From: Bacteroidales bacterium
GTDB taxonomy: Bacteria > Bacteroidota > Bacteroidia > Bacteroidales > UBA932
DNA: 64,000 nt
Assembly: GCA_017471045.1 (NCBI GenBank)
Contig: JAFUWZ010000052.1
Coordinates: 62,001-126,000 of the forward strand
Direction: 5' to 3'
Every line of letters starts with the position of its first letter. Position 1 is the stretch's first letter. Below the pieces are notes generated by a model. It ran no database searches. It had not been told where the DNA came from and worked only from the letters and a program-made list of their open reading frames with translations. Shown one piece after another: positions 1-64,000 of the stretch. A program made the position numbers and the translations under genes.

Positions 1-579
1 CGTTCCTTGCTCGTGGTTGATCCGGGTCAGGAGTTTCATGATGCCGTCGGCCGTTTCATTGTCCAGATTGCCCGTGGGCTCGTCCGCGATGATGACGGCC
101 GGCTCGTTGAGGAGAGCGCGTGCGATGGCGATGCGCTGCTGCTCGCCGCCGGAGAGCTGGTGCGGCATCTTGTGTGCCTTGGTCTCCATCCCGACAGCTT
201 TCAATACTTCCAGGATGCGCCGCTCGATGGCGCTGCGGTCTTTCCATCCCGTAGCCCCGAGGACGAAGCACAGATTGTCCTCCACGCTGCGGTCCATCAG
301 CAACTGGAAATCCTGGAAAACGACGCCCAACTTGCGGCGCAGGTAGGGGATTTCCTTGGCCCGGATCCCGTTCAGCTCAAATCCGCATACGTATCCTTCT
401 CCTTTTTCGAGCGGGTTCTCCGCGATGATGGTGCGGATGATGGACGTCTTGCCGGTCCCGACCTTCCCGACGATATAGACGAAGTCCGAGGGGCGGATAT
501 CCATGTCCAGTCCGAAGATGACGGTTTCCTCTCCGTTGAGAATGTCGGCGTTCTTGAAAGAAATGATGGATTCGCTCAT
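1..579 (-). CDS. ftsE: Cell-division ABC transporter ATP-binding protein FtsE (partial, runs off left edge)
   Basis: ATPase subunit of the FtsEX complex, which works with membrane protein FtsX to couple septal peptidoglycan hydrolysis to cell division. The first 193 codons are in the window; the C-terminus lies beyond position 1. Visible are Walker [10 protein letters not shown] (residues 38-46), the Q-loop FQDFQLL, the signature LSGGEQQ (142-148) and Walker B AVIIADEP (161-168) followed by TGNLD. The stretch [15 protein letters not shown] is typical of FtsE rather than of an exporter ATPase. The start ATG at 579 follows a TAnnTTTG box at 611-618. It diverges from the TPR gene at 666. ftsX is not in view, so the FtsE call rests on the protein itself. 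Confidence 0.85.
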
Positions 580-610
580 AAAAAACGATGTTTTAAGGCA
601 CAATTCTTGA

Positions 611-618
611 CAAAGATA
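611..618 (-). promoter_or_regulatory. Bacteroidota-type -7 box for ftsE
   Basis: TATCTTTG on the minus strand matches TAnnTTTG and lies about 32 nt upstream of the ftsE ATG. It forms a divergent pair with the box at 632-639. Confidence 0.5.
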
Positions 619-631
619 GCGGAAAAATAAG

Positions 632-639
632 TAAATTTG
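632..639 (+). promoter_or_regulatory. -7 box for the TPR gene
   Basis: TAAATTTG matches TAnnTTTG, 26 nt upstream of the ATG at 666. No clear -33 TTTG was seen; the upstream bases belong to the divergent ftsE promoter. Confidence 0.45.
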
Positions 640-665
640 TAAGTTATATCATTAAACTTCTGAAT

Positions 666-3656
666 ATGAAACTCAAAATGCTGGCAAGCGTCGTTCTGGC
701 TGCGGTCCTTGCCACTTGGACGGCTTCCGCGCTCCCGGGCCCCTTCTCCCGGACCTACCGCGAAGCGGTGCGTCTGTATGAAAACGGCATGTTCGACCGG
801 GCCCGGGTTCTCTTTGAGGAGATCTCGTCCCAATCCGAGGCTGATCCGATGAGTGCCGGATACACCCTGCTGTGCGCCATTCAGCAGAAAGCGGCCGGTT
901 ATGAGGAGTCCATCGCCAACTACAACCAGAAATATGGCCAGACTCCGCTCTCGTCCCCGATCCATCAGCTGTATGCGACCAGCCTGTTCGACAGCGGCCG
1001 TTACCAGGAAGCCGCCCTCCAATTCGGCCTGGTGAACGGCAAGGGCCTGTCCCGGAAGGACTATACCGAACTCCTGTTCAAGCGTGCGTACTGCGATTAC
1101 GCCGTCGGCGAATATGAGGCTGCCCGGACCTCTTTCGGAAAAGTCCTGAAGCGGCCTGCTTCGGAGTTTACGGCTCCCAGTCAGTATGCCCTCGCCTATA
1201 TGGACTATACCGAGAATAAGTTCAGCGAGGCCTTCCCCCTGTTTGAAGCGGCTGCGAAAGATACGCGTTTCACGCAGCAGGCGTCGTACTATATGCTCGA
1301 ATGCAAATTCATGGAGAAGGACTATGCCTACGTGGCCCGGTACGGGGATGACTTGTATCAGATCGTTCCCGACGAGCGCAAGCCGCGCCTGGCCCGCATC
1401 CTGTCCGAGTCCTATCTCGTCCAGGGTAATGCCGGAAAGGCCAAGAAGTATTACGATGTGGCCGTGACGGAAAAACCGGTCCTGGAGCCTTCGGATGCTT
1501 TTTATGCCGGTTCTCTCCAGTATAGCCTCGGCGATTACAAGGCTGCGATCGAGAACTTTACCCGGATGGGGGACCGCCGTGATTCCCTCGGCCAGATCGC
1601 CTCTTACCAGCTGGGGTATTCCTATATCCAGACCAAGAACAAGGTTTCCGCGATGGATGCTTTCCGGGAGGCTTCTGAACTGGATTTTGACCGGCACATC
1701 CAGGAGGATGCCCTCTTCAATTTCGCCAAGCTGGCCTTTGACCTGAATCATGATTCTTCCGTTTTCCAGGACTATCTGAAGCGCTACAAAGATTCCGGCA
1801 AGAATGACCAGATCTATGACTACATCGCCGTCGCTTCGCTTTTCAACCGGGATTATGCTGCCGCGGTCGAAGCCTATGACAATATCGAGGTGCTGACGCC
1901 CGGGATGAAATCCAACTATATGAAGGCGAATTTCCTGCGTGCCGGACAGCTGATCGAGAACGGCTCCTGGCGGGATGCGGTCCCGTGCCTCAAGGCGGCG
2001 ACTTTCTTCGTGCCCCGGCAGGACAACTTCAACAAACTGTCCCGCTATTGGCTGGCGGAGTCCTACTACAAGACGGGCAATTATGAGGAAGCCCGCAATA
2101 CCTTCACGGACTTGTACAACCAGTCTGCGCTGGATAATAAGGCGGAAGGACGGCGCATCCCGTACGACCTGGCTTACTGCTATTTCGATGACGGTGCTTA
2201 TGCTTCTGCCGCCGGCTGGTTCGACAAGTATATCGCTTCCGGTGACCGCGACAACCGCGAAGATGCGTTGATCCGCCGGGCAGACTGCGATTTCATCGTC
2301 AAGGATTACAAGTCGGCCGTGGAGCAGTACGAAAAGGTCATCAAGGAGTATCCGTCGTCTTCCAACCTGTATCCTTTTTACCAGCAGGGCGTCGCTTATG
2401 GACTGCAGGGCAAGCCTGCGGAGAAGATTGCGACTCTTTCCCAAGTCAGGAACGCTCCGGCCTCGTCCCCTTTCTTTTCCGAATCCCTGTATGAACTGGG
2501 GAGGACTTATGTGGCTGAGGGGAAAGACGATAAGGGCGCGGAGTGCTTCCGCAGCCTTGTTTCCCAATCGCAGGACAGTCTCTATCTGGCCAAGTCCCTG
2601 ATCGCCCTGGGCATGATCGAACGCAACCGTTCCGACTATGACAAGGCGCTGGAGTACTACAAGCGCGTGGCCGAGCGTTTCCGGGGCAGCGAATCCGCGG
2701 AAGATGCCTTGTTGGCCATCGAGTCCATTTATCAGGCCAAAGGTGAGCCGGAGAAGTACCTGGCTTATTCCGAGTCCATCGGGAAGTCCGCCAAGACGGC
2801 CGAGGAGAAGGAGGCGCTGTATTTCAATTCCGCCGAGCAGATCTTCATGACGGCCCATTACGAGAAGGCGCTGGTCGCGCTCGACAAGTATCTGGACCGT
2901 TATCCGGAGGGGGTCCGGAAAACCAAGGCGCTCTTCTACAAGGCGGAATGCTACAAGGCGCTCGGTTCCAAGGAAAAGGCCTGTGACTGTTATTCCGAGG
3001 TCATTCATGCCGCGGATGCAGGGGAGGACCGTGAGCTGGCGTTGCTCCATTTTGCCAATCTTTCTTATGGCATCGAGCATTGGTCCGAGGCGTATGCCGC
3101 CTACTCGACACTGCTGGCCGATGCTACGATCGCCGAGAACCGCCGGACGGCCCAGGCGGGCATGATGCGTTCCGCCTATTATGGCCGCAAGTTCAAGGAA
3201 GCGGTGGATGCCGCAACGGCCGTCAGCGCTGATCCCTCCACCGGCAGGGATCTGAAACGCGAGGCCCAGTACCTCACGGCCAAGTCCCTCCTGGCGACGA
3301 GTCAGCGCGATGCCGCCTTCGAGACTTTGCGTGTGCTGGCCCGCGATCCTTCTACGGCGGAGGGTGCCGAGGCCGCGTATCTGGTGATTCAGGACAAGTT
3401 CGACCAGGGCCGCTTCACCGAAGTCGAGTCCGAGGTGTATAAATTTGCCGAAGCGGCCCCGTCCCAGGCCTATTGGCTGGCCCGTGCCTTCATCGTCCTG
3501 GGCGATTCCTTCGCGGAAAACGAGAATTACCGCCAGGCCAAGGCGACGTTCGAGAGCATCTTGAACGGCTATGAACCGGCCGCCGGCTCGACGGATGATG
3601 TGACCGAGAGTGTCCGTATGCGTCTGGACAGGCTCAATCAATTGATGAACAAGTGA
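666..3656 (+). CDS. Large secreted tetratricopeptide-repeat protein
   Basis: 996 residues. A signal peptide (about residues 1-23, MKLKMLASVVLAAVLA then an alanine-rich cleavage region) points to the periplasm or outer membrane. The rest is a long array of degenerate TPR helices; repeating patterns such as YxxAVEQYEKVIKEYP and YDKALEYYKRVAERF are seen throughout. TPR solenoids mediate protein-protein contacts; no enzymatic domain is visible. The downstream outer-membrane barrel gene starts 16 nt after the stop, so the two are probably co-transcribed and may act together at the envelope (inference). Its partner is unknown. It resembles the large TPR proteins common in Bacteroidales, but no specific function can be given. 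Confidence 0.8.
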   Translation: MKLKMLASVVLAAVLATWTASALPGPFSRTYREAVRLYENGMFDRARVLFEEISSQSEADPMSAGYTLLCAIQQKAAGYEESIANYNQKYGQTPLSSPIHQLYATSLFDSGRYQEAALQFGLVNGKGLSRKDYTELLFKRAYCDYAVGEYEAARTSFGKVLKRPASEFTAPSQYALAYMDYTENKFSEAFPLFEAAAKDTRFTQQASYYMLECKFMEKDYAYVARYGDDLYQIVPDERKPRLARILSESYLVQGNAGKAKKYYDVAVTEKPVLEPSDAFYAGSLQYSLGDYKAAIENFTRMGDRRDSLGQIASYQLGYSYIQTKNKVSAMDAFREASELDFDRHIQEDALFNFAKLAFDLNHDSSVFQDYLKRYKDSGKNDQIYDYIAVASLFNRDYAAAVEAYDNIEVLTPGMKSNYMKANFLRAGQLIENGSWRDAVPCLKAATFFVPRQDNFNKLSRYWLAESYYKTGNYEEARNTFTDLYNQSALDNKAEGRRIPYDLAYCYFDDGAYASAAGWFDKYIASGDRDNREDALIRRADCDFIVKDYKSAVEQYEKVIKEYPSSSNLYPFYQQGVAYGLQGKPAEKIATLSQVRNAPASSPFFSESLYELGRTYVAEGKDDKGAECFRSLVSQSQDSLYLAKSLIALGMIERNRSDYDKALEYYKRVAERFRGSESAEDALLAIESIYQAKGEPEKYLAYSESIGKSAKTAEEKEALYFNSAEQIFMTAHYEKALVALDKYLDRYPEGVRKTKALFYKAECYKALGSKEKACDCYSEVIHAADAGEDRELALLHFANLSYGIEHWSEAYAAYSTLLADATIAENRRTAQAGMMRSAYYGRKFKEAVDAATAVSADPSTGRDLKREAQYLTAKSLLATSQRDAAFETLRVLARDPSTAEGAEAAYLVIQDKFDQGRFTEVESEVYKFAEAAPSQAYWLARAFIVLGDSFAENENYRQAKATFESILNGYEPAAGSTDDVTESVRMRLDRLNQLMNK

Positions 3657-3657
3657 T

Positions 3658-3664
3658 AAGGAGG
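3658..3664 (+). promoter_or_regulatory. Strong Shine-Dalgarno for the barrel gene at 3673
   Basis: AAGGAGG lies 8 nt before the ATG at 3673. Strong SD sequences are uncommon in Bacteroidota, so this one both fixes the start and suggests efficient initiation right after the TPR stop codon at 3654-3656. Confidence 0.55.
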
Positions 3665-3672
3665 ATATCAGC

Positions 3673-5457
3673 ATGAAAAAGACTCTGTTTGCAACGCTTG
3701 CTTTCTCCGCCCTTGCCTCCGTCTCCGCCCTGGCGCAGACTTTCAATCCCAGGGTGGAAGTGGAAAATACCTACGAAGGAAAAATCGTCGAAGCCGGCAA
3801 GAACGTCCTTCCGATGAATGTCCCGGACTCCGTCTATAAGTTTCAGTACCAACTGGACTATTCCGTGTTTGACAATCCGTTCCGGGGATCCTATCAGTTC
3901 AAGCCCTACAAGATCGAGATGAGGCCCGATGCCGCTCCCTCCGAGGCCCGAAAATTGTTCGTCAGCCTCGGCGCCGGATGGAGCCTGCATCCGGAAGCGG
4001 ACGTCGTCTGGTCTCCGGCTTTCCGTACGCTTCCGGTCAAGATGAGCGTCTATGACCGTTTCCGCGGCTTCCTGGGTCATTACGGCCTGATGCCCTGGCA
4101 GGACGACTTCACGATCCTTTCGCATCCGACCCGCCCGCTCTCGGGCTACGTCCTGGACAACAAGGTCGGAGCCAATGTGCGCTACGAGTTCCCGAAACTC
4201 GCCCTGGAGGTGGACGGGGGCTATCGCAGCTTCTGGTCCCAGGATACGCTTTCCCGGCATTTCCTGCAGCGGGCCGAGGTGGAAGCCCGGCTCCTGCCCC
4301 TGGATCCCAACAAGGCGGATTATTTCTACGGCGGACGCATCTATGTCAAAGCCGGACAGGACCGTCTCTACTCGCTGATGTCCGACCGTCACAAACTGGG
4401 CGTCAACGACATGGGGGCCGACCTTCTCTTCGGGGTCCCGCTCGGGGCGCGCAGCCGCGTCCTGCTGGACCTGGGCGTCGAGTCCGAGGTCTATTCCGGC
4501 GTGCAGGAGATGTCGGCGACCCGCCTCTGGGCGACGCCGCACTATGAAATCCGCTGGAACGGCGGAAGCGCCGATCTGGGCGTCAAGGTCTCCTTCCTCA
4601 AGGGGAGTGACAACACCGATCATTACAAGTCCTATATCCGCTTGAACTCCAAGGCCTTCCTGCATAAGTCGGACATCATCTATCCGGCCGTCCAGGTCAA
4701 GCAGTTCCTCGTGCCCGGTCACCTGGCGGTCTATGCGCGCGCCGTCGGCGGCGACTGCCTCAACGATTATGTGGACCTGCTGGTCTCCAATCCCTTCACG
4801 GACCCGCTTGCCGTTTCCGACAACCTCGACTCCTCCTCGGAGCGGATCAACGCCTGCGTGGGCCTGGAAGGCGACATCGCCGGCCGTCTCCAGATCGACC
4901 TGCATGGCGGATATGCCGTCCGGCACAACTGGCGGGTGGATTGCGTCGAGTTTGTGGACCGTTTCTACAATGCCCCTTCGGAGGGCTGGAAAGGCCATTA
5001 CCTGTCTTCTTACTACAATTACTGCGACTTTAATGAGTGGTATGCCGACCTTTCCTTCCTGTGGAAATCCCCGCGGCTGGACATCGACGGGCATTTCCGC
5101 TTCCAGGATACGGACCTGATTCCCCGGGCGTACTACGGCGTGGCTCCTTCCCGCTTCAGCGGCGAACTGGAGGCGACGTTCAACTGGAACCGGCAGGCCT
5201 TCGCCGGGATTACGCTGGGGGCGGCTTCCCGCCGCAACGGCCTGGCTTACATTTCGGCTTCGAGCGAATTTCGCATCGACGCCCCCGTCCAGGTCCCCGG
5301 GTGGGTTGACTTGGGCCTGCATGGCCGTTACGTGATCAACCCCAGGTGGACGGTCTGGGCCAAGGCCGGCAATCTGCTCGGACAAAGCGTCCAGCGCTAT
5401 TTCCTGCATCCGGAAAAGGGCCCTTACGGGACCGTGGGAATCACTTTCAAATTATAA
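3673..5457 (+). CDS. Putative outer-membrane beta-barrel protein
   Basis: 594 residues with a clear signal peptide (MKKTLFATLAFSALASVSALAQ). The mature part alternates short polar/aromatic strands (for example VDLGLHGRYVINPRWTVWAK) and ends in YGTVGITFKL, as outer-membrane barrels do. I see no obvious plug domain or TonB box, although family members are often labelled TonB-dependent receptor. It follows the TPR gene by 16 nt with a strong SD, and gyrB begins 42 nt later. Function unknown; an envelope role with the TPR protein is inferred only from the gene pairing. Confidence 0.7.
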   Translation: MKKTLFATLAFSALASVSALAQTFNPRVEVENTYEGKIVEAGKNVLPMNVPDSVYKFQYQLDYSVFDNPFRGSYQFKPYKIEMRPDAAPSEARKLFVSLGAGWSLHPEADVVWSPAFRTLPVKMSVYDRFRGFLGHYGLMPWQDDFTILSHPTRPLSGYVLDNKVGANVRYEFPKLALEVDGGYRSFWSQDTLSRHFLQRAEVEARLLPLDPNKADYFYGGRIYVKAGQDRLYSLMSDRHKLGVNDMGADLLFGVPLGARSRVLLDLGVESEVYSGVQEMSATRLWATPHYEIRWNGGSADLGVKVSFLKGSDNTDHYKSYIRLNSKAFLHKSDIIYPAVQVKQFLVPGHLAVYARAVGGDCLNDYVDLLVSNPFTDPLAVSDNLDSSSERINACVGLEGDIAGRLQIDLHGGYAVRHNWRVDCVEFVDRFYNAPSEGWKGHYLSSYYNYCDFNEWYADLSFLWKSPRLDIDGHFRFQDTDLIPRAYYGVAPSRFSGELEATFNWNRQAFAGITLGAASRRNGLAYISASSEFRIDAPVQVPGWVDLGLHGRYVINPRWTVWAKAGNLLGQSVQRYFLHPEKGPYGTVGITFKL

Positions 5458-5467
5458 TATTTTTTCG

Positions 5468-5475
5468 TATTTTTG
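5468..5475 (+). promoter_or_regulatory. -7 box for gyrB
   Basis: TATTTTTG matches TAnnTTTG and lies 24 nt upstream of the gyrB ATG at 5500, just after the barrel gene stop. Confidence 0.5.
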
Positions 5476-5493
5476 TTCGTTTATAAACAATGA

Positions 5494-7509
<2,016 letters not shown>

Positions 7510-7541
7510 ACGCGACGGTTAAACTTTAATCTGAATCATCC

Positions 7542-8804
7542 ATGTTAGATATTTTTGACAGGATCGCACGCGACAGCGGCGGACCGATCGGACAATATTT
7601 CGAGCAGGCTTGGGGCTACTACATGTATCCCCGCCTGGAAGGTGAACTCGGCCCCCATATGGTATTCAACGGGATTCCCGTCTTGAACTGGAGTCTCAAC
7701 AACTACCTCGGCCTGGCCAATCATCCCGAAGTCCGCCAAGCGGATGCGCAGGCGGCAGCCGACTGGGGGCTCGCTTATCCGATGGGCGCCCGCATGATGT
7801 CCGGCCATACCCGTTACCATGAAGCGCTGGAGCGCAAGTTCGCCGAGTTTGAGAAAAAGGAAGACGCCTTCCTCTTCAATTTCGGTTACCAGGGCATCGT
7901 TTCCACGATCGACGCACTCCTGACCCGCCACGACGTGGTCGTTTATGACGCCGAGTGCCATGCCTGCCTGTTGGATGGCATCCGCCTCCACATCGGCAGC
8001 AAGTATAAATACCGCCACAACAACATGGCGGACTGCGACAAGGTCCTCACCCGTGCCTGCAAGGAGGCGGAGGAGAACGGCGGCGGCGTGCTGCTGATCA
8101 CGGAAGGCGTCTATGGTATGACCGGTGCCCTTGGCAAACTGGACGAGATCGTCGCGCTCAAGAAAAAGCACAGTTTCCGCATCCTCATCGATGACGCCCA
8201 TGGTTTCGGCCTGCTCGGCGAGCACGGCCGCGGCACCTCCGAGCATTTCGGCGTGATGGACGGGATCGACCTCTATATCGGCGCCTTTGCCAAGTCGATG
8301 GCATCGATCGGCGGTTTCGTTGCCGGTCCCCGCAAGATCATCAACTACCTGCGCTTCAACATGCGTTCGCAGATGTATGCGAAATCCCTTCCGATGCCGC
8401 TCGTGATCGGTAATATGAAACGCATGGAGATCATCGATTCTCCGGAGGGGGACGAGCTGCGCAAGAAGTGCTGGGCGGTCACCCATGCCATCCAGGATGG
8501 TTTCCGCGAACAGGGATTCGATATCGGCGAGGCCCAGGCTTGCGTCACTCCGGTCCACATCAAGGGCGGTGTCGCCCAGGCGACCAAGATGGCCAAGGAT
8601 CTGCGGGAGAATTACAGGATCTTCTGTTCGATGGTCATCTATCCCGTCATTCCGAAAGGCATGATCATTTTCCGCATCGTGTGTACGGCGGCTCACACGA
8701 TGGCGGATGTCGCTTATACGCTGAACGCGTTCAAGGAAATCAAGGCCAAACTCGACGCGGGCGCCTATGACGGCGACGACATCGCGGCGATGACGGTCGA
8801 ATAG
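7542..8804 (+). CDS. Alpha-oxoamine synthase family PLP enzyme, probably serine palmitoyltransferase-like
   Basis: 420 residues. The family condenses an amino acid with an acyl-CoA: serine palmitoyltransferase, 8-amino-7-oxononanoate synthase (BioF), glycine C-acetyltransferase. Seen: the fold-type I signature DDAHGFGLLGEHGRG and the PLP lysine K251 in GAFAKSMASIGG. No biotin genes are nearby. Bacteroidota commonly carry such an enzyme for sphingolipid or sulfonolipid synthesis, so SPT or a relative using another amino acid is the most likely role (inference). The exact substrate cannot be read from the sequence. It lies between gyrB and the 7TM-HD gene, 21 nt upstream of the latter. Confidence 0.75.
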   Translation: MLDIFDRIARDSGGPIGQYFEQAWGYYMYPRLEGELGPHMVFNGIPVLNWSLNNYLGLANHPEVRQADAQAAADWGLAYPMGARMMSGHTRYHEALERKFAEFEKKEDAFLFNFGYQGIVSTIDALLTRHDVVVYDAECHACLLDGIRLHIGSKYKYRHNNMADCDKVLTRACKEAEENGGGVLLITEGVYGMTGALGKLDEIVALKKKHSFRILIDDAHGFGLLGEHGRGTSEHFGVMDGIDLYIGAFAKSMASIGGFVAGPRKIINYLRFNMRSQMYAKSLPMPLVIGNMKRMEIIDSPEGDELRKKCWAVTHAIQDGFREQGFDIGEAQACVTPVHIKGGVAQATKMAKDLRENYRIFCSMVIYPVIPKGMIIFRIVCTAAHTMADVAYTLNAFKEIKAKLDAGAYDGDDIAAMTVE

Positions 8805-8825
8805 CGCCGGCATCCGCGTGTTCCC

Positions 8826-10880
8826 ATGAATAAGACGCAACTTCCGTCCGACCTCAGGTCCTACCTGCCTTTCCTGGTCTATCTTCTGGTCCTCGTGCTC
8901 CTGATGCCCAAGGCCCAGAAGTTTGATTATGAATACCGGAACGGTGCGCCTTGGAAATACGATTCCCTCATCTCCGAGTTCGATTTCCCGATTTACAAGA
9001 CGGACGAGCAGATGATGGCGGAACTGGCTGATGCCGAGCTGAGCGCCATTCCCTATTTCAAGTATTCCGAGGCAGTCGCGGCCCGGAGCCTGCAGGCGGC
9101 GGAGAATGTCTCGCTCGGCGCGGGAGACTCCCTCCGTCCGGCCCTGCTCAACGCCCTGCGGCGTATATACCGCCAGGGTATCATTCCGGATGATTTCTCC
9201 AAGGAGGACCGTCGGCTGGCCTTGTCTGAGAACCTGATTTATATCCAGCGGGGGAAGCGGGCCGGAAAGTATCCGCTTTCCGACGTGCTGCGTTTTTCCC
9301 AAGCCCGGGCGCAGCTGGTGAATGAACTGCGTTTCGCCTATCCTTCCGCTCCGGTCGATTCGGCCCTGTCGGCTTCCGGCCTGCTGGATGTGATCGAGCC
9401 GAATCTCCTGTTTGACCGGCAGATGACCGAGCTGGTCCATTCGGACGAACAGCACGATATCGCCCCGACCCAGGGCTATGTGCCCGCCGGTTCCCTGATT
9501 GTTTCTGAAGGAGAGATCGTTACGGCTGAAATCCAGCAGTTGCTCGACTCGTATAAAAAAGAGTATGATGCCACCATGGGCAGTGACGTGCCTTCGCTGT
9601 GGATCTGGCTCTCTACGGTGATCCTGGCCCTGATCCTGACGGTCATCCTGTTCTGGACCGTCTGGTTTGCGGATACCTCGCTCTTTACCCGGAAGGGAGA
9701 ATTGTACTATATCGTCTTCGTCGCGCTGCTCAGTGCCGTCGCCGTGCTCCTGCTGGACCGGGCCGGGAACCGCGACTGGGTCTATCTGGTCCCATTCTCC
9801 CTGTTTGCCTTGTATCTGACGGCCTTTTTCCCGGATCGGACGATCGCTTCGGTCTATGCTGCGTCTTTGCTCCCGATGGCCGTTTTCCTGCCCCAGGGTG
9901 TCATTAATTATGTCCTGTATCTGCTGGCCGGGTATGTGGCGATCAAACTGTTCGGCCGTTTCAACCGGGGCTGGAAGCAGTTCATCACCGTCCTGGCGGT
10001 ATTCCTGCTGGTGGGTGGCGGTTACGTTGCGCTCCGGTCCGCCGGCCTGCTGACCGGCCTGGTCCTTCGGGATCTGGTTTATATTTTCATCGGATCCTTG
10101 CTGACAGTTGCTTTCTATCAGCTGACTTTCCTGTTCGAGAAAGTGTTCGGACTGTTGTCCGTGGCCAAGCTGGAGGAACTGACGGACACGAACAACAAAT
10201 TGCTCCGTGCCCTGGAACTCAAGGCTCCGGGAACCTTCCAGCATTCCTTGCAGGTCATGAGCATGGCCGATGCGGCCGCACGGGCCATCGGAGCCAATGT
10301 CTATCTGGTCCGTGCCGGAGCGATGTATCATGACATCGGCAAGATGGCCAACCCGCAGTGTTTCATCGAGAACGAGTCGCTGATAGCCGGCGGGGAAGAG
10401 AAAGCCCGCTATCATGCAGGCCTGACCCCCCGCCAGAGCGCCAGGGACATCACCCGTCATGTGACGGACGGGATCGAGATGGCCCGGAAGGAGCACCTTC
10501 CTGAAGCCGTCATCCAGTTTATCGAGACGCACCACGGGGACAATTGTGTCCGTTCGTTTTACAATAAATTTGTCAATGAGGGCGGGGATCCGTCCGAGGA
10601 GCAGGATTTCCGTTATCAGGGCAAGAAGCCGACTACGAAAGAGCAAGTCATCCTCATGCTCTGTGACAGTATCGAGGCGGCTTCCCGTACCTTGAAGGAG
10701 CACTCTGCACAGAGTTTCTATGATTTTGTCGAACGGATCGTGGGCGCCAAGGAGGCCGAAGGCCAGTTGGCTGAGGCGGATATTACGATCCGCGAGCTGA
10801 ACACCGTCAAAGACGTCCTGAAAAGCTATCTGGGACAGATTTACCATGAGCGTGTCGCCTACCCCAAACGAAACAATTAA
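8826..10880 (+). CDS. 7TM-HD family phosphodiesterase (PgpH-like, cyclic-di-AMP hydrolase candidate)
   Basis: 684 residues. An N-terminal transmembrane helix (about 15-28) is followed by an extracytoplasmic 7TMR-HDED-type region (about 40-250), a cluster of membrane helices (about 258-450) and a cytoplasmic HD domain. The catalytic HD pair is H502-D503 in MYHDIGKM, with HHGD further on (IETHHGDN). In the characterised member, Listeria PgpH, this architecture hydrolyses c-di-AMP; that role here is by family. The stop overlaps the region where clpP begins: the most likely clpP ATG is only 4 nt past the stop, so translational coupling is likely. Confidence 0.85.
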   Translation: MNKTQLPSDLRSYLPFLVYLLVLVLLMPKAQKFDYEYRNGAPWKYDSLISEFDFPIYKTDEQMMAELADAELSAIPYFKYSEAVAARSLQAAENVSLGAGDSLRPALLNALRRIYRQGIIPDDFSKEDRRLALSENLIYIQRGKRAGKYPLSDVLRFSQARAQLVNELRFAYPSAPVDSALSASGLLDVIEPNLLFDRQMTELVHSDEQHDIAPTQGYVPAGSLIVSEGEIVTAEIQQLLDSYKKEYDATMGSDVPSLWIWLSTVILALILTVILFWTVWFADTSLFTRKGELYYIVFVALLSAVAVLLLDRAGNRDWVYLVPFSLFALYLTAFFPDRTIASVYAASLLPMAVFLPQGVINYVLYLLAGYVAIKLFGRFNRGWKQFITVLAVFLLVGGGYVALRSAGLLTGLVLRDLVYIFIGSLLTVAFYQLTFLFEKVFGLLSVAKLEELTDTNNKLLRALELKAPGTFQHSLQVMSMADAAARAIGANVYLVRAGAMYHDIGKMANPQCFIENESLIAGGEEKARYHAGLTPRQSARDITRHVTDGIEMARKEHLPEAVIQFIETHHGDNCVRSFYNKFVNEGGDPSEEQDFRYQGKKPTTKEQVILMLCDSIEAASRTLKEHSAQSFYDFVERIVGAKEAEGQLAEADITIRELNTVKDVLKSYLGQIYHERVAYPKRNN

Positions 10881-10884
10881 TGTC

Positions 10885-11562
10885 ATGCAGAAAGATTTTG
10901 AGAAATTCGCCAGCCTGGACCGGCATATCAGTCCGATGACTTTGCATCGGTATGCATCGGTCCAAGATGCATACATCAATCCCACTGTCATTGAGGAACG
11001 GACCAAGAACATCGCCGCCATGGATGTGTTCAGCCGGCTGCTGATGGACCGCATCATCTGGCTTGGCGTCCCGATCGACGACGACGTCGCCAATATCATC
11101 CAGGCCCAGCTGCTGTTCCTGTCTTCTTTGGACAGCACGGCGGATATCTCCCTCTACATCAATACTCCCGGCGGCCAAGTCTCTTCCGGTCTGGGCATTT
11201 ATGATACGATGCAGCTGGTGGAGCCGGACGTGGCGACCATCTGCACCGGGATGGCGGCTTCCATGGGCTCCGTTCTCTTATGTGCGGGCGCCCGGGGCAA
11301 GCGTTCGGCGCTGCCGCATTCCCGGGTGCTGATCCATCAGCCCCTGGGCGGAGCGAACGGACAGGCCGCGGACATCCTGATCGCCGCCAAGGAGATCGAA
11401 AAACTACGCTCGGAGCTATGTTCACTGATTTCCGTCCATAGCGGTCAGCCGTTCGAGAAGGTGTTCGCCGACGCGGACCGTGATTTCTGGATGACGGCTC
11501 CCGAGGCCATGGAGTATGGTATGATTGATAAGATCCTGACGAGTAAGAATGGCAGACAATAA
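10885..11562 (+). CDS. clpP: ATP-dependent Clp protease proteolytic subunit ClpP
   Basis: Serine peptidase that forms the barrel of the ClpXP protease. From the ATG at 10885 it is 225 residues with the triad S126 (GMAASMG), H151 ([10 protein letters not shown]) and D200 (ADRDFWM). An upstream ATG at 10846 is in frame but would overlap the preceding gene by 35 nt and add 13 residues not expected in the family, so 10885 is preferred. clpX follows with a 14-nt overlap. The N-terminal part before residue about 40 is longer than in E. coli, as is usual for Bacteroidales ClpP. Confidence 0.95.
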
Positions 11563-12610
11563 CAAGACGCTCAATATACCCAAGCCCAAGCAGATCAAGG
11601 CTTTCCTGGATCAGTACGTCATTGGCCAGGACCGGGCCAAGAAGCTGCTCTCGGTGGCGGTATATAATCATTACAAACGATTGATCCACAATCTGGTCGA
11701 ACCATCGGAGGATGGTGTCGAGCTGGAAAAATCCAATATCCTGATGGTCGGTCCGACCGGTACGGGCAAGACCTTGCTGGCCAAGACCATCGCCAAGATG
11801 CTCTATGTCCCGTTTACGATCGTCGATGCGACGGTCCTGACGGAAGCCGGCTACGTGGGGGAGGACGTCGAGAGTATCCTTTCCCGTCTGTTGCAGGAAG
11901 CTGACTATGATGTGCGCCAGGCTGAAATGGGCATTGTGTTTATCGACGAGATTGACAAGATCGCGCGCAAGAGCGACAATGCCTCGATCACCCGTGACGT
12001 ATCCGGTGAAGGCGTTCAGCAGGCGATGCTCAAGCTGCTGGAAGGGAATGTCGTCAATGTCCCTCCGCAGGGCGGCCGCAAGCACCCCGAACAGGAGTTC
12101 ATCCATGTCAATACCGAGAATATCCTCTTTATCTGCGGCGGCGCCTTCGAAGGGATCGACCGGCATATCGCCCAGCGGCTCAATACCCAGGTGATCGGCT
12201 ATGCTTCCGAGGGCAGACAGCGGATCGACAAAGACCATCTCCTCCAGTATGTCGAGGCACAGGACCTGCGCAAGTACGGTCTCATCCCGGAGATCATCGG
12301 GCGCCTTCCGGTCATCACTTATCTCGACCAGCTGGACCGGGATGCGCTCAAGCGCATCTTGACCGAGCCGAAGAATGCCATCCTGCGCCAATATGAGAAA
12401 CTGTTTGAGCTGGACGGCAAGAAGTTGCTGATCGAGCCGGAGGTGCTGGATCTGATTGTCGATACGGCCATCCGGAACAAACTCGGCGCCCGCGGCCTGC
12501 GATCGATCTGCGAGACAATCATGTCAGATGCCATGTATGAATCACCGTCTTCCCGGTCCAAGACCTTCAAACTGACGCTTGATTATGCAAAGTCCCGCTT
12601 GGTAAAATAG
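11549..12610 (+). CDS. clpX: ClpX unfoldase lacking the N-terminal zinc-binding domain
   Basis: AAA+ unfoldase that feeds substrates to ClpP. Only 353 residues, against roughly 410-425 in usual family members. Walker A GPTGTGKT (68-75), pore loop GYVG (101-104), Walker B VFIDEIDK (130-137), the [15 protein letters not shown] segment and EIIGRLPV are all present. The ClpP-docking loop reads IGY in place of IGF. The protein starts directly at the AAA+ module ([16 protein letters not shown]); the C4 zinc-binding domain that normally precedes it is absent. No room exists upstream because clpP codes to 11562, overlapping clpX by 14 nt. This equals a natural delta-N ClpX. Confidence 0.93.
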
Positions 12611-12639
12611 AATATTCTTTCATTATTCTTTTGAAATAG

Positions 12640-12670
12640 TTTGCATACTTGCATATTTTCCCTATTTTTG
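12640..12670 (+). promoter_or_regulatory. Promoter of the arginine operon
   Basis: TTTG (12640-12643), a 19-nt spacer, then TATTTTTG (12663-12670): the best match in the window to the Bacteroidota -33/-7 consensus. It lies 30 nt upstream of the argR ATG. Confidence 0.65.
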
Positions 12671-12681
12671 CGGAAAGTTTC

Positions 12682-12695
12682 TGTATAAATATTCG
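12682..12695 (+). promoter_or_regulatory. Candidate ARG box (ArgR operator)
   Basis: TGTATAAATATTCG differs at one fixed position from the palindromic ARG-box core TGnATwwwwATnCA. It sits just downstream of the -7 box and 5 nt before the argR ATG, so bound ArgR would block transcription of the whole operon. Binding itself is inferred. Confidence 0.5.
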
Positions 12696-12700
12696 GAATT

Positions 12701-13186
12701 ATGAAGAGCAGCAGACTTGAAGCCATCAAGTCCATCGTATTCAGGGAGATTGTCCAGAATCAGGATGAGCTTCAGAAAATACTTGAGCGTCAGGGATTTG
12801 CCGTCACGCAGGCTACGTTGTCCCGGGATCTTCGCGAGTTGGGGATTGTTAAAACCCATGATGCGGAGTCGGGTGTCTACCGTTATCAGGATGTCAGGAG
12901 CGGGAAGGTCTTCTCGATCGATCCCCATCACAACCGTTACACGGTGGAAACCATCAAGAGTGTCGAGTTTTCCGGCAATCAGGGCATCGTCAAGACCTAT
13001 CCCGGCTTTGCTGCTGCTGTCGCTTCCGTGATCGATGACAATGTCCATTCCGGGATCATGGGTACGATTGCCGGAGATGATGTCGTACTGATCATCCTGC
13101 GGAATCAGACCAGCATTCCGGATCTTGTCCGGGAGATATCCCTTTATATCTCCGGATTCGATACCAAAGTGATTGAAAACAGTTAG
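12701..13186 (+). CDS. argR: Arginine repressor ArgR
   Basis: 161-residue transcription factor that binds ARG boxes as a hexamer when arginine is present. The N-terminal winged helix-turn-helix carries TQATLSRDLRELGIVKTH. The C-terminal oligomerisation/arginine-binding domain has GTIAGDDVVLIILRN, the family hallmark. It is the first gene of the arginine operon; the next ATG is 12 nt past its stop. A near-perfect ARG box lies in its own leader, which predicts autorepression and control of all downstream arg genes. Confidence 0.93.
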   Translation: MKSSRLEAIKSIVFREIVQNQDELQKILERQGFAVTQATLSRDLRELGIVKTHDAESGVYRYQDVRSGKVFSIDPHHNRYTVETIKSVEFSGNQGIVKTYPGFAAAVASVIDDNVHSGIMGTIAGDDVVLIILRNQTSIPDLVREISLYISGFDTKVIENS

Positions 13187-13198
13187 TTGTATATACCT

Positions 13199-14944
13199 AT
13201 GGAAGAAGAGTTTATTATTGAAGTGGCTGGTGAGGGCCACTTCCCGCTCATCCCCGAGATCCTGAAGACCATCGAGGACGCCACCAAGGTGCGGGGTACC
13301 GGTATCGCCAAGCGGAACCCCGAGTATATCCGCAAGAAGATGGAGGAGGGCAAGGCGATCATTGCCCTCCACGGGGAGGAGTTCGCGGGCTTCTGCTACA
13401 TCGAATCCTGGGACCACGAGCGCTTCGTGGCCAATTCGGGTTTGATCGTCAAGCCCGAATTCCGGGGCCGGGGTCTGGCCAGGAGAATCAAGAGAAAGGC
13501 CTTTGAACTGTCGCGGAAGCGTTTCCCCAATGCCAAACTGTTTGGTCTGACGACCGGGGCCGCAGTGATGAAGATCAACACCGAACTCGGTTATGTCCCC
13601 GTTACCTTCGAAGCGCTCACCACCGATCCTGTCTTCTGGAAGGGTTGTGAGAGCTGTGTCAATTACGATGTCCTGACCCGAAACAATTTTACCCGTTGCC
13701 TCTGTACCGGTATGCTGTATAGTCCCGCTCCCAAGAAAGTCGTCGTCGCCTACAGCGGCGGCCTTGATACCTCGTTTACCATCATGTACCTGACCAAGGA
13801 AAAAGGGTATGAAGTCTATGCTGCCTGCGCCAACACCGGCGGTTTCTCTGAGGAGCAGCTCAAGGCCAACGAGGAGAACGCCTACAAGCTGGGCGCCAAG
13901 AAATACGTGACCCTCGATGTGACGAAGGAGTACTACGACAAGAGCCTCCGCTACATGGTTTACGGCAATGTCCTGCGCAACGGGACCTACCCGATCTCCG
14001 TCTCTTCCGAGCGGATTTTCCAGGGCATGGCCATCGCCCGTTACGCCAAGGAGATCGGCGCGGATGCGATCGCGCATGGCTCCACTGGTGCGGGCAACGA
14101 TCAGGTCCGCTTCGACATGACTTTCCTCGTGATGGCGCCCGGGATCGAGATCATCACCCTGACCCGCGACATGAACCTTTCCCGCCAGCAGGAGATCGAT
14201 TATCTCAATGCGGGCGGCTTCCCGGCTGATTTCAAGAAGCTGAAGTATTCCTACAACGTCGGCCTCTGGGGCACGTCCATCTGCGGCGGGGAGATTCTCG
14301 ATAGCCGGCAGGGCTTGCCCGAGTCCGCCTACCTCAAGCAGGTGGAAAAGAGGGGCAGCGAGACGATCGCCCTGACCTTCAAGGAGGGTCAGCTCGTCGG
14401 CGTGAACGGAGAAACGATCGCCGATCCGGTCGCAGCCATCCAGAAAGTCGAGTCGATTGCGGCCCCCTACGGCATCGGCCGTGACATGCATGTCGGCGAT
14501 ACCATTATCGGCATCAAGGGGCGTGTCGGATTCGAGGCTGCCGCCCCGATGCTCATCATTGCCGCCCACAAGTTCCTGGAGAAGTTTACGCTCAGCAAGT
14601 GGCAGCAATACTGGAAGGACCAGGTGGCCAATTGGTACGGCATGTTCCTCCATGAGAGCCAGTATCTTGAGCCCGTGATGCGGGACATCGAGGCGATGCT
14701 GGAGAGCAGCCAGCGCCATGTCAACGGTACGGTCACGATGCAGCTGCGTCCCTACGGCTTCGACACGGTCGGCGTGGATTCGCCGGACGACCTGGTCAAG
14801 AACAAACTGGGTGAATACGGCGAGGGCGCGACGGGCTGGAGCTCGGAAGAGGCCAAGGGCTTCATCAAGGTCACGTCCACCCCGCTGCGGGCCTATTACC
14901 TGAACCACAAAGACGAGGGCGAGCAGCTCGAAAAGGAACTATGA
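13199..14944 (+). CDS. argG: Fused GNAT N-acyltransferase / argininosuccinate synthase
   Basis: 581 residues from the ATG at 13199 (a TTG at 13187 abuts the argR stop and is less likely). Residues 1 to about 176 form a GNAT domain: CoA-loop RGRGLARR (89-96), then GLTTGAAVMKINTELGY. A cysteine group (C150, C153, C167, C169) precedes the junction. From about 177 the chain is a complete argininosuccinate synthase with P-loop AYSGGLDTS (184-192) and GNVLRNGTYPISVSSERI. As I recall Bacteroides, these are two neighbouring genes. ArgG joins citrulline to aspartate. The GNAT half is the only candidate in the operon for the first step, acylation of glutamate (inference). Its 3' end overlaps argC by 4 nt. 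Confidence 0.92.
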   Translation: MEEEFIIEVAGEGHFPLIPEILKTIEDATKVRGTGIAKRNPEYIRKKMEEGKAIIALHGEEFAGFCYIESWDHERFVANSGLIVKPEFRGRGLARRIKRKAFELSRKRFPNAKLFGLTTGAAVMKINTELGYVPVTFEALTTDPVFWKGCESCVNYDVLTRNNFTRCLCTGMLYSPAPKKVVVAYSGGLDTSFTIMYLTKEKGYEVYAACANTGGFSEEQLKANEENAYKLGAKKYVTLDVTKEYYDKSLRYMVYGNVLRNGTYPISVSSERIFQGMAIARYAKEIGADAIAHGSTGAGNDQVRFDMTFLVMAPGIEIITLTRDMNLSRQQEIDYLNAGGFPADFKKLKYSYNVGLWGTSICGGEILDSRQGLPESAYLKQVEKRGSETIALTFKEGQLVGVNGETIADPVAAIQKVESIAAPYGIGRDMHVGDTIIGIKGRVGFEAAAPMLIIAAHKFLEKFTLSKWQQYWKDQVANWYGMFLHESQYLEPVMRDIEAMLESSQRHVNGTVTMQLRPYGFDTVGVDSPDDLVKNKLGEYGEGATGWSSEEAKGFIKVTSTPLRAYYLNHKDEGEQLEKEL

Positions 14945-15903
14945 TCAAGGTCGGCATCATCGGCGGAGCGGGATACACGGCAGGTGAACTGCTGCGTGTC
15001 CTGCTGCATCATCCCCGGGTGGAGATCGCCTTCGTGCAGTCCTCCAGCAACGCGGGCCATCCGCTCTGGGCGGTCCATTCCGGCCTTTTCGGCGAGACGG
15101 AGCAGCGTTTCTGCGAAGAAGCGGAACTGGGCGCGGTGGATGTGGTGTTCCTTTGTTCCGGGCACGGGAAGAGCAGCGCCTTCTGGGCGGAGCATCCCCG
15201 CCCGGCGGGGCTGAAAGTCATCGACTTGGCGCAGGACTACCGGGATGAACATGACGGCTACGTGTACGGCTTGCCGGAGTGGCAGCGGGAAAAGATTGCC
15301 GCTGCCCAGCTGGTCGCCAATCCCGGCTGCTTCGCCACGGCCATCCAGCTGGCTCTCCTTCCGCTGGCCTCCGCCGGCCTTCTTCCGGACGGGCTAAACG
15401 TGACCGCGATCACCGGATCCACGGGCGCCGGGGTCAAGCCAGGACCGACGACCCATTTCAGCTGGCGTAACAACAATGTCTCGACCTACAAGGTGTTCGA
15501 ACATCAGCACCTGCTGGAGATCAACCGTACATTGGGTATCCTTCAGCCAAGCTATGCGGACACCCTGGCCTTCGTCCCGGTGCGGGGAGATTTCGCCCGC
15601 GGGATCCTGGCGACTGTATATCTGGAGTGCGCCCTGTCGCTGGATGAGGCAACGGCCCTGTATCAGGATTATTACCGGAATGCCGCCTTTACCTTCATCT
15701 TCCCAGGCAACGTGGACCTCAAGCAGGTCGTCAATACGAACAAGTGCCTTCTCGCTCTGGGGAAACACGGCTCCCGGCTGGTCGTCAATTCGGTGATCGA
15801 CAACCTGCTGAAAGGCGCCTCCGGCCAGGCGGTACAGAATATGAACCTGATGTTCGGCTTCGCCGAGAAGACCGGACTCCAATTGAAGGCCTCGGCCTTC
15901 TGA
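14941..15903 (+). CDS. argC: N-acyl-gamma-glutamyl-phosphate reductase
   Basis: NADPH-dependent reductase of the third arginine step. 320 residues. The N-terminal Rossmann motif is IGGAGYTAGELLRVL; the catalytic cysteine is C130 in NPGCFAT; the stretch STGAGVKPGPTTHFSWR is typical of the short (Bacteroidetes/type 2) ArgC. The ATG overlaps the argG stop (ATGA), so the genes are translationally coupled. In this pathway the acyl group is likely succinyl rather than acetyl, judged from the transcarbamylase downstream. Confidence 0.94.
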   Translation: MIKVGIIGGAGYTAGELLRVLLHHPRVEIAFVQSSSNAGHPLWAVHSGLFGETEQRFCEEAELGAVDVVFLCSGHGKSSAFWAEHPRPAGLKVIDLAQDYRDEHDGYVYGLPEWQREKIAAAQLVANPGCFATAIQLALLPLASAGLLPDGLNVTAITGSTGAGVKPGPTTHFSWRNNNVSTYKVFEHQHLLEINRTLGILQPSYADTLAFVPVRGDFARGILATVYLECALSLDEATALYQDYYRNAAFTFIFPGNVDLKQVVNTNKCLLALGKHGSRLVVNSVIDNLLKGASGQAVQNMNLMFGFAEKTGLQLKASAF

Positions 15904-15912
15904 TCCGAATCC

Positions 15913-17034
15913 ATGGAATTATTTGATGTCTATTCTCTTTTTGATGTCACGCCTGTCCGGGCGCAAGGCTGCCGGGTCTGGGATGACAGGGGCCAGGAAT
16001 ATCTGGACCTGTACGGCGGCCACGCCGTGATCTCCGTGGGCCACTGCCACCCGGATTATGTGGCGGCGCTCAAGGACCAGCTGGACAAGATCGGCTTCTA
16101 CTCCAACAGCGTGGTCAATCCGCTGCAAGTCGAACTCGCCCACAAGCTGGGCGAGGCCTCCGGCTATGCGGATTATTCACTCTTCCTGGACAACAGCGGC
16201 GCCGAATCCAACGAAAACGCCCTCAAACTGGCTTCTTTCCACACCGGACGCGACCGTGTGGTAGCCTTCCGGCGCAGTTTCCACGGCCGCACTTCGGGCG
16301 CCGTGGCGGTGACTGACAATCCCAAGATCGTCTCTCCCTTCAATGCGGTCCACAAGGTCACGTTCTGTGACCTGGAAGACACTGAAGGCGTCGAGGCCCA
16401 GCTGAAAAGAGGTGATGTCGCGGCCGTCATCGTCGAGGGCATCCAGGGCTGCGGCGGCATCCATACCCCTTCCACGGCCTTCCTGCAGGCGCTGGAGTCG
16501 CTCTGCGCGAAATATGGCAGCGTACTGGTTCTGGACGAGGTCCAGAGCGGCTATGGACGCAGCGGCAAGTTTTTTGCCCACCAGTGGACCGGCATCCGGC
16601 CGGGGATCATCACGATGGGCAAGGGCATCGCCAACGGGTTCCCCTGCGGCGGCATCCTCATCGCCCCGGAATTCGAGGCGGTCAAGGGGCGGCTCGGCAC
16701 CACCTTTGGCGGCAATTATCTCGCCTGTGCGGGCGCCATCGCCGTGCTGGACATCATCCGCAAGGAAAAGCTGATCGACAATGCCCTCGCCGTCGGCGAG
16801 TACTTGAAGGCGAACATTCCTGCCTCGCCGCGCATCCGGGAGGTACGCGGCCGCGGATTGATGATCGGCATCGAGTTCAATGAAGACGTCGCGCCGATCC
16901 GCCGCCAGCTCCTGTACGAGCGTCACATCTTCACGGGCGTAGCCGGCAGCAACATGATCCGCCTCCTCGCCCCGCTGTGCCTGACGATGGCCCAAGCGGA
17001 GCATTTTGTCCAAGTTTTGAAAGAAATCCTGTGA
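15913..17034 (+). CDS. argD: Acyl-ornithine aminotransferase
   Basis: PLP-dependent class III aminotransferase, 373 residues, converting the N-acyl-glutamate semialdehyde made by ArgC to N-acyl-ornithine. The PLP lysine is K237 in MGKGIANGFPCGG; the aspartate that binds the pyridine nitrogen lies in LVLDEVQSGYGR; FLDNSGAESNENALK binds the phosphate. It starts 9 nt after argC and its TGA overlaps the ATG of the next gene by one base. Acetyl versus succinyl preference cannot be read directly. Confidence 0.94.
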   Translation: MELFDVYSLFDVTPVRAQGCRVWDDRGQEYLDLYGGHAVISVGHCHPDYVAALKDQLDKIGFYSNSVVNPLQVELAHKLGEASGYADYSLFLDNSGAESNENALKLASFHTGRDRVVAFRRSFHGRTSGAVAVTDNPKIVSPFNAVHKVTFCDLEDTEGVEAQLKRGDVAAVIVEGIQGCGGIHTPSTAFLQALESLCAKYGSVLVLDEVQSGYGRSGKFFAHQWTGIRPGIITMGKGIANGFPCGGILIAPEFEAVKGRLGTTFGGNYLACAGAIAVLDIIRKEKLIDNALAVGEYLKANIPASPRIREVRGRGLMIGIEFNEDVAPIRRQLLYERHIFTGVAGSNMIRLLAPLCLTMAQAEHFVQVLKEIL

Positions 17035-17996
17035 TGAAGACTTTTTTCCACGTACAAGACATCGGCGACCTGGGCGCGGCCCTCGCTGAAGCGAAGCAGG
17101 TGAAGGCGACCCCCTTCGCCTGGAAGGCGCTGGGTGAGAACAAGACCATCATGCTGGTCTTTTTCAACAGCAGCATACGCACGCGCCTGAGCAGCCAGAA
17201 AGCGGCGCTCAACCTCGGTATGAACCCCATCGTGCTCAACATCGGCCAGGACAGCTGGAAGCTGGAGACCGAACTGGGCGTCGTGATGGACGGCGACAAG
17301 TCGGAGCACCTGCGTGAGGCGATTCCGGTCATCGGGAGCTACTGCGACCTGATCGGTGTGCGCTCTTTCGCAGGCCTGCAGGACCGTGCGTTCGATTATG
17401 CCGAGACCATCCTGCGGCAGTTCATCGACTATTCCGGCAAGCCCGTCATCAGCCTGGAATCGGCCACCGTGCACCCTTGCCAGGCTTTCGCCGACCTGAT
17501 CACGATCGAGGAATACAAGACGTGCAAGCGCCCCAAGGTCGTTATGACCTGGGCGCCCCACCCGCGCGCCCTGCCCCAGGCCGTGCCCAATTCCTTCGCG
17601 GAATGGATGAATGCTGCGGATGTGGATTTCGTGATCACGCATCCGAAGGGGTACGAGCTGGATCCGAAGTTTGTCGGTCCGGCGCGGGTCGAGTATGACC
17701 AGATGAAAGCCCTGGAGGGCGCAGATTTCGTCTATGCCAAGAACTGGAGTTGCCCGGGCGTGAGCTGCCCGGCCGACTACGGCAAGATCCTGAGCAAGGA
17801 TATGGGCTGGGTCGTGGATGAGGCGCACATGGCCGTGACCCACGATGCTTTCTTCATGCATTGCCTGCCGGTGCGGCGCAACATGATCGTCTCCGACGCA
17901 GTGATCGATTCACCCCGGAGCATTGTGATTCCGGAGGCGGCCAATCGCGTCGTTTCGGCGCAGGTGGTGATGAAGCGCATGCTGGAGAGCCTGTAA
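17034..17996 (+). CDS. argF': N-succinylornithine carbamoyltransferase (SOTCase-type)
   Basis: 320 residues, closely matching the Bacteroides fragilis transcarbamylase that uses N-succinyl-L-ornithine. The carbamoyl-phosphate loop reads FFNSSIRTRLS, and HCLPVRRN is present near the C-terminus. The specificity residue, Pro90 in B. fragilis SOTCase and Glu92 in Xanthomonas acetylornithine enzyme, is Ser90 here (MDGDKSEHL). As I recall, a small non-acidic residue here goes with succinylornithine use, so a succinyl route is favoured. The ATG at 17034 overlaps the argD stop; an upstream in-frame ATG at 16977 lies inside argD and is rejected. Confidence 0.93.
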   Translation: MKTFFHVQDIGDLGAALAEAKQVKATPFAWKALGENKTIMLVFFNSSIRTRLSSQKAALNLGMNPIVLNIGQDSWKLETELGVVMDGDKSEHLREAIPVIGSYCDLIGVRSFAGLQDRAFDYAETILRQFIDYSGKPVISLESATVHPCQAFADLITIEEYKTCKRPKVVMTWAPHPRALPQAVPNSFAEWMNAADVDFVITHPKGYELDPKFVGPARVEYDQMKALEGADFVYAKNWSCPGVSCPADYGKILSKDMGWVVDEAHMAVTHDAFFMHCLPVRRNMIVSDAVIDSPRSIVIPEAANRVVSAQVVMKRMLESL

Positions 17997-17997
17997 G

Positions 17998-18771
17998 ATG
18001 AAAGAACAGCTCCATGTCGTCAAGGTCGGTGGCGCGGTGGTCGAGGATCCTGCGTCCCTGTCCGCGCTGCTTTCAGCCTTTGCCGCCCTGCCGGGGAACA
18101 AGGTCCTGGTGCACGGCGGGGGACGGGCGGCTACGCGGCTGTCGGAAGCCCTGGGGATCGAGTCCAGGATGGTCTCCGGCCGCCGGATCACCGACGACAA
18201 GACCCTGGAAGTTGTCACGATGGTCTATGGCGGACTGGTCAACAAGCGCATCGTCGCCGGGCTTCAGGCCTTGGGCGTCAATGCATTGGGCCTTACCGGA
18301 GCAGACCTCGGTTATATGCTCTCGGACAAGCGCCCCGTCGGGGAAATAGACTACGGCTGGGTCGGAGATGTCCGTGCGGTGGATATTTCCCTCCTGGCGG
18401 ATCTGGTCGGACGCGGCGTCGTGCCGGTGCTCGCGCCCTTGACCCATGACGGGCAGGGTCACCTGCTCAATACCAACGCGGATACGATCGCTTCTGCGGC
18501 GGCTCGTGCGCTGTCGGAGCGTTTCGACGTAAGGCTGACCTATTGTTTCGAGAAGGCGGGCGTCCTGGCCGACCCGGGCGACGAGGGGAGCGTGATCCCG
18601 CGGATCACGCGGGCGTCCTATGCGGACCTGGTCGCGGCGGGTGTCGTCTCCGGCGGAATGATCCCCAAGTTGGGAAATGCCTTCGATGCCCTTTCGGCGG
18701 GTGTTTCGCAGGTGCAGATTACCCGTGCGGACGCGTTGGATGCGTCGGCGGGGACCGTGGTGACATTATGA
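17998..18771 (+). CDS. argB: N-acylglutamate kinase
   Basis: 257 residues of the amino-acid kinase family; phosphorylates N-acyl-glutamate (second arginine step). The N-terminal VVKVGGAVVED and GGGRAATRLSEALG motifs bind phosphate and substrate; LLNTNADTIAS and GGMIPKLGNAFDAL are family features. It starts one base after the transcarbamylase stop and ends overlapping the argE ATG (ATGA). Like the other early enzymes here it probably handles the succinyl derivative. Confidence 0.93.
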   Translation: MKEQLHVVKVGGAVVEDPASLSALLSAFAALPGNKVLVHGGGRAATRLSEALGIESRMVSGRRITDDKTLEVVTMVYGGLVNKRIVAGLQALGVNALGLTGADLGYMLSDKRPVGEIDYGWVGDVRAVDISLLADLVGRGVVPVLAPLTHDGQGHLLNTNADTIASAAARALSERFDVRLTYCFEKAGVLADPGDEGSVIPRITRASYADLVAAGVVSGGMIPKLGNAFDALSAGVSQVQITRADALDASAGTVVTL

Positions 18772-19970
18772 TGGCTTTTGAAGAATATATCGACCTGCTC
18801 AGGCAGCTGATCGCGGTGCCTTCTTTCAGCCGGGAGGAGACGGCCGCCTGCGACGTGCTGGAAGCGTGGCTGCGCGCAAAGGCTTGCGATGCCGTCGGGG
18901 CGCAGTATCCCTTGAGGCGGGACGGCAACAACCTGGTCCTGGAGCAGCAGGGTCGGGGAGACGGCCGTCCGGTGCTCCTGCTCAATGCGCATATCGATAC
19001 GGTCCGGCCCGCTGCCAGCTACACCCGCGACCCTTTTTCGCCGGATCTGGAGGGGGATGTGTTGTACGGCCTGGGTTCCAATGACGATGGCGGCTCGCTG
19101 GTCGCCCTGCTGGCGGTTTACCTGCAGCTCGTGCAGACGGACCAGCCGTACCGTCTGATCTATGCGGCGACTTCCGAGGAGGAAGTCTGCGGCCGGGAGG
19201 GCATCGAGCGCATCCTGCCTTCGCTGGGGCCGGTTTCGCTCGGCATCATCGGCGAACCGACCCGGATGCAGATGGCCGTCGCCGAGCGGGGCTTGCTGGT
19301 GCTGGACTGCACGGCGCACGGCAAGAGCGGCCATGCGGCCCGGGGCGAGGGGGTGAATGCTATCTACGCGGCGTTGCCCGCGATCGAGTGGTTCCGGACC
19401 TTCCGTTTCCCGAAAGTTTCTCCCTGGCTTGGACCGGTGGGGATGAACGTGACGATGATCCAGGCGGGTACGCAGCACAATGTGGTGCCGGACACCTGCT
19501 CGTTCGTGGTGGATGTGCGCCCGAACGGGATGTACGCCAACGAGGAACTTCTGGCGCTCATTCGGGAGGCGCAGCCGGATATCGATATCAAGGCGCGCTC
19601 GACTCGCCTCGGCAGTTCGCATATCGCCCGGAGTGGTGGCAGCAGTTTCGCAAGCATAAGCACCTGCGCTTGTAGCGCGGGGGACCCAGCTTTGCTGGGG
19701 GGGCGAGGCCGTAAGGCCGAGGCAGGAGAAACTGCTGCCGTCACTCCGGGCGTGGAGGAGCACCCGGTCGTGCGGCGTGGACTGTCGCTGGGTCTGGAAG
19801 CCTTCGGCTCGCCGACTTGCAGCAACCAGACCCTCTGCGCCTTCCCGACCCTCAAGATCGGCCCCGGCGACTCCGCCCGCTCCCACACGGCAGATGAATA
19901 CATCCGTCTCTCGGAAATCCGCGGCGGGATTGATATTTATTTACGTTTGTTGGACCAACTGAAACTCTAA
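18768..19970 (+). CDS. argE: N-acyl-ornithine/citrulline deacylase ArgE (M20), carrying an in-frame palindromic insertion
   Basis: M20 metallopeptidase that removes the acyl group in the arginine pathway. 400 residues from the ATG overlapping the argB stop (a second ATG follows at 18771). Metal-site motifs are kept: NAHIDTVRP, GLGSNDDGGS, ATSEEEVCG and a C-terminal SARSHTADEYI. Residues about 287-328 (SSFASISTCACSAGDP...ETAAVTPG) have no counterpart in relatives, which as I recall are about 355 residues long. This block is encoded exactly by a 128-bp inverted-repeat element (19625-19752). The frame stays open through it, so the enzyme may still be active if the block loops out. argH starts 3 nt downstream. 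Confidence 0.9.
   Translation: MMAFEEYIDLLRQLIAVPSFSREETAACDVLEAWLRAKACDAVGAQYPLRRDGNNLVLEQQGRGDGRPVLLLNAHIDTVRPAASYTRDPFSPDLEGDVLYGLGSNDDGGSLVALLAVYLQLVQTDQPYRLIYAATSEEEVCGREGIERILPSLGPVSLGIIGEPTRMQMAVAERGLLVLDCTAHGKSGHAARGEGVNAIYAALPAIEWFRTFRFPKVSPWLGPVGMNVTMIQAGTQHNVVPDTCSFVVDVRPNGMYANEELLALIREAQPDIDIKARSTRLGSSHIARSGGSSFASISTCACSAGDPALLGGRGRKAEAGETAAVTPGVEEHPVVRRGLSLGLEAFGSPTCSNQTLCAFPTLKIGPGDSARSHTADEYIRLSEIRGGIDIYLRLLDQLKL
19625..19752. repeat. Palindromic element inside argE
   Basis: Two 25-nt arms, 19625-19649 and 19728-19752, are inverted copies differing at only 2 positions (GT versus AC in the middle). The 78-nt interior holds smaller hairpins: CCCAGCtttGCTGGG (19685-19699) and GAGGCCgtaaGGCCGAGGC (19705-19723). 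It is read through without a stop, adding about 42 codons to argE. No second full copy was found in the window. The form is like in-frame palindromic elements such as those of Rickettsia, but I saw no sequence kinship. Confidence 0.75.
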
Positions 19971-19973
19971 GAT

Positions 19974-21311
19974 ATGGCCTCGAAACTCTGGGACAAAGGC
20001 TTCTCCCTGGATGAGAAAATCGAAAAATTTACCGTCGGCCAGGACCGTGTCCTGGACCTGGCCCTGGCCCCCTACGACATTTTGGGTACCATGGCGCACA
20101 TCACGATGCTGGAAAGCCGGGGTCTGCTCGCCCCGGACGAACTGCCGCTCCTGCTCGCGGAGCTCAAAGCCCTGCATGCCCGGGCCGCAGCCGGCGAATT
20201 CGTGATCGAAGACGGCATCGAAGACGTCCATTCGCAGGTGGAGCTGATGCTGACTCGCAAGCTGGGTGACCTGGGCAAGAAAGTACATACGGGCCGCTCG
20301 CGCAACGATCAGGTCCTCGTGGACCTGAAGCTCTTCTCCCGGGATGCGTTGGAGCGGATCGTCCGGAAGGTCCAGTCCTTGTTTGCCGTTCTCCAAGTTC
20401 AAAGCGAGCGATACAAGGATGTCCTGATCCCGGGTTATACGCATCTGCAGGTGGCGATGCCCTCCTCCTTCGGGCTGTGGTTCGGCGCATACGCCGAGAG
20501 TCTGGCCGACGACCTGTCCGTACTGAAAGCAGCCTGGGACGTGACCAACCAGAACCCGCTGGGCTCCGCGGCCGGTTACGGCTCTTCGGCACCCCTGGAC
20601 CGGTCGATGACCACGCGCCTGCTCGGTTTCGATGATCTGGATTACAATGTTGTCTATGCCCAGATGGGCCGCGGTAAGACCGAGCGGCTGATAGCCTTTG
20701 CGCTTTCGTCCGTCGCGGAGACGCTGGGCCGTCTGGCGGCCGATTGCTGCCTGTACAACAGTCAGAATTTCGCTTTCATCAAACTGCCGGACCGGATGAC
20801 GACCGGGTCCAGCATCATGCCCCACAAGAAGAATCCCGATGTCTTCGAACTGATCCGGGCGCGCTGCAACAAGCTCTGCGCGGCGCCCAATACGCTCCGG
20901 CTCGTGACGACCAACCTGCCGTCCGGCTATTTCCGGGACATGCAGGTGCTCAAGGAAGTGTTCGTCCCGCTTTTCGGCGAACTGGAGGACTGCCTGGATA
21001 TCGCGGCCTACGCCGTTCAGGAGATGCAGGTGGCCGAGGGACTGATGGACGATCCGCGCTACCGGCTTGCCTTCAGCGTCGAGGAAGTGAACGACCGGGT
21101 TGCCCGCGGTGTCCCGTTCCGCGACGCCTACAAGGCGGTGGGCCTGGAGATCCAGGCGGGCGAGTTTGATTACCACGGTACGCTGCACCACACGCATGAG
21201 GGCTCCATCGGCAACCTTTGCAACGACCGCATTGCCGGGAAATTCGACCGCGTGCTTTCCGGTTTCACCTTCGATCGCATTCATGCGGCCGTTGACGCCC
21301 TGCTGGGCTGA
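19974..21311 (+). CDS. argH: Argininosuccinate lyase
   Basis: 445 residues of the fumarase/aspartase superfamily; splits argininosuccinate into arginine and fumarate, the last pathway step. Motifs: HTGRSRNDQVLVDLKLF, YTHLQVAMPSSFG and the signature GSSIMPHKKNPDVFE (about 279-293). It starts 3 nt after argE and is the last gene of the operon; no clear terminator hairpin follows, and the next 700 nt look decayed. Confidence 0.95.
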   Translation: MASKLWDKGFSLDEKIEKFTVGQDRVLDLALAPYDILGTMAHITMLESRGLLAPDELPLLLAELKALHARAAAGEFVIEDGIEDVHSQVELMLTRKLGDLGKKVHTGRSRNDQVLVDLKLFSRDALERIVRKVQSLFAVLQVQSERYKDVLIPGYTHLQVAMPSSFGLWFGAYAESLADDLSVLKAAWDVTNQNPLGSAAGYGSSAPLDRSMTTRLLGFDDLDYNVVYAQMGRGKTERLIAFALSSVAETLGRLAADCCLYNSQNFAFIKLPDRMTTGSSIMPHKKNPDVFELIRARCNKLCAAPNTLRLVTTNLPSGYFRDMQVLKEVFVPLFGELEDCLDIAAYAVQEMQVAEGLMDDPRYRLAFSVEEVNDRVARGVPFRDAYKAVGLEIQAGEFDYHGTLHHTHEGSIGNLCNDRIAGKFDRVLSGFTFDRIHAAVDALLG

Positions 21312-22016
21312 AGGTCAGTAGGGAAGGGCGGGCAGATGGGCGTGGACGACGTCCAGGATGAGCGCGACGCTGATGCAGCAGTTCTCGTTGCCGCGGACCT
21401 GATTGGCAGGTTCTTCATTATATTTGAAACAAATGGGGAAAACTCCGTTTTCAAGATAAAACAGGTTGTTTATCAAGAAACTGATCGTTGTTCTGGTCTT
21501 GCCGGTGTCCCAGATGGCTGTCGGAAACAGGCCGGCTAAAGGAGCGTATGTCCCTGGTTGACAATCTCCCTGAACGTGAGTAGTTACTGCTGAAGGTCCA
21601 CTTTCTGGATGAAATTCCCTATGAAGAACTATCCCGGCGCGGCGGGAGCGCATCCGGCAAACCTTCCGCTGCTGCGGCTGTTGCCGTCTGTCTGGCCCTG
21701 GCCGCCGGTATCACGTTCCGTATCCTAGCACACGGAGAAGGCGGTCCGATGAATCCTTCAGAAGGGGGATACGCCCACGTCATACAATTGGATGAAGACG
21801 GGGGGAAGAAGTCACCATTTATCAGGGGAAACAAGACCGGTTGACGGTCCATGTGATGTGTAGCAGCAAAGGCCGGTCTTTCAGCTCACTGTTTTTTCCG
21901 GAACTTTCCAACTCGACGAAATCGTGGAACGGGTCAGGCGTTGACGCATTGTTGCGTGATCCATAATGCAACAAAGATGGAGTTTTTTCGTATCTTTCGG
22001 CCATAACAAATAGAAG
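21312..22016. other. 705-nt gap with decayed coding fragments
   Basis: No intact gene is visible. On the minus strand about 21315-21530 reads as a plausible protein tail (FPTAIWDTGKTRTTISF then NEEPANQVRGNENCC), with no convincing start. On the plus strand about 21590-21843 reads FLDEIPYEELSRRGG, then an alanine-rich hydrophobic stretch and a stop, like a broken small membrane protein. Neither can be assigned. The last 60 nt lead into the GH28 gene; a weak TATCTTTC box is at about 21990. Confidence 0.4.
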
Positions 22017-23390
22017 ATGAAACGTTTTTGCTTCCTGTGTGCTTTGTTTTTCCTGTCTGGCCTTGCCCGGGCAGGCGTATATGAGACCCTGTATAAAGAC
22101 CTGCCGGTCCCGCTCCCGGAGCCGGAGTTGCCCGCCATTCCGGACCGGACGGTTTCGCTCGGGGACTATGGCGCCGTGGGCGACGGGATCACGGACAATA
22201 CGGCCGCTTTCGAGAAAGCGGTGGCGTCGCTGACCCGGCAGGGCGGCGGCCATCTGGTCGTTCCAGCCGGCATCTTCCTGACCGGCCCCATCGTCCTGAA
22301 GGACCGCATCGACCTGCATCTGGAGCGGAATGCGATGATCCTGCTCAGCCCCGACAAGACGGCGCACCTCTCCAAGGGCAAGGTGGTCCCCGGGATCAGC
22401 GCCAGCAAACGCAAGGACGTGAGTATCACGGGAGAAGGGATCATCGACGGCAACGGGCAGTGGTGGCGCGGCGTCAAGCGCGGCAAGGTCAGCGACGTGG
22501 AGTGGAATGCCTTCCTGCGCATGGGCGGAACGGTCAGTGTTGACGGGAAACTGTGGTATCCTTTCGGCCTGGATGCTTATCCTGACATAGCCGGGACGGC
22601 GGAGGCGCAGGAGAAGATGCGTGTCCACATGGTCCGTTTCATGGACTGTGAGCGGGTGCTGGTCCAGGGCGTGACGCTGCAGAATTCGCCGAAATTCCAC
22701 CTCATCCCCCAGCGCTGCGAGGACGTCGTCGTCGAGGGAGTGACGGTGCGCTGCCCGTGGAATGCGCAGAACGGGGACGGGATCGATATCTCCCAGTGCC
22801 GGCGGGTCCTGGTGACCCGGTGCCACGTGGACGTGGGCGATGACGGCATCTGCATGAAAGGCGGGGCCGGTGCCGCCGCTTTGCAGAGCGGTCCCTGTTC
22901 CGATATCCTGATCGTGGACAACCAGGTCTTCCATGCACATGGCGGGTTTGTCATCGGCTCGGAGTTTTCCGGCGGCATGGTCCGTATCGTCGTGCAGCGC
23001 AACACCTTCTCCGGTACGGATATGGGCCTGCGTTTCAAGAGCGCGCCCGGCCGGGGCGGAAAGTGCGAGGATATTTTTATCTCTGACACCTATATGTCTG
23101 ATATCCAGGGAGAAGCGGTTGTTTTCGAAACGTCCTACGCAGACCGGCCTGTCGGTCACGATGATGCGGTCGCTTCACGGGTGCAGGAGTTCTTGCCGGA
23201 ATTCAGTGACATCCGCATCTCCCGCGTGACCTGCCGGGGCGCCCGGACCGCTGTCGCGGCATCCGGTTCGCGCGCGATGATCCACGACATCGTGCTGGAG
23301 GATTGCACCTTCTTCTATACGGAGACGGCCACGCGCATCAGCGATCCGGCGATGATCCGCCTCTCCAACGTCCGCTTGGAGACATACTGA
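22017..23390 (+). CDS. Glycoside hydrolase family 28 (polygalacturonase-like)
   Basis: 457 residues with a signal peptide (MKRFCFLCALFFLSGLARA), so secreted. The right-handed beta-helix begins at VSLGDYGAVGDGITDNTAAF. The GH28 catalytic acids are present: D254 in NGDGID and the pair D275-D276 in GDDG, then HGGFVIGSE (the family HG) and LRFKSAPGRGG (the RxK motif). It probably attacks galacturonan or rhamnogalacturonan side chains of plant pectin. No SusC/SusD pair is in the window, so it is not part of a visible polysaccharide-utilisation locus. It faces the convergent serine hydrolase at 23438. Confidence 0.88.
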   Translation: MKRFCFLCALFFLSGLARAGVYETLYKDLPVPLPEPELPAIPDRTVSLGDYGAVGDGITDNTAAFEKAVASLTRQGGGHLVVPAGIFLTGPIVLKDRIDLHLERNAMILLSPDKTAHLSKGKVVPGISASKRKDVSITGEGIIDGNGQWWRGVKRGKVSDVEWNAFLRMGGTVSVDGKLWYPFGLDAYPDIAGTAEAQEKMRVHMVRFMDCERVLVQGVTLQNSPKFHLIPQRCEDVVVEGVTVRCPWNAQNGDGIDISQCRRVLVTRCHVDVGDDGICMKGGAGAAALQSGPCSDILIVDNQVFHAHGGFVIGSEFSGGMVRIVVQRNTFSGTDMGLRFKSAPGRGGKCEDIFISDTYMSDIQGEAVVFETSYADRPVGHDDAVASRVQEFLPEFSDIRISRVTCRGARTAVAASGSRAMIHDIVLEDCTFFYTETATRISDPAMIRLSNVRLETY

Positions 23391-23437
23391 CGCAAAGGCC
23401 TGCCTGACCGCAGTGGCAGACTCGGGCGGCAGCAGTT

Positions 23438-24481
23438 TCAGAGCACCGGCAGCAAGTTGTCCCAGACGCGGTTCAGCTGCGCCTGCGTCTTGCCGTTGTT
23501 GGCCGTCATCACGATGACGGCGTCGCGCTCCGGCAGCACCAGGATGAACTGTCCGTGCGCCCCGGCCGCCCGGAAAGCGCCGTGCCTGCAGAGCCAGATC
23601 TGGTAACCGTAGCCCTGCATCCAGTCGCTATTCTCCTCATTGAGCCCCTTCCGCTCCACAGACTCCAGCGAAGGGTGAGAGGCGATCTGCCGCGAAGAGG
23701 CCGCCGTGATCCACTCGGCTGGGATCAGGGATTTCCCGTGCCAGACGCCCTTCTGGAGCAGCAGCTGGCCCATCTTGGCCATATCTTCGGTTTTGAGCCG
23801 CAGGCCCCAGCCGCCGCAGGTGATCCCCTGCGGACTCTCTTCCCAGGTCCATCCTTCAATCCCCAGCGGGTCGAAGAGCCGGGGCTTTAGATAGTCCGCG
23901 AGGGACTGCCCGCTCTGGCGGGTCAGGATCGCGGAAAGCAGATAAGTGCAGGCGGAATTGTATTTGAATGAGGCCCCGCCAGGGTGGATGACCGGGACGG
24001 AAAGGATACCCTGAACCCAGTCCTCCGCGCTCTGCCGAAGCTGTGGGCAGGGATCCCTCTCGAATCCGCTGCCCATGGTCAGCAAGTCATTGACTCTCAT
24101 TTCCTTGAGTGGGGTAGACGCCTCCGTGGGGAGCCGGTCCGGGAAGAAATCTACGACCCGGTCCTCCAGACTGAGGAGTCCTTCGCTAATGGCCAGCCCG
24201 ATGGCCATGGAGGTGAACGTTTTGCTGACGGACCACATCTCGTGCGGCAGGGCGGGACCATAGCCTTCCCACCATTTCTCTCCCAGGATCTTGCCATGCT
24301 GGAGGACCATGATGGAGTGGATGTCTTCTCCCGCGTCCTCCACATCTTGGACATAGGCCGCGAAGGCTTCTTGGAAAGCCGGGGAGGGCTTCCCGTGGGG
24401 AATCGCGCCGGTCCGGGACTGGCAGGACAGGGTCAGGAAGAGTAGTGCCGCGACAAACGGCCGGCCAAGCGATCGTTTCAT
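23438..24481 (-). CDS. Class-C beta-lactamase-like serine hydrolase, lipoprotein
   Basis: 347 residues from the ATG at 24481, chosen because it gives a clean lipoprotein signal (MKRSLGRPFVAALLFLTLSC, lipobox cysteine C20); a longer in-frame start at 24538 adds a charged extension and is less likely. SxxK is S84-V-S-K87 and the YxN motif is in FKYNSACTY. The family includes penicillin-binding DD-peptidases, esterases and 6-aminohexanoate-dimer hydrolases as well as beta-lactamases; this one is most like general beta-lactamase family PF00144 proteins, and resistance is not implied. It stands alone, convergent with the GH28 gene. Confidence 0.82.
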   Translation of the reverse strand: MKRSLGRPFVAALLFLTLSCQSRTGAIPHGKPSPAFQEAFAAYVQDVEDAGEDIHSIMVLQHGKILGEKWWEGYGPALPHEMWSVSKTFTSMAIGLAISEGLLSLEDRVVDFFPDRLPTEASTPLKEMRVNDLLTMGSGFERDPCPQLRQSAEDWVQGILSVPVIHPGGASFKYNSACTYLLSAILTRQSGQSLADYLKPRLFDPLGIEGWTWEESPQGITCGGWGLRLKTEDMAKMGQLLLQKGVWHGKSLIPAEWITAASSRQIASHPSLESVERKGLNEENSDWMQGYGYQIWLCRHGAFRAAGAHGQFILVLPERDAVIVMTANNGKTQAQLNRVWDNLLPVL

Positions 24482-24805
24482 TTCGGGTAGTTTTTCCTTT
24501 TGCATAAAGATACGTTGTTTCTGCGAAATAATCGACATCTTTGAGAAGAGAAAGTGCCGATCCTATGAAAAGATCCTCATCCCGGTCTCCAAGCATCGCA
24601 AGGAAGCGCCTTTCCAGAATCGCAGAGCGGTGCACAACAGGCTCTCCGGCCCGCTTATGAGCTGACCGTCCTGGAGCACGGCATCCACCAGGTGCCTGGT
24701 ACGGTCCTGAGCCGCGGCGAAGTGCTGCTGTCGGACCCTGTGCTGGAGATCAGCGGATTCAATCTTTCCCGGTCGCGGTGATGCAGCCTGCCGGGGAGGG
24801 AGCGG

Positions 24806-25174
24806 CTATTTGAGGAAAACGAAAAACACGGCGAGCACGAGGCAGGCAAAGGCGGCCAGATGGTTCCAGTGCAGCGTCTCGCCCTTGAAGAGGAAGAGAA
24901 TGATCACGGTGAATACCGTCAGCGAGATGACTTCCTGAATCACTTTGAGCTGCAACAGGTTGAACGGGCCTCCGTTGGCAGCGTAGCCGATGCGGTTGGC
25001 CGGGACCGTGAGGCAGTATTCAAAGAAAGCGATGCCCCAGGAGAAGAGGATGACCCCGATGAGCGGCCAGCCGGTCGAGATCTTCATCTCGCTGAGTTTA
25101 AGGTGTCCATACCAGGCAAACGTCATGAAGACGTTCGAGCAGATCAGCATCAAGACGGTCTCAAGTCCTCTCAT
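24806..25174 (-). CDS. Small DMT-family membrane protein (DUF486-like)
   Basis: 122 residues with four predicted transmembrane helices (about 5-20, 31-50, 77-96, 101-121). The sequence FAWYGHLK and FFEYCLTVPANRIGY is characteristic of the DUF486/DMT protein family, whose substrate is unknown. The ATG at 25174 is preferred because the -7 box TATCTTTG lies 21 nt upstream (25196-25203) and the longer frame to 25288 is non-hydrophobic and would cross this promoter. The last residues (FVFLK) follow a hydrophobic helix, as in homologues. Confidence 0.8.
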   Translation of the reverse strand: MRGLETVLMLICSNVFMTFAWYGHLKLSEMKISTGWPLIGVILFSWGIAFFEYCLTVPANRIGYAANGGPFNLLQLKVIQEVISLTVFTVIILFLFKGETLHWNHLAAFACLVLAVFFVFLK

Positions 25175-25195
25175 CTCGTTCTTTTGAAAAGCGTG

Positions 25196-25203
25196 CAAAG
25201 ATA
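25196..25203 (-). promoter_or_regulatory. -7 box for the DMT-family gene
   Basis: TATCTTTG on the minus strand, 21 nt before the ATG at 25174; it also argues against the longer start at 25288. Confidence 0.45.
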
Positions 25204-25238
25204 CGATAATCCCGACAAAAGTGTCCGGGTGAGAGGCG

Positions 25239-25394
25239 TTATTTTGCTGCCATCGTGATGATTTCGCCGGGGACGGTGTCAAACTCAAGGATTCCTTGCC
25301 GGACCTCTTTCCAGGCCACAGGTAATAGCGCCTGATCTGGCTGAAAGTCGTGTCGGCGGCCAGGGGAAAAGATCGTTATGAGAAGCCTTTTCAT
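25239..25394 (-). CDS. Possible small ORF or gene remnant
   Basis: An open frame of 51 codons begins MKRLLITIFSPGRRHDF and ends GEIITMAAK. It starts 13 nt after the stop of the next upstream minus-strand gene. The first residues look like the start of a signal peptide, but the hydrophobic stretch is broken, and a neighbouring frame reads PLAADTTFS, so this may be a frameshifted remnant. No function recognised. Confidence 0.2.
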   Translation of the reverse strand: MKRLLITIFSPGRRHDFQPDQALLPVAWKEVRQGILEFDTVPGEIITMAAK

Positions 25395-25407
25395 GGGGAG
25401 CGGGGGA

Positions 25408-25746
25408 TCAGCCCAGGCGGGCTTCGTTCAGGGGATGGGACCAGTCCACGGTGGCGCCAAGCCCGGCGGCGATGGCATCGATCTCGGGCCGGAGGGCTTC
25501 CAGGAAGGCGGATTCGCGTTTTTTGGACCGGCGGCCGGGGGCACGGAAGATTTCCTTTTCAAAATAGGCGTCGTACGAGATGGCGAAGTCCAGGGCGTTC
25601 TCGTGCGGGAAGAAGGAGACGGCGACCCGGTAGGAGATCATCCCGGCCTCGGAATCTGAGATCAGCAGGACATGGGCTCCGCGGCGCTCCACGCCGGAAA
25701 AGTTCGCCTGCGCCTCGAAATATCGGGAATAAACGTTGGTTTCCAT
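25408..25746 (-). CDS. Hypothetical protein
   Basis: 112 residues, no signal peptide, no transmembrane helix. The sequence alternates predicted strands and helices (ISYRVAVSFFPHENALDFAI; a lysine/arginine-rich segment GRRSKKRE near residue 72). I do not recognise the family. It lies 26 nt downstream of the YbaK-like gene on the same strand, so the two are probably co-transcribed. The ATG at 25746 was chosen because the upstream extension belongs to the neighbouring gene in another frame. Confidence 0.5.
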   Translation of the reverse strand: METNVYSRYFEAQANFSGVERRGAHVLLISDSEAGMISYRVAVSFFPHENALDFAISYDAYFEKEIFRAPGRRSKKRESAFLEALRPEIDAIAAGLGATVDWSHPLNEARLG

Positions 25747-25772
25747 AGTTCCTTTATCTGAAAGGTCTGCGG

Positions 25773-26312
25773 TCAGGGGATGAGGGTCAGCGTGTGGCCG
25801 GAGGCGGGGAGGTATTTGTCCAGCAGATCGGCCGTCCGGATCTTGACGAAGCAGGTGGGCGTACCGTCCGTGCAGGCGAACCATTCGCTCCCGGCGAGGG
25901 AGCGGTCCATCACCAGGTGGACGGACCTGCACTCCGGGAGGATGGCGCTCAGGATGGTCGTCGCCCCGACCTCTACGCCGGTCAGTTCGCGCAGTTGCTG
26001 CGCGGGCGCGAAGGAGACCCGCGGGATGCCCCCCAGTGCGGCACAGAACTCCCGGGTGACAAAGGGCCGGTCGTCGGATGTGACGTACAGGTAGAACTCC
26101 GTCTGCTGGCGGTTGCAAAGGAAGACGGTCTTCACGATATGCACCCCGATCCGGGCATTGATGTGCCGGCAGTCTTCCATGGTGATGCCGGGATCGGTAT
26201 CCACTCTCTCGAACGGGATGCCCAGGGCGGCGAAAGTCTGATAGACTTTCTGCTGCAGGTCCGACGCGAACCGCTCCGGAGGCGTCGGGATCAAGTCGCT
26301 GACGTAAAACAT
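25773..26312 (-). CDS. YbaK/ProX-type aminoacyl-tRNA deacylase domain protein
   Basis: 179 residues matching the prolyl-tRNA-synthetase-associated (YbaK/INS) domain: VDTDPGITMEDCRHIN, then HIVKTVFLCNRQ with the conserved catalytic-region lysine, FYLYVTSDDRPF, and GATTILSAI. Free-standing members (ProXp-ala, YbaK) hydrolyse mischarged tRNA, typically Ala-tRNA(Pro) or Cys-tRNA(Pro). The substrate here cannot be set from sequence alone. It is followed by the hypothetical gene at 25408. A weak TACATTTA box is upstream. Confidence 0.8.
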   Translation of the reverse strand: MFYVSDLIPTPPERFASDLQQKVYQTFAALGIPFERVDTDPGITMEDCRHINARIGVHIVKTVFLCNRQQTEFYLYVTSDDRPFVTREFCAALGGIPRVSFAPAQQLRELTGVEVGATTILSAILPECRSVHLVMDRSLAGSEWFACTDGTPTCFVKIRTADLLDKYLPASGHTLTLIP

Positions 26313-26349
26313 ACTGTTTCTGGAACTGTAAATGTAAGACCGTCCTGAA

Positions 26350-26387
26350 AGGGGAAGGCTTCAGAGGGTCTTGCATAGGAGAATCGA
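26350..26387 (-). repeat. Truncated copy of tRNA-Glu 3' end plus terminator (attachment-site-like)
   Basis: About 38 nt matching 26992-27031, with GGGAAGGCTTCAGA and TAGGAGAATCGA identical and a 2-nt gap plus a few mismatches between them. Relative to the intact copy, the terminator hairpin has decayed. The two copies bracket the nucleotidyltransferase-HEPN gene. Confidence 0.6.
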
Positions 26388-26390
26388 GGA

Positions 26391-26939
26391 TTATTCTATA
26401 ATCGCTTTAATGCGGGAAACCAAGTCCTTGGTCTTCTCGAGGAGCGGGGCCATCTCGGTCTCATTTGACTGGTAGACCAAGTTGTAATCGCTCTTTTCAC
26501 GAAGGTCCTGCAACTTGGCGTAGAGACGGCCGTCATCGGCGGTGAATACGCCCGGGATGACGTACTTCTGACCGAACATCAGCCCGGCTCCTTTGTGGCT
26601 GCACACTTCAATATGGTCGTTGATGAGGAGGGCTGATACCGCATGAAATGCGGCGGAATAGGAGCGAGGATGGGTGGTCCACTCATCACGGGAGTAGATA
26701 ACAGGGACGATGACTTCACCATGTTCCCAGCCGAGTTCCGTCAGCGGATATGCCAATGAATCGTAGAGGCCGATATCAGCACGCGGTCCGCTCACGAGGA
26801 TGAGGATGTCCCAGTCGGAACCGGCGTGGGCATCTCCACGTGCCCGGGATCCATACAGGAATGCCTGAATGCCGGAAGGCATCACCTCCCGGGCCTTGCT
26901 CTTGATGAGTTCAAACATCGTCTGTTCCTTCAAGCTCAT
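26391..26939 (-). CDS. Fused minimal nucleotidyltransferase and truncated HEPN domain
   Basis: 182 residues. Residues 1 to about 90 are an MNT nucleotidyltransferase with GSRARGD (30-36) and metal-ligand aspartates D42 and D44 (GSDWDIL). From about residue 92 the chain is the C-terminal two-thirds of a HEPN protein (YSAAFHAVSALL, then HKGAGLMFGQKYV), lacking its first helix. HepT-like toxins carry an Rx4-6H motif; R92 and H99 still fit Rx6H. In relatives these are two adjacent genes, an MntA/HepT-type toxin-antitoxin pair in which MNT inactivates HEPN by nucleotidylation. This looks like a deletion that joined them in frame. A -7 box ends 4 nt before the ATG. Confidence 0.75.
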   Translation of the reverse strand: MSLKEQTMFELIKSKAREVMPSGIQAFLYGSRARGDAHAGSDWDILILVSGPRADIGLYDSLAYPLTELGWEHGEVIVPVIYSRDEWTTHPRSYSAAFHAVSALLINDHIEVCSHKGAGLMFGQKYVIPGVFTADDGRLYAKLQDLREKSDYNLVYQSNETEMAPLLEKTKDLVSRIKAIIE

Positions 26940-26943
26940 AACG

Positions 26944-26951
26944 CAAATGTA
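26944..26951 (-). promoter_or_regulatory. -7 box immediately before the MNT-HEPN ATG
   Basis: TACATTTG is followed by CGTT and then ATG. Transcription would begin at or next to the start codon, suggesting a leaderless or nearly leaderless transcript. Confidence 0.4.
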
Positions 26952-26981
26952 GAGAATTAATTCTGTGTTACCATATAAAAA

Positions 26982-27000
26982 CCTTCCCAGAAAGGGAAGG
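26982..27000 (-). terminator. Rho-independent terminator of tRNA-Glu
   Basis: On the minus strand CCTTCCC-TTTCT-GGGAAGG followed by TTTTT, 12 nt past the tRNA 3' end. Confidence 0.75.
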
Positions 27001-27031
27001 CTTCAGAAGAGGTACTGGGTAGGAGAATCGA
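26992..27031 (-). repeat. tRNA-Glu 3' end direct repeat (intact copy)
   Basis: Covers the T-arm end and acceptor 3' strand of tRNA-Glu and part of its terminator; partner of 26350-26387. This is the usual place for integrase attachment sites. Confidence 0.6.
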
Positions 27032-27084
27032 ACTCCTATTGCAAGATTGAGAATCTTGAGTACTAACCGTTATACGAACCCAGC
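27013..27084 (-). tRNA. tRNA-Glu (anticodon CTC)
   Basis: A 72-nt cloverleaf on the minus strand: acceptor GCTGGGT/ACCCAGT, anticodon stem CAAGA/TCTTG with loop TTCTCAA giving CTC, T-arm AGGAG-TTCGATT-CTCCT. CCA is not encoded. A TATCTTTG box lies at 27100-27107 and a terminator follows. Confidence 0.92.
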
Positions 27085-27099
27085 GTGCGATTGCAGGTG

Positions 27100-27107
27100 C
27101 AAAGATA
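27100..27107 (-). promoter_or_regulatory. -7 box for tRNA-Glu
   Basis: TATCTTTG on the minus strand, 15 nt before the mature tRNA 5' end. Confidence 0.5.
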
Positions 27108-27132
27108 GGCAAAAAACTGCAATCTCCAAATT

Positions 27133-28152
27133 TTATTTCAATTCCTTGAATTTAGACAGGGCGATTTTCTTGGGCTTGATGGTGATCGCTTCCTTGAGGG
27201 CGTCCATGACCTTGTTGTTCTCGACCTGCTCCTGGAGCATGCCGTTCTGCTTGCCTTCGGACAGGATGCGGGAGGCGGCGTCCTTGATCATTTCCTCGGG
27301 GACGTTGCCGATGCCGTACATGGCGTACTGGTAGGCGACGTAGCCTTCGGCGGCTTTCTCGATATCCTCACGGGTAACCTGCAGGCCGTACTTCTCCATC
27401 AGGAAGTCGCGGACAAGCTGCCAGCGGAAATCCTCCAGGAAGGACGGGAATTCCTTTTCGATCTGATCCATCGTGTACTTGCCCTTGTTCATCTGAAAGA
27501 GCCAGCGCTTGAGGTAATCCTCGGGCAGCTCGATGGCCGCTTTCTCGACGAAATAGTTGCGGATGTCGCGGGTCAGGCGAGCGTCGGCTTCCTGCTTGTA
27601 CTCGAACTCAAGCCGCTCGGCGACTTCCTTGTCCAGTTCCTCGTCCGTCGGGACCGGGACCTGCTCCTCCTCGGACTTGCCTTCGTTGCGCTTGGCGTAG
27701 TACTCGGAGAGGTTCTTCTTCATCTCGTTCTTGGCCTCCTGGGTGATGTTGATGGAATAGTGGGGGACCGTGTCATCCTTGCCGACCTCGAAGGAGACCT
27801 TCTCGGGCGTGGCCAGGTCGAAGATGAACACAAAGTCATTCCCGTCCACCCATTCGATCTCGGGCTGCTTTTCGCTGTTCAACGGCTCACCAAGGGTGTA
27901 GATGCCGCTCTCGTTGATGAACTTGTACAGTTCGCCGCCGACCAAGTCGTTGACGGCGTCCACGAGGACCTGCTCCCCGTAGACCTTCTCGATCAGGGAC
28001 ATCGGGACGTTGCCCTTGCGGAAGCCCTTGAACTCGGCAGTACGCTTGCGCTCGTTGAGTTTTTTCTTCTTGATGGGCGCGTAGTCGGCCGCCTCGACGG
28101 TGACAGTCAATTCGAGATTGAGCTTGTCCACTTGGTTCTTTTCGATCTTCAT
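27133..28152 (-). CDS. tig: Trigger factor lacking the PPIase domain
   Basis: Ribosome-bound chaperone for nascent chains. 339 residues, against about 430-450 in most bacteria including Bacteroides. The ribosome-binding domain (1 to about 115) has the signature GFRKGNVP (43-50). The chain then passes straight through an acidic helical stretch (NLSEYYAKRNEGKSEEEQ) into the C-terminal chaperone arms (LPEDYLKRWLFQMNKGKY, YGIGNVPEEMI). The FKBP-like peptidyl-prolyl isomerase module that usually sits between is missing. That domain is dispensable for chaperoning in E. coli, so activity is likely kept. A TATTTTTG box at 28207-28214 precedes it; carB diverges. Confidence 0.9.
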   Translation of the reverse strand: MKIEKNQVDKLNLELTVTVEAADYAPIKKKKLNERKRTAEFKGFRKGNVPMSLIEKVYGEQVLVDAVNDLVGGELYKFINESGIYTLGEPLNSEKQPEIEWVDGNDFVFIFDLATPEKVSFEVGKDDTVPHYSINITQEAKNEMKKNLSEYYAKRNEGKSEEEQVPVPTDEELDKEVAERLEFEYKQEADARLTRDIRNYFVEKAAIELPEDYLKRWLFQMNKGKYTMDQIEKEFPSFLEDFRWQLVRDFLMEKYGLQVTREDIEKAAEGYVAYQYAMYGIGNVPEEMIKDAASRILSEGKQNGMLQEQVENNKVMDALKEAITIKPKKIALSKFKELK

Positions 28153-28206
28153 TTTATGTCTGTTTGCAATTATTCGAATTTGGCCGCGAATTTAGGCATT
28201 TATTCT

Positions 28207-28214
28207 CAAAAATA
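28207..28214 (-). promoter_or_regulatory. -7 box for trigger factor
   Basis: TATTTTTG on the minus strand, 54 nt before the tig ATG, in the region between the divergent tig and carB genes. Confidence 0.5.
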
Positions 28215-28280
28215 AAAACCAGAGCGCTCCGTGTGCTTGCTTTTTGAGCGAAAAAGGGTATATTTAAGGTCGGTTAAAAC

Positions 28281-31200
28281 ATGCAGTGTATGGAAAAGAA
28301 GTTGAGCAAGGTCCTAGTGCTGGGCAGTGGCGCCCTCAAGATCGGCCAGGCCGGAGAATTCGACTACAGTGGCGCGCAGGCGCTGAAAGCGCTCCGCGAA
28401 GAGGGCATTTCCTCCGTCCTTATCAACCCTAACATCGCGACGGTCCAGACGACGGAGGGCGTCGCCGACAAGATCTATTTCCTGCCGGTCACGACGGAGT
28501 TTGTCGAGCAGGTGATCGAGAAGGAGCGGCCGGATGGGATCCTCCTCTCGTTCGGCGGCCAGACGGCCCTGAACTGCGGCGTGGAGCTGTACCGGAGCGG
28601 GTTCCTCGCCAGTCACGGCGTCGAGGTGCTGGGCACGCCGGTCGCCACGATCATCGATACCGAGGACCGCGAGCGCTTTGTCGAACGCCTCGACGAGATC
28701 GCCGTGAAGACGATCCGGTCGCACGCCGCCGGGACCCTGGAGGAGGCGAAACGGGCGGCCCGCGATGTCGGCTATCCCGTCATCATCCGGAGCGCCTACG
28801 CCCTCGGCGGCCTGGGCTCCGGCTTTTGTGACAACGAGCAGGAACTGGTCGCCACGGCCACCAAGGCCTTTTCCTTCTCGCCCCAGATCCTGGTCGAGAA
28901 GTCGCTCAAAGGCTGGAAGGAGATCGAATTCGAGGTCGTCCGCGACGCGGAGGACCGCTGCCTTATCGTCTGCGACATGGAAAATTTCGATCCCCTGGGC
29001 ATCCATACGGGGGAGAGCATCGTCGTCGCACCGACGCAGAGCCTGACCGCGGCCGAGCTCGAGTTCCTGCATAAATATTCGGTCACGATCGTCCGTCACC
29101 TGGGCATCGTCGGCGAATGTAACATCCAGTTCGCCTTCGCGCCCGACGGGAGCATGGACTACCGGGTCATCGAGGTCAATGCGCGGCTGAGCCGCTCTTC
29201 GGCGCTGGCTTCCAAGGCGACCGGCTACCCGCTGGCCTTCGTCGCGGCCAAGATCGGCCTGGGCTACAGCCTGCCCCAGATCGGCAACGCCGCCGAAGGG
29301 CCGAAGGTCGATTATGTGGTCTGCAAGCTGCCGCGCTGGGACCTGGCCAAGATCAAGGGCGTCTCGCGCGAGATCGGCACCAGCATGAAGAGCGTCGGCG
29401 AAGTGATGGCCATCGGCAAGAGTTTTGAGGAAGCCTTGCAGAAGGGTCTGCGCATGATCGGCCAGGGCGCCGTGGGTTTCGTGTGCAACAAGCCCTACCG
29501 GGTCGCAGATCTGGACTACGCCCTCTCGCATCCGACCGACACGCGGGTGCTGGCGATCGCCGCCGCCTTCGAATCCGGCTACAGCGTGGAGCGCATTGCT
29601 GCCCTGACGCATATCGACAAGGTATTTCTCGACGGCCTGTACGCCATCGAGACGACCTACCGGGCCCTGGAGGCCTGCCCTTCCCTGGAGGAGGTCCCGC
29701 CCGGACTGTGGCAGACCGCCAAACGGCAGGGTTTTTCCGACCTCCAGTTTGCACGTGTCTTCGGCTGTCCGGAGGCGCGGGTGCGGCAGTTGCGTCTCGA
29801 GAAAGGCCTGCGCCCGTGCGTAAAGCGCATTGACACGCTCTCGACTGGCTCCGAGGTCCGCTCCGACTACCTCTATCTGACCTATGGGGCGGACCGGGAC
29901 GGCGTCTCCTTCGGCAGCGGGCGGAAGACCGTCATCGTGCTGGGCTCCGGCGCCTACCGCATCGGCAGCAGCGTGGAGTTCGACTGGTGCTCCGTCAGCG
30001 CCCTCGGCACCTTGCGCAGCCGCGGCTTCCGGGCCGTGATGATCAATTACAATCCCGAGACCGTCTCGACCGATTACGATGTCTGCGACCGCCTGTATTT
30101 CGACGAATTGAGTTTCGAAACCGTGACCGCGATCTGCGGCTTGGAACATCCGGAGGGTGTTATCGTCAGCATGGGCGGGCAGATTCCGAACAACCTGGCC
30201 CTGCCCCTGCAGGAGGCCGGTATCCCCATCCTGGGGACCAGCGCGACCTCGATTGACAAGGCCGAGGACCGCAACAAGTTTTCTTTGATCGTGGACAGCC
30301 TGGGCATCGACCAGCCGCGCTGGAGCGAGCTCACCACGATGGAGGCGGTGGATGCCTTCGTCGATGAAGTCGGTTTCCCGGTGCTGGTGCGGCCCTCTTA
30401 CGTCCTGTCCGGCGCGGCGATGAACGTCTGCTACAACAAGGAGAACCTCCGCGGCTTCCTGGAACTGGCGGCGGATGTGTCCGAGGAGCATCCGGTCGTG
30501 ATCAGCGCCTTCATGCAGCGCTGCAAGGAGATCGAATTCGACGCCGTCGCGGACGGCGGCAAGGTGCTGGCCTACGCCATTTCGGAGCACGTCGAGTTCG
30601 CCGGCGTCCATTCCGGCGACGCGACCATCCAGTTCCCTCCGCAGAAGCTTTACGGGGTTACGGCGGCCCGCATCCGCAGGATCGCGCGCCAGATTGCGGC
30701 CGCACTGGACATCACGGGCCCCTTCAACATTCAGTTCCTCGTCTCGTCCGGCTACATCAAGGTGATCGAGTGCAACCTGCGCGCTTCGCGGAGTTTCCCG
30801 TTCGCGTCCAAGGTGTTGAATATCAATCTGATCGATATGGCAACCCGCTGCATGCTGGGCGAGCATCCCGCACCGCTGGAGCTGGACGCCTTCGAGCTGG
30901 AATATGTCGGCGTCAAGGCCTCTCAGTTCTCCTTCTCCCGCCTCGGCCAGGCCGATCCCGTACTGGGCGTCGATATGGCCTCCACGGGCGAAGTGGGCTG
31001 CCTTGGCGACAGTTTCGACGAGGCGCTGCTCAAGTCGATGATCTCCGTTGGACACCGCATCCCGCGGCATTCCGTCCTGATCTCTTCGGGCGACGCCATC
31101 CAGAAGGCGGACCTGCTCCCGGCCTGCCAGCTGCTCCGCGACAAGGGCTATGCGATCTATGCGACTTCCGGTACCTTCCGCTACCTGCAGGACAACGGCG

Positions 31201-31484
31201 TCCCGGCGATCCGGGCCCTCTGGCCCACGGATCCGACTCCCGCGGATGCCGGCGACCCGGCGGCGCTGGACCTGATCGCCCGCCACGAAGTGGAACTGGT
31301 CGTCAACATCCCCAAGAACTTCTCGACCGGCGAACTGACCAACGGCTACAAGCTGCGCCGCGCCGCCATCGACTACAATGTCCCGCTGATCACCAACAGC
31401 CGCCTCGCGACCGCTTTCATCCAGGCGTTCTGTACGCTGTCCGCCGCCGATCTCAAGATCAAGGCGTGGGACGAATACCGTTGA
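28281..31484 (+). CDS. carB: Carbamoyl-phosphate synthase large subunit
   Basis: 1067 residues, full length. Two homologous ATP-grasp synthetase halves are visible (LGSGALKIGQAGEFDYSG near the N-terminus and LGSGAYRIGSSVEFDW near residue 555), followed by the MGS-like allosteric domain (YAIYATSGTFRYLQDNG). It makes carbamoyl phosphate from ammonia (supplied by glutaminase subunit CarA), bicarbonate and 2 ATP, feeding arginine and pyrimidine synthesis. carA is not adjacent: upstream is the divergent trigger factor. The first ATG (28281) and one 9 nt later (28290) are both possible starts. Confidence 0.95.
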   Translation: MQCMEKKLSKVLVLGSGALKIGQAGEFDYSGAQALKALREEGISSVLINPNIATVQTTEGVADKIYFLPVTTEFVEQVIEKERPDGILLSFGGQTALNCGVELYRSGFLASHGVEVLGTPVATIIDTEDRERFVERLDEIAVKTIRSHAAGTLEEAKRAARDVGYPVIIRSAYALGGLGSGFCDNEQELVATATKAFSFSPQILVEKSLKGWKEIEFEVVRDAEDRCLIVCDMENFDPLGIHTGESIVVAPTQSLTAAELEFLHKYSVTIVRHLGIVGECNIQFAFAPDGSMDYRVIEVNARLSRSSALASKATGYPLAFVAAKIGLGYSLPQIGNAAEGPKVDYVVCKLPRWDLAKIKGVSREIGTSMKSVGEVMAIGKSFEEALQKGLRMIGQGAVGFVCNKPYRVADLDYALSHPTDTRVLAIAAAFESGYSVERIAALTHIDKVFLDGLYAIETTYRALEACPSLEEVPPGLWQTAKRQGFSDLQFARVFGCPEARVRQLRLEKGLRPCVKRIDTLSTGSEVRSDYLYLTYGADRDGVSFGSGRKTVIVLGSGAYRIGSSVEFDWCSVSALGTLRSRGFRAVMINYNPETVSTDYDVCDRLYFDELSFETVTAICGLEHPEGVIVSMGGQIPNNLALPLQEAGIPILGTSATSIDKAEDRNKFSLIVDSLGIDQPRWSELTTMEAVDAFVDEVGFPVLVRPSYVLSGAAMNVCYNKENLRGFLELAADVSEEHPVVISAFMQRCKEIEFDAVADGGKVLAYAISEHVEFAGVHSGDATIQFPPQKLYGVTAARIRRIARQIAAALDITGPFNIQFLVSSGYIKVIECNLRASRSFPFASKVLNINLIDMATRCMLGEHPAPLELDAFELEYVGVKASQFSFSRLGQADPVLGVDMASTGEVGCLGDSFDEALLKSMISVGHRIPRHSVLISSGDAIQKADLLPACQLLRDKGYAIYATSGTFRYLQDNGVPAIRALWPTDPTPADAGDPAALDLIARHEVELVVNIPKNFSTGELTNGYKLRRAAIDYNVPLITNSRLATAFIQAFCTLSAADLKIKAWDEYR

Positions 31485-31509
31485 TGCGCGGGATGAACGC
31501 GCTTTTTGC

Positions 31510-31517
31510 TATATTTG
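31510..31517 (+). promoter_or_regulatory. -7 box for the gene at 31543
   Basis: TATATTTG, 25 nt before the ATG, between the carB stop and the small membrane protein gene. Confidence 0.5.
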
Positions 31518-31542
31518 CAGCATTGAATAGAAAAACTCTGAC

Positions 31543-31965
31543 ATGAAAAAAGGCAAAATCATTTTTTGGACCGTACTGATCCTGCTGCTGGCCTGTGCGG
31601 GTTTCTTTTATTTCCGTTTCTACTATGTGTTCGGTGAAGGGGTGAAGGCCGGCGAACTCAACCAGGTCGTGTACAAGGGCTACGTCTGGAAGACCTACGA
31701 GGGCCGGCTGATCCAGTCCGGCTTCAAGGGCGCCAAGGGCGGCGGTAGCATCCAGTCCAACGAATTCAATTTCTCCATCGAGGACAAGGCCGTCGCGGAC
31801 TCCTTGATGCGCTGCAGCGGCAAGACCGTCGAGGTGCATTACAAGGAGTATCTCGGTGCGCTCCCGTGGCGCGGGGTCCAGAAGTATATCGTCGATTCCA
31901 TCCTTTCCGTGACGGTGGCCGAGAAGGCGACCCTCATCCCGATCGGCGGAGATGGAGGGGAGTAG
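31543..31965 (+). CDS. Membrane-anchored hypothetical protein
   Basis: 140 residues with one N-terminal transmembrane helix (about 6-25, IIFWTVLILLLACAGFFYF) and a globular extracytoplasmic part containing GYVWKTYEGRLIQSGF and VEVHYKEYLGALPWRG. Proteins of this shape are common in Bacteroidales and are often mislabelled 6-phosphogluconate dehydrogenase; no enzymatic motif is seen. The downstream S9 peptidase ATG follows the stop by one base, so the two form an operon. Confidence 0.65.
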   Translation: MKKGKIIFWTVLILLLACAGFFYFRFYYVFGEGVKAGELNQVVYKGYVWKTYEGRLIQSGFKGAKGGGSIQSNEFNFSIEDKAVADSLMRCSGKTVEVHYKEYLGALPWRGVQKYIVDSILSVTVAEKATLIPIGGDGGE

Positions 31966-31966
31966 G

Positions 31967-34009
31967 ATGAAACGCTGGCTCTTGATCTGCTGCGTGCTGG
32001 TCCCGTCCTGGGCCGGCGCGCAGGATTTTTCTGTGCTGCATGTGCGGCCGGCTTCCCCGGAAGGGAAGTCCCTCACGATCGAAGACGCGACCTACGGCCG
32101 GGGAATCCGGCCCGCGGGACGGTTTTACGCCTGGGAAGATGACGCCACCTTGCGTTATCCCGACCGGGACGGCATCCATCTTGTCCCGCTTGGCGGCGGC
32201 GAGGAAACCGTGACGCCGCGTCCCACGCCCGATACGGACGAGGGCGTCCTGCCGCGCGGGGCGGCCCATGCGGTGAGCGCGGGCGGACGGACCGCCTATA
32301 CCCTGGATGACTGCATCTATGTCGAAGAGGGCGGCGTGTCGGTCAAGGTCGTGCAGGGCGGTGACGGGATCGTATATGGCACCTCCGTGAGCCGCAACGA
32401 ATTCGGGATCCGGAGCGGCTTGTTCTGGAGCGACGGCGGCGAGAAGCTGGCCTTCTACCGCAAGGACGAGACCCGCGTGACGGACTTCCCCCTGCTGGAC
32501 ATCCGGACCCGGACCGGGGAATTGAGGACGATCAAATACCCGATGAACGGGATGGCTTCCGAGCGTATCACGCTGGGCATCTACGACGTGGCGACACGCT
32601 CCCTGGCCTGGATCGAGCCGGATGACTTCGACGCGGAGCGTTACCTGACCTGCGTGAGCTGGGACCCTTCGGCCTCGCACGTCTTTATCCAGGTCCTGGA
32701 CCGCAGCCAGCACCGGATGCACCTCAATATGTATGATGCCGCCGACGGCGCCTTCCTCAAGACGCTCCTCACCGAGGAAAATGAGGCCTGGGTGGAGCCC
32801 TACGAGCCCCTGCACTTCCTCGACGACGATCATTTTATCTACAGCATTGACAACCGGGACGGCTACAAGAACCTCTACCTCTGCGACCTGGAGGGCGGCA
32901 TCCGCCGGCTCACGACCTGTGCGGCCGACGTGCAGTTCGTGGCCTGTGCGGACGGTTATGTCTATTACACCTCCGCTGAGGTTTCGCCGGTCGAGAACCA
33001 TCTTTTCCGCATCCGGATCCGTCCCGCGCGCCGGGGCGGCCTGGACAAGATGCGCTTCGACGCGCCGCAGCGCCTGACCTTCGAGGAGGGCTGGCACACG
33101 GTGCGCTTCAATGCCTGCCATACGCATTTCATCGATACCTACACGGCCTTCGACCAGCCGGGCGTCACCATCCTGCGCCGCTGCGACGGCGGCCAGGTGC
33201 GCGAGCTGTATCGGGCCGCGGATCCGCTGGACGGCGTCGCGACGGGAGAGATCCGTTTCGGCACGATCCCGAGCGCGGACAGAGGCTTCGACAACTACTA
33301 CCGCCTCTTCCTGCCGGTGGATTTCGACCCGTCCCGGAAGTACCCGCTGATCGTCTATGTCTATGGCGGGCCCCACAGCCAGATGGTCCAGGATACCTGG
33401 CTGGCCGGCATCCGGCCGCTGGAAATGTACTGGGCCCAGCACGGCTATGTCGTCTATGTGCAGGACAACCGGGGCACTTCCAACCGGGGCGCCGCGTTCG
33501 AGAAAGCCATCAACCGCGCGTGCGGGCAGGTGGAGATGCAGGACCAGATGGCGGGCATCCGGACCTTGCTCCAGGAGCCGTGGATTGACGCTTCACGCGT
33601 CGGCGTGCATGGCTGGAGCTACGGCGGCTTCATGACCATCTCGCTGCTGACCCACTACCCGGATGTCTTCAAGGTCGGCGTGGCCGGCGGTCCGGTCATC
33701 GACTGGAAATGGTACGAGGTGATGTATGGGGAGCGCTATATGGATACGCCCGAGACCAATCCGGAGGGCTTTGAGCAGACGTCGCTGCTGAACCGGACCT
33801 CCGACGTGAAAGGCAAGCTGCTGATCCTCCAGGGTGCCATTGACGATACCGTCGTGTGGGAGCACAGCCTCAGCTTCACGCAGAAATGTATCGAGGAAGG
33901 CGTCCAGCTCGACTATTTCCCGTATCCTTGCTCGCAACACAACGTCGCGGGCCCCTGGCGGGTCCACCTCAACCGGAAGATCACCCTCTACTTTGAGGAT
34001 TACCTGTAG
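31967..34009 (+). CDS. S9 family peptidase (dipeptidyl-peptidase IV-like)
   Basis: 680 residues from the ATG at 31967, which starts a signal peptide (MKRWLLICCVLVPSWAGAQ). An in-frame ATG at 31952 overlaps the preceding gene. A DPP-IV N-terminal beta-propeller (about 60-430) precedes an alpha/beta-hydrolase domain. The catalytic triad is about S551 (GWSYGG), D626 (GAIDDTV) and H657 (CSQHN). The family removes N-terminal dipeptides, often X-Pro, in the periplasm; a glutamate pair typical of DPP-IV was not confirmed. It ends next to the convergent M20 gene. Confidence 0.88.
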   Translation: MKRWLLICCVLVPSWAGAQDFSVLHVRPASPEGKSLTIEDATYGRGIRPAGRFYAWEDDATLRYPDRDGIHLVPLGGGEETVTPRPTPDTDEGVLPRGAAHAVSAGGRTAYTLDDCIYVEEGGVSVKVVQGGDGIVYGTSVSRNEFGIRSGLFWSDGGEKLAFYRKDETRVTDFPLLDIRTRTGELRTIKYPMNGMASERITLGIYDVATRSLAWIEPDDFDAERYLTCVSWDPSASHVFIQVLDRSQHRMHLNMYDAADGAFLKTLLTEENEAWVEPYEPLHFLDDDHFIYSIDNRDGYKNLYLCDLEGGIRRLTTCAADVQFVACADGYVYYTSAEVSPVENHLFRIRIRPARRGGLDKMRFDAPQRLTFEEGWHTVRFNACHTHFIDTYTAFDQPGVTILRRCDGGQVRELYRAADPLDGVATGEIRFGTIPSADRGFDNYYRLFLPVDFDPSRKYPLIVYVYGGPHSQMVQDTWLAGIRPLEMYWAQHGYVVYVQDNRGTSNRGAAFEKAINRACGQVEMQDQMAGIRTLLQEPWIDASRVGVHGWSYGGFMTISLLTHYPDVFKVGVAGGPVIDWKWYEVMYGERYMDTPETNPEGFEQTSLLNRTSDVKGKLLILQGAIDDTVVWEHSLSFTQKCIEEGVQLDYFPYPCSQHNVAGPWRVHLNRKITLYFEDYL

Positions 34010-34021
34010 TCCGGGATAACC

Positions 34022-35368
34022 TTAGTAATATTTGTAGAAAAGGGCGATGGACTCCATCCCGGCGAAGAACTGCCGCAGGAGGTAGCTCTCGTTGGGGGAG
34101 TGGATGGTGTCCCTCTCCAGGCCGAATCCCATCAGAAGCGGGTCGATGCCCAGGATTTTCTGCACCTCGGCGAGGACGGCGATGCTGCCTCCTCCGCGGC
34201 TGGGGACAGGCTCGATGCCATAGACTTCGCCCATGGCGCGCGAAGCGGCCTGGTAGGCCTCGGACGTGATCGGGATCAGGAAACCGTCCCCGCCTTCGCA
34301 GGGCGTGACTTCCACCTTGACATAGGGCGGCGCGATCCGCAGGAAATGCTCCTGGAACAGGGCTGTGATCCGCTCACTGGTCTGGTTGGGCACCAGCCGC
34401 ATGGAGACTTTGGCGTGCGCTTCGGACGGCAGGACCGTCTTGGCGCCTTCGCCGGTATAGCCGCCCCAGATGCCGCAGACATCCAGGCAGGGGCGGATGC
34501 CGGTGCGTTCCATCGTCGTGTAGCCTTTCTCGCCCCGGATCTCCGCGATGTCCAGGAACGCCTTGTACTCGTCCAGGTCGAAGGGAGCCCGTGCGAGTTG
34601 GGCGCGATCTTCGGCCGAGAGTTCCACGACCTCGTCGTAGAATCCCGGGATGGCCACGCGCCCGTCCGTGTCGTGCAGCGACGCGATCAGGGAGCAGAGC
34701 GTGTTGATGGGATTGGCGACGGCCCCGCCGTAGTGGCCGGAGTGCAGGTCCTTGTTGGGACCGGTCACCTTGACCTCCAGGTAGGCGAGGCCGCGCATCC
34801 CGCAGTTGATCGACGGGACTTTGTCGGAAATCATCGTCGTGTCCGAGACCAGGCAGACGTCTGCACGGAGCCGGTCCTTGTGCGCACGGATCCAGGCGGG
34901 GAGGTTCGGGCTTCCGATCTCTTCCTCACCCTCGAACATGAATTTCACGTTGTGGTGCAGCAGGCCGGAACGGACCAGATATTCGAACGCCTTGATGTGC
35001 ATGAAGAGCTGCCCCTTGTCGTCGTTGGCACCGCGGCCCCAGATCGCGCCGTCGTGGATCTCGGGCTCGAAGGGGTCTGAGAGCCATTTCTCCAGCGGCT
35101 CGGCGGGCTGGACGTCGTAGTGCCCGTACACCAGGACGGTCTTCCAGGTCGGATCGACGGTCTTTTCCCCAAAGACGACGGGGTTGCCATCGCTGGGACT
35201 GACCTCCGCCCGGTCCGCACCGGCTTCGAGCAGCAGCTCCGCCAGGCGGCGGGCGCAGCGCTCCATGTCCGGCTTGTGCTCCTTCTTGGCGCTGACCGAT
35301 GGGATACGGAGCAAGGAAAAGAGCTCCTCGTAAAAACGCTCCTTGTGGGCTTCAATATACGCTTTCAT
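34022..35368 (-). CDS. M20 family dipeptidase
   Basis: 448 residues from the ATG at 35368; a longer frame upstream runs into the peroxidase gene and is rejected. Metal-binding motifs of the M20 (CNDP/PepV-like) group are clear: VYGHYDVQPAEP, GRGANDDKGQ, FEGEEEIGSPN, and a C-terminal FGLERDTIHSPNESY with the last histidine ligand. It has no signal peptide, so probably acts in the cytoplasm, cutting dipeptides. It lies 22 nt downstream of the glutathione peroxidase gene on the same strand. Confidence 0.88.
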   Translation of the reverse strand: MKAYIEAHKERFYEELFSLLRIPSVSAKKEHKPDMERCARRLAELLLEAGADRAEVSPSDGNPVVFGEKTVDPTWKTVLVYGHYDVQPAEPLEKWLSDPFEPEIHDGAIWGRGANDDKGQLFMHIKAFEYLVRSGLLHHNVKFMFEGEEEIGSPNLPAWIRAHKDRLRADVCLVSDTTMISDKVPSINCGMRGLAYLEVKVTGPNKDLHSGHYGGAVANPINTLCSLIASLHDTDGRVAIPGFYDEVVELSAEDRAQLARAPFDLDEYKAFLDIAEIRGEKGYTTMERTGIRPCLDVCGIWGGYTGEGAKTVLPSEAHAKVSMRLVPNQTSERITALFQEHFLRIAPPYVKVEVTPCEGGDGFLIPITSEAYQAASRAMGEVYGIEPVPSRGGGSIAVLAEVQKILGIDPLLMGFGLERDTIHSPNESYLLRQFFAGMESIALFYKYY

Positions 35369-35390
35369 CGTCTCGGACGGCGGAAAGGGT

Positions 35391-36005
35391 TTAGAGGAGT
35401 TTCCGGATCTCGGATTCCATCGCCTCGGGGGCCACGGTGGGCTCGAAACGGGCGACGGGCTGTCCCTTGCGGTCGATGAGGAACTTGGTGAAGTTCCATT
35501 TGATGTCCGGGTTGGAGGCGTAGTCCGGATCCTGCTTGGCGAGCATCTGGTCCATGAAAGCGGCCGTATCGCCCTCGCCGAAGCCGGCGAACGGCTTCTG
35601 GGCGTAGAGCCAGGCAAAGACCGGCTCGGCGTTTTCGCCGTTGACTTCCGTCTTGGCCATCAGCGGGAAGGTGACGCCGTGGTTGAGGCGGCAGAACTGC
35701 TCGATATCCTCATTCGAGCCGGGCTCCTGGTGGCCGAACTGGTCACAGGGGAAGCCGAGGATGACCAGGCCCTGGTCCTTGTACTTCTGGTACAGGGCCT
35801 CCAGGCCGTCATACTGGGGGGTGAAGCCGCACTTGGAGGCGGTGTTGACAATCAGCAGGACCTTTCCCTGATACTGGGACAGCTCCACTTCCGCTCCTTT
35901 GCCGGAGCGGGTCTTGAAATCATAAACGCTCATCATTTTGTTTGAATGGCAGGCCGCCAGCGCCAGAAGCGACACCAGGAGGGCCCAAAAGGTTTTTTTC
36001 ATCAT
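35391..36005 (-). CDS. Glutathione peroxidase-like lipoprotein
   Basis: 204 residues with a lipoprotein signal (MMKKTFWALLVSLLALAAC, cysteine C19). The peroxidatic cysteine is C59 in NTASKCGFTPQY, in place of selenocysteine; GFPCDQFGHQEPG and KWNFTKFLID complete the GPx tetrad region. Bacterial Cys-GPx of this type usually take electrons from thioredoxin. The lipobox suggests a periplasmic, membrane-attached form. ATG at 36005 or 36002. The -7 box TATATTTG is at 36030-36037. Confidence 0.88.
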   Translation of the reverse strand: MMKKTFWALLVSLLALAACHSNKMMSVYDFKTRSGKGAEVELSQYQGKVLLIVNTASKCGFTPQYDGLEALYQKYKDQGLVILGFPCDQFGHQEPGSNEDIEQFCRLNHGVTFPLMAKTEVNGENAEPVFAWLYAQKPFAGFGEGDTAAFMDQMLAKQDPDYASNPDIKWNFTKFLIDRKGQPVARFEPTVAPEAMESEIRKLL

Positions 36006-36029
36006 AACTGTCGTTAAGTCGTATCTCTG

Positions 36030-36037
36030 CAAATATA
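36030..36037 (-). promoter_or_regulatory. -7 box for glutathione peroxidase
   Basis: TATATTTG on the minus strand, 24 nt before the ATG at 36005, in the AT-rich gap shared with divergent aspA. Confidence 0.5.
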
Positions 36038-36077
36038 AAAATTATTATTTTTATACGATCAAATAGAAAAGTAAACT

Positions 36078-37511
36078 ATGACAAGCCAGAAATTCCGTAT
36101 CGAAAGTGACCTGCTCGGGGAGCTTCAAGTCCCCGCCGATGCCTACTACGGCGTTCAGACGCAGCGGGCCCTCAACAACTATAAGATTTCCGCCGTCAAG
36201 ATGTACGACTATCCCGAGTACATCATCGCGATGGCATACGTCAAGATGGCGGCCGCCGCGGCCAACGCCGAGCTGGGCGTGCTGGACCGCACTGTCGCCG
36301 ATGCCATCATCGCCGCTTGCCGGGAGATCGCCGGCGGCAAGTTGCACGACCAGTTCCCCGTGGACATGATGCAGGGCGGCGCCGGTACCTCGGTCAACAT
36401 GAACGCCAACGAGGTGATCGCCAACCGTGCCCTGGAGCTGATGGGCCACCAAAAGGGGGAGTACCAGTACTGCTCGCCCAACGACCACGTCAACTGTGCC
36501 CAGTCCACCAACGACGCTTATCCGACGGCGTTCCGCTATACCTTCGTGCGGATGAACAAGCACCTGGTCGCGAGCCTGCGGGAGCTGATCGAAGCGTTCC
36601 GCGCCAAAGGCGTGGAATTCAAGGACGTGCTCAAGATGGGCCGCACCCAGCTGCAGGATGCCGTCCCGATGACCTCCGGCCAGGAGTTTCACGCCTTTGC
36701 GACCAACCTTGAGGAGGAAATCGCCAACCTGGAGCGCAACGCGGTCCTGCTGCGGGAGATCAACATGGGCGGAACGGCCATCGGCACGGGCCTCAACGCT
36801 GTCCCCGGCTTCGCCGAGCTTTGTGCGAAGCGGATGAGCGAGTTCTCGGGGGACGAGCTGACCGAGGCACCCGACCTGGTCGAAGCGACGCCCGACACGG
36901 GTGCGTACGTAAGCTATTCGGCTGCGCTCAAGCGCCTGGCCATCAAACTCTCCAAAATCTGCAACGACCTGCGCCTGATGGCCTCCGGCCCGCGCTGCGG
37001 CTTGCATGAGATCAACCTGCCTCCGATGGCACCCGGCTCGTCGATTATGCCGGGCAAGGTCAATCCCGTCATCCCGGAGGTGACCAACCAGGTCTGCTTC
37101 AAGGTGATCGGCAACGATACGACCGTCGCCTTCGCCGCAGAGGCCGGCCAGCTGCAGCTCAACGTGATGGAACCGGTGATCGCCGAGTCAATCCTGGAAA
37201 GCGTGACCTGGCTGCGTAACGCCATCGACACCCTGCGCACCAAGTGCGTGGAAGGGATTACGGTCAATGCGGACCATTGCTATGAGATGGTGAAAAACTC
37301 GATTGGTATCGTCACGGCGCTCAATCCCTATATCGGCTACAAGGCTTCGACCAAGATTGCGAAGGAGGCCCTGGAGACCGGCGGGAGCGTGTACGACCTG
37401 GTCCTGGCCCACGGCCTGATGACGCGCGAGAAACTCGATGAGGCGCTCGATCCGCGCGCGATGACCGCCTCCCACGCCCTGCCGCCGTCCGGACGCCCTA
37501 CTGGTGGTTGA
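36078..37511 (+). CDS. aspA: Aspartate ammonia-lyase
   Basis: 477 residues of the aspartase/fumarase superfamily; converts aspartate to fumarate and ammonia. The signature is [15 protein letters not shown]; the substrate loop [17 protein letters not shown] and [19 protein letters not shown] favour aspartase over FumC. The fumarate made could serve anaerobic respiration, which fits the neighbouring glpABC genes (inference). Its last 14 nt overlap the convergent glpC gene. Confidence 0.92.
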
Positions 37512-38739
37512 GGGCGGCGGTGGCCTCCAGGTCCAACGCTTCGGCCAGGACGCTGATCGGATTGCGCACCTCGACCCCCGTGGACATCTCGATCTGCCAC
37601 TTGCACGTCTCGCACTCACAAACCACGAAATCTGGCCGGACCTGCGCGATGTTGTCGAATAGCGGCTGCCCGATCCGCTGCGAACGCTCGTAATTCTCCT
37701 TTTTGAAACCATACGTGCCCGCGATACCGCAACAAATGCTCTCCAGCGGGACCAGCTCCATCCCGGGGATGCGCTCCATCAGCGCCCGGGTGAAGAGGCT
37801 CCATCCAAGCTTCTCCATGTGGCAAGGCACGTGGTATGCTGCGCGGGCGCGGAATCCCTCCTTGAACGCGAGCTGGACTTCACCCCGCTCGACCGCCTCG
37901 AAGATGAAGCGGACCGCCAGGACGATGTCGTCCCGGACCGCCTCGTTGTCGATGCCCAGCACGCCGGGATATTCCTCCCGCATCGTCAGGGTGCAGGTGG
38001 AAGACGTCGTCAGGGTCAGCCGCCCTTCCGAAGCGGCGGCGCCGACCGAAGCGAGGTTGACGGCGGCATTGCGTCGGGCCGCATCGAACATCCCGCCGCT
38101 CATCATCGCCACGCCGCAGCATTTCTCCTTGTCCAGGAGGCGGACGCCGTAGCCGAGCGCGTTCATCACGCGCACGAAATCCTTGCCCAGCTGCGGATAG
38201 TTGTAGTTGACATAGCAGCCGTGGAAATAGCTGACCTGCTTCTTGTATCCGGCCTGGGCGGCTTCGGCCTCGCGGCGGAACCAGGTCGTGAACTTGCGGC
38301 CGGCGTACTTCGGGAAAGTCCGGCGGTGGTCGATCTTCATCACGCCGTCGAGCACGGATTTCGTGACTCCCAAGCCGAGCGCCCCGTTGACCACGGGCGC
38401 GAAAGGCGAAGCCAGGGTACCCATCGTGTCGGTGTTGGCGAGCATCCAGTCGCGCAGCGAGGGCCGGTCTTCGCCGTAGCGGTCCCGCGCCGAATGGATG
38501 ATGTCGGCGATGCGCACGCCCGACGGGCAGGCAACCTCGCAGCGTTTGCAGTTGAGACAGTATTTCAGGTTGCTGTCGAAAAACAGGGCGTTCTTGAGGC
38601 GCAGGCGCTCGCCGTCGGGGCCGCCGTGCTTGGGGCCGGGATAGGAGGGGAGGACTTTCAGGACCGGACAGAAGTCGGTACAGATGGCGCACTTGACGCA
38701 CTGTTCGAAATTGTTGGGGCTGATGTTACGCTTCTGCAT
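37498..38739 (-). CDS. glpC: Anaerobic glycerol-3-phosphate dehydrogenase subunit C
   Basis: 413 residues. Membrane-associated iron-sulfur subunit passing electrons from GlpAB to menaquinone. Two 4Fe-4S motifs are near the N-terminus: C14, C17, C20, C24 ([12 protein letters not shown]) and [13 protein letters not shown]. Two CCG domains follow (KCCGVAM and ICCGIAG). The ATG at 38739 starts at the iron-sulfur domain and overlaps the glpB stop (38726) by 14 nt; a longer frame would run further into glpB. Last gene of glpA-glpB-glpC. Confidence 0.92.
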
Positions 38740-39313
38740 GGTCCGAGGGTTTGAGTTGGCCGATGACCCGGGCGGCGCTCCCCGCGATCGCATCCCGGCC
38801 TTCTACAGCCGAGACGCCGGCGAGTAGTTCGCCGCAGGCATAAAGGTTGGTGACGGTGCGGCCGCCGACCGAGGGCCGGGACTGCGCGTCCGTTCGTACG
38901 CCGAAGCGAAGGAAGGGCTGGCAGGCGCCGAAATCCGCGTCGAACCAGTGGCTCCGGTCCGGATCGTAGTCCACGTCCAGGCCGAAAAGAGGCTCGTAGA
39001 TGCCGTCCATGTCGGCGACCAGGCCGCGCCCGAGGAACTTGCCGGTCGCGATGACAAAGTCGTCGGCCTCCAGCGGGTAGGCGCCCAGGTTGGCCGTGCG
39101 GACGGCCTGGAGCCGGTCCCCGTCGAAGATGCCTCCGGTGACGGAGTCCCCGATCAGCAGGGTCCCGCCCAGCTGCTCGTAGGGCTTGACCTCCACTTCG
39201 TTGATGGAGCGGCCGAGGCCGATGACCGCGGTCTTGCGGCCGCTGCGCTGCAAGGCGGCAGCGACTTGCATGCCGGCCTGTCCGGATCCGATGATGATGA
39301 CGTCAAACTTCAT
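38726..39313 (-). CDS. glpB: Short GlpB-like flavoprotein subunit of anaerobic glycerol-3-phosphate dehydrogenase
   Basis: 195 residues, about half the usual size (roughly 420). The N-terminal dinucleotide fold IIIGSGQAGMQVAAAL and the C-terminal part that normally caps the flavin site (LYACGELLAGVSAVEGRDAI) are both there, joined by a short middle (DDFVIATGKFLGRGL, FLRFGVRTD). So the protein has lost internal sequence rather than an end. It sits between glpA (9 nt upstream) and glpC (overlapping), which fixes its identity better than the sequence alone. Whether it still binds FMN is unknown. Confidence 0.8.
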   Translation of the reverse strand: MKFDVIIIGSGQAGMQVAAALQRSGRKTAVIGLGRSINEVEVKPYEQLGGTLLIGDSVTGGIFDGDRLQAVRTANLGAYPLEADDFVIATGKFLGRGLVADMDGIYEPLFGLDVDYDPDRSHWFDADFGACQPFLRFGVRTDAQSRPSVGGRTVTNLYACGELLAGVSAVEGRDAIAGSAARVIGQLKPSDHAEA

Positions 39314-39322
39314 GGGTTCCGT

Positions 39323-40849
39323 TTATTTGAAGGTGGACGGCGCGCCCGCCTTGAATACTCTCTGCATGAATTCCATTTCCCGGAGGGTGTCGCCCCAGCC
39401 GACCGGCATCATGCCCTTCCAGCGCTCGCCCAGGTATTCTTCCGCGAGCGGGCGGGCATCTGCGGGACTGCCTTGCGCTTCGGCGAGGGCGGCCGCGGCC
39501 TTGCGGACACAGTAGGTGCCCTGGCAGGTGCCCATCCCGACGCGCGTGCGGCGGCGCAGGTCGGCCAAGGAATGGATATCGAAGTTGCGGATGGCGCTCC
39601 GGATCTGTCCCATCGTTACATTTTCGCACTCGCAGACAAGCTCGCCGTCGGGCGTTCCGGCCGTAAAGGCGTTGTCGACCGTGGGGGGCAGCAGGGCCGT
39701 GTGGGTCGTGCAGGGCTCGCTGACGCCGAGCTTGTCGCAGACGGCGTCGGTGGCCATCTGGGCCATCAGGCGGTAGGTCATCAACTTGCCGCCGGTGATC
39801 GTGACGAAGCTCTCGATCCCGTCTCGGGTGGCGTGGTCCAGGCAGACGATGCCGCGGCTGATGTTGCGCCCGGACGGATCGTTGTCCGCAGCTACCAGGG
39901 GACGGACGCCGGCGTAGGCGCGCAGGATGCGGGTGCTTGCAAGGGTGGGGCAGAGCTGCGAACCTTCCCGCAGCAGGAGGGCCACTTCGTCGGGCGTGAC
40001 ATTCAGGTCGTCGCAGTCCTCGAAGGGGATCTTGGTCGAAGTCGTTCCGATCACCGTGACGGTGTCGCCGGGGACGAGGATGTCGCCGTCGGCGGACTTG
40101 CGGCAGCGGTTGATCACGACGTGGTTGACGCGGTGCGCGAAGACCAGCAGGGCCCCCTTGGCGGGGAACATGGAGATCTGCGCGCCCGCCATCCGGACGA
40201 TGGCCTGGCCCCAAATGCCGGCGGCGTTGACCGTGACGCGGGCGCGGTATTCGGCCGTCTCGCCGCTGCGGCGCTTGCGCACGCGGATGCCGCGCACGGC
40301 GCTGCCCTCCAGGATCAGCGACTGCACCTCGGCGTAAGTGAGGATGTCGGCCCCGTGCAGGCGGGCGTCGAGGATGTTGGCGGCACAGAGCTTGAAGGGA
40401 TCGACCGACCCGTCCGGCACTTTGACGGCCCCGATGAGACGGGGGTTGACGGACGGCTCCAGCCGGACGGCTTCCCGGGGATCCATCGCCTCGGCGCTGA
40501 TCCCGGCGTCCCGGCAAGCCTGGATGAACCGCTGCTGGTAGTCCAGCCCGTAGCCCGCTTCTTCGTCTTCCGGGAGGGTGATGAACAGGCCCTGGGTATC
40601 TTCGACGCAGTGCGGGGCGATGCGGCGCAGGATCCGGTTCTCCGCGATACATTCGCGGGCCGATTCGCCGTCCTTGACGGCATAGCGCGCACCGCTGTGG
40701 AGCAGGCCGTGGTTGCGGCCGGTCGCCCCGTCGGCGATGTCGCCCCGCTCGACAAGCAGGACCCGCAGGCCGCGCAGGGCGCAGTCGCGGGCTGTACCGG
40801 CTCCGGTGATGCCTCCGCCTATGATGATGACATCGTATTCGTTATTCAT
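39323..40849 (-). CDS. glpA: Anaerobic glycerol-3-phosphate dehydrogenase subunit A
   Basis: 508 residues. FAD-dependent catalytic subunit oxidising glycerol-3-phosphate to dihydroxyacetone phosphate. FAD-binding motif GGGITGAG (11-18), RNHGLLHSGARYAV, and FVTITGGKLMTYRLMA are seen. A C-terminal BFD-like [2Fe-2S] domain has CECE and GMGTCQGTYC. First gene of glpA-glpB-glpC; glpB follows by 9 nt. Only a weak box (TACCTTTA, 40873-40880) is seen upstream, in a gap shared with the divergent acyltransferase gene. Confidence 0.93.
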   Translation of the reverse strand: MNNEYDVIIIGGGITGAGTARDCALRGLRVLLVERGDIADGATGRNHGLLHSGARYAVKDGESARECIAENRILRRIAPHCVEDTQGLFITLPEDEEAGYGLDYQQRFIQACRDAGISAEAMDPREAVRLEPSVNPRLIGAVKVPDGSVDPFKLCAANILDARLHGADILTYAEVQSLILEGSAVRGIRVRKRRSGETAEYRARVTVNAAGIWGQAIVRMAGAQISMFPAKGALLVFAHRVNHVVINRCRKSADGDILVPGDTVTVIGTTSTKIPFEDCDDLNVTPDEVALLLREGSQLCPTLASTRILRAYAGVRPLVAADNDPSGRNISRGIVCLDHATRDGIESFVTITGGKLMTYRLMAQMATDAVCDKLGVSEPCTTHTALLPPTVDNAFTAGTPDGELVCECENVTMGQIRSAIRNFDIHSLADLRRRTRVGMGTCQGTYCVRKAAAALAEAQGSPADARPLAEEYLGERWKGMMPVGWGDTLREMEFMQRVFKAGAPSTFK

Positions 40850-40892
40850 GGTCGGGTTCTGGAAAATCTTGCTAAAGGTACGTTTTTTTTCT

Positions 40893-40900
40893 TATATTTG
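40893..40900 (+). promoter_or_regulatory. -7 box for the glsA-glsB-like pair
   Basis: TATATTTG, 20 nt before the ATG at 40921. Confidence 0.5.
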
Positions 40901-40920
40901 TCCCATTATAACCAGACCTT

Positions 40921-41736
40921 ATGGAGAAACATCCGGAAATGGCGGTCGATCTCGACCGGATCGTTGCGTCCCGCGCCAAAGGGAAGAAGATTCCCCGTTT
41001 CTTGGTCAACGCCCTGAAGAAGCTGATCCACCAGGACTTCATCAACGGCTACCTGACCCAGGGATACGAGGGCGTCGAATTCTGCGAGAATTGTCTCAAA
41101 TACCTGGATGTCAGCGTGGATGTCAAGGGGTTGGAGCAGCTGGATACCTCCGGCCGGACGCGTTATACCTTCGTCTCCAACCACCCGCTGGGCGGCATCG
41201 ACGGCGTTGCGCTGGGCGGCATCCTCGGCCGCGCCTTCGACGGGAAGGTAAAGTATCTGGTCAACGACCTGCTGATGCACGTCAAAGGCCTTGCGCCGCT
41301 CTGCGTCCCGGTCAACAAGATCGGCGGCCAGGCGCGCAACCTCCCGGCGCTGGTGGACGCGGCTTTCGCTTCGGACGACCAGATGATCCTGTTCCCGGCC
41401 GGGTCCTGCTCGCGCAAGATCGGCGGCAAGATCCAAGACCGTCCTTGGACCAAGACCTTCATCCAGAAGAGCGCCCCCAACGGCCGCCGGGTCGTCCCGG
41501 TCCGTTTCATCGGGCAGAACTCGCGGCGCTTTTATCGGGTGGACCGGATCTGTAAGCTCCTGGGCATCAAGTTCAACGTGGCGATGCTCTTCCTGCCGGA
41601 CGAACTGTACCGGGGACAGCACAGCCACTATCAGGTCATCATCGGGGAGCCCTTCCCCCTGGATACCTTTGATTCCTCCCGCACGGCCGCCCAATGGGCG
41701 CAGTGGGTCCGGGAGCGCGTATATGCACTAGCCTGA
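40921..41736 (+). CDS. glsA: Lysophospholipid acyltransferase family protein (GlsA-like O-acyltransferase)
   Basis: 271 residues with the PlsC-type acyltransferase motif SNHPLGGIDG (histidine and aspartate five residues apart) and FPAGSCSR as the second block. In Bacteroides thetaiotaomicron an enzyme pair, GlsB (GNAT-type N-acyltransferase) and GlsA (this family, O-acyltransferase), makes glycine lipids. The neighbouring gene here is the GlsB-like partner, 8 nt downstream, so the pair is probably the same system; that is by gene pairing and family, not by a search. It has no clear transmembrane helix. Confidence 0.78.
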   Translation: MEKHPEMAVDLDRIVASRAKGKKIPRFLVNALKKLIHQDFINGYLTQGYEGVEFCENCLKYLDVSVDVKGLEQLDTSGRTRYTFVSNHPLGGIDGVALGGILGRAFDGKVKYLVNDLLMHVKGLAPLCVPVNKIGGQARNLPALVDAAFASDDQMILFPAGSCSRKIGGKIQDRPWTKTFIQKSAPNGRRVVPVRFIGQNSRRFYRVDRICKLLGIKFNVAMLFLPDELYRGQHSHYQVIIGEPFPLDTFDSSRTAAQWAQWVRERVYALA

Positions 41737-41744
41737 TTTGCCAT

Positions 41745-42809
41745 ATGGAAGAGATCATCGCACCTGTACCCAAGGACCTGCTCCTCGCGGAGCTGACCCC
41801 GGACAAAATGCTGCGCAAGACCAACCGCGGCGACAACGAGATCTACATCGTCGACTGGCGCAACGCCCCCAACACCCTCCGGGAGATCGGCCGCCTGCGG
41901 GAGGTCTGCTTCCGCGCCGAGGGAGGCAGCTCGGGCCTGTCGATGGACATCGACGAGTTCGACACGATGGAAAAGCCCTACCAGCAGCTGCTGGTCTGGG
42001 ATCCGGAGGCGCAGGCCGTCCTGGGCGGATACCGTTTCATCCTGGGCTCCGACATCGTCCTGGATGCCGACGGGCAGCCGCATCTCGCCACGGCCCACAT
42101 GTATCGTTTCTCCGACGAGTTCATCCGGGACTACCTGCCCCACACCATTGAACTGGGACGCTCCTTCGTAGCTCCCGAATACCAGAGTTCCAAGGCGGGC
42201 GCCAAGGCCCTTTTCGCCCTGGATAACCTCTGGGACGGGCTGGCCACGCTGATGATCCTCCACCGTAACCAGTATTTCTTCTTCGGCAAAATGACGATGT
42301 ATTCGTCCTACGAGCCGCTGGCGCGGGACCTGCTCATCCATTTTTTTCGCAAGCATTTCCCGGGCGGGGAGCACCTGGTCTATCCGATCGACCCGTACGA
42401 GCCGTCGCTGGATGCGCGCCTCGCGAAGATCATCCTGCGCGAGGAGGATTTCAAGAAGGACTACGTCTGCCTCAAGGATGCCATCAAGACCCTGGGGACC
42501 AACATCCCGCCGCTGGTCAATTCCTACATGCAGGTGTCCCGATCAACCAAGATGCTCGGCTCGGCGGTCTTCCACGAGTTCAGTGACGCGGTGGAGATTT
42601 GCATCCTGCTGCCCTTCGACGATATGGACAACGACAAGCGGCACCGCCACGTGGATTCGTATATCAAGCAGTGGCTCTCCGAGGTGCAGCACCGTTTCCC
42701 GGAGATGAGCGAGAGCGTCCGCGAAAAAGTCTCCCAGCAGTGGAACAAGCACCGCCAGCGCGGATTCTTCCGCTGGCGGAGGAGGAAGGACTCGTCGGAG
42801 GAGAAATAA
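41745..42809 (+). CDS. glsB: GNAT-type N-acyltransferase (GlsB-like, glycine lipid synthesis)
   Basis: 354 residues from the ATG at 41745 (the frame extends to 41694, inside the previous gene). The N-terminal half is the OlsB/hemolysin-type GNAT fold: LREVCFRAEGGSSGLSMDID, then ELGRSFVAPEYQ. In Bacteroides the homologue N-acylates glycine, and the partner O-acyltransferase completes the lipid. The C-terminus is basic (RQRGFFRWRRRKDSSEEK), which may bind membrane. Ends at 42809, directly against the 3' end of rnpB on the other strand. Confidence 0.8.
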   Translation: MEEIIAPVPKDLLLAELTPDKMLRKTNRGDNEIYIVDWRNAPNTLREIGRLREVCFRAEGGSSGLSMDIDEFDTMEKPYQQLLVWDPEAQAVLGGYRFILGSDIVLDADGQPHLATAHMYRFSDEFIRDYLPHTIELGRSFVAPEYQSSKAGAKALFALDNLWDGLATLMILHRNQYFFFGKMTMYSSYEPLARDLLIHFFRKHFPGGEHLVYPIDPYEPSLDARLAKIILREEDFKKDYVCLKDAIKTLGTNIPPLVNSYMQVSRSTKMLGSAVFHEFSDAVEICILLPFDDMDNDKRHRHVDSYIKQWLSEVQHRFPEMSESVREKVSQQWNKHRQRGFFRWRRRKDSSEEK

Positions 42810-42811
42810 AA

Positions 42812-43128
42812 AAGGCGGGACCGTAAGCCGGGTTCTGTTGACATCCGTCATTTATCTTCGCGACCTACCCCCTGGCATCGGGCGGGCCGCCCTCATCTGC
42901 CAGTATACTTGGTCTTGCAGGCCCCGGGTCCGTACCCCTGCGACATCGCTGCCACAAGTCGTGAGCTCTTGCCTCGCGTTTTCACCCTTGGGACTCCCGG
43001 AGGAGTTTCCCGGTCGTTTTCTGTTACGGATCCCGTAAGATTACTCCCACCTGCGCTTTCCGCAGCGGGGTGCCCTATCCTGCCCGGACTTTCCTCAGCC
43101 TTGCGGCCGCGACGGAACGTCCCGCCTT
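42812..43128 (-). ncRNA. rnpB: RNase P RNA, bacterial type A
   Basis: About 317 nt on the minus strand. The conserved 5' block GAGGAAAGTCCGGGC and the 3' block ACAGAACCCGGCTTA are both present, and the ends pair as P1 (AGGCGGGAC with GTCCCGCCT). The P1 strand runs into a T-run that would serve as terminator. Several spurious open frames cross this region and are not genes. Confidence 0.93.
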
Positions 43129-43140
43129 TTCTGGATGTGG

Positions 43141-43148
43141 CAAAGGTA
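43141..43148 (-). promoter_or_regulatory. -7 box for rnpB
   Basis: TACCTTTG on the minus strand, 12 nt before the rnpB 5' end; a good match for a stable RNA promoter. Confidence 0.55.
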
Positions 43149-43177
43149 CGAAAAAATGTGTATATTTACCGGCTCTG

Positions 43178-44323
43178 ATGTGTAAGATCCGTTTCATTTT
43201 TTCTCTGTCCGCCAGCCTGCTGCTTCTCGGTGCCGCATTATCCGCCCAGGATCTGAAAGTGCCGGTGGCGCCGTACTGGGACTGCACCGTCCCGCCGGCC
43301 CGGCCCCTGCGCTTCGAGACCGACACGGTCACGGTGCGGCTCATCGGGGACGTGATGATGCACATGCCCCAGCTCGGGCACGATTACGCGGACTTCTTCA
43401 GCCGGGTCGCCGCGCCGATGCGGGAAGCGGACATTGCCGTCGCCAACATGGAGTTCACCCTGGCCGGGCCGCCCTACACGGGCTATCCCTGTTTCTCCGC
43501 GCCGGACGCTTACGCCTGGACGGTATGCCGGGAGTTGGGCCTGGACCTGATGCTGACAGCCAACAACCACATCCTAGACAAGGGACGCAAAGGGCTGGAA
43601 CGCACCCTCGCCGTGTACGACGCCGTGCGCGACTCGCTGGGCGTGCGGCAGACCGGTGTCTCGCGCGACCCACGGGAGGAAGCGGCCCTGATGCCGGCCC
43701 TGCTGGAGTGCGGCGGCATCCGGATCGCTTTCGTCAATTTTACCTACGGGACCAACCTGGATCCGCAGCCGTTCGCGTGGCCCAAACTGGGCCGGATGGA
43801 GCGGGAGGAGGTCGCGTCCATGATCGGGCGGGCCCGGGCGCAGCGGGCGGATTTCATCGTGGCACTGCCGTATTGGGGCGAGGAATACCATCTCCGGCAC
43901 TCGGCGGAGCAGGAGGACTGGGCGTCCTGGTTGGCGGGGCAGGGGGTCGATATCATCGTGGGCGCCCACCCGCATGTGGTGCAGGACACGACCCACATCG
44001 CCGGTGTGCCGGTCATTTACTCGATGGGCAATGCCGTGTCCAACATGAGCAAGGAGAACACCCGGCTCGAGCTGATGGTCACGCTGCGCTTTACGCATGA
44101 CGACTGGTCGGGTCGCAAGCGCATGCTGGAGCCCGAGCTGCGCTTCATGTGGTGTACGCTGCCCGGACGTCTGGTCCGTGGATATGCAACCCTCTTTGTC
44201 GATGAATGGGAGGATCGTCGCGGGGATTGGCTGCAGCCGGCGGATCATGACGAGATGGTCCGGACCGTGGAACGTGTGCGGAAAGCGACGGGAATCCGGG
44301 GCGGAATTCGTGAACGGCGGTAG
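43178..44323 (+). CDS. CapA-family (PGA_cap) secreted metallophosphatase-like protein
   Basis: 381 residues from the ATG at 43178, which begins a signal peptide (MCKIRFIFSLSASLLLLGAA). A longer frame back to 43070 crosses rnpB and is rejected. Family motifs: LIGDVMMHMPQ, ANMEFTLAG, TANNHILDKG, ALPYWGEEY and VGAHPHVVQD. CapA-domain proteins are named for poly-gamma-glutamate capsule synthesis in Bacillus, but most in Bacteroidales have no known role; no capBC genes are here. The stop overlaps the remains of a lipoprotein signal from the following broken gene. Confidence 0.82.
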   Translation: MCKIRFIFSLSASLLLLGAALSAQDLKVPVAPYWDCTVPPARPLRFETDTVTVRLIGDVMMHMPQLGHDYADFFSRVAAPMREADIAVANMEFTLAGPPYTGYPCFSAPDAYAWTVCRELGLDLMLTANNHILDKGRKGLERTLAVYDAVRDSLGVRQTGVSRDPREEAALMPALLECGGIRIAFVNFTYGTNLDPQPFAWPKLGRMEREEVASMIGRARAQRADFIVALPYWGEEYHLRHSAEQEDWASWLAGQGVDIIVGAHPHVVQDTTHIAGVPVIYSMGNAVSNMSKENTRLELMVTLRFTHDDWSGRKRMLEPELRFMWCTLPGRLVRGYATLFVDEWEDRRGDWLQPADHDEMVRTVERVRKATGIRGGIRERR

Positions 44324-45553
44324 GTCTGCTGGCGGTGTCTTGCGTGGTGAATGAGCCGGAGCAGGATGCGTTGATGACGAATGCATCGAAGATTACGGCA
44401 AGGGTCGGGTCGGGTGGTCCGGTGACGGTCGGAGCCACGGAAGCGGATGCGACGGCGTTCTGGTTCGTGATGCCGGCGACCGGGTTCGGTGAAGGCCTGA
44501 CGGTGACGGTGTTCGGTCCGGACGGCGAAACCTTCACGCGGAGTAAGGACGGCAGCCTGAGCATCTCCCGCAGCGAGGTGTACCGCTTGACGACGGAAGT
44601 GGAGTTCGGAATACCGGATGAACCGGCCATGGGGGCTGACCGTCGATATGATTGACAGGATAGAGGTGCCTGCAGCCGCTACATCTGTTGAGTTGCCGTA
44701 CACCGCCAGCAAGGCAGTAACGGTGACAGCCCGCGACGTAGGATCCTCTTGGACGCGGTTTAAAACCCCTAAGGATTTGACGGCCAACCCGCTTGTCGTT
44801 ACCTTTGAAGCAAACGAATCTAAGGGAGAGGATCTCGGTGTTTTTGAGTTTACCTTCACAGATGAAGACGGTAATTCTGTGACCCGTCAGGTGATCATCA
44901 TCCACCGGGCAGATATTGAATTTGCGGTAGAAGCGTCGCATGACCATATTGTCTTCGATAAAGAGACCTCTTCGGTAGTCGTTACATTTACGGGAAATAA
45001 AGGAGGTGGAAGTATAGACAATTTTAATGTATGGTTGATGACGCCCCGTTGGATGATCGCTAAAAGACTGGACCCTAATGAGACGGATGATCCGGTAAGG
45101 GTGCTTTTTTATCCCGAGCCCAATACGACTTCAGAAGTCCGCACTGGTCTGTTTGGGATTAAGATTAGCGGAGGTGTAGCGCCTTACTACGGGGATGTAT
45201 ATAAGGTAGTAACCTTCGAGCAGGCGCCAGGTGCCCAGGCAGAACCTGCCGAATATAACTTCTCGGTGCCGAATACCACCATAAAAGTTAATAATGCAGA
45301 GCCGTACGTCCCCGTTCCGTTCATCAGCACTGTCGTCCCTTATGATGGTGATTTTACATTTGAAATCGTTGATTCTCCAAGTTGGATTTATCCAAATTCG
45401 TATGCTCCAATGATGTATACTGTGCGTGATAATAAGGCAGAAGGTGCGTCCGAGCGCAATGCCCAGGTCAATTACACTTATACTGACCCCAGGGGCATTG
45501 GACATACCGGCAGTTTCCGCATCTGCCAGAGCGCGACGAAAAGCATCGAATAG
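44314..45553 (+). pseudogene. Broken fimbrillin/BACON-like lipoprotein gene
   Basis: A lipoprotein-like tail VGLLAVSC is read at 44320-44343 but no start codon precedes it: the upstream codon is a stop and the region overlaps the capA end. The frame continues as fimbrillin-like sequence (FWFVMPATGFGEGLTVTVFG) to about 44630. A run of five Gs (44631-44635) then shifts the frame; with four Gs it would join LTVDMIDRIEVPAAATSV and run to 45553 as Ig-like/BACON-type strands (VEASHDHIVFDKETSSVVVT). The second half is visibly less GC-rich than its surroundings. Probably a decayed surface adhesin or lipoprotein; a sequencing error could explain the shift but not the missing start. Confidence 0.6.
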
Positions 45554-45627
45554 CATTCACCTCTGCGTGGGTCAGGTTGACTGTCTCTATCTCGTTTTCC
45601 AGATTCACTGCTATTAGAAAATTTTCG

Positions 45628-45635
45628 TATATTTG
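45628..45635 (+). promoter_or_regulatory. -7 box for the Gfo/Idh gene
   Basis: TATATTTG, 47 nt before the ATG at 45683. Confidence 0.45.
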
Positions 45636-45682
45636 AAAGTTGATTGCAGGCCTGGCTTGGAAAACTAACAACAATCTATCAT

Positions 45683-47020
45683 ATGGAAAGAAGACAATTC
45701 CTGAAAGTGTCCGCGATGAGCGCGGCTGCGACCCTGCTTCCTGCCGGTCTGGCGAACGCCGCCCCGGCGAAGAAGAAAGCCGCTGTGAGTGACAAGATCC
45801 GTCTCGGATTTATCGGACTGGGCCAGCAGGGCCGCTACCTCTGGGGCAGTTTCGTCAAAATGGATGACGTGCGGGTCGTCGCCGGATGCGATGTCTATGA
45901 CATCAAGCGTGACCGCTTCGCGCGTGAGGTGAAGAACTATTATCTGGGCAAGGGTGAGAAGAAACCCGTCGTTGACCTGTACGAGGACTACCAGGACCTC
46001 CTGGCCCGTCCGGACATTGACGCGGTCGTGATCGCTGCACCGGACCACCAGCATGCGCTCATCGCCCTGGCTGCGCTCAAGGCCGGCAAGGACGTCTATC
46101 TGGAGAAGCCGATGACCCTGACCATCTACGAAGGCCAGGTCCTGTGCAAGGCGGTCCGCAAGTATGGCCGCATCCTGCAGGTCGGCAGCCAGCAGCGTTC
46201 CAGCGAGGAGTTCGCCCATACCTGCAACCTTGTGCGCAACGGCGAGCTGGGCAAGATCGAGCGGATCAATGTCTATGTGGGCCGCAACCTGGATCCCCAC
46301 AGCGGCCATCCGGTGGACTGCAAACTGCCGAGGATGGAGGTGCCTGCCGGACTGGACTGGGACAAGTGGCTCGGACCGCTCCCGGAGAGTATCTATTACC
46401 ACTCGGACCTCGATCCGGTCATCACGCCCGAAAAGAACGAGCAGCTCTGGGGCGCGTGGCGCTGGTACAAGGTGATGGGCGGCGGCCTGATGACCGACTG
46501 GGGTGCACATATGTTCGATATCGCCCAGTGGGGTATCGGCAAGGATCTGTCCGGCCCTTGCGAGGTCATTCCGGCCGGTTACGGCTACTATGACCGGTTG
46601 ACCTATAAATATGACAACGGCATAGTGATGACCGAGGGCCCGGTCGCTCCCGGCAACAAGAACCCGGGCGTCCGTTTCTATGGCAGAGAGGGCTGGATCG
46701 AGGTGCATCGCGGCCAGTTCACCTGCTCGGATCCGAAGTTCGAGATGAAGAAGGGCGTCGCGGATGCCGATGTGCCTTACGAGGCCCGTGCCGGCCACCA
46801 CAGGGTGTTCATTGACTCGATCAAGTCCCGGATCGATCCCAACGTCCCGGTGGAAGTGGGGCACTCCTCCTGCACGGTCTGCAATCTAGGCAACATCGCG
46901 GCGGCCCTCGGCCGTCCCGTGGTGTGGAATCCGATCGTCCAGAAGTTCATGGGCCATGACGAGGAGGCGACGAAGCTCCTCCATTACGAATATCGCAAGG
47001 GCTATAAACTCGAACTGTAG
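45683..47020 (+). CDS. Gfo/Idh/MocA family oxidoreductase, exported
   Basis: 445 residues. It begins MERRQFLKVSAMSAAATLLP, a Tat-like twin-arginine signal, so likely exported folded with its nicotinamide cofactor. Rossmann motif GFIGLGQQGRY and the family EKPMTLTIYEG (the EKP catalytic lysine) are present, with MTDWGAHMFDIAQWG in the C-terminal domain. Related exported proteins act on sugars or glycosides, but the substrate here is unknown. The ATG at 45683 is chosen for the signal peptide. The next gene starts by GTG overlapping its stop by one base. Confidence 0.87.
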   Translation: MERRQFLKVSAMSAAATLLPAGLANAAPAKKKAAVSDKIRLGFIGLGQQGRYLWGSFVKMDDVRVVAGCDVYDIKRDRFAREVKNYYLGKGEKKPVVDLYEDYQDLLARPDIDAVVIAAPDHQHALIALAALKAGKDVYLEKPMTLTIYEGQVLCKAVRKYGRILQVGSQQRSSEEFAHTCNLVRNGELGKIERINVYVGRNLDPHSGHPVDCKLPRMEVPAGLDWDKWLGPLPESIYYHSDLDPVITPEKNEQLWGAWRWYKVMGGGLMTDWGAHMFDIAQWGIGKDLSGPCEVIPAGYGYYDRLTYKYDNGIVMTEGPVAPGNKNPGVRFYGREGWIEVHRGQFTCSDPKFEMKKGVADADVPYEARAGHHRVFIDSIKSRIDPNVPVEVGHSSCTVCNLGNIAAALGRPVVWNPIVQKFMGHDEEATKLLHYEYRKGYKLEL

Positions 47021-47784
47021 TGAGGCTGAGACGCATCTTGCTCTTTTGTGTGATCGTGCTGCTGCCGGTCAGCTGCGGGGCCAAAGTCCGCAGTTACCGG
47101 CCGCAGGTGGTCGCCTCCTACCCGCACGACGAGACCTCCTATACCCAGGGGCTCTTCTTCCATGGCGGGCAGATGTACGAGAGTACCGGCCAGTACGGGG
47201 AATCCACGATGCGACGGGTCGATCCCGCGACGGGGAAGACCTTGCAGCGCCTGGACTTCGACGGGAAATATTTCGTCGAGGGGTCCGTCATCCTGGACGG
47301 GAAACTCTACATCCTGACCTGGACCAACAAACTCGTGTTTGTCTATGACGCCGGGACCTGGACCTATGAGAAGACGCTGGGCTATCCGCGCGAGGGCTGG
47401 GGTCTGACGACGGACGGAGAGCAGCTGATCGCCTCTGACGGCTCTTCCCGTCTTTTCTTCATGGACAAGGACCTGCGGGTCCAGCGCACGGTGACAGTCC
47501 GCCTGGACGACCGGCCGGTCCGCTATCTCAATGAACTCGAGTATATCGACGGGAAGATCTGGGCCAATGTCTATATGTCGGACGTGATCCTCGTCATCAA
47601 TCCCTCGGACGGCCGGGTGGAAGCGACGGTCGACTGTACCGGCCTGCTGCCCCGGCAGTACCGGGACCGGCGGACGGACGTGCTGAACGGTATCGCCTTC
47701 AATCCTTCGGACGGCAAGATTTACCTCACCGGCAAATACTGGAAACGCCTTTTCGAGATCACCCTGACCGAGTTGTCACGCTGA
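47020..47784 (+). CDS. Glutaminyl-peptide cyclotransferase, beta-propeller type, lipoprotein
   Basis: 254 residues starting with GTG at 47020, one base overlapping the upstream stop. A lipoprotein signal (RILLFCVIVLLPVSC) is followed by a five-bladed propeller typical of plant/bacterial glutaminyl cyclases (Glu_cyclase_2): SYTQGLFFHGGQMYESTGQY, EGWGLTTDG, LNELEYIDGKIWANVY and LNGIAFNPSDGKIYLTGK. These enzymes turn N-terminal glutamine into pyroglutamate on exported proteins; in Bacteroidetes that suits lipoprotein-signal or signal-peptidase products that begin with Q (inference). A terminator follows at 47796. Confidence 0.85.
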   Translation: MRLRRILLFCVIVLLPVSCGAKVRSYRPQVVASYPHDETSYTQGLFFHGGQMYESTGQYGESTMRRVDPATGKTLQRLDFDGKYFVEGSVILDGKLYILTWTNKLVFVYDAGTWTYEKTLGYPREGWGLTTDGEQLIASDGSSRLFFMDKDLRVQRTVTVRLDDRPVRYLNELEYIDGKIWANVYMSDVILVINPSDGRVEATVDCTGLLPRQYRDRRTDVLNGIAFNPSDGKIYLTGKYWKRLFEITLTELSR

Positions 47785-47795
47785 CGCGAACCATG

Positions 47796-47824
47796 AAAAA
47801 GCCCGCTTCACAGCGGGCTTTTTC
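47796..47824. terminator. Bidirectional rho-independent terminator
   Basis: AAAAAGCCCGCT-tcac-AGCGGGCTTTTT; symmetric, so it can end both the glutaminyl cyclase transcript and any minus-strand transcript from the box at 47918. Confidence 0.85.
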
Positions 47825-47912
47825 ATCGGTTAGTTAGTAGTGTATTACCTAAAAGAAGGTTAATTGTTGGTTAGTATCTCTTAAGAATAAGAGTAGAGTG
47901 TTGTCATTTTTC
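47796..47912 (-). ncRNA. Candidate small RNA between the glutaminyl cyclase gene and trmD
   Basis: A minus-strand TACCTTTG box (47918-47925) and the terminator (47796-47824) bound about 117 nt with no useful reading frame. Within it, CTCTTA-TTCT-TAAGAG (about 47877-47892) and ACCT-TCTTTT-AGGT can form hairpins. No known RNA family was recognised with confidence. The box, size and terminator together fit a stand-alone small RNA. Confidence 0.35.
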
Positions 47913-47917
47913 AAGGG

Positions 47918-47925
47918 CAAAGGTA
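47918..47925 (-). promoter_or_regulatory. -7 box for the candidate small RNA
   Basis: TACCTTTG on the minus strand; the only gene-like object downstream on that strand before the cyclase gene is the terminator-bounded segment. Confidence 0.35.
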
Positions 47926-47989
47926 ATTAAATTTTTATAGCTTCCAATAAAAAACCAATTTTTTTTGCAAAATAAAAATATTTTTAAAA

Positions 47990-48667
47990 TTATTTATTAA
48001 GTAGTTCCGGCCGGAGCCTTTTCGTGCGTTCCAGTGCCTGTTCGTCCTGCCAGGCGCGGATCAGCTTGGGATTGCCGCTGAGCAGTACGTCGGGGACCTT
48101 CCAGCCGTTGAATTCCGCAGGCCGCGTGTAGATGGGAGGGGAGAGGAGATCGTCCTGGAAACTGTCGCTCAGCGCCGAGGTCTCGTCCGTGATGGCGCCG
48201 GGCAGCAAGCGGACGATGGCATCCGCCACGATGGCCGCCGGGATCTCCCCGCCGCTGACGACATAGTCCCCTACGGAGATCTCGCGGGTCACCAGGTGCT
48301 CCCGGATCCGGTGGTCGATGCCCTTGTAGTGGCCGCAGAGCAGGATGATGTTTTCCTTGAGGGAGAGTTCGTTGGCCATGCCCTGGGTCAGGATGTCCCC
48401 ATCCGGGGACATGTAGATCACCTCGTCGTAATCGCGTTCCGCCTTCAGTTCCTCGATCATCTTGAAGACCGGCTCCACCATCATCACCATGCCGGCGTCG
48501 CCCCCGTAGCAGTAGTCATCTACGGAGCGGTGCGGTCCCAGGCCGTATTTGCGGATATTGTGGACGTGGATCTCCACGATCCCTTTCTTGATGGCGCGTC
48601 CCACGATGGAGTGTCCCAGGGGACTTTCGAGCAGTTCGGGGACGACAGTGAGGATGTCGATTCTCAT
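47990..48667 (-). CDS. trmD: tRNA (guanine-N1)-methyltransferase
   Basis: 225 residues from the ATG at 48667. SPOUT-class enzyme that methylates G37 of tRNAs with SAM. The trefoil-knot motifs are clear: [28 protein letters not shown], and [14 protein letters not shown]; the C-terminus has [14 protein letters not shown]. Not in an rpsP-rimM-rplS operon as in Proteobacteria; it stands alone with a TAATTTTG box at 48688-48695. The region 47926-47989 downstream is AT-rich and appears empty. Confidence 0.95.
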
Positions 48668-48687
48668 GGCTGGATAGGATTTCTTTG

Positions 48688-48695
48688 CAAAATTA
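48688..48695 (-). promoter_or_regulatory. -7 box for trmD
   Basis: TAATTTTG on the minus strand, 20 nt before the trmD ATG. Confidence 0.45.
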
Positions 48696-48756
48696 GCCAA
48701 TTCGTTGAAAAATATCCGCGAAAAATTCGTATTTTCACCGTTCCATTGTCAACCAG

Positions 48757-50484
48757 ATGAATACAGTTCTTCAGATTCTAACCCTGCTGGGCGCCGTCAC
48801 GCTCTTCCTTTTCGGCTTGAGCCTGTTGAGCGGCGGTCTCCAGAAAGTGGCAGGAAGCGGCCTGCGCTCGTTCCTGGCCAAGATGACCTCCAACCCCTTC
48901 AAGCAGATCATCACGGGCATCGGCATCACCGCCATCATCCAGTCGTCCACGGCGACGACCATCATGGTCGTCAGTTTCGTCAACGCGGGACTCCTGGTCC
49001 TCGGGCAGGCGATCGGCGTCATCATGGGCGCCCATATCGGCACGACGATCACGTCCTGGATCATGGCCGTGTTCGGATTCTCCTTCAACATGGCCGACTT
49101 CGCCTACCCGCTGATCCTGCTGGGTTTCGTCCTGCGCCAAAACAAGAAAAACCAGCGCTACCGCGACGTCGGCGAGATCATCATCGGCTTCGCTCTGTTC
49201 TTCATCGGCTTCGCGCAGCTGCGCGCCACGGCCCAGAGCCTCATCACGCCCGAGTCGCTGGGCTTCCTCAGCGGCTGGACGCAGCACGGCGGCTGGTCGG
49301 TCGCCCTGTTCCTGCTGATCGGCATCGTGCTGACGGTCTGCTTCCAGTCTTCCGCGGCCACGATGGCCATCATCATGATCCTGGTCACGACCGGCGTCAT
49401 CCCGTTCAAGCTGGCGGCCGCCATGATCCTGGGCGAAAACATTGGCACGACCATTGCGGCCAACATCGCGGCTTCCGTGGGCAACACGGCGGCCAAACGG
49501 ACGGCCATCTCGCATACGGTCATCAACACCTTCGGCGTATGCTGGGTGCTGTGCATCTTCCCGTTCTGGCTCAAGGCCGTCGGCCAGATCGTCACGCTCT
49601 TCGGCCTGCCGGATCCCAACACCGCCGACCTGACCGACGCGGCCAACGCCGAGGCGATCAGCACCTCGCTCCTGTACAGCGTCTGTACGATGCACACGCT
49701 CTTCAACCTGGTCAACACCCTGCTGCTTGTCTGGTTCATCCCGCAGATCGTCAAGGTTGTCAAGCTCATTTTCCCTGACAAAGAGGAAGAAGAGGTGTTC
49801 CGCCTCAAGTACATTAGCGCCGGTACCATCAGCACGGCCGACATGGCCATCAGCGGCGTCAAGATGGAGCTGGTCCGGTACGGCGACATCTGCCGGAAGG
49901 ACCTGGGCTACATCCGCCGCGCCATCGCCGCCCGCACGCGCGAGGACTTCGAGAAGGCCAACGAGAGCCTGATCAAATACGAGGAGATCACGGACCACTT
50001 CGAGCACGAGATCGCCGACTACCTCAACGAGGTCACGCGCAACGAGACCGGCCACGAGAGCAACCTGCGCATCCGCAGTTTCTACCGCATCATCGGCGAG
50101 ATGGAGAGCCTGGGCGACAGCGGGGAGGGCATCGGCAAGATTCTTTCGCGCGCCTGGGCCCACGACAAGGTGCCGAACGAGGAGATGGTTTCCAAGCTGG
50201 ACCGGATGATCGACCTGGTCGATTCAGCCTACGAAGCGATGCACAACAACCTCGACACGCCGCTGGTCTCCCTGCCGGACATCGTAAATGCCGAAGAAGC
50301 CGAGGCGCGGATCAACGCCTGCCGCGACATGCTGCGGGAGGAGCACCTGTCCAAGGTCGAGCAGTCCTCGTATGCGTATGAGACGGGCGCATTCTATATG
50401 GATATCGTCAATGCCTTGGAGAAAATGGGCGACTTCATCATCAATATTTCGCAGGCCCAGTTCAGCGCAAAGCCGCTCCGCTAG
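48757..50484 (+). CDS. Na+/phosphate cotransporter family protein with PhoU-like domain
   Basis: 575 residues. The N-terminal part is two Na/Pi-cotransporter repeats with the QSSxxT motifs (IIQSSTATTIM and FQSSAATMA), within about eight membrane helices up to residue about 335. The C-terminal 220 residues are a cytoplasmic helical PhoU-like domain. The family (YjbB/NptA) takes up or exports phosphate. It diverges from trmD; a weak TATTTTCA sequence lies upstream. No pho regulatory genes are nearby. Confidence 0.88.
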   Translation: MNTVLQILTLLGAVTLFLFGLSLLSGGLQKVAGSGLRSFLAKMTSNPFKQIITGIGITAIIQSSTATTIMVVSFVNAGLLVLGQAIGVIMGAHIGTTITSWIMAVFGFSFNMADFAYPLILLGFVLRQNKKNQRYRDVGEIIIGFALFFIGFAQLRATAQSLITPESLGFLSGWTQHGGWSVALFLLIGIVLTVCFQSSAATMAIIMILVTTGVIPFKLAAAMILGENIGTTIAANIAASVGNTAAKRTAISHTVINTFGVCWVLCIFPFWLKAVGQIVTLFGLPDPNTADLTDAANAEAISTSLLYSVCTMHTLFNLVNTLLLVWFIPQIVKVVKLIFPDKEEEEVFRLKYISAGTISTADMAISGVKMELVRYGDICRKDLGYIRRAIAARTREDFEKANESLIKYEEITDHFEHEIADYLNEVTRNETGHESNLRIRSFYRIIGEMESLGDSGEGIGKILSRAWAHDKVPNEEMVSKLDRMIDLVDSAYEAMHNNLDTPLVSLPDIVNAEEAEARINACRDMLREEHLSKVEQSSYAYETGAFYMDIVNALEKMGDFIINISQAQFSAKPLR

Positions 50485-50524
50485 GATTCCTTCGTGCGGG
50501 AAGATGAAATCTGTAAAAAATTGA

Positions 50525-50532
50525 TATATTTG
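50525..50532 (+). promoter_or_regulatory. -7 box for the DUF349 operon
   Basis: TATATTTG, 30 nt before the ATG at 50563. Confidence 0.5.
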
Positions 50533-50562
50533 CATTCTGTAACTTAATTTTAATATTGTATT

Positions 50563-52509
50563 ATGAGTGAGACCAACATCCCTGATGTCCAGCAGACACC
50601 AGACGTACTTGAGACCATCCAGACCCCCGTCGTCGAAGAAACTCCCGTTGCCCAGGAAGCACCCGTAGCCGAAGAAGCGCCCGTTGCTGAAGAGGCTCCG
50701 GCCGTCGAAGAAGCGCCCGTTGCCCAGGAAACTCCTGCCGCTGAAGAGGCTCCTGTTGCTGAAGAAGCTCCGGTCGCCCAGGAAGCGCCGGCCGCCGAAG
50801 AAGCGCCCAACCTTCTGGAGAAGACGCTCGGCGAGCTGGTCGAACTGTTCGGCCAGCTGAAGGAGGACGTGGACCGGATGAAAAAGTCGAAAGAGGCCGA
50901 GGCCATCAAGTCCGCCTTCTACAAGAAGCTCAACAAGGAAAAGGCCGAAGCCGGCCTGGAGGCCAGCTCCGAGGAGGAGCCAGCCGAGACGGAAGCCCCT
51001 GCGGAAGCGGACGGGAAGATGAATCCTTTCCTGGCCATCGAGTCGGCTTTCAAGGAGCTCTACGCCGACTACAAGCGGGAGCGCGCCGAGTACAACAAAG
51101 AGCAGGAGAAGGAACGGGAAAACAACCTCGAAGCCAAGGAGGCCGTCATCGAGGACCTCAAGAACCTGGTTGAGAAGCAGGAGGACGTGAGTGCCACGTT
51201 CCCGGCCTTCCGCGAGATCCAGGCGCGCTGGCGCGCCATCGGTCCCGTCCCCAACCAGAAGTTCAGGGATGTCAACGACAGATATCAGTTCTATGTCGAG
51301 AAGTTCTACGACATGGTCAAGATCAACCGTGACCTGCGGGATCTGGATTTCAAGAAGAACCTCGAAGCCAAGGAAGCCTTCTGCGAGGCGGCCGAGAAAC
51401 TCTCTGAAAACGAGAACGTCGTGTCCGCGTTCCATGAGCTCCAGAAACTCCACGAGCAGTGGAAGGAGTTCGGCCCGGTCGCCAAGGAGTACCGCGACTC
51501 CATCTGGGAGCGTTTCCGCGCCGCGACGGCTGTCATCAACAAACGTTACCAGGCCCACTTCGAAGGCCTGAAGGAGAAGCAGGAGGAGAACTTGGCCGCC
51601 AAGACCGCCCTGTGCGAGAAGGTCGAGGAGATCGCCGCCCGGGAAGCCGCTTCTTCCAGCGAGTGGAACAACCTCACGAAGGAGATCGAGAAGATCCAGG
51701 CCGAGTGGAAGGGGATCGGGTTTGCCTCCAAGAAGGAGAACCAGAAGATATACGACCGCTTCCGCGCCGCCTGCGACAAGTTCTTTGAGAAGAAGCGCGA
51801 CTTCTACTCCGCCTACAAGGACAACATGAACGACAACCTTGAGAAGAAGATGGCCCTGATCGAGGCCGCCGAGGCGCTCAAGACCAGCACTGAATGGAAG
51901 AAGGCGACGGACGAGTTCATCAACCTCCAGAAGAAATGGAAGGAGATCGGCGCCGTGCCGCGCAAGAAGTCGGAGCAGCTATGGAAGCGCTTCCGCGCTG
52001 CCTGTGACGAGTTCTTCGCCGAGCGTGACAAACAGGCCAAGCCCGAGAACGACTACTACTCCAATCTCAAAGCTAAGCGGAAGCTGATCGAGGAGATCAG
52101 GGCTTTCGAGCCGGTGGACAACACCCAGGCGGAGGCCGCCATGGCCGAGTTTGACGAGAAGTGGCGCGCCATCGGCTTCGTCCCGTTCAAGGAGAAGGAA
52201 GCCATCGCGCAGAGTTTCCGCGAGGCAATGCAGGAAAAGTTCCCGTCCTACGGCGACCGCGGCCCGCGTCGCGACGGCCGCCAGGCCGCCCGTGCCCCCC
52301 GCAGCGAGCGGGACATCCTGATCCAGAAGTACAATACCCTCCAGCAGGATATCGATACTTACGAAAACAACATCGGTTTCTTCGCCATGTCCAAGAATTC
52401 CGAACCTCTCATCAAGCAGATGCAGCAGAAAATCGAGGATGCGAAGCAGGAGCTGAAGGCGCTTGAGGAGAAGATCCGGACGGTTGAAAGCGGAGAGAAC
52501 AATGGATAA
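50563..52509 (+). CDS. DUF349 repeat protein with low-complexity acidic N-terminus
   Basis: 648 residues. Residues about 20-85 are a Pro/Glu/Ala/Val run repeating EEAPVA or QEAPVA about a dozen times, probably disordered. From about 150 to 600 there are several DUF349 units, each a helical stretch with WKxIG (for example [60 protein letters not shown]). The function of DUF349 is unclear; related proteins are highly helical and cytoplasmic. No signal peptide. The yidC ATG overlaps its end by 8 nt, so the two are translated together. Confidence 0.85.
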
Positions 52510-54394
52510 AAACGCAATCATCGGTTTCATCCTGATCGGCCTCCTGCTCTTCGGCTTCACCTTCTGGCAGTCGAAGCAGTACGAAAAACAGGCGGCCTGG
52601 CAGGCCGAGCAAGCCGCCGAGCAGGCCCGTCTGGACTCCATCTACTATGAGGAACACAAGGCGGAGTTGGATTCCATCGCCGCCCTGCGGGCCGTGGCGG
52701 ATTCCGCCGGCCTGCCGGTCCCGGCTGCGGCTCCCGTGTCCATCTACAAAGATTCCTCCCTGGAGCGTGCCCACAACGCCGAGGCCTCCGTCGTGACCCT
52801 ACAGAACGACAAAGTCGAGATCGCATTCACGACCCGTGGCGCCCAGCCCTGGACGGCGCGCCTCAAGGAGTTCAAGACCTACGGGAAGGAAGACCTCTAC
52901 CTCTTCAAGGAGGGGATGAGCGAGTATTCGGTCAGCGTCTATGCCGGCGAATACATCAAGACTTCCGACTTCATCTTCGCCGTTGCGGAGCAGACGGATT
53001 CGACGCTCGCGATGCGCCTGCCCCTGTCCGGGGGCGGCTATATCGAGCAGCGTTACGTCCTCTCCGCCGGTTCCTACATGGTGCGCAACACGCTCTCCTT
53101 CGTCGGCATGGACGGGGTCATCCCGCGCAATGTCTCGTCGGTGGACGTGGACTTCTCGATGACCATTCCCCGGATGGAGAAGGGCTTCAAGAACGAGTCC
53201 CAGTATTCCAAACTGGACTACTACTTTGAGGGCGACAAGAAACCGGTCGAGATCGGCCGGGGGCGCAATGCCTCGAAACGCATCGACTCGAAGCTGAGCT
53301 GGTTCGCGTTCCAGCAGCAGTTCTTCTCCGCCATCGTCCGTTCCCGCCAGCAGTTTTCCTCCGGCGAGGTCTCCGTCAACTTCTTCCAGGAGAGTGACGA
53401 GAGCCACAACCTGATGACCTGCCAGGCCCGGATGCGGGAGGAGCTGCAGCGCAGCAATTCCGCCGACATCCGGCTCGACTACGACCTGTATTACGGGCCG
53501 AACCACTTCCGGACCCTCAAGTCCTACGACCGGAAGTACGAGAAGATCATCCCGCTGGGCGGCTGGCTGGTCGGCTGGTTCACGCGCTTCGTGATCATTC
53601 CGCTCTTCAACTTCCTGCACCGCTTCATCTCCAACTTCGGCATCATTATCCTCCTGATGACGATCGTCATCAAGGTCGTAGTCTTCCCGTTCGCGTACAA
53701 GTCCTACTCCTCCTCCGCCAAGATGCAGGCCCTCAAGCCTGAGATGGAGAAGATCAACGCGAAGTATCCCAAGCAGGAAGATGCGATGAAGAAGCAGCAG
53801 GCGACGATGGACCTGTACAGGAAGGCTGGGGTCAGCCCGATGGGCGGCTGCCTGCCGATGCTGCTGCAGTTCCCGATCCTGTGGGCGATGTTCCGCTTTT
53901 TCCCGGCCTCGATCGAGCTGCGCCAGCAGCCCTTCCTCTGGGCTGAGGACCTGAGCGCCTACGACTCGATCGTCAACTTCGGCACGCGCATCCCCATCCT
54001 GGGCGACCACGTCTCGCTCTTCGCGCTGCTGATGGCGCTCTCGATGTGGTTCTACTCCAAGATGACTACGGCCGGCCAGACGGCGGACAACGATCCCAAC
54101 GCGGCTTCGATGCGCTTCATGAGCGTCTGGATGATGCCGATCATGATGTATTTCATCTGTAACAACCTCTCCTCGGGCCTGAGCTACTACTACCTGCTCT
54201 CCAACCTGATCACGATGGCGGAGACCTTTGTCATCAAGAAGTGGTTCGTCCATCCCGACCAGATCCTCGCGCAGGTCCGCGCCGCGGAAAGCAAGCCCGT
54301 GCAGAAGTCCAAGTGGCAGCTGCGTCTCGAGGAGGCCCAGCGCCTCCAGCAGCAGCAACTGCGCGAGCAGCAGAAGAAACAAGGCAAGAGATGA
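52502..54394 (+). CDS. yidC: Membrane protein insertase YidC
   Basis: 630 residues from the ATG at 52502. Inserts and folds inner-membrane proteins, alone or with SecYEG. An N-terminal helix ([17 protein letters not shown]) is followed by a large periplasmic domain (about 60-350) and the conserved insertase core: [19 protein letters not shown] with the groove arginine/lysine region, [20 protein letters not shown], and [20 protein letters not shown]. The C-terminal tail is rich in Lys/Gln. The start overlaps the DUF349 stop by 8 nt and its stop overlaps the next ATG by 4. Confidence 0.95.
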
Positions 54395-55050
54395 TCTCCG
54401 AGAATCTCCATAAGATCCAAAGTGAACTGCCAGCAACTGTGAAATTGTTGGCAGTTTCCAAATTCCAGCCCCTCGAAAAGCTCCTGGAGGCTTATCAGTG
54501 CGGACAGCGCCGCTTCGGGGAGAACCGTCCCCAGGAGCTTGCCCTCAAGGCCGTACAGATGCCGCAGGACGTCGAGTGGCACTTCATCGGCCATCTCCAG
54601 ACCAACAAGCTGAAGCTGGTGCTCCCGTATGCCGCCTTGGTCGAGTCGGTGGACTCGCTCCATCTGCTGGAATCCATCAACGACTGGGGAGCAGTCCACG
54701 ACCGGGTCATCCCCGTCCTGCTGGAGATGCACATCGCGGCCGAGCAGAGCAAACAGGGCTTCTACGAAGAGGAAGTGCTGGATATCCTCTTCCAGGCCGG
54801 GAAATACGCCCATGTGCGCTTCTGCGGCCTGATGGGCATGGCTTCCCATACGGACGATGAAGAGGTGATCCGGGCCGATTTCACCCGGATTGCATCCTAT
54901 CTGGACTACCTCCGGGACTTGTTCCCGGATCTGGAAGACTTCCGCGAGCTCTCGATCGGCATGTCCGGGGACTGGCGGATCGCGATCGCCTGCGGGTCCA
55001 CCGAAGTCCGCATCGGCAGTTCCATCTTTGGCAGCCGAGACAATCATTGA
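54391..55050 (+). CDS. YggS/PLPBP-family PLP homeostasis protein
   Basis: 219 residues. PLP-binding protein of the YggS/YlmE/PROSC family with the lysine K24 in LLAVSKFQP, FGENRPQELALK, EWHFIGHLQTNK, and the phosphate-binding LSIGMSGDWRIAIACGST. It has no known catalytic reaction; it buffers PLP and affects amino-acid pools. ATG overlaps the yidC stop (ATGA). The frame extends upstream inside yidC but this is a shadow. Confidence 0.92.
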   Translation: MISENLHKIQSELPATVKLLAVSKFQPLEKLLEAYQCGQRRFGENRPQELALKAVQMPQDVEWHFIGHLQTNKLKLVLPYAALVESVDSLHLLESINDWGAVHDRVIPVLLEMHIAAEQSKQGFYEEEVLDILFQAGKYAHVRFCGLMGMASHTDDEEVIRADFTRIASYLDYLRDLFPDLEDFRELSIGMSGDWRIAIACGSTEVRIGSSIFGSRDNH

Positions 55051-55062
55051 TCAACGATAGAT

Positions 55063-56139
55063 ATGAAAAGAGTTGCTTTATTGTTGGCCCTTGTGGCCGC
55101 CGCTGCCTGCTCGGCCCCGCAGGCCAGTGTGTATCCCCAGGTGACGGCCCATCGCGGCTGCCATTTGGACGGCCTTGTCCCCGAGAACAGCATAGCCGGC
55201 ATCGAGACGGCGGCCCGTTTCGGCTATCCCGCGATTGAGATGGATGTCAAGTACACCCTGGACAGCGTCCTGGTGATCATGCACGACAATACCATCAACC
55301 GCACGATGCGCCATGCCGCCGATTATTCCGAGATCGCCGAGCCGGTCCGGGTCACAGCTTCCACCTTCGAGGATCTCCGGACGAACTATGTCTTCGCCTC
55401 GGAAGACCCCGCCCTGCGCCAGCCCATCCCGACCTTGGTGGAGATGCTGGAGGCCTGCAAGCGCTGCGGCATCCACCCCGTCCTGCACAGCCACATCAAC
55501 GACTCCTACGATGTAGCGCAGGAGATGTTGGGGGACGATTGGACCTGCTTCACCTCCCTCCCGGCTAATGTCGACTACGTGCGGACCATCTCGAAGTGCG
55601 ATGTCCTGCTGGATCCCGGCAAGTCCACGGCCGAGGAGTGCGTTGCGAAACTCACCCCGTACGGGGAGCGCTGCGGCATGTCCACGATGAATTACCACAT
55701 GCTGGACGGCGCCTACATCGCCGCGATGCATGAGGCCGGCCTGAAGGCGCAGTCTTCGATCTTCCCGGTGCCGCACGAGGCAGATGCCATCCACGACAAG
55801 GCTGACATCATCCTGTCCGACTTCTGCTGGCTGCAGACGCAGGGACGCCAGCCGATGCTCGAGAAGAAAGCGCGCAAAGTCGCGCTGGACGGCGACGCCG
55901 TTTACGGGCTTACTTGCCCGAAGGAGTTGGAATACGGCGCGATGGTGCTCGAATTCCGCTATGTCGGCAAGGGGACCGTCACGGTCAATGGGGAGGCCCG
56001 TTATGCGCTGTCCTCCGACACGGAGGATACGTTCCTCGTGGGCTTCCGGAGCCTGCGTCAAGCTCCTTCCTTCGAAGTGAAGGCAGGGGAGGGCGGCTGC
56101 GTGCTGAAAAGCGTGCGGATCCGTTTCTACGAGATCTGA
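55063..56139 (+). CDS. Glycerophosphodiester phosphodiesterase family lipoprotein
   Basis: 358 residues. Signal peptide with lipobox (LLALVAAAAC, cysteine C16). The GDPD TIM-barrel motifs are AHRGC with H30 and R31, LVPENSIAGIETA, EMDVKYTLDSV and MHDNTINRT. A C-terminal beta-rich domain (about 285-358) follows. It probably splits glycerophosphodiesters in the periplasm to glycerol-3-phosphate, which could feed glpABC (inference). Its end overlaps the convergent lpxB gene by 13 nt. Confidence 0.85.
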   Translation: MKRVALLLALVAAAACSAPQASVYPQVTAHRGCHLDGLVPENSIAGIETAARFGYPAIEMDVKYTLDSVLVIMHDNTINRTMRHAADYSEIAEPVRVTASTFEDLRTNYVFASEDPALRQPIPTLVEMLEACKRCGIHPVLHSHINDSYDVAQEMLGDDWTCFTSLPANVDYVRTISKCDVLLDPGKSTAEECVAKLTPYGERCGMSTMNYHMLDGAYIAAMHEAGLKAQSSIFPVPHEADAIHDKADIILSDFCWLQTQGRQPMLEKKARKVALDGDAVYGLTCPKELEYGAMVLEFRYVGKGTVTVNGEARYALSSDTEDTFLVGFRSLRQAPSFEVKAGEGGCVLKSVRIRFYEI

Positions 56140-57242
56140 CCCTTCAGGCGGGCGATCATTTCTTCAGCGATGGCTTCGGAGGCACCGGAGCCGCCGAGGG
56201 CTTCGCGGATGTCGCGATAGCCCTCTTTCATTTTAGCCCGGTAGGCGCTGTCCTCGGTGATGCGGCGCAGTTCGGCGAAGACGCCAGCCGTGTTGAACTC
56301 TTCCTGGATGAGCTCCCGGAAGACGGGACGGTCCAGGATCAGGTTGCCGAGGGAGATGTATTTGATGCGTTTTTCGATCCGGAAAATGTGGCGGATTGCC
56401 CACATCGTCAAGGCCCCCGTACTCCAGCAGACGACTTGCGGCGTGCCGATCAGGGCCGCTTCCAGCGAAGCGGTGCCGGAATTGATGATGGCGGCGTCGG
56501 CGTATTTCAGGATGTCGTAGGTTCGGTCGAAGAGGAGGTGGACGTTCTTGCGGTTGCCGATATACTTTTCGTAGTCCTCTTTCGAGCGGGCCGGGGCGCC
56601 GGCGATGACGATCTGCTGCCCGAGCAGGTCCGCTACCTCCATGCAGACGGGCATCATCCGGGAAATCTCTCCCTTGCGGGAACCGGCCAGCAGGGCGATG
56701 TAGCGCCCATCGACCGGGCGCCGGAATTCGTGACCGTCCACCGCGTCGATCAGCGGATTTCCCTGGTAGGAGTAGGGGATGCCACGGCTGCCGAAATAGT
56801 CCTTCTCGAAGGGGAAGATGATGAACAGGCGGTCCGCCCAGGCCTTGAGGCGGGCGTTGCGTTTCTCGCGCGAGGCCCAGGTCTTCGGCGCAATGTAGTA
56901 GAAGACCTTGAATCCGTTCTCGTGGGCGAAACGGGCGATCTTGAAGTTGAAGCCCGGGTAGTCGATCAGGATCACCACGTCGGGCCGCCAGGCGAGGATA
57001 TCTTTCTTGCAGCAGTCCACGTTGCCCAGCAGGATACGGGCCTTGGCCAGGACGTCGGTCAGGCCCATGACGGCACCGTCGCGGTAGTGACGGACCATCT
57101 GCGCCTGAGGCACGGCGGCCTGCATCAGATCCCCGCCCCAAAAGCGGAATTCCGCCTGGGGGTCTTTGGCGGCGAGGCCTTTCATCAGGTTGCTGCCGTG
57201 GAGGTCGCCGCTGGCCTCTCCTGCGATGAGATAGTACTTCAT
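56127..57242 (-). CDS. lpxB: Lipid-A-disaccharide synthase
   Basis: 371 residues from the ATG at 57242. GT19 glycosyltransferase joining UDP-diacylglucosamine and lipid X in lipid A synthesis, at the inner membrane. Motifs: IAGEASGDLHGSNLM near the N-terminus, VILIDYPGFNFKIA, YYIAPKTWASRE, LLAGSRKGEI and INSGTASLEAALIGTPQVV. The ATG overlaps the surE stop (ATGA), so surE-lpxB is an operon. Confidence 0.95.
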   Translation of the reverse strand: MKYYLIAGEASGDLHGSNLMKGLAAKDPQAEFRFWGGDLMQAAVPQAQMVRHYRDGAVMGLTDVLAKARILLGNVDCCKKDILAWRPDVVILIDYPGFNFKIARFAHENGFKVFYYIAPKTWASREKRNARLKAWADRLFIIFPFEKDYFGSRGIPYSYQGNPLIDAVDGHEFRRPVDGRYIALLAGSRKGEISRMMPVCMEVADLLGQQIVIAGAPARSKEDYEKYIGNRKNVHLLFDRTYDILKYADAAIINSGTASLEAALIGTPQVVCWSTGALTMWAIRHIFRIEKRIKYISLGNLILDRPVFRELIQEEFNTAGVFAELRRITEDSAYRAKMKEGYRDIREALGGSGASEAIAEEMIARLKGQIS

Positions 57243-58090
57243 GGCTTGCGGATCATCTGTTCGAGGCCGATGGTGCGCAGGCGCTCCTGCTCCGGGGCAT
57301 CGGTCGTCAGGAGGTGGTGCGCGGTCAGGGTGATGTAGCCGTCGGCGATGAGCCTGACGTCGCACTCCGGCCCGTTGTCCGGGTCCGTGACCACGGTGCC
57401 TCCCATCATATAGAGGGATTCGCCCGGTTCGGGGGCGGGGAGGGCCCGGATGCCGAGCGCCTGCGGCCGGAGCCCTTTCCGGGCAAAGATGCCCGGGTCG
57501 AAGGGGGCGTACTCGCGCACCCAGCGGATGACGCCCTGCCCGGGGATGCGCACCCCTTTGACGGCCTCCGGGACCACGGCCGGGAAGTTGAGATTGTACA
57601 CGAGGCCGAAACGCCCGGCCGGGTGCTCCAGCAGGGTCTCGAAGAGGGCGGGCAAGTGGCGCTCCACGACGCTGAAATCCGCATCCGGATCCAGGCTGTC
57701 CAGCGACACGGCGATCGAGGGGATCTTCATCAGCGCGCCTTCCATGGCGGCGCCGAGGGTGCCGGAATAGAGGGCGGCGGTGGCGTAGTTGCCGCCGTGG
57801 TTGATCCCGCTGACGACCACGTCGGGCACCGCTGCGCCGCATAGCTCGCCGACGCCGAACTTGACGCAGCTGGCCGGCGTCCCGTCCAGGTAGTACCAGG
57901 TCTCCCCAGGGCGCTCGGACAGCTTCTTGACGGCGATGGGCCGGTAGCCCATCGTCACGCCCATAGCGGTGCCGGACTGGACGTATTTGGGGGCGACGAC
58001 CAGGATTTCGCCGTAGGACCGCAGGATCCCGACCAGGGCCTGGAGGCCTTTGGCGCGGTATCCGTCGTCGTTTGTCACGAGTATCTTCAT
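57239..58090 (-). CDS. surE: 5'/3'-nucleotidase SurE
   Basis: 283 residues from the ATG at 58090; the frame extends upstream to 58150 but would cross the promoter at 58110-58117. Metal-dependent phosphatase of nucleoside monophosphates. The N-terminal ILVTNDDGYRAKGL binds the metal; SGTAMGVTMGYR and VVSGINHGGNY are the other active-site loops. Bacteroidales commonly pair surE with lpxB, as here (4-nt overlap). Confidence 0.94.
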   Translation of the reverse strand: MKILVTNDDGYRAKGLQALVGILRSYGEILVVAPKYVQSGTAMGVTMGYRPIAVKKLSERPGETWYYLDGTPASCVKFGVGELCGAAVPDVVVSGINHGGNYATAALYSGTLGAAMEGALMKIPSIAVSLDSLDPDADFSVVERHLPALFETLLEHPAGRFGLVYNLNFPAVVPEAVKGVRIPGQGVIRWVREYAPFDPGIFARKGLRPQALGIRALPAPEPGESLYMMGGTVVTDPDNGPECDVRLIADGYITLTAHHLLTTDAPEQERLRTIGLEQMIRKP

Positions 58091-58109
58091 GCTGGGTGGA
58101 TTATTTATG

Positions 58110-58117
58110 CAAAGATA
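58110..58117 (-). promoter_or_regulatory. -7 box for surE-lpxB
   Basis: TATCTTTG on the minus strand, 19 nt before the surE ATG; divergent with the box at 58140-58147. Confidence 0.5.
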
Positions 58118-58139
58118 TGGAATTCTCCGTTTTTTTTGA

Positions 58140-58147
58140 TACATTTG
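58140..58147 (+). promoter_or_regulatory. -7 box for the GAPDH gene
   Basis: TACATTTG, leaving a leader of about 80 nt before the ATG at 58236. The leader shows no recognised riboswitch. Confidence 0.5.
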
Positions 58148-58223
58148 CAAGGTTTTTGCAGTCGGTTTACCCGGCTTGCGGGCCCCTGACGGACTGACAG
58201 ATTAAGTTCAACTTTTTTAATAA

Positions 58224-59234
<1,011 letters not shown>

Positions 59235-59256
59235 GCCTTAGGGTACTGTCATACAA

Positions 59257-59281
59257 AGCCGGCTTCCGAGCCGGCTTTTTG
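59257..59281 (+). terminator. Rho-independent terminator after gap
   Basis: AGCCGGC-TTCCGA-GCCGGCT followed by TTTTT, 22 nt past the gap stop. Confidence 0.85.
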
Positions 59282-59303
59282 TTGTAATGTAGAGGAAAAT
59301 CAT

Positions 59304-59311
59304 TATCTTTG
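59304..59311 (+). promoter_or_regulatory. -7 box for the C1 peptidase-pssA pair
   Basis: TATCTTTG, 47 nt before the ATG at 59359. Confidence 0.5.
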
Positions 59312-59358
59312 TTTTCACCGCCCCGGCGGCAAAGGTTAGTATCTAAAAGTACAACGAA

Positions 59359-60612
59359 ATGAAAACCTACAGACTCTTTATCGCGGCTGTCGCGCTGCTT
59401 TCGGGCATCTGCGCCTTTGCGCAGCCCAAGCCGGCCGTCCAGTTCCCCGACTACCAGTTCACGGTCGTCAAGGAGAATCCCATCACCTCCGTCAAGAACC
59501 AGAATCGCAGCGGCACCTGCTGGGTGTATTCCACCTTGGGCTTCGTCGAGTCGGAAGTCATCCGCATCAACGGCCTCACCGACCCGAAGGCCTATCCCGA
59601 CTTCTCCGAGATGTTCGTGGTCGGCAAGTCCTATTTCGAGCGGGGCGTCAAGTATGTCCGCATGGACGGCTGCCTGGGCTTCAGCGCCGGCAGCGAGGCG
59701 GATGACGTGCTCCATGTCATCAAGGATTACGGCCTCGTGCCGCAGGCTGCGATGTCCGGCATGAACTATGGCACCGAGCTGCCTGTGCAGGGTGAGATGG
59801 ACGCCGTGCTCAAGGGCTTCATTGACGCCGCCTGCAAGAATCCCAACCGCAAGCTCACCACCGCCTGGAAGCGTGCTTTCCAGGGCATCATCGACGCCTA
59901 TCTCGGTGAGAGCCCGGAGAAGTTTACCGTGGACGGCAAAGAGTACACCCCGGCATCCTACCGTGACGCACTGCATTTCAACCCAGACGATTATGTGACG
60001 CTCACTTCCTTCACGCACCATCCCTTCTATACGAAGTTTGCGATCGAGGTCTGCGACAACTGGCGCGGCGACGAGGCCTACAATGTCCCGATCGACGAGT
60101 TCATGTCCGTCCTGGAGGGCGCCGTGATGGATGGGTACACCGTCGCTTGGGGCTCCGACGTGAGCGAGCCCGGTTTCACCCGCAACGGCTTGGCCGTGCT
60201 GGTCAACACCGAGGTGAAGCAGACCAGCGGCTCCGACCAGGAGCGCTGGGTCGGTCCCGCTTCCGACAAACCGTCCGGCAAACCCGCGGCCAAAAAGGCC
60301 GGCAAGAAGGGCGACAAGGACGCGAAACCCGAGATGAAGAACCCCGTCGAGTTCGAAGTCAGCCAGGAGTCTCGCCAGGAGGAGTTTGACAACAAGCAGA
60401 CGACCGACGACCATGGCATGCAGATCTTCGGCATCGCCCGGGACCAGTATGGCAAGAAGTACTATATAGTCAAGAACTCCTGGGGAGAGACCGGTCCGTA
60501 TAAAGGCATCTGGTACGCCACGGAGACCTTCGTGAAGGGGAAGAGCATGGACTACATGGTCCACAAGGATGCTCTTCCGCAGGCGCTCAAGGACAAACTG
60601 GGCATCAAGTAA
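59359..60612 (+). CDS. C1 family cysteine peptidase (PepC/bleomycin hydrolase-like), secreted
   Basis: 417 residues with a signal peptide (MKTYRLFIAAVALLSGICAFAQ), unlike cytoplasmic PepC. The papain-type active site is complete: Q48 and C54 in NQNRSGTCWVYST, H352 in DDHGMQ and N373 in VKNSWGETG. A lysine/proline-rich insert (about 310-330) sits before the histidine region and looks like a flexible loop. Acts as an aminopeptidase or oligopeptidase in the envelope (family inference). The stop overlaps the pssA ATG by one base. Confidence 0.88.
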   Translation: MKTYRLFIAAVALLSGICAFAQPKPAVQFPDYQFTVVKENPITSVKNQNRSGTCWVYSTLGFVESEVIRINGLTDPKAYPDFSEMFVVGKSYFERGVKYVRMDGCLGFSAGSEADDVLHVIKDYGLVPQAAMSGMNYGTELPVQGEMDAVLKGFIDAACKNPNRKLTTAWKRAFQGIIDAYLGESPEKFTVDGKEYTPASYRDALHFNPDDYVTLTSFTHHPFYTKFAIEVCDNWRGDEAYNVPIDEFMSVLEGAVMDGYTVAWGSDVSEPGFTRNGLAVLVNTEVKQTSGSDQERWVGPASDKPSGKPAAKKAGKKGDKDAKPEMKNPVEFEVSQESRQEEFDNKQTTDDHGMQIFGIARDQYGKKYYIVKNSWGETGPYKGIWYATETFVKGKSMDYMVHKDALPQALKDKLGIK

Positions 60613-61337
60613 TGTCTGTCCGTCGTCTTATCCCGAATGCGATCACCTCGATGAACCTCCTGTGCGGGGTCCTCGGGGTGATCGCGGCTTTGGAGGCCCG
60701 CTTTGACCTTGCGTTTTATTGGATGCTCTGCGGGGCGGTCTGTGATTTCTTCGACGGACTGACGGCCCGGGCGTTGAAAGTCTCTTCGCCGATGGGCAAG
60801 GAGCTGGATTCGCTCGCGGACGTAGTCACGTTCGGCGTCCTGCCGTCTGTGATGCTGTACGAACTGATGCGCGTCTGCACTTTCAGCAACAGCGTCTGGT
60901 GCTATGTGCCCCTGCTGATCGCGGTATTCAGCGGGCTGCGGCTGGCGAAGTTCAACCTCGACGAGCGGCAGCACAGCAGTTTCCTCGGGCTGCCGACCCC
61001 GGCCTCGGCGATGATCTGCGGATCGCTTTGCTATTTCATCGCCCACGATATGCGGACCTTCCTGGCCGCCTGGGCCAGCGGCTTCGTCTTTATCCCGGTC
61101 CTGTCGGTCGTGCTGGCAGTGCTCCTGGTTTCTGAGATTCCGATGTTCTCGATGAAGTTCAGCGCCGAAGACGGCCGGATGACGAAACGCACGCGTGTCC
61201 TTTTCGCCGTCAACGTCCTGCTGGTGATCGGGATCGTCTTTTCGCTGCACCTCAACTGGTCCCTGGCCGTTCTCCTTGCGTTCTTGGTCTATGTGTTGAT
61301 GAACCTTTGCTTCGCGGCGTGGCGGATAAATGACTGA
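60612..61337 (+). CDS. pssA: CDP-diacylglycerol-serine O-phosphatidyltransferase
   Basis: 241 residues with several membrane helices. CDP-alcohol phosphatidyltransferase motif DGLTARALKVSSPMGKELDS carries the conserved D, G, AR, G and D residues, followed by LAD. Makes phosphatidylserine, the precursor of phosphatidylethanolamine. The N-terminal RRLIPNAITSMNLLCGVLGV is typical of the PssA subgroup. ATG overlaps the peptidase stop by one base. No psd gene is adjacent. Confidence 0.9.
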   Translation: MSVRRLIPNAITSMNLLCGVLGVIAALEARFDLAFYWMLCGAVCDFFDGLTARALKVSSPMGKELDSLADVVTFGVLPSVMLYELMRVCTFSNSVWCYVPLLIAVFSGLRLAKFNLDERQHSSFLGLPTPASAMICGSLCYFIAHDMRTFLAAWASGFVFIPVLSVVLAVLLVSEIPMFSMKFSAEDGRMTKRTRVLFAVNVLLVIGIVFSLHLNWSLAVLLAFLVYVLMNLCFAAWRIND

Positions 61338-61392
61338 TAGTTAGTTTGTTTGGATATCGGACGGGTGCCTGTTTCGGGCGCCCGTCCTTCGC

Positions 61393-62520
61393 TTAATGTG
61401 CTGGTGGATAATCGAATAGCCGCCACGGCTTGATGACCTTGTCAGGATTTTCCATTTCTTTCAGCCGGCAGGCCATCAGCTGGCCTTCGCCGTCGCGGAG
61501 GTGCATACCGTTGCCCCGGCACCATTTGAAATAGCGGCAGTCCGCGCAGGGATCGGTCTTCATCCAGGACCGGTCGCGGTAAGGCTGGTAGCGCCCGTTC
61601 CAGACTTCGATGAAGTCATCCTTGTAGATGTTGCCCTGGTGATAGTCGGCGCGGATGCTGGGGCAGGCGGAGATGGAGCCGTCCGCGAGGATCCCGGCCA
61701 CAGTGACGCCGGCGTTGCACATGAAGAAACCGTCGCGGACCTCGCCCTCGTAGGGTCCCAGGAAACCTTCGCAGCCGTAGCTGGCGTGGATGCGGCCTTC
61801 TCGTCGGGTATTCCGGATGAAGTCCATCATCGTCCGCAGCTCTTGCCCGGAGAGTTTTAGGTCCGCGTTGGCAGCAGCCCGGCCGGCCGGGAAGATGGTG
61901 AAAAGGCGCCAGTCCTTGAGCCCGAGGCTGATGAGATACTCCTTGAGGGCGCCGAGCCGGGGCAGGTTGCGCCGGTTGACACAGGTGACGACATCGAAGG
62001 CCAGGACGCCGGAACGGATCACCATGGCAATGGCTTCGGATGTGCGGGAAAAACTCCCTTTGCGTCCGCGCATCCAGTCGTGGTCTTCCTCCAGCCCGTC
62101 CAGCGAGAGGGTCATCGCGTGCAGGCCGCTGTTCAGCAGGGACTTGTAGCGCCGCTCTGTCAGGGCGAGCCCGTTGCTCACCATCCCCCAGGGAAATTCA
62201 CGCCGGTAGATTTCCCGGCCGCAGCGCTCCAGGTCGGGGCGCATCAGGGGCTCGCCGCCGGTGACGTTGATCATTACCTTGTGCGGATCATAGACCCGGG
62301 CGATGGAGTCGAGCACCCGGCAGAAATCTTCGACGGGCATGTCCTTCTGCGCGGCCTGGACCCGGCAGTCGCTGCCGCAGTGCCGGCAGGCCAGGTTGCA
62401 GCGCAGGGTGCACTCCCAGAAAAGCTGCCGGAGCGAGTGATCGCGGATCACGTCGTCCTGCAGCTTCTTCGTAATGTCCAGCGCAAGGCGCTTGCGAAGG
62501 GAAATGCCGCCGGCAGTCAT
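61393..62520 (-). CDS. Radical SAM/SPASM enzyme of the rSAM/lipoprotein system
   Basis: 375 residues from the ATG at 62520; a longer frame upstream crosses the lipoprotein gene and is rejected. The radical SAM cluster ligands are C41, C45 and C48 (CNLACRHC). VTGGEPLMRPDL binds SAM. A SPASM-type C-terminal region has CNAGVTVAGILADGSISACPS and CADCRYFKWC for extra iron-sulfur clusters. Together with the lipoprotein 4 nt upstream it matches the uncharacterised Bacteroidetes rSAM/lipoprotein pair (TIGR04133/TIGR04134, from memory). SPASM enzymes usually modify peptides, so the lipoprotein may be the substrate (inference). Confidence 0.88.
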   Translation of the reverse strand: MTAGGISLRKRLALDITKKLQDDVIRDHSLRQLFWECTLRCNLACRHCGSDCRVQAAQKDMPVEDFCRVLDSIARVYDPHKVMINVTGGEPLMRPDLERCGREIYRREFPWGMVSNGLALTERRYKSLLNSGLHAMTLSLDGLEEDHDWMRGRKGSFSRTSEAIAMVIRSGVLAFDVVTCVNRRNLPRLGALKEYLISLGLKDWRLFTIFPAGRAAANADLKLSGQELRTMMDFIRNTRREGRIHASYGCEGFLGPYEGEVRDGFFMCNAGVTVAGILADGSISACPSIRADYHQGNIYKDDFIEVWNGRYQPYRDRSWMKTDPCADCRYFKWCRGNGMHLRDGEGQLMACRLKEMENPDKVIKPWRLFDYPPAH

Positions 62521-62524
62521 GGGA

Positions 62525-63016
62525 TTACTTCTTCTCCAACTGGGCGTCGGCCTCGACCGAATAGGCGCCGCCGTACCAGTCCTTGGCTTTGGCAGTCTGC
62601 TTGACCCTGGGCGTAACGGTCTGGGACTCAAAGACGCCTCCATTCTTCTCGCCGTCGACATCTTCGAAGACGACGGTGACGTCGTCCGGTCCGTTAAACG
62701 AAGTGATGCCGGTTTTGAGCTCGTACCTTCCGGCGGCATCGGTGTAGAGGGTGTCGTCGTAGTACCAGTCGTTCTGGTCGTAGATGACGTTCGGCGTATT
62801 GGCGTAGTGCCGATGCTGCCGGATGGAAACGCGGATGCCTTCGATGGCATTGCCGCTCCGGTCCGTCACCTTGCCGCTGGCCTGGAAGTCTGTGTGAGGC
62901 TGGCCGTACATCACCATGCCCCCGCCGATGTTAAGCCACTCGCAGCCCGAAAAGCCCAACAGGCCCAACATCGAAGTGAGGATCCAGCGAAACAGTTGTC
63001 TTGCTTTTTGTTTCAT
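62525..63016 (-). CDS. rSAM-associated lipoprotein
   Basis: 163 residues. Signal with lipobox cysteine C25 (LGLLGFSGCEW). Just after it comes a short motif MVMYGQPHTDFQ, as in family members, then a carboxypeptidase-regulatory-like beta domain (ASGKVTDRSGNAIEGIRVSI, DAAGRYELKTG). The C-terminus is polar (VEADAQLEKK). It is translated just ahead of the radical SAM gene, whose ATG is 4 nt past its stop. The -7 box TAGATTTG ends 4 nt before its ATG. Function unknown; candidate substrate of the rSAM enzyme. Confidence 0.82.
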   Translation of the reverse strand: MKQKARQLFRWILTSMLGLLGFSGCEWLNIGGGMVMYGQPHTDFQASGKVTDRSGNAIEGIRVSIRQHRHYANTPNVIYDQNDWYYDDTLYTDAAGRYELKTGITSFNGPDDVTVVFEDVDGEKNGGVFESQTVTPRVKQTAKAKDWYGGAYSVEADAQLEKK

Positions 63017-63020
63017 GGCG

Positions 63021-63028
63021 CAAATCTA
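63021..63028 (-). promoter_or_regulatory. -7 box immediately before the rSAM-lipoprotein ATG
   Basis: TAGATTTG is followed by CGCC and ATG, so transcription would start at or next to the start codon. Confidence 0.4.
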
Positions 63029-63162
63029 ATCATTTTCCTATTATATAACGCCAGCTTCGGCGAAATACGTTTCTGCAGCTGATGTTGAACAATAAAAAGG
63101 TAGGGCGTGATACGCAAGTCTATATTTTCTAATGCTTTGGGTGATTGCCTTGGGCCAAGGTT

Positions 63163-63218
63163 GGCAAAGATCATCTTTGCCGGCCCTTTTGCCTGTGTCG
63201 TCAGGCAGGAAAGGGCAG
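63163..63218. other. Stem-loop rich intergenic segment
   Basis: The 317-nt gap 63017-63333 has no gene. It holds a perfect 9-bp inverted repeat GGCAAAGAT-c-ATCTTTGCC (63163-63181) and, next to it, a hairpin pairing GCCCTTTTGCCTG with CAGGCAggAAAGGGC (63183-63218). Both lie upstream of the -7 box of the porin-like gene. They could be an operator or a terminator; nothing decides between these. Confidence 0.4.
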
Positions 63219-63273
63219 AGTGCCGTTTTTCAAAAATAATCCCCGCAACTGTTACATATTCCCCTCGAATTAT

Positions 63274-63281
63274 TACCTTTG
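63274..63281 (+). promoter_or_regulatory. -7 box for the porin-like gene
   Basis: TACCTTTG, 52 nt before the ATG at 63334. Confidence 0.5.
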
Positions 63282-63333
63282 CACAAACAAAATTTTTTTT
63301 ATGCGTTAAGGACTTACATATTTCCAGAAGAGA

Positions 63334-64000
63334 ATGAAGAGATTATTGTCGCTCATGACCGTATGCGCGCTTTTTTGCTCTCCGGCCTTCGGCCAGGAAG
63401 CCCAGTCGGTCAACAATTATCCCGAGTTGTCAATCATCACGAGAATTGACGCTTATCCATTTTCACCCAGCGTTTTCACGCTTCTGGAAGGCAGCCTTGG
63501 CGACCATCTTTCCTATTCCGTATGCAACAATTGGGTCAGCGACGACACCCCGTCGCTGTACGCCAACACGTTGCGTGCCGATGAGGCGGACTGGTGCCAG
63601 TGGGCTTACCTTTCCTTGGACCTGGGCAACTGGCACATCCAGGCCGGCAAGAACTACATCTTCACCGGCGGATTCGAGATCGATGCCTATGACTTCGATC
63701 AGTACTGGCAGATGACTTCCAATTTTTGGAACAACGCCCAGGTCTACCAGTGGGGCGGCGCACTGCAGTATGTGACTCCTTCTGAGTCGGATACGTTCTC
63801 CTTGCAGGTTTTGTCCTCTCCCTTTTCCGGCCGGCCCTTCGAGGGCGGCTTGCTGAGCAAGAGCCTGGAGTGGCGGGGCGAGCACGGCATCTGGTCCTCG
63901 ATCTGGGGCATCAGTGCGATCGGTTACGAAGTGGAACCGGTCGAGCCGGGTACGCACAACAATATCTTCCTCTTTTCGGCCGGCAACCAATGGGAGCTGG
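63334..64000 (+). CDS. Porin-like outer-membrane protein (partial, runs off right edge)
   Basis: The first 222 codons are in view. A signal peptide (MKRLLSLMTVCALFCSPAFGQ) is followed by short amphipathic strands rich in Trp and Tyr (WAYLSLDLGNWHIQAGKNYI, FDQYWQMTSNFWNNAQVYQW), the pattern of Bacteroidales porins of the phosphate-selective (OprO/OprP) type. No plug or TonB box. The substrate is unknown and the C-terminal strand is outside the window. Confidence 0.65.
   Translation, partial: MKRLLSLMTVCALFCSPAFGQEAQSVNNYPELSIITRIDAYPFSPSVFTLLEGSLGDHLSYSVCNNWVSDDTPSLYANTLRADEADWCQWAYLSLDLGNWHIQAGKNYIFTGGFEIDAYDFDQYWQMTSNFWNNAQVYQWGGALQYVTPSESDTFSLQVLSSPFSGRPFEGGLLSKSLEWRGEHGIWSSIWGISAIGYEVEPVEPGTHNNIFLFSAGNQWEL

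Follow-up and report, generated by a model that had tools for sequence, protein, structure and literature searches.

Protein-coding palindromic elements are best known from Rickettsia, and Wolbachia has elements similar to them. In Bacteroidales, phase-variable invertible promoters are known in which a segment between inverted repeats can flip. The Rickettsia palindromic elements (RPE) are dispersed palindromes of ~100-150 bp, many of them in frame in conserved proteins and others intergenic, and one host enzyme was shown to stay active (PMC2229807, PMC10969869). A further source reports that RPE lose their repeat identity, and describes perfect inverted repeats that are kept in the protein genes of Nematomorpha mitochondria, for which template switching was proposed (PMC6649704).

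Hairpin repeats of the GTAG and CGTC types (REPs) can also lie inside genes such as uvrA. GTAG-type REPs are associated with Y1/HUH (RAYT) transposases and CGTC repeats are also present in Bacteroidetes (PMC3733652), where Y1 proteins are described as linked in part to atypical hairpins (PMC6006769). Inverted repeats are reported to undergo template switching that homogenises the arms and inverts the spacer, coding genes included (PMC8604942), and that creates and maintains RNA hairpins (PMC8794818). Here we describe a palindrome in an argE gene of a Bacteroidales genome, found in a window of 64,000 nt (the whole stretch of DNA that was analysed), and the family to which it belongs.

The insert in argE

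A preliminary description of this DNA had placed a palindrome with internal hairpins inside the argE reading frame at 19625..19752. The two arms were as described, 25 nt each and 92% complementary, with 78 nt between them. The features of the locus are as follows.

18768..19970, + strand: argE (acetylornithine deacetylase, M20 family) with the insert read in frame (ORF; Pfam; 3ct9 match)
19626..19751, + strand: inserted palindromic element, 126 nt = 42 codons (gap in orthologue alignments)
19625..19649, + strand: left arm, P1 (inverted-repeat search; fold)
19656..19673, + strand: core hairpin P2 of the argE copy (alignment to family)
19663-19667, + strand: P2 loop of the argE copy, the 5' side of the family's pseudoknot (alignment to family)
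19675..19680, + strand: 3' side of the pseudoknot in the argE copy (alignment to family)
19685..19699, + strand: core hairpin P3 (CCCAGC-TTT-GCTGGG) with G-runs on either side (fold; core pattern; family alignment)
19707..19718, + strand: hairpin P4 (GGCC-GTAA-GGCC) of the argE copy (fold)
19728..19752, + strand: right arm, P1 (inverted-repeat search; fold)

The argE frame was open through the palindrome with neither stop nor shift, in agreement with the preliminary description, and forms an ORF of 475 aa (18543-19970) without a stop throughout. Pfam matches to ArgE were Peptidase_M20 (71-396) and M20_dimer (171-267). As + strand RNA all 25 arm positions pair, two of them as G-U, around the internal hairpins. 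These hairpins are present in the computed RNA fold, which at -86.2 kcal/mol is 7.4 SD more stable than shuffled sequences (-55.6 +/- 4.1 kcal/mol, z -7.4, with 0 of 200 shuffles as stable). The structure-model match covered 19639-19739 with 40.6 bits. As compared to the family, the argE copy has one mismatched pseudoknot pair and an altered G-run before P3.

Using ArgE as query, a match was found in 93 of 101 same-genus genomes, many of the matches being other M20 proteins. The same-genus ArgE alignments break near query residues 287 and 330, leaving 42 extra codons (126 nt) here. The junction was readable in 22 of the 29 fetched same-genus argE-type loci (the window's own excluded): 21 were read by motif, which missed the other 7, and L159 was added to them. 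All 22 readable junctions have 3 residues between I/L and H as compared to 45 in the window's ArgE, so the block is absent from every orthologue read. The solved structure 3ct9 is uninterrupted at the insert point as well (query 6-286 and 330-400 align to 12-284 and 286-356). The preliminary estimate of about 42 residues added where relatives are continuous was therefore exact. Its extent of 128 nt is right for the palindrome. The inserted block itself measures 126 nt and fits best at 19626-19751, the outermost pair of the 25-nt arms probably being due to chance. No direct target-site duplication was recognisable at the argE insert in comparison to the orthologues. By DNA similarity the stretch and its arms matched only themselves in their own genome, giving no second copy and no other locus from which the arms would have been copied. 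The block is thus single-copy by DNA similarity, and the family emerges only with pattern and structure-aware searches.

A dispersed family in one genus

The argE block belongs to a dispersed family of palindromic DNA of ~90-145 bp in one genus of gut Bacteroidales, with copies both inside genes and between genes. Copies were gathered either with a core pattern or with a model in which paired arms raise the score. A DNA similarity search of 299 genomes of the host's taxonomic family gave two diverged copies and one match that is probably due to chance. One diverged copy adjoins a gene read from its translation as aspartyl-tRNA synthetase-like. The other lies inside the atpG frame and has the same core hairpin as the argE copy, with entirely different arms. 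L005 (SusD-like, with an arm-like match) was rejected as a family copy, as it is probably a chance match.

The core pattern gave 56 exact matches in 23 of the 101 genus genomes and the reversed control pattern gave 0. Arms, which the pattern ignores, were present in 27 of 32 loci examined after the core pattern and similarity search. In the public genome set at least 120 stretches matched; among the matches listed (80 titles) 73 were from Bacteroidales/Bacteroidia, many of them from ruminants, and 7 from Alphaproteobacteria. A total of 57 copies went into the covariance model R1 (55 of 60 listed, 5 near-duplicates being dropped, together with the window copy and L003). The model had matches in 89 of 101 genus genomes (E <= 0.01), with at most 39 candidates scored per genome, so that high counts are lower bounds. 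In the window's own genome, where DNA similarity gives one copy, R1 found 4: in argE, in a 668-aa ORF (the YgiQ-type site), in an 890-aa ORF, and outside any long spanning frame. Across the order, with at most 13 candidates scored per genome and stricter filters than in the genus scan, 6 of 295 genomes were positive at E <= 1e-5: besides the own genome, the matches came from two further genera of its family and from three families outside it. A pattern scan of viral contigs gave 0 matches, and a distant BLAST against plasmids and phages gave no match.

The 7 alphaproteobacterial matches (L039, L056, L067, L071, L080, L086 and L091) have a related-looking hairpin that is built differently. A P3-like unit, GGGAGGGGCCCA.C...G.TGGGAGGG, is also found in Caulobacter, Magnetospirillum and Rhodospirillales, and the alphaproteobacterial units adjoin a different hairpin (CCCTCTCCC...GGGAGAGGG) and are without long arms. 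In total 12 loci were excluded from the copy set because they were judged alphaproteobacterial, the record title deciding in 7 cases and architecture alone in 5.

Structure and covariation

The family is defined by its structure, that is by variable matched arms, P2 with a pseudoknot, a G-flanked P3 and P4, and not by arm sequence. From the outside in, an element has matched ~25-bp arms (P1) with inner ends of roughly AAACC/GGTTT, followed by P2 (about TGTGGCC/GGCCGCA), the loop of which (CCCTC) pairs with a downstream GAGGG to form an H-type pseudoknot. P3, CCC(N)GGG, lies between GGGAGGGG and AGGGG and is highly variable in stem and loop, and P4 is typically TCGC-GAA-GCGA.

Alignment A2 holds 61 copies (60 of 70 printed copies out of 104, with 10 dropped by eye as odd or near-duplicate, and L013). 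In it 92.5% of cells were standard pairs as compared to 70.9% when shuffled, and the covariation score was 0.566 versus 0.171 for shuffled and at most 0.136 for slid alignments. Double changes were seen at all 18 arm pairs. The pseudoknot helix was 100% paired, and 2 of its 5 pairs covary. Read on the G-rich strand, the loop is of the GNA type in 78 of 131 triloops of P3 and in 125 of 149 loops of P4; its complement, TNC, accounts for 10 of the listed P3 loops. Loops of the GNA type have unusual stability as DNA, a hint that the element folds as a single DNA strand.

Rfam 15 gave a best E of 0.13 for the window region, far under gathering, and among 14 loci searched at E up to 0.05 no element match was found, the sole result being a tRNA elsewhere. 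In some copies (for example L042, L104, L110, L120, L132, L133 and L143) P2 is separated from the G-rich hairpin by an additional GC-rich stretch, roughly 40-100 nt long.

Arms and core of resident copies

Within a copy the left and right arms had an identity of 0.955 as inverted repeats (n=180 copies), and arms from different sites had 0.352 versus 0.252 when shuffled (n=180 copies). In the outer two thirds of the arms the identity between different sites was 30.6%, and 25 of about 16,000 different-site pairs had arms at least 80% alike. L302 and L313, on two contigs of G248, have arms that are 84% alike in unrelated flanks, showing that arms can travel with the element. The idea that arms are full inverted copies of their target was not supported, since different sites, such as these two, can carry similar arms.

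At shared sites both arms change and yet remain matched, and relatives differ in the orientation of the core. Comparison of the flanks of 213 unique copies gave 111 same-site pairs, which are not independent of each other, with the core in the same orientation in 67 and in the opposite orientation in 44. In 104 arm columns both sides had changed with complementarity kept, in 9 both had changed otherwise, and in 47 the change was one-sided (21 left only, 26 right only); only pairs with at least 65% arm identity were counted, and identical arms add no columns. Sliding one arm by 1-3 columns gave 36-44 double changes versus 104. At a pbpC-type site (L030/L061) two pairs of the P4 stem had changed together.

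The core appears to flip in place. The clearest flip is in atpG (L004/L152), where the flanks are 95 and 99% identical and the core is reversed, so that a different 37-38-residue peptide is encoded. The arms of this pair have one compensated change in 16 aligned columns and one uncompensated change just inside. A second flip is in ygiQ (L260/L268), with flanks 89 and 92% and arms 96% identical. We regard these two as the convincing inversions, as at low flank identity an inverted pair could represent two separate insertions.

L085 and L143 have flanks that are 99% identical over 265-283 nt and differ in arms, core variant and orientation; the palindromic symmetry continues outward into the flanks and the boundary is not exactly the same. 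A recent replacement is possible in this case. One YgiQ-type radical SAM site holds nine copies from different genomes and in both orientations (L110, L230 in the own genome, L240, L252, L257, L260, L268, L305 and L307), and may be either an ancient insertion or a tolerant hot spot.

Host genes and reading frames

A stop-free frame of at least 250 aa contained 45 of 115 non-redundant copies, 16 in gene orientation and 29 in the opposite one. The criterion (at least 20 codons on both sides) is mechanical, so some frames may be spurious and the counts are conditioned on open ORFs. In 19 of 20 scanned insert-bearing proteins (the window's included) Pfam domains were found at E <= 1e-5, and in several cases the domain (M20, ATP-synt, S-methyl_trans, Formyl_trans_C) runs through the insert. 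The hosts were read as ArgE, UvrA, GH95 (x2), a UvrD-type helicase, a PBP1C-type protein, MetH, a YgiQ-type radical SAM protein, AtpG (x2), a THUMP-like protein, MurB, a TrmB-type protein, an EamA transporter, Fmt (x2), CarA, a Mur ligase and DapF.

Between 0 and 6 of the six frames of an element are open, so openness is not automatic. Among 79 copies with long frames on both sides, 38 were in one common open frame and 41 were not. We printed 27 copies (24 loci) without a common frame, and in 12 of them the left stop codon lies 1-7 nt past the boundary, which places these copies directly behind genes and not in them. Among the remaining loci, some are spurious frames that overlap, and real truncations may account for a few. 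Checked copies in conserved genes read in frame and would be expected to add ~35-45 residues, predicted to be translated. Nine copies in opposite orientation share a PP-x-GPLPL-like peptide, and the other printed copies encode unlike peptides.

Insertion sites and candidate transposases

Empty-site comparisons were readable in 3 of 15 cases, covering two insertions (L264 and L297), and in these (12 of the 15 comparisons being unreadable) no direct duplication was seen. At both insertions 5-8 nt at the outer end of one arm look like native sequence, and their inverse is present in the other arm. This may be an extension of the palindrome after insertion or a remnant of loss.

Genes for Y1_Tnp proteins were present in 78 of the 101 genus genomes, the own genome included, and their number correlated with copy number (rho 0.54 over 101 genomes, kinship ignored); the median was 1 copy without and 13 with such a gene. 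Among the 48 genomes at least 90% complete, the 9 without Y1_Tnp had 0-7 copies and the 39 with it had a median of 15. For DDE_Tnp_1 rho was -0.11 (101 genomes), and for RVT_1, found in 32 of 101 genomes and absent from the own genome, it was 0.01. The counts of Y1_Tnp, copies, DDE_Tnp_1 and RVT_1 were transcribed by hand into the correlation scripts. Exceptions to the Y1 link were G371, with 32 copies and a single weak Y1 match, one Y1-negative genome with 15 copies, and 4 of the 78 Y1-positive genomes with none. The Y1 proteins are RAYT-like, as 8 of 8 scanned match NF047646 best, all of them below its cut-off. No convincing element was found beside the Y1 genes in 12 loci with flanks of up to 1.5 kb, the one match (E 2.5) being at chance level. 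By eye, no recurrent neighbour gene was recognised as mobiliser among the 25 largest neighbour clusters; we think that the largest clusters are linked by the element-encoded peptide.

Some other features were noted near these loci. The Y1 gene at L190 (genome G378) has its own hairpins of the CATAAGTCGATT type at both ends, like an IS200/IS605 element. Of the four copies in the own genome, L232 (5031-5108 on contig G000:C36) lies about 290 bases from a DDE_Tnp_1 match (4494-4745). A second dispersed repeat, about GAGATTCTTCACTTCGTTCAGAATGACAG, was seen in the flank of L238 (query 2114-2142) and had many matches, up to 100% identity, in several of 12 genomes. This repeat resembles the CGTC-type REPs.

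Explanations for matched arms and spread

We infer that template switching accounts for the matching of the arms and the flipping of the core: DNA polymerase would switch template at the hairpin during replication. Less certainly, a RAYT-like transposase of the Y1 (HUH) type would act in trans and make new copies from one DNA strand. Such copying would be in keeping with the loop types favoured on one strand and with the absence of any direct target duplication that could be recognised. Surviving copies would be those in putative insert-tolerant protein loops or directly behind stop codons. Taken as one explanation, a dispersed palindromic family defined by structure, with template switching and a Y1 transposase in trans, is in our judgement probable; the Y1 step considered by itself is rather doubtful. 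A further-reaching version is put forward tentatively. In it the element is inherited as a shape and not as a sequence, only its compact core being conserved, and template switching continually rewrites the two arms in step; the hairpin of one strand would be moved by a RAYT-like HUH transposase in trans, and flipping would give each host protein two alternative inserts of 35-45 residues. The preliminary interpretation as a small mobile repeat tolerated within proteins is supported. Neither outcome named there as speaking against it occurred: the 22 orthologues read are without the block, and many further copies exist. Mobility is suggested by the dispersed copies together with the filled and empty sites.

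Selection of each resident copy as a functional RNA (regulator, terminator or mRNA stabiliser) could also keep arms matched, and strong covariation in all four helices, the pseudoknot included, is what it would predict, as are the number of copies right behind stop codons. We nevertheless consider it unlikely. The copies sit at unrelated sites in housekeeping proteins, in both orientations and with no common transcript context, the loops favour GNA (stable in DNA) and not the usual RNA tetraloops, and Rfam had no match to the element in the 14 loci at E up to 0.05. The core also inverts at shared sites, and these flips would not be accounted for by RNA selection alone. A stable hairpin with paired ends and a pseudoknot, inserted as exactly 126 nt, might instead be spliced at the RNA level or bypassed by the ribosome to leave a normal protein, as in Magnusiomyces mitochondria; bypassed palindromic inserts are known (PMC6649704). 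This would need neither open frames nor multiples of three, whereas the checked conserved genes read through openly although 0-6 of 6 element frames are open and openness is not automatic. Moreover, 12 of the 27 printed copies without a common frame sit behind a gene and not inside it, and skipping appears most unlikely to us.

As to how copies spread, the size, the terminal inverted repeats and the lack of a gene of its own would suit an ordinary MITE of a DDE insertion sequence. The terminal repeats are, however, hardly common to the sites (0.35 identity versus 0.25 shuffled), no direct target duplication was seen in the readable cases (argE, L264 and L297, with 12 of the 15 empty-site comparisons unreadable), the DDE_Tnp_1 count is uncorrelated with copy number, and inspection by eye of the 25 largest neighbour clusters revealed no transposase, all of which makes a MITE very unlikely. 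Reverse transcription of a folded RNA is the least probable of the explanations weighed. It would agree with the structured fold of one strand and with the argE site, where no direct target duplication can be recognised, but RVT_1 is present in only 32 of 101 genomes, is missing from the own genome and has a rho of 0.01 with copy number.

Comparison with known systems

With 89 of 101 sampled genomes of one gut Bacteroidales genus positive and many core enzymes as hosts, tolerance, translation and the persistence of palindromes in coding DNA become testable at scale. The paired arm changes and core flips seen among related species provide a record of template switching in nature. They also carry a warning: RNA function is usually argued from strong covariation, which can also arise at the DNA level. 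No earlier description of the family was found in the literature searched, which covered few subscription papers.

The likeness to RPE that had been proposed is supported by in-frame copies in conserved genes together with intergenic copies. The phylum is a different one, and the comparison is one of behaviour and not of RPE sequence. Whereas RPE are said to lose repeat identity (PMC6649704), the arms described here differ at nearly every site and still stay matched, and the core inverts at shared sites. A conserved encoded peptide was reported for RPE, while here the PP-x-GPLPL-like peptide is common to the nine opposite-orientation copies and not to others.

Intragenic GTAG/CGTC REPs resemble the element as hairpin repeats of which some lie inside genes (PMC3733652), but here long arms surround a multi-hairpin core. 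A GTAG (or GTRG) foot before the hairpin is absent, P3 being preceded by GGGAGGGG in the alignments. A REPtron arrangement was not found, with no convincing copy flanking the 12 Y1 genes within up to 1.5 kb. The coding palindromes of Nematomorpha mitochondria are similarly kept in protein genes, but they consist of the host genes' own coding sequence, in contrast to a dispersed family with a conserved core. The inverted repeats shaped by template switching in yeast genes and RNA hairpins share arm homogenisation and spacer inversion with the element (PMC8604942, PMC8794818); the yeast spacer inversions, as given there, changed 2-5 bases and the core here is about 60-80 nt. In comparison to the invertible promoters of Bacteroidales, no shared recombination site was seen and the repeats differ between sites. 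The palindrome in argE is confirmed, and the preliminary reading of it, upheld in kind, extends to a family of protein-coding palindromic elements with structure-defined, self-matching arms and an invertible core.
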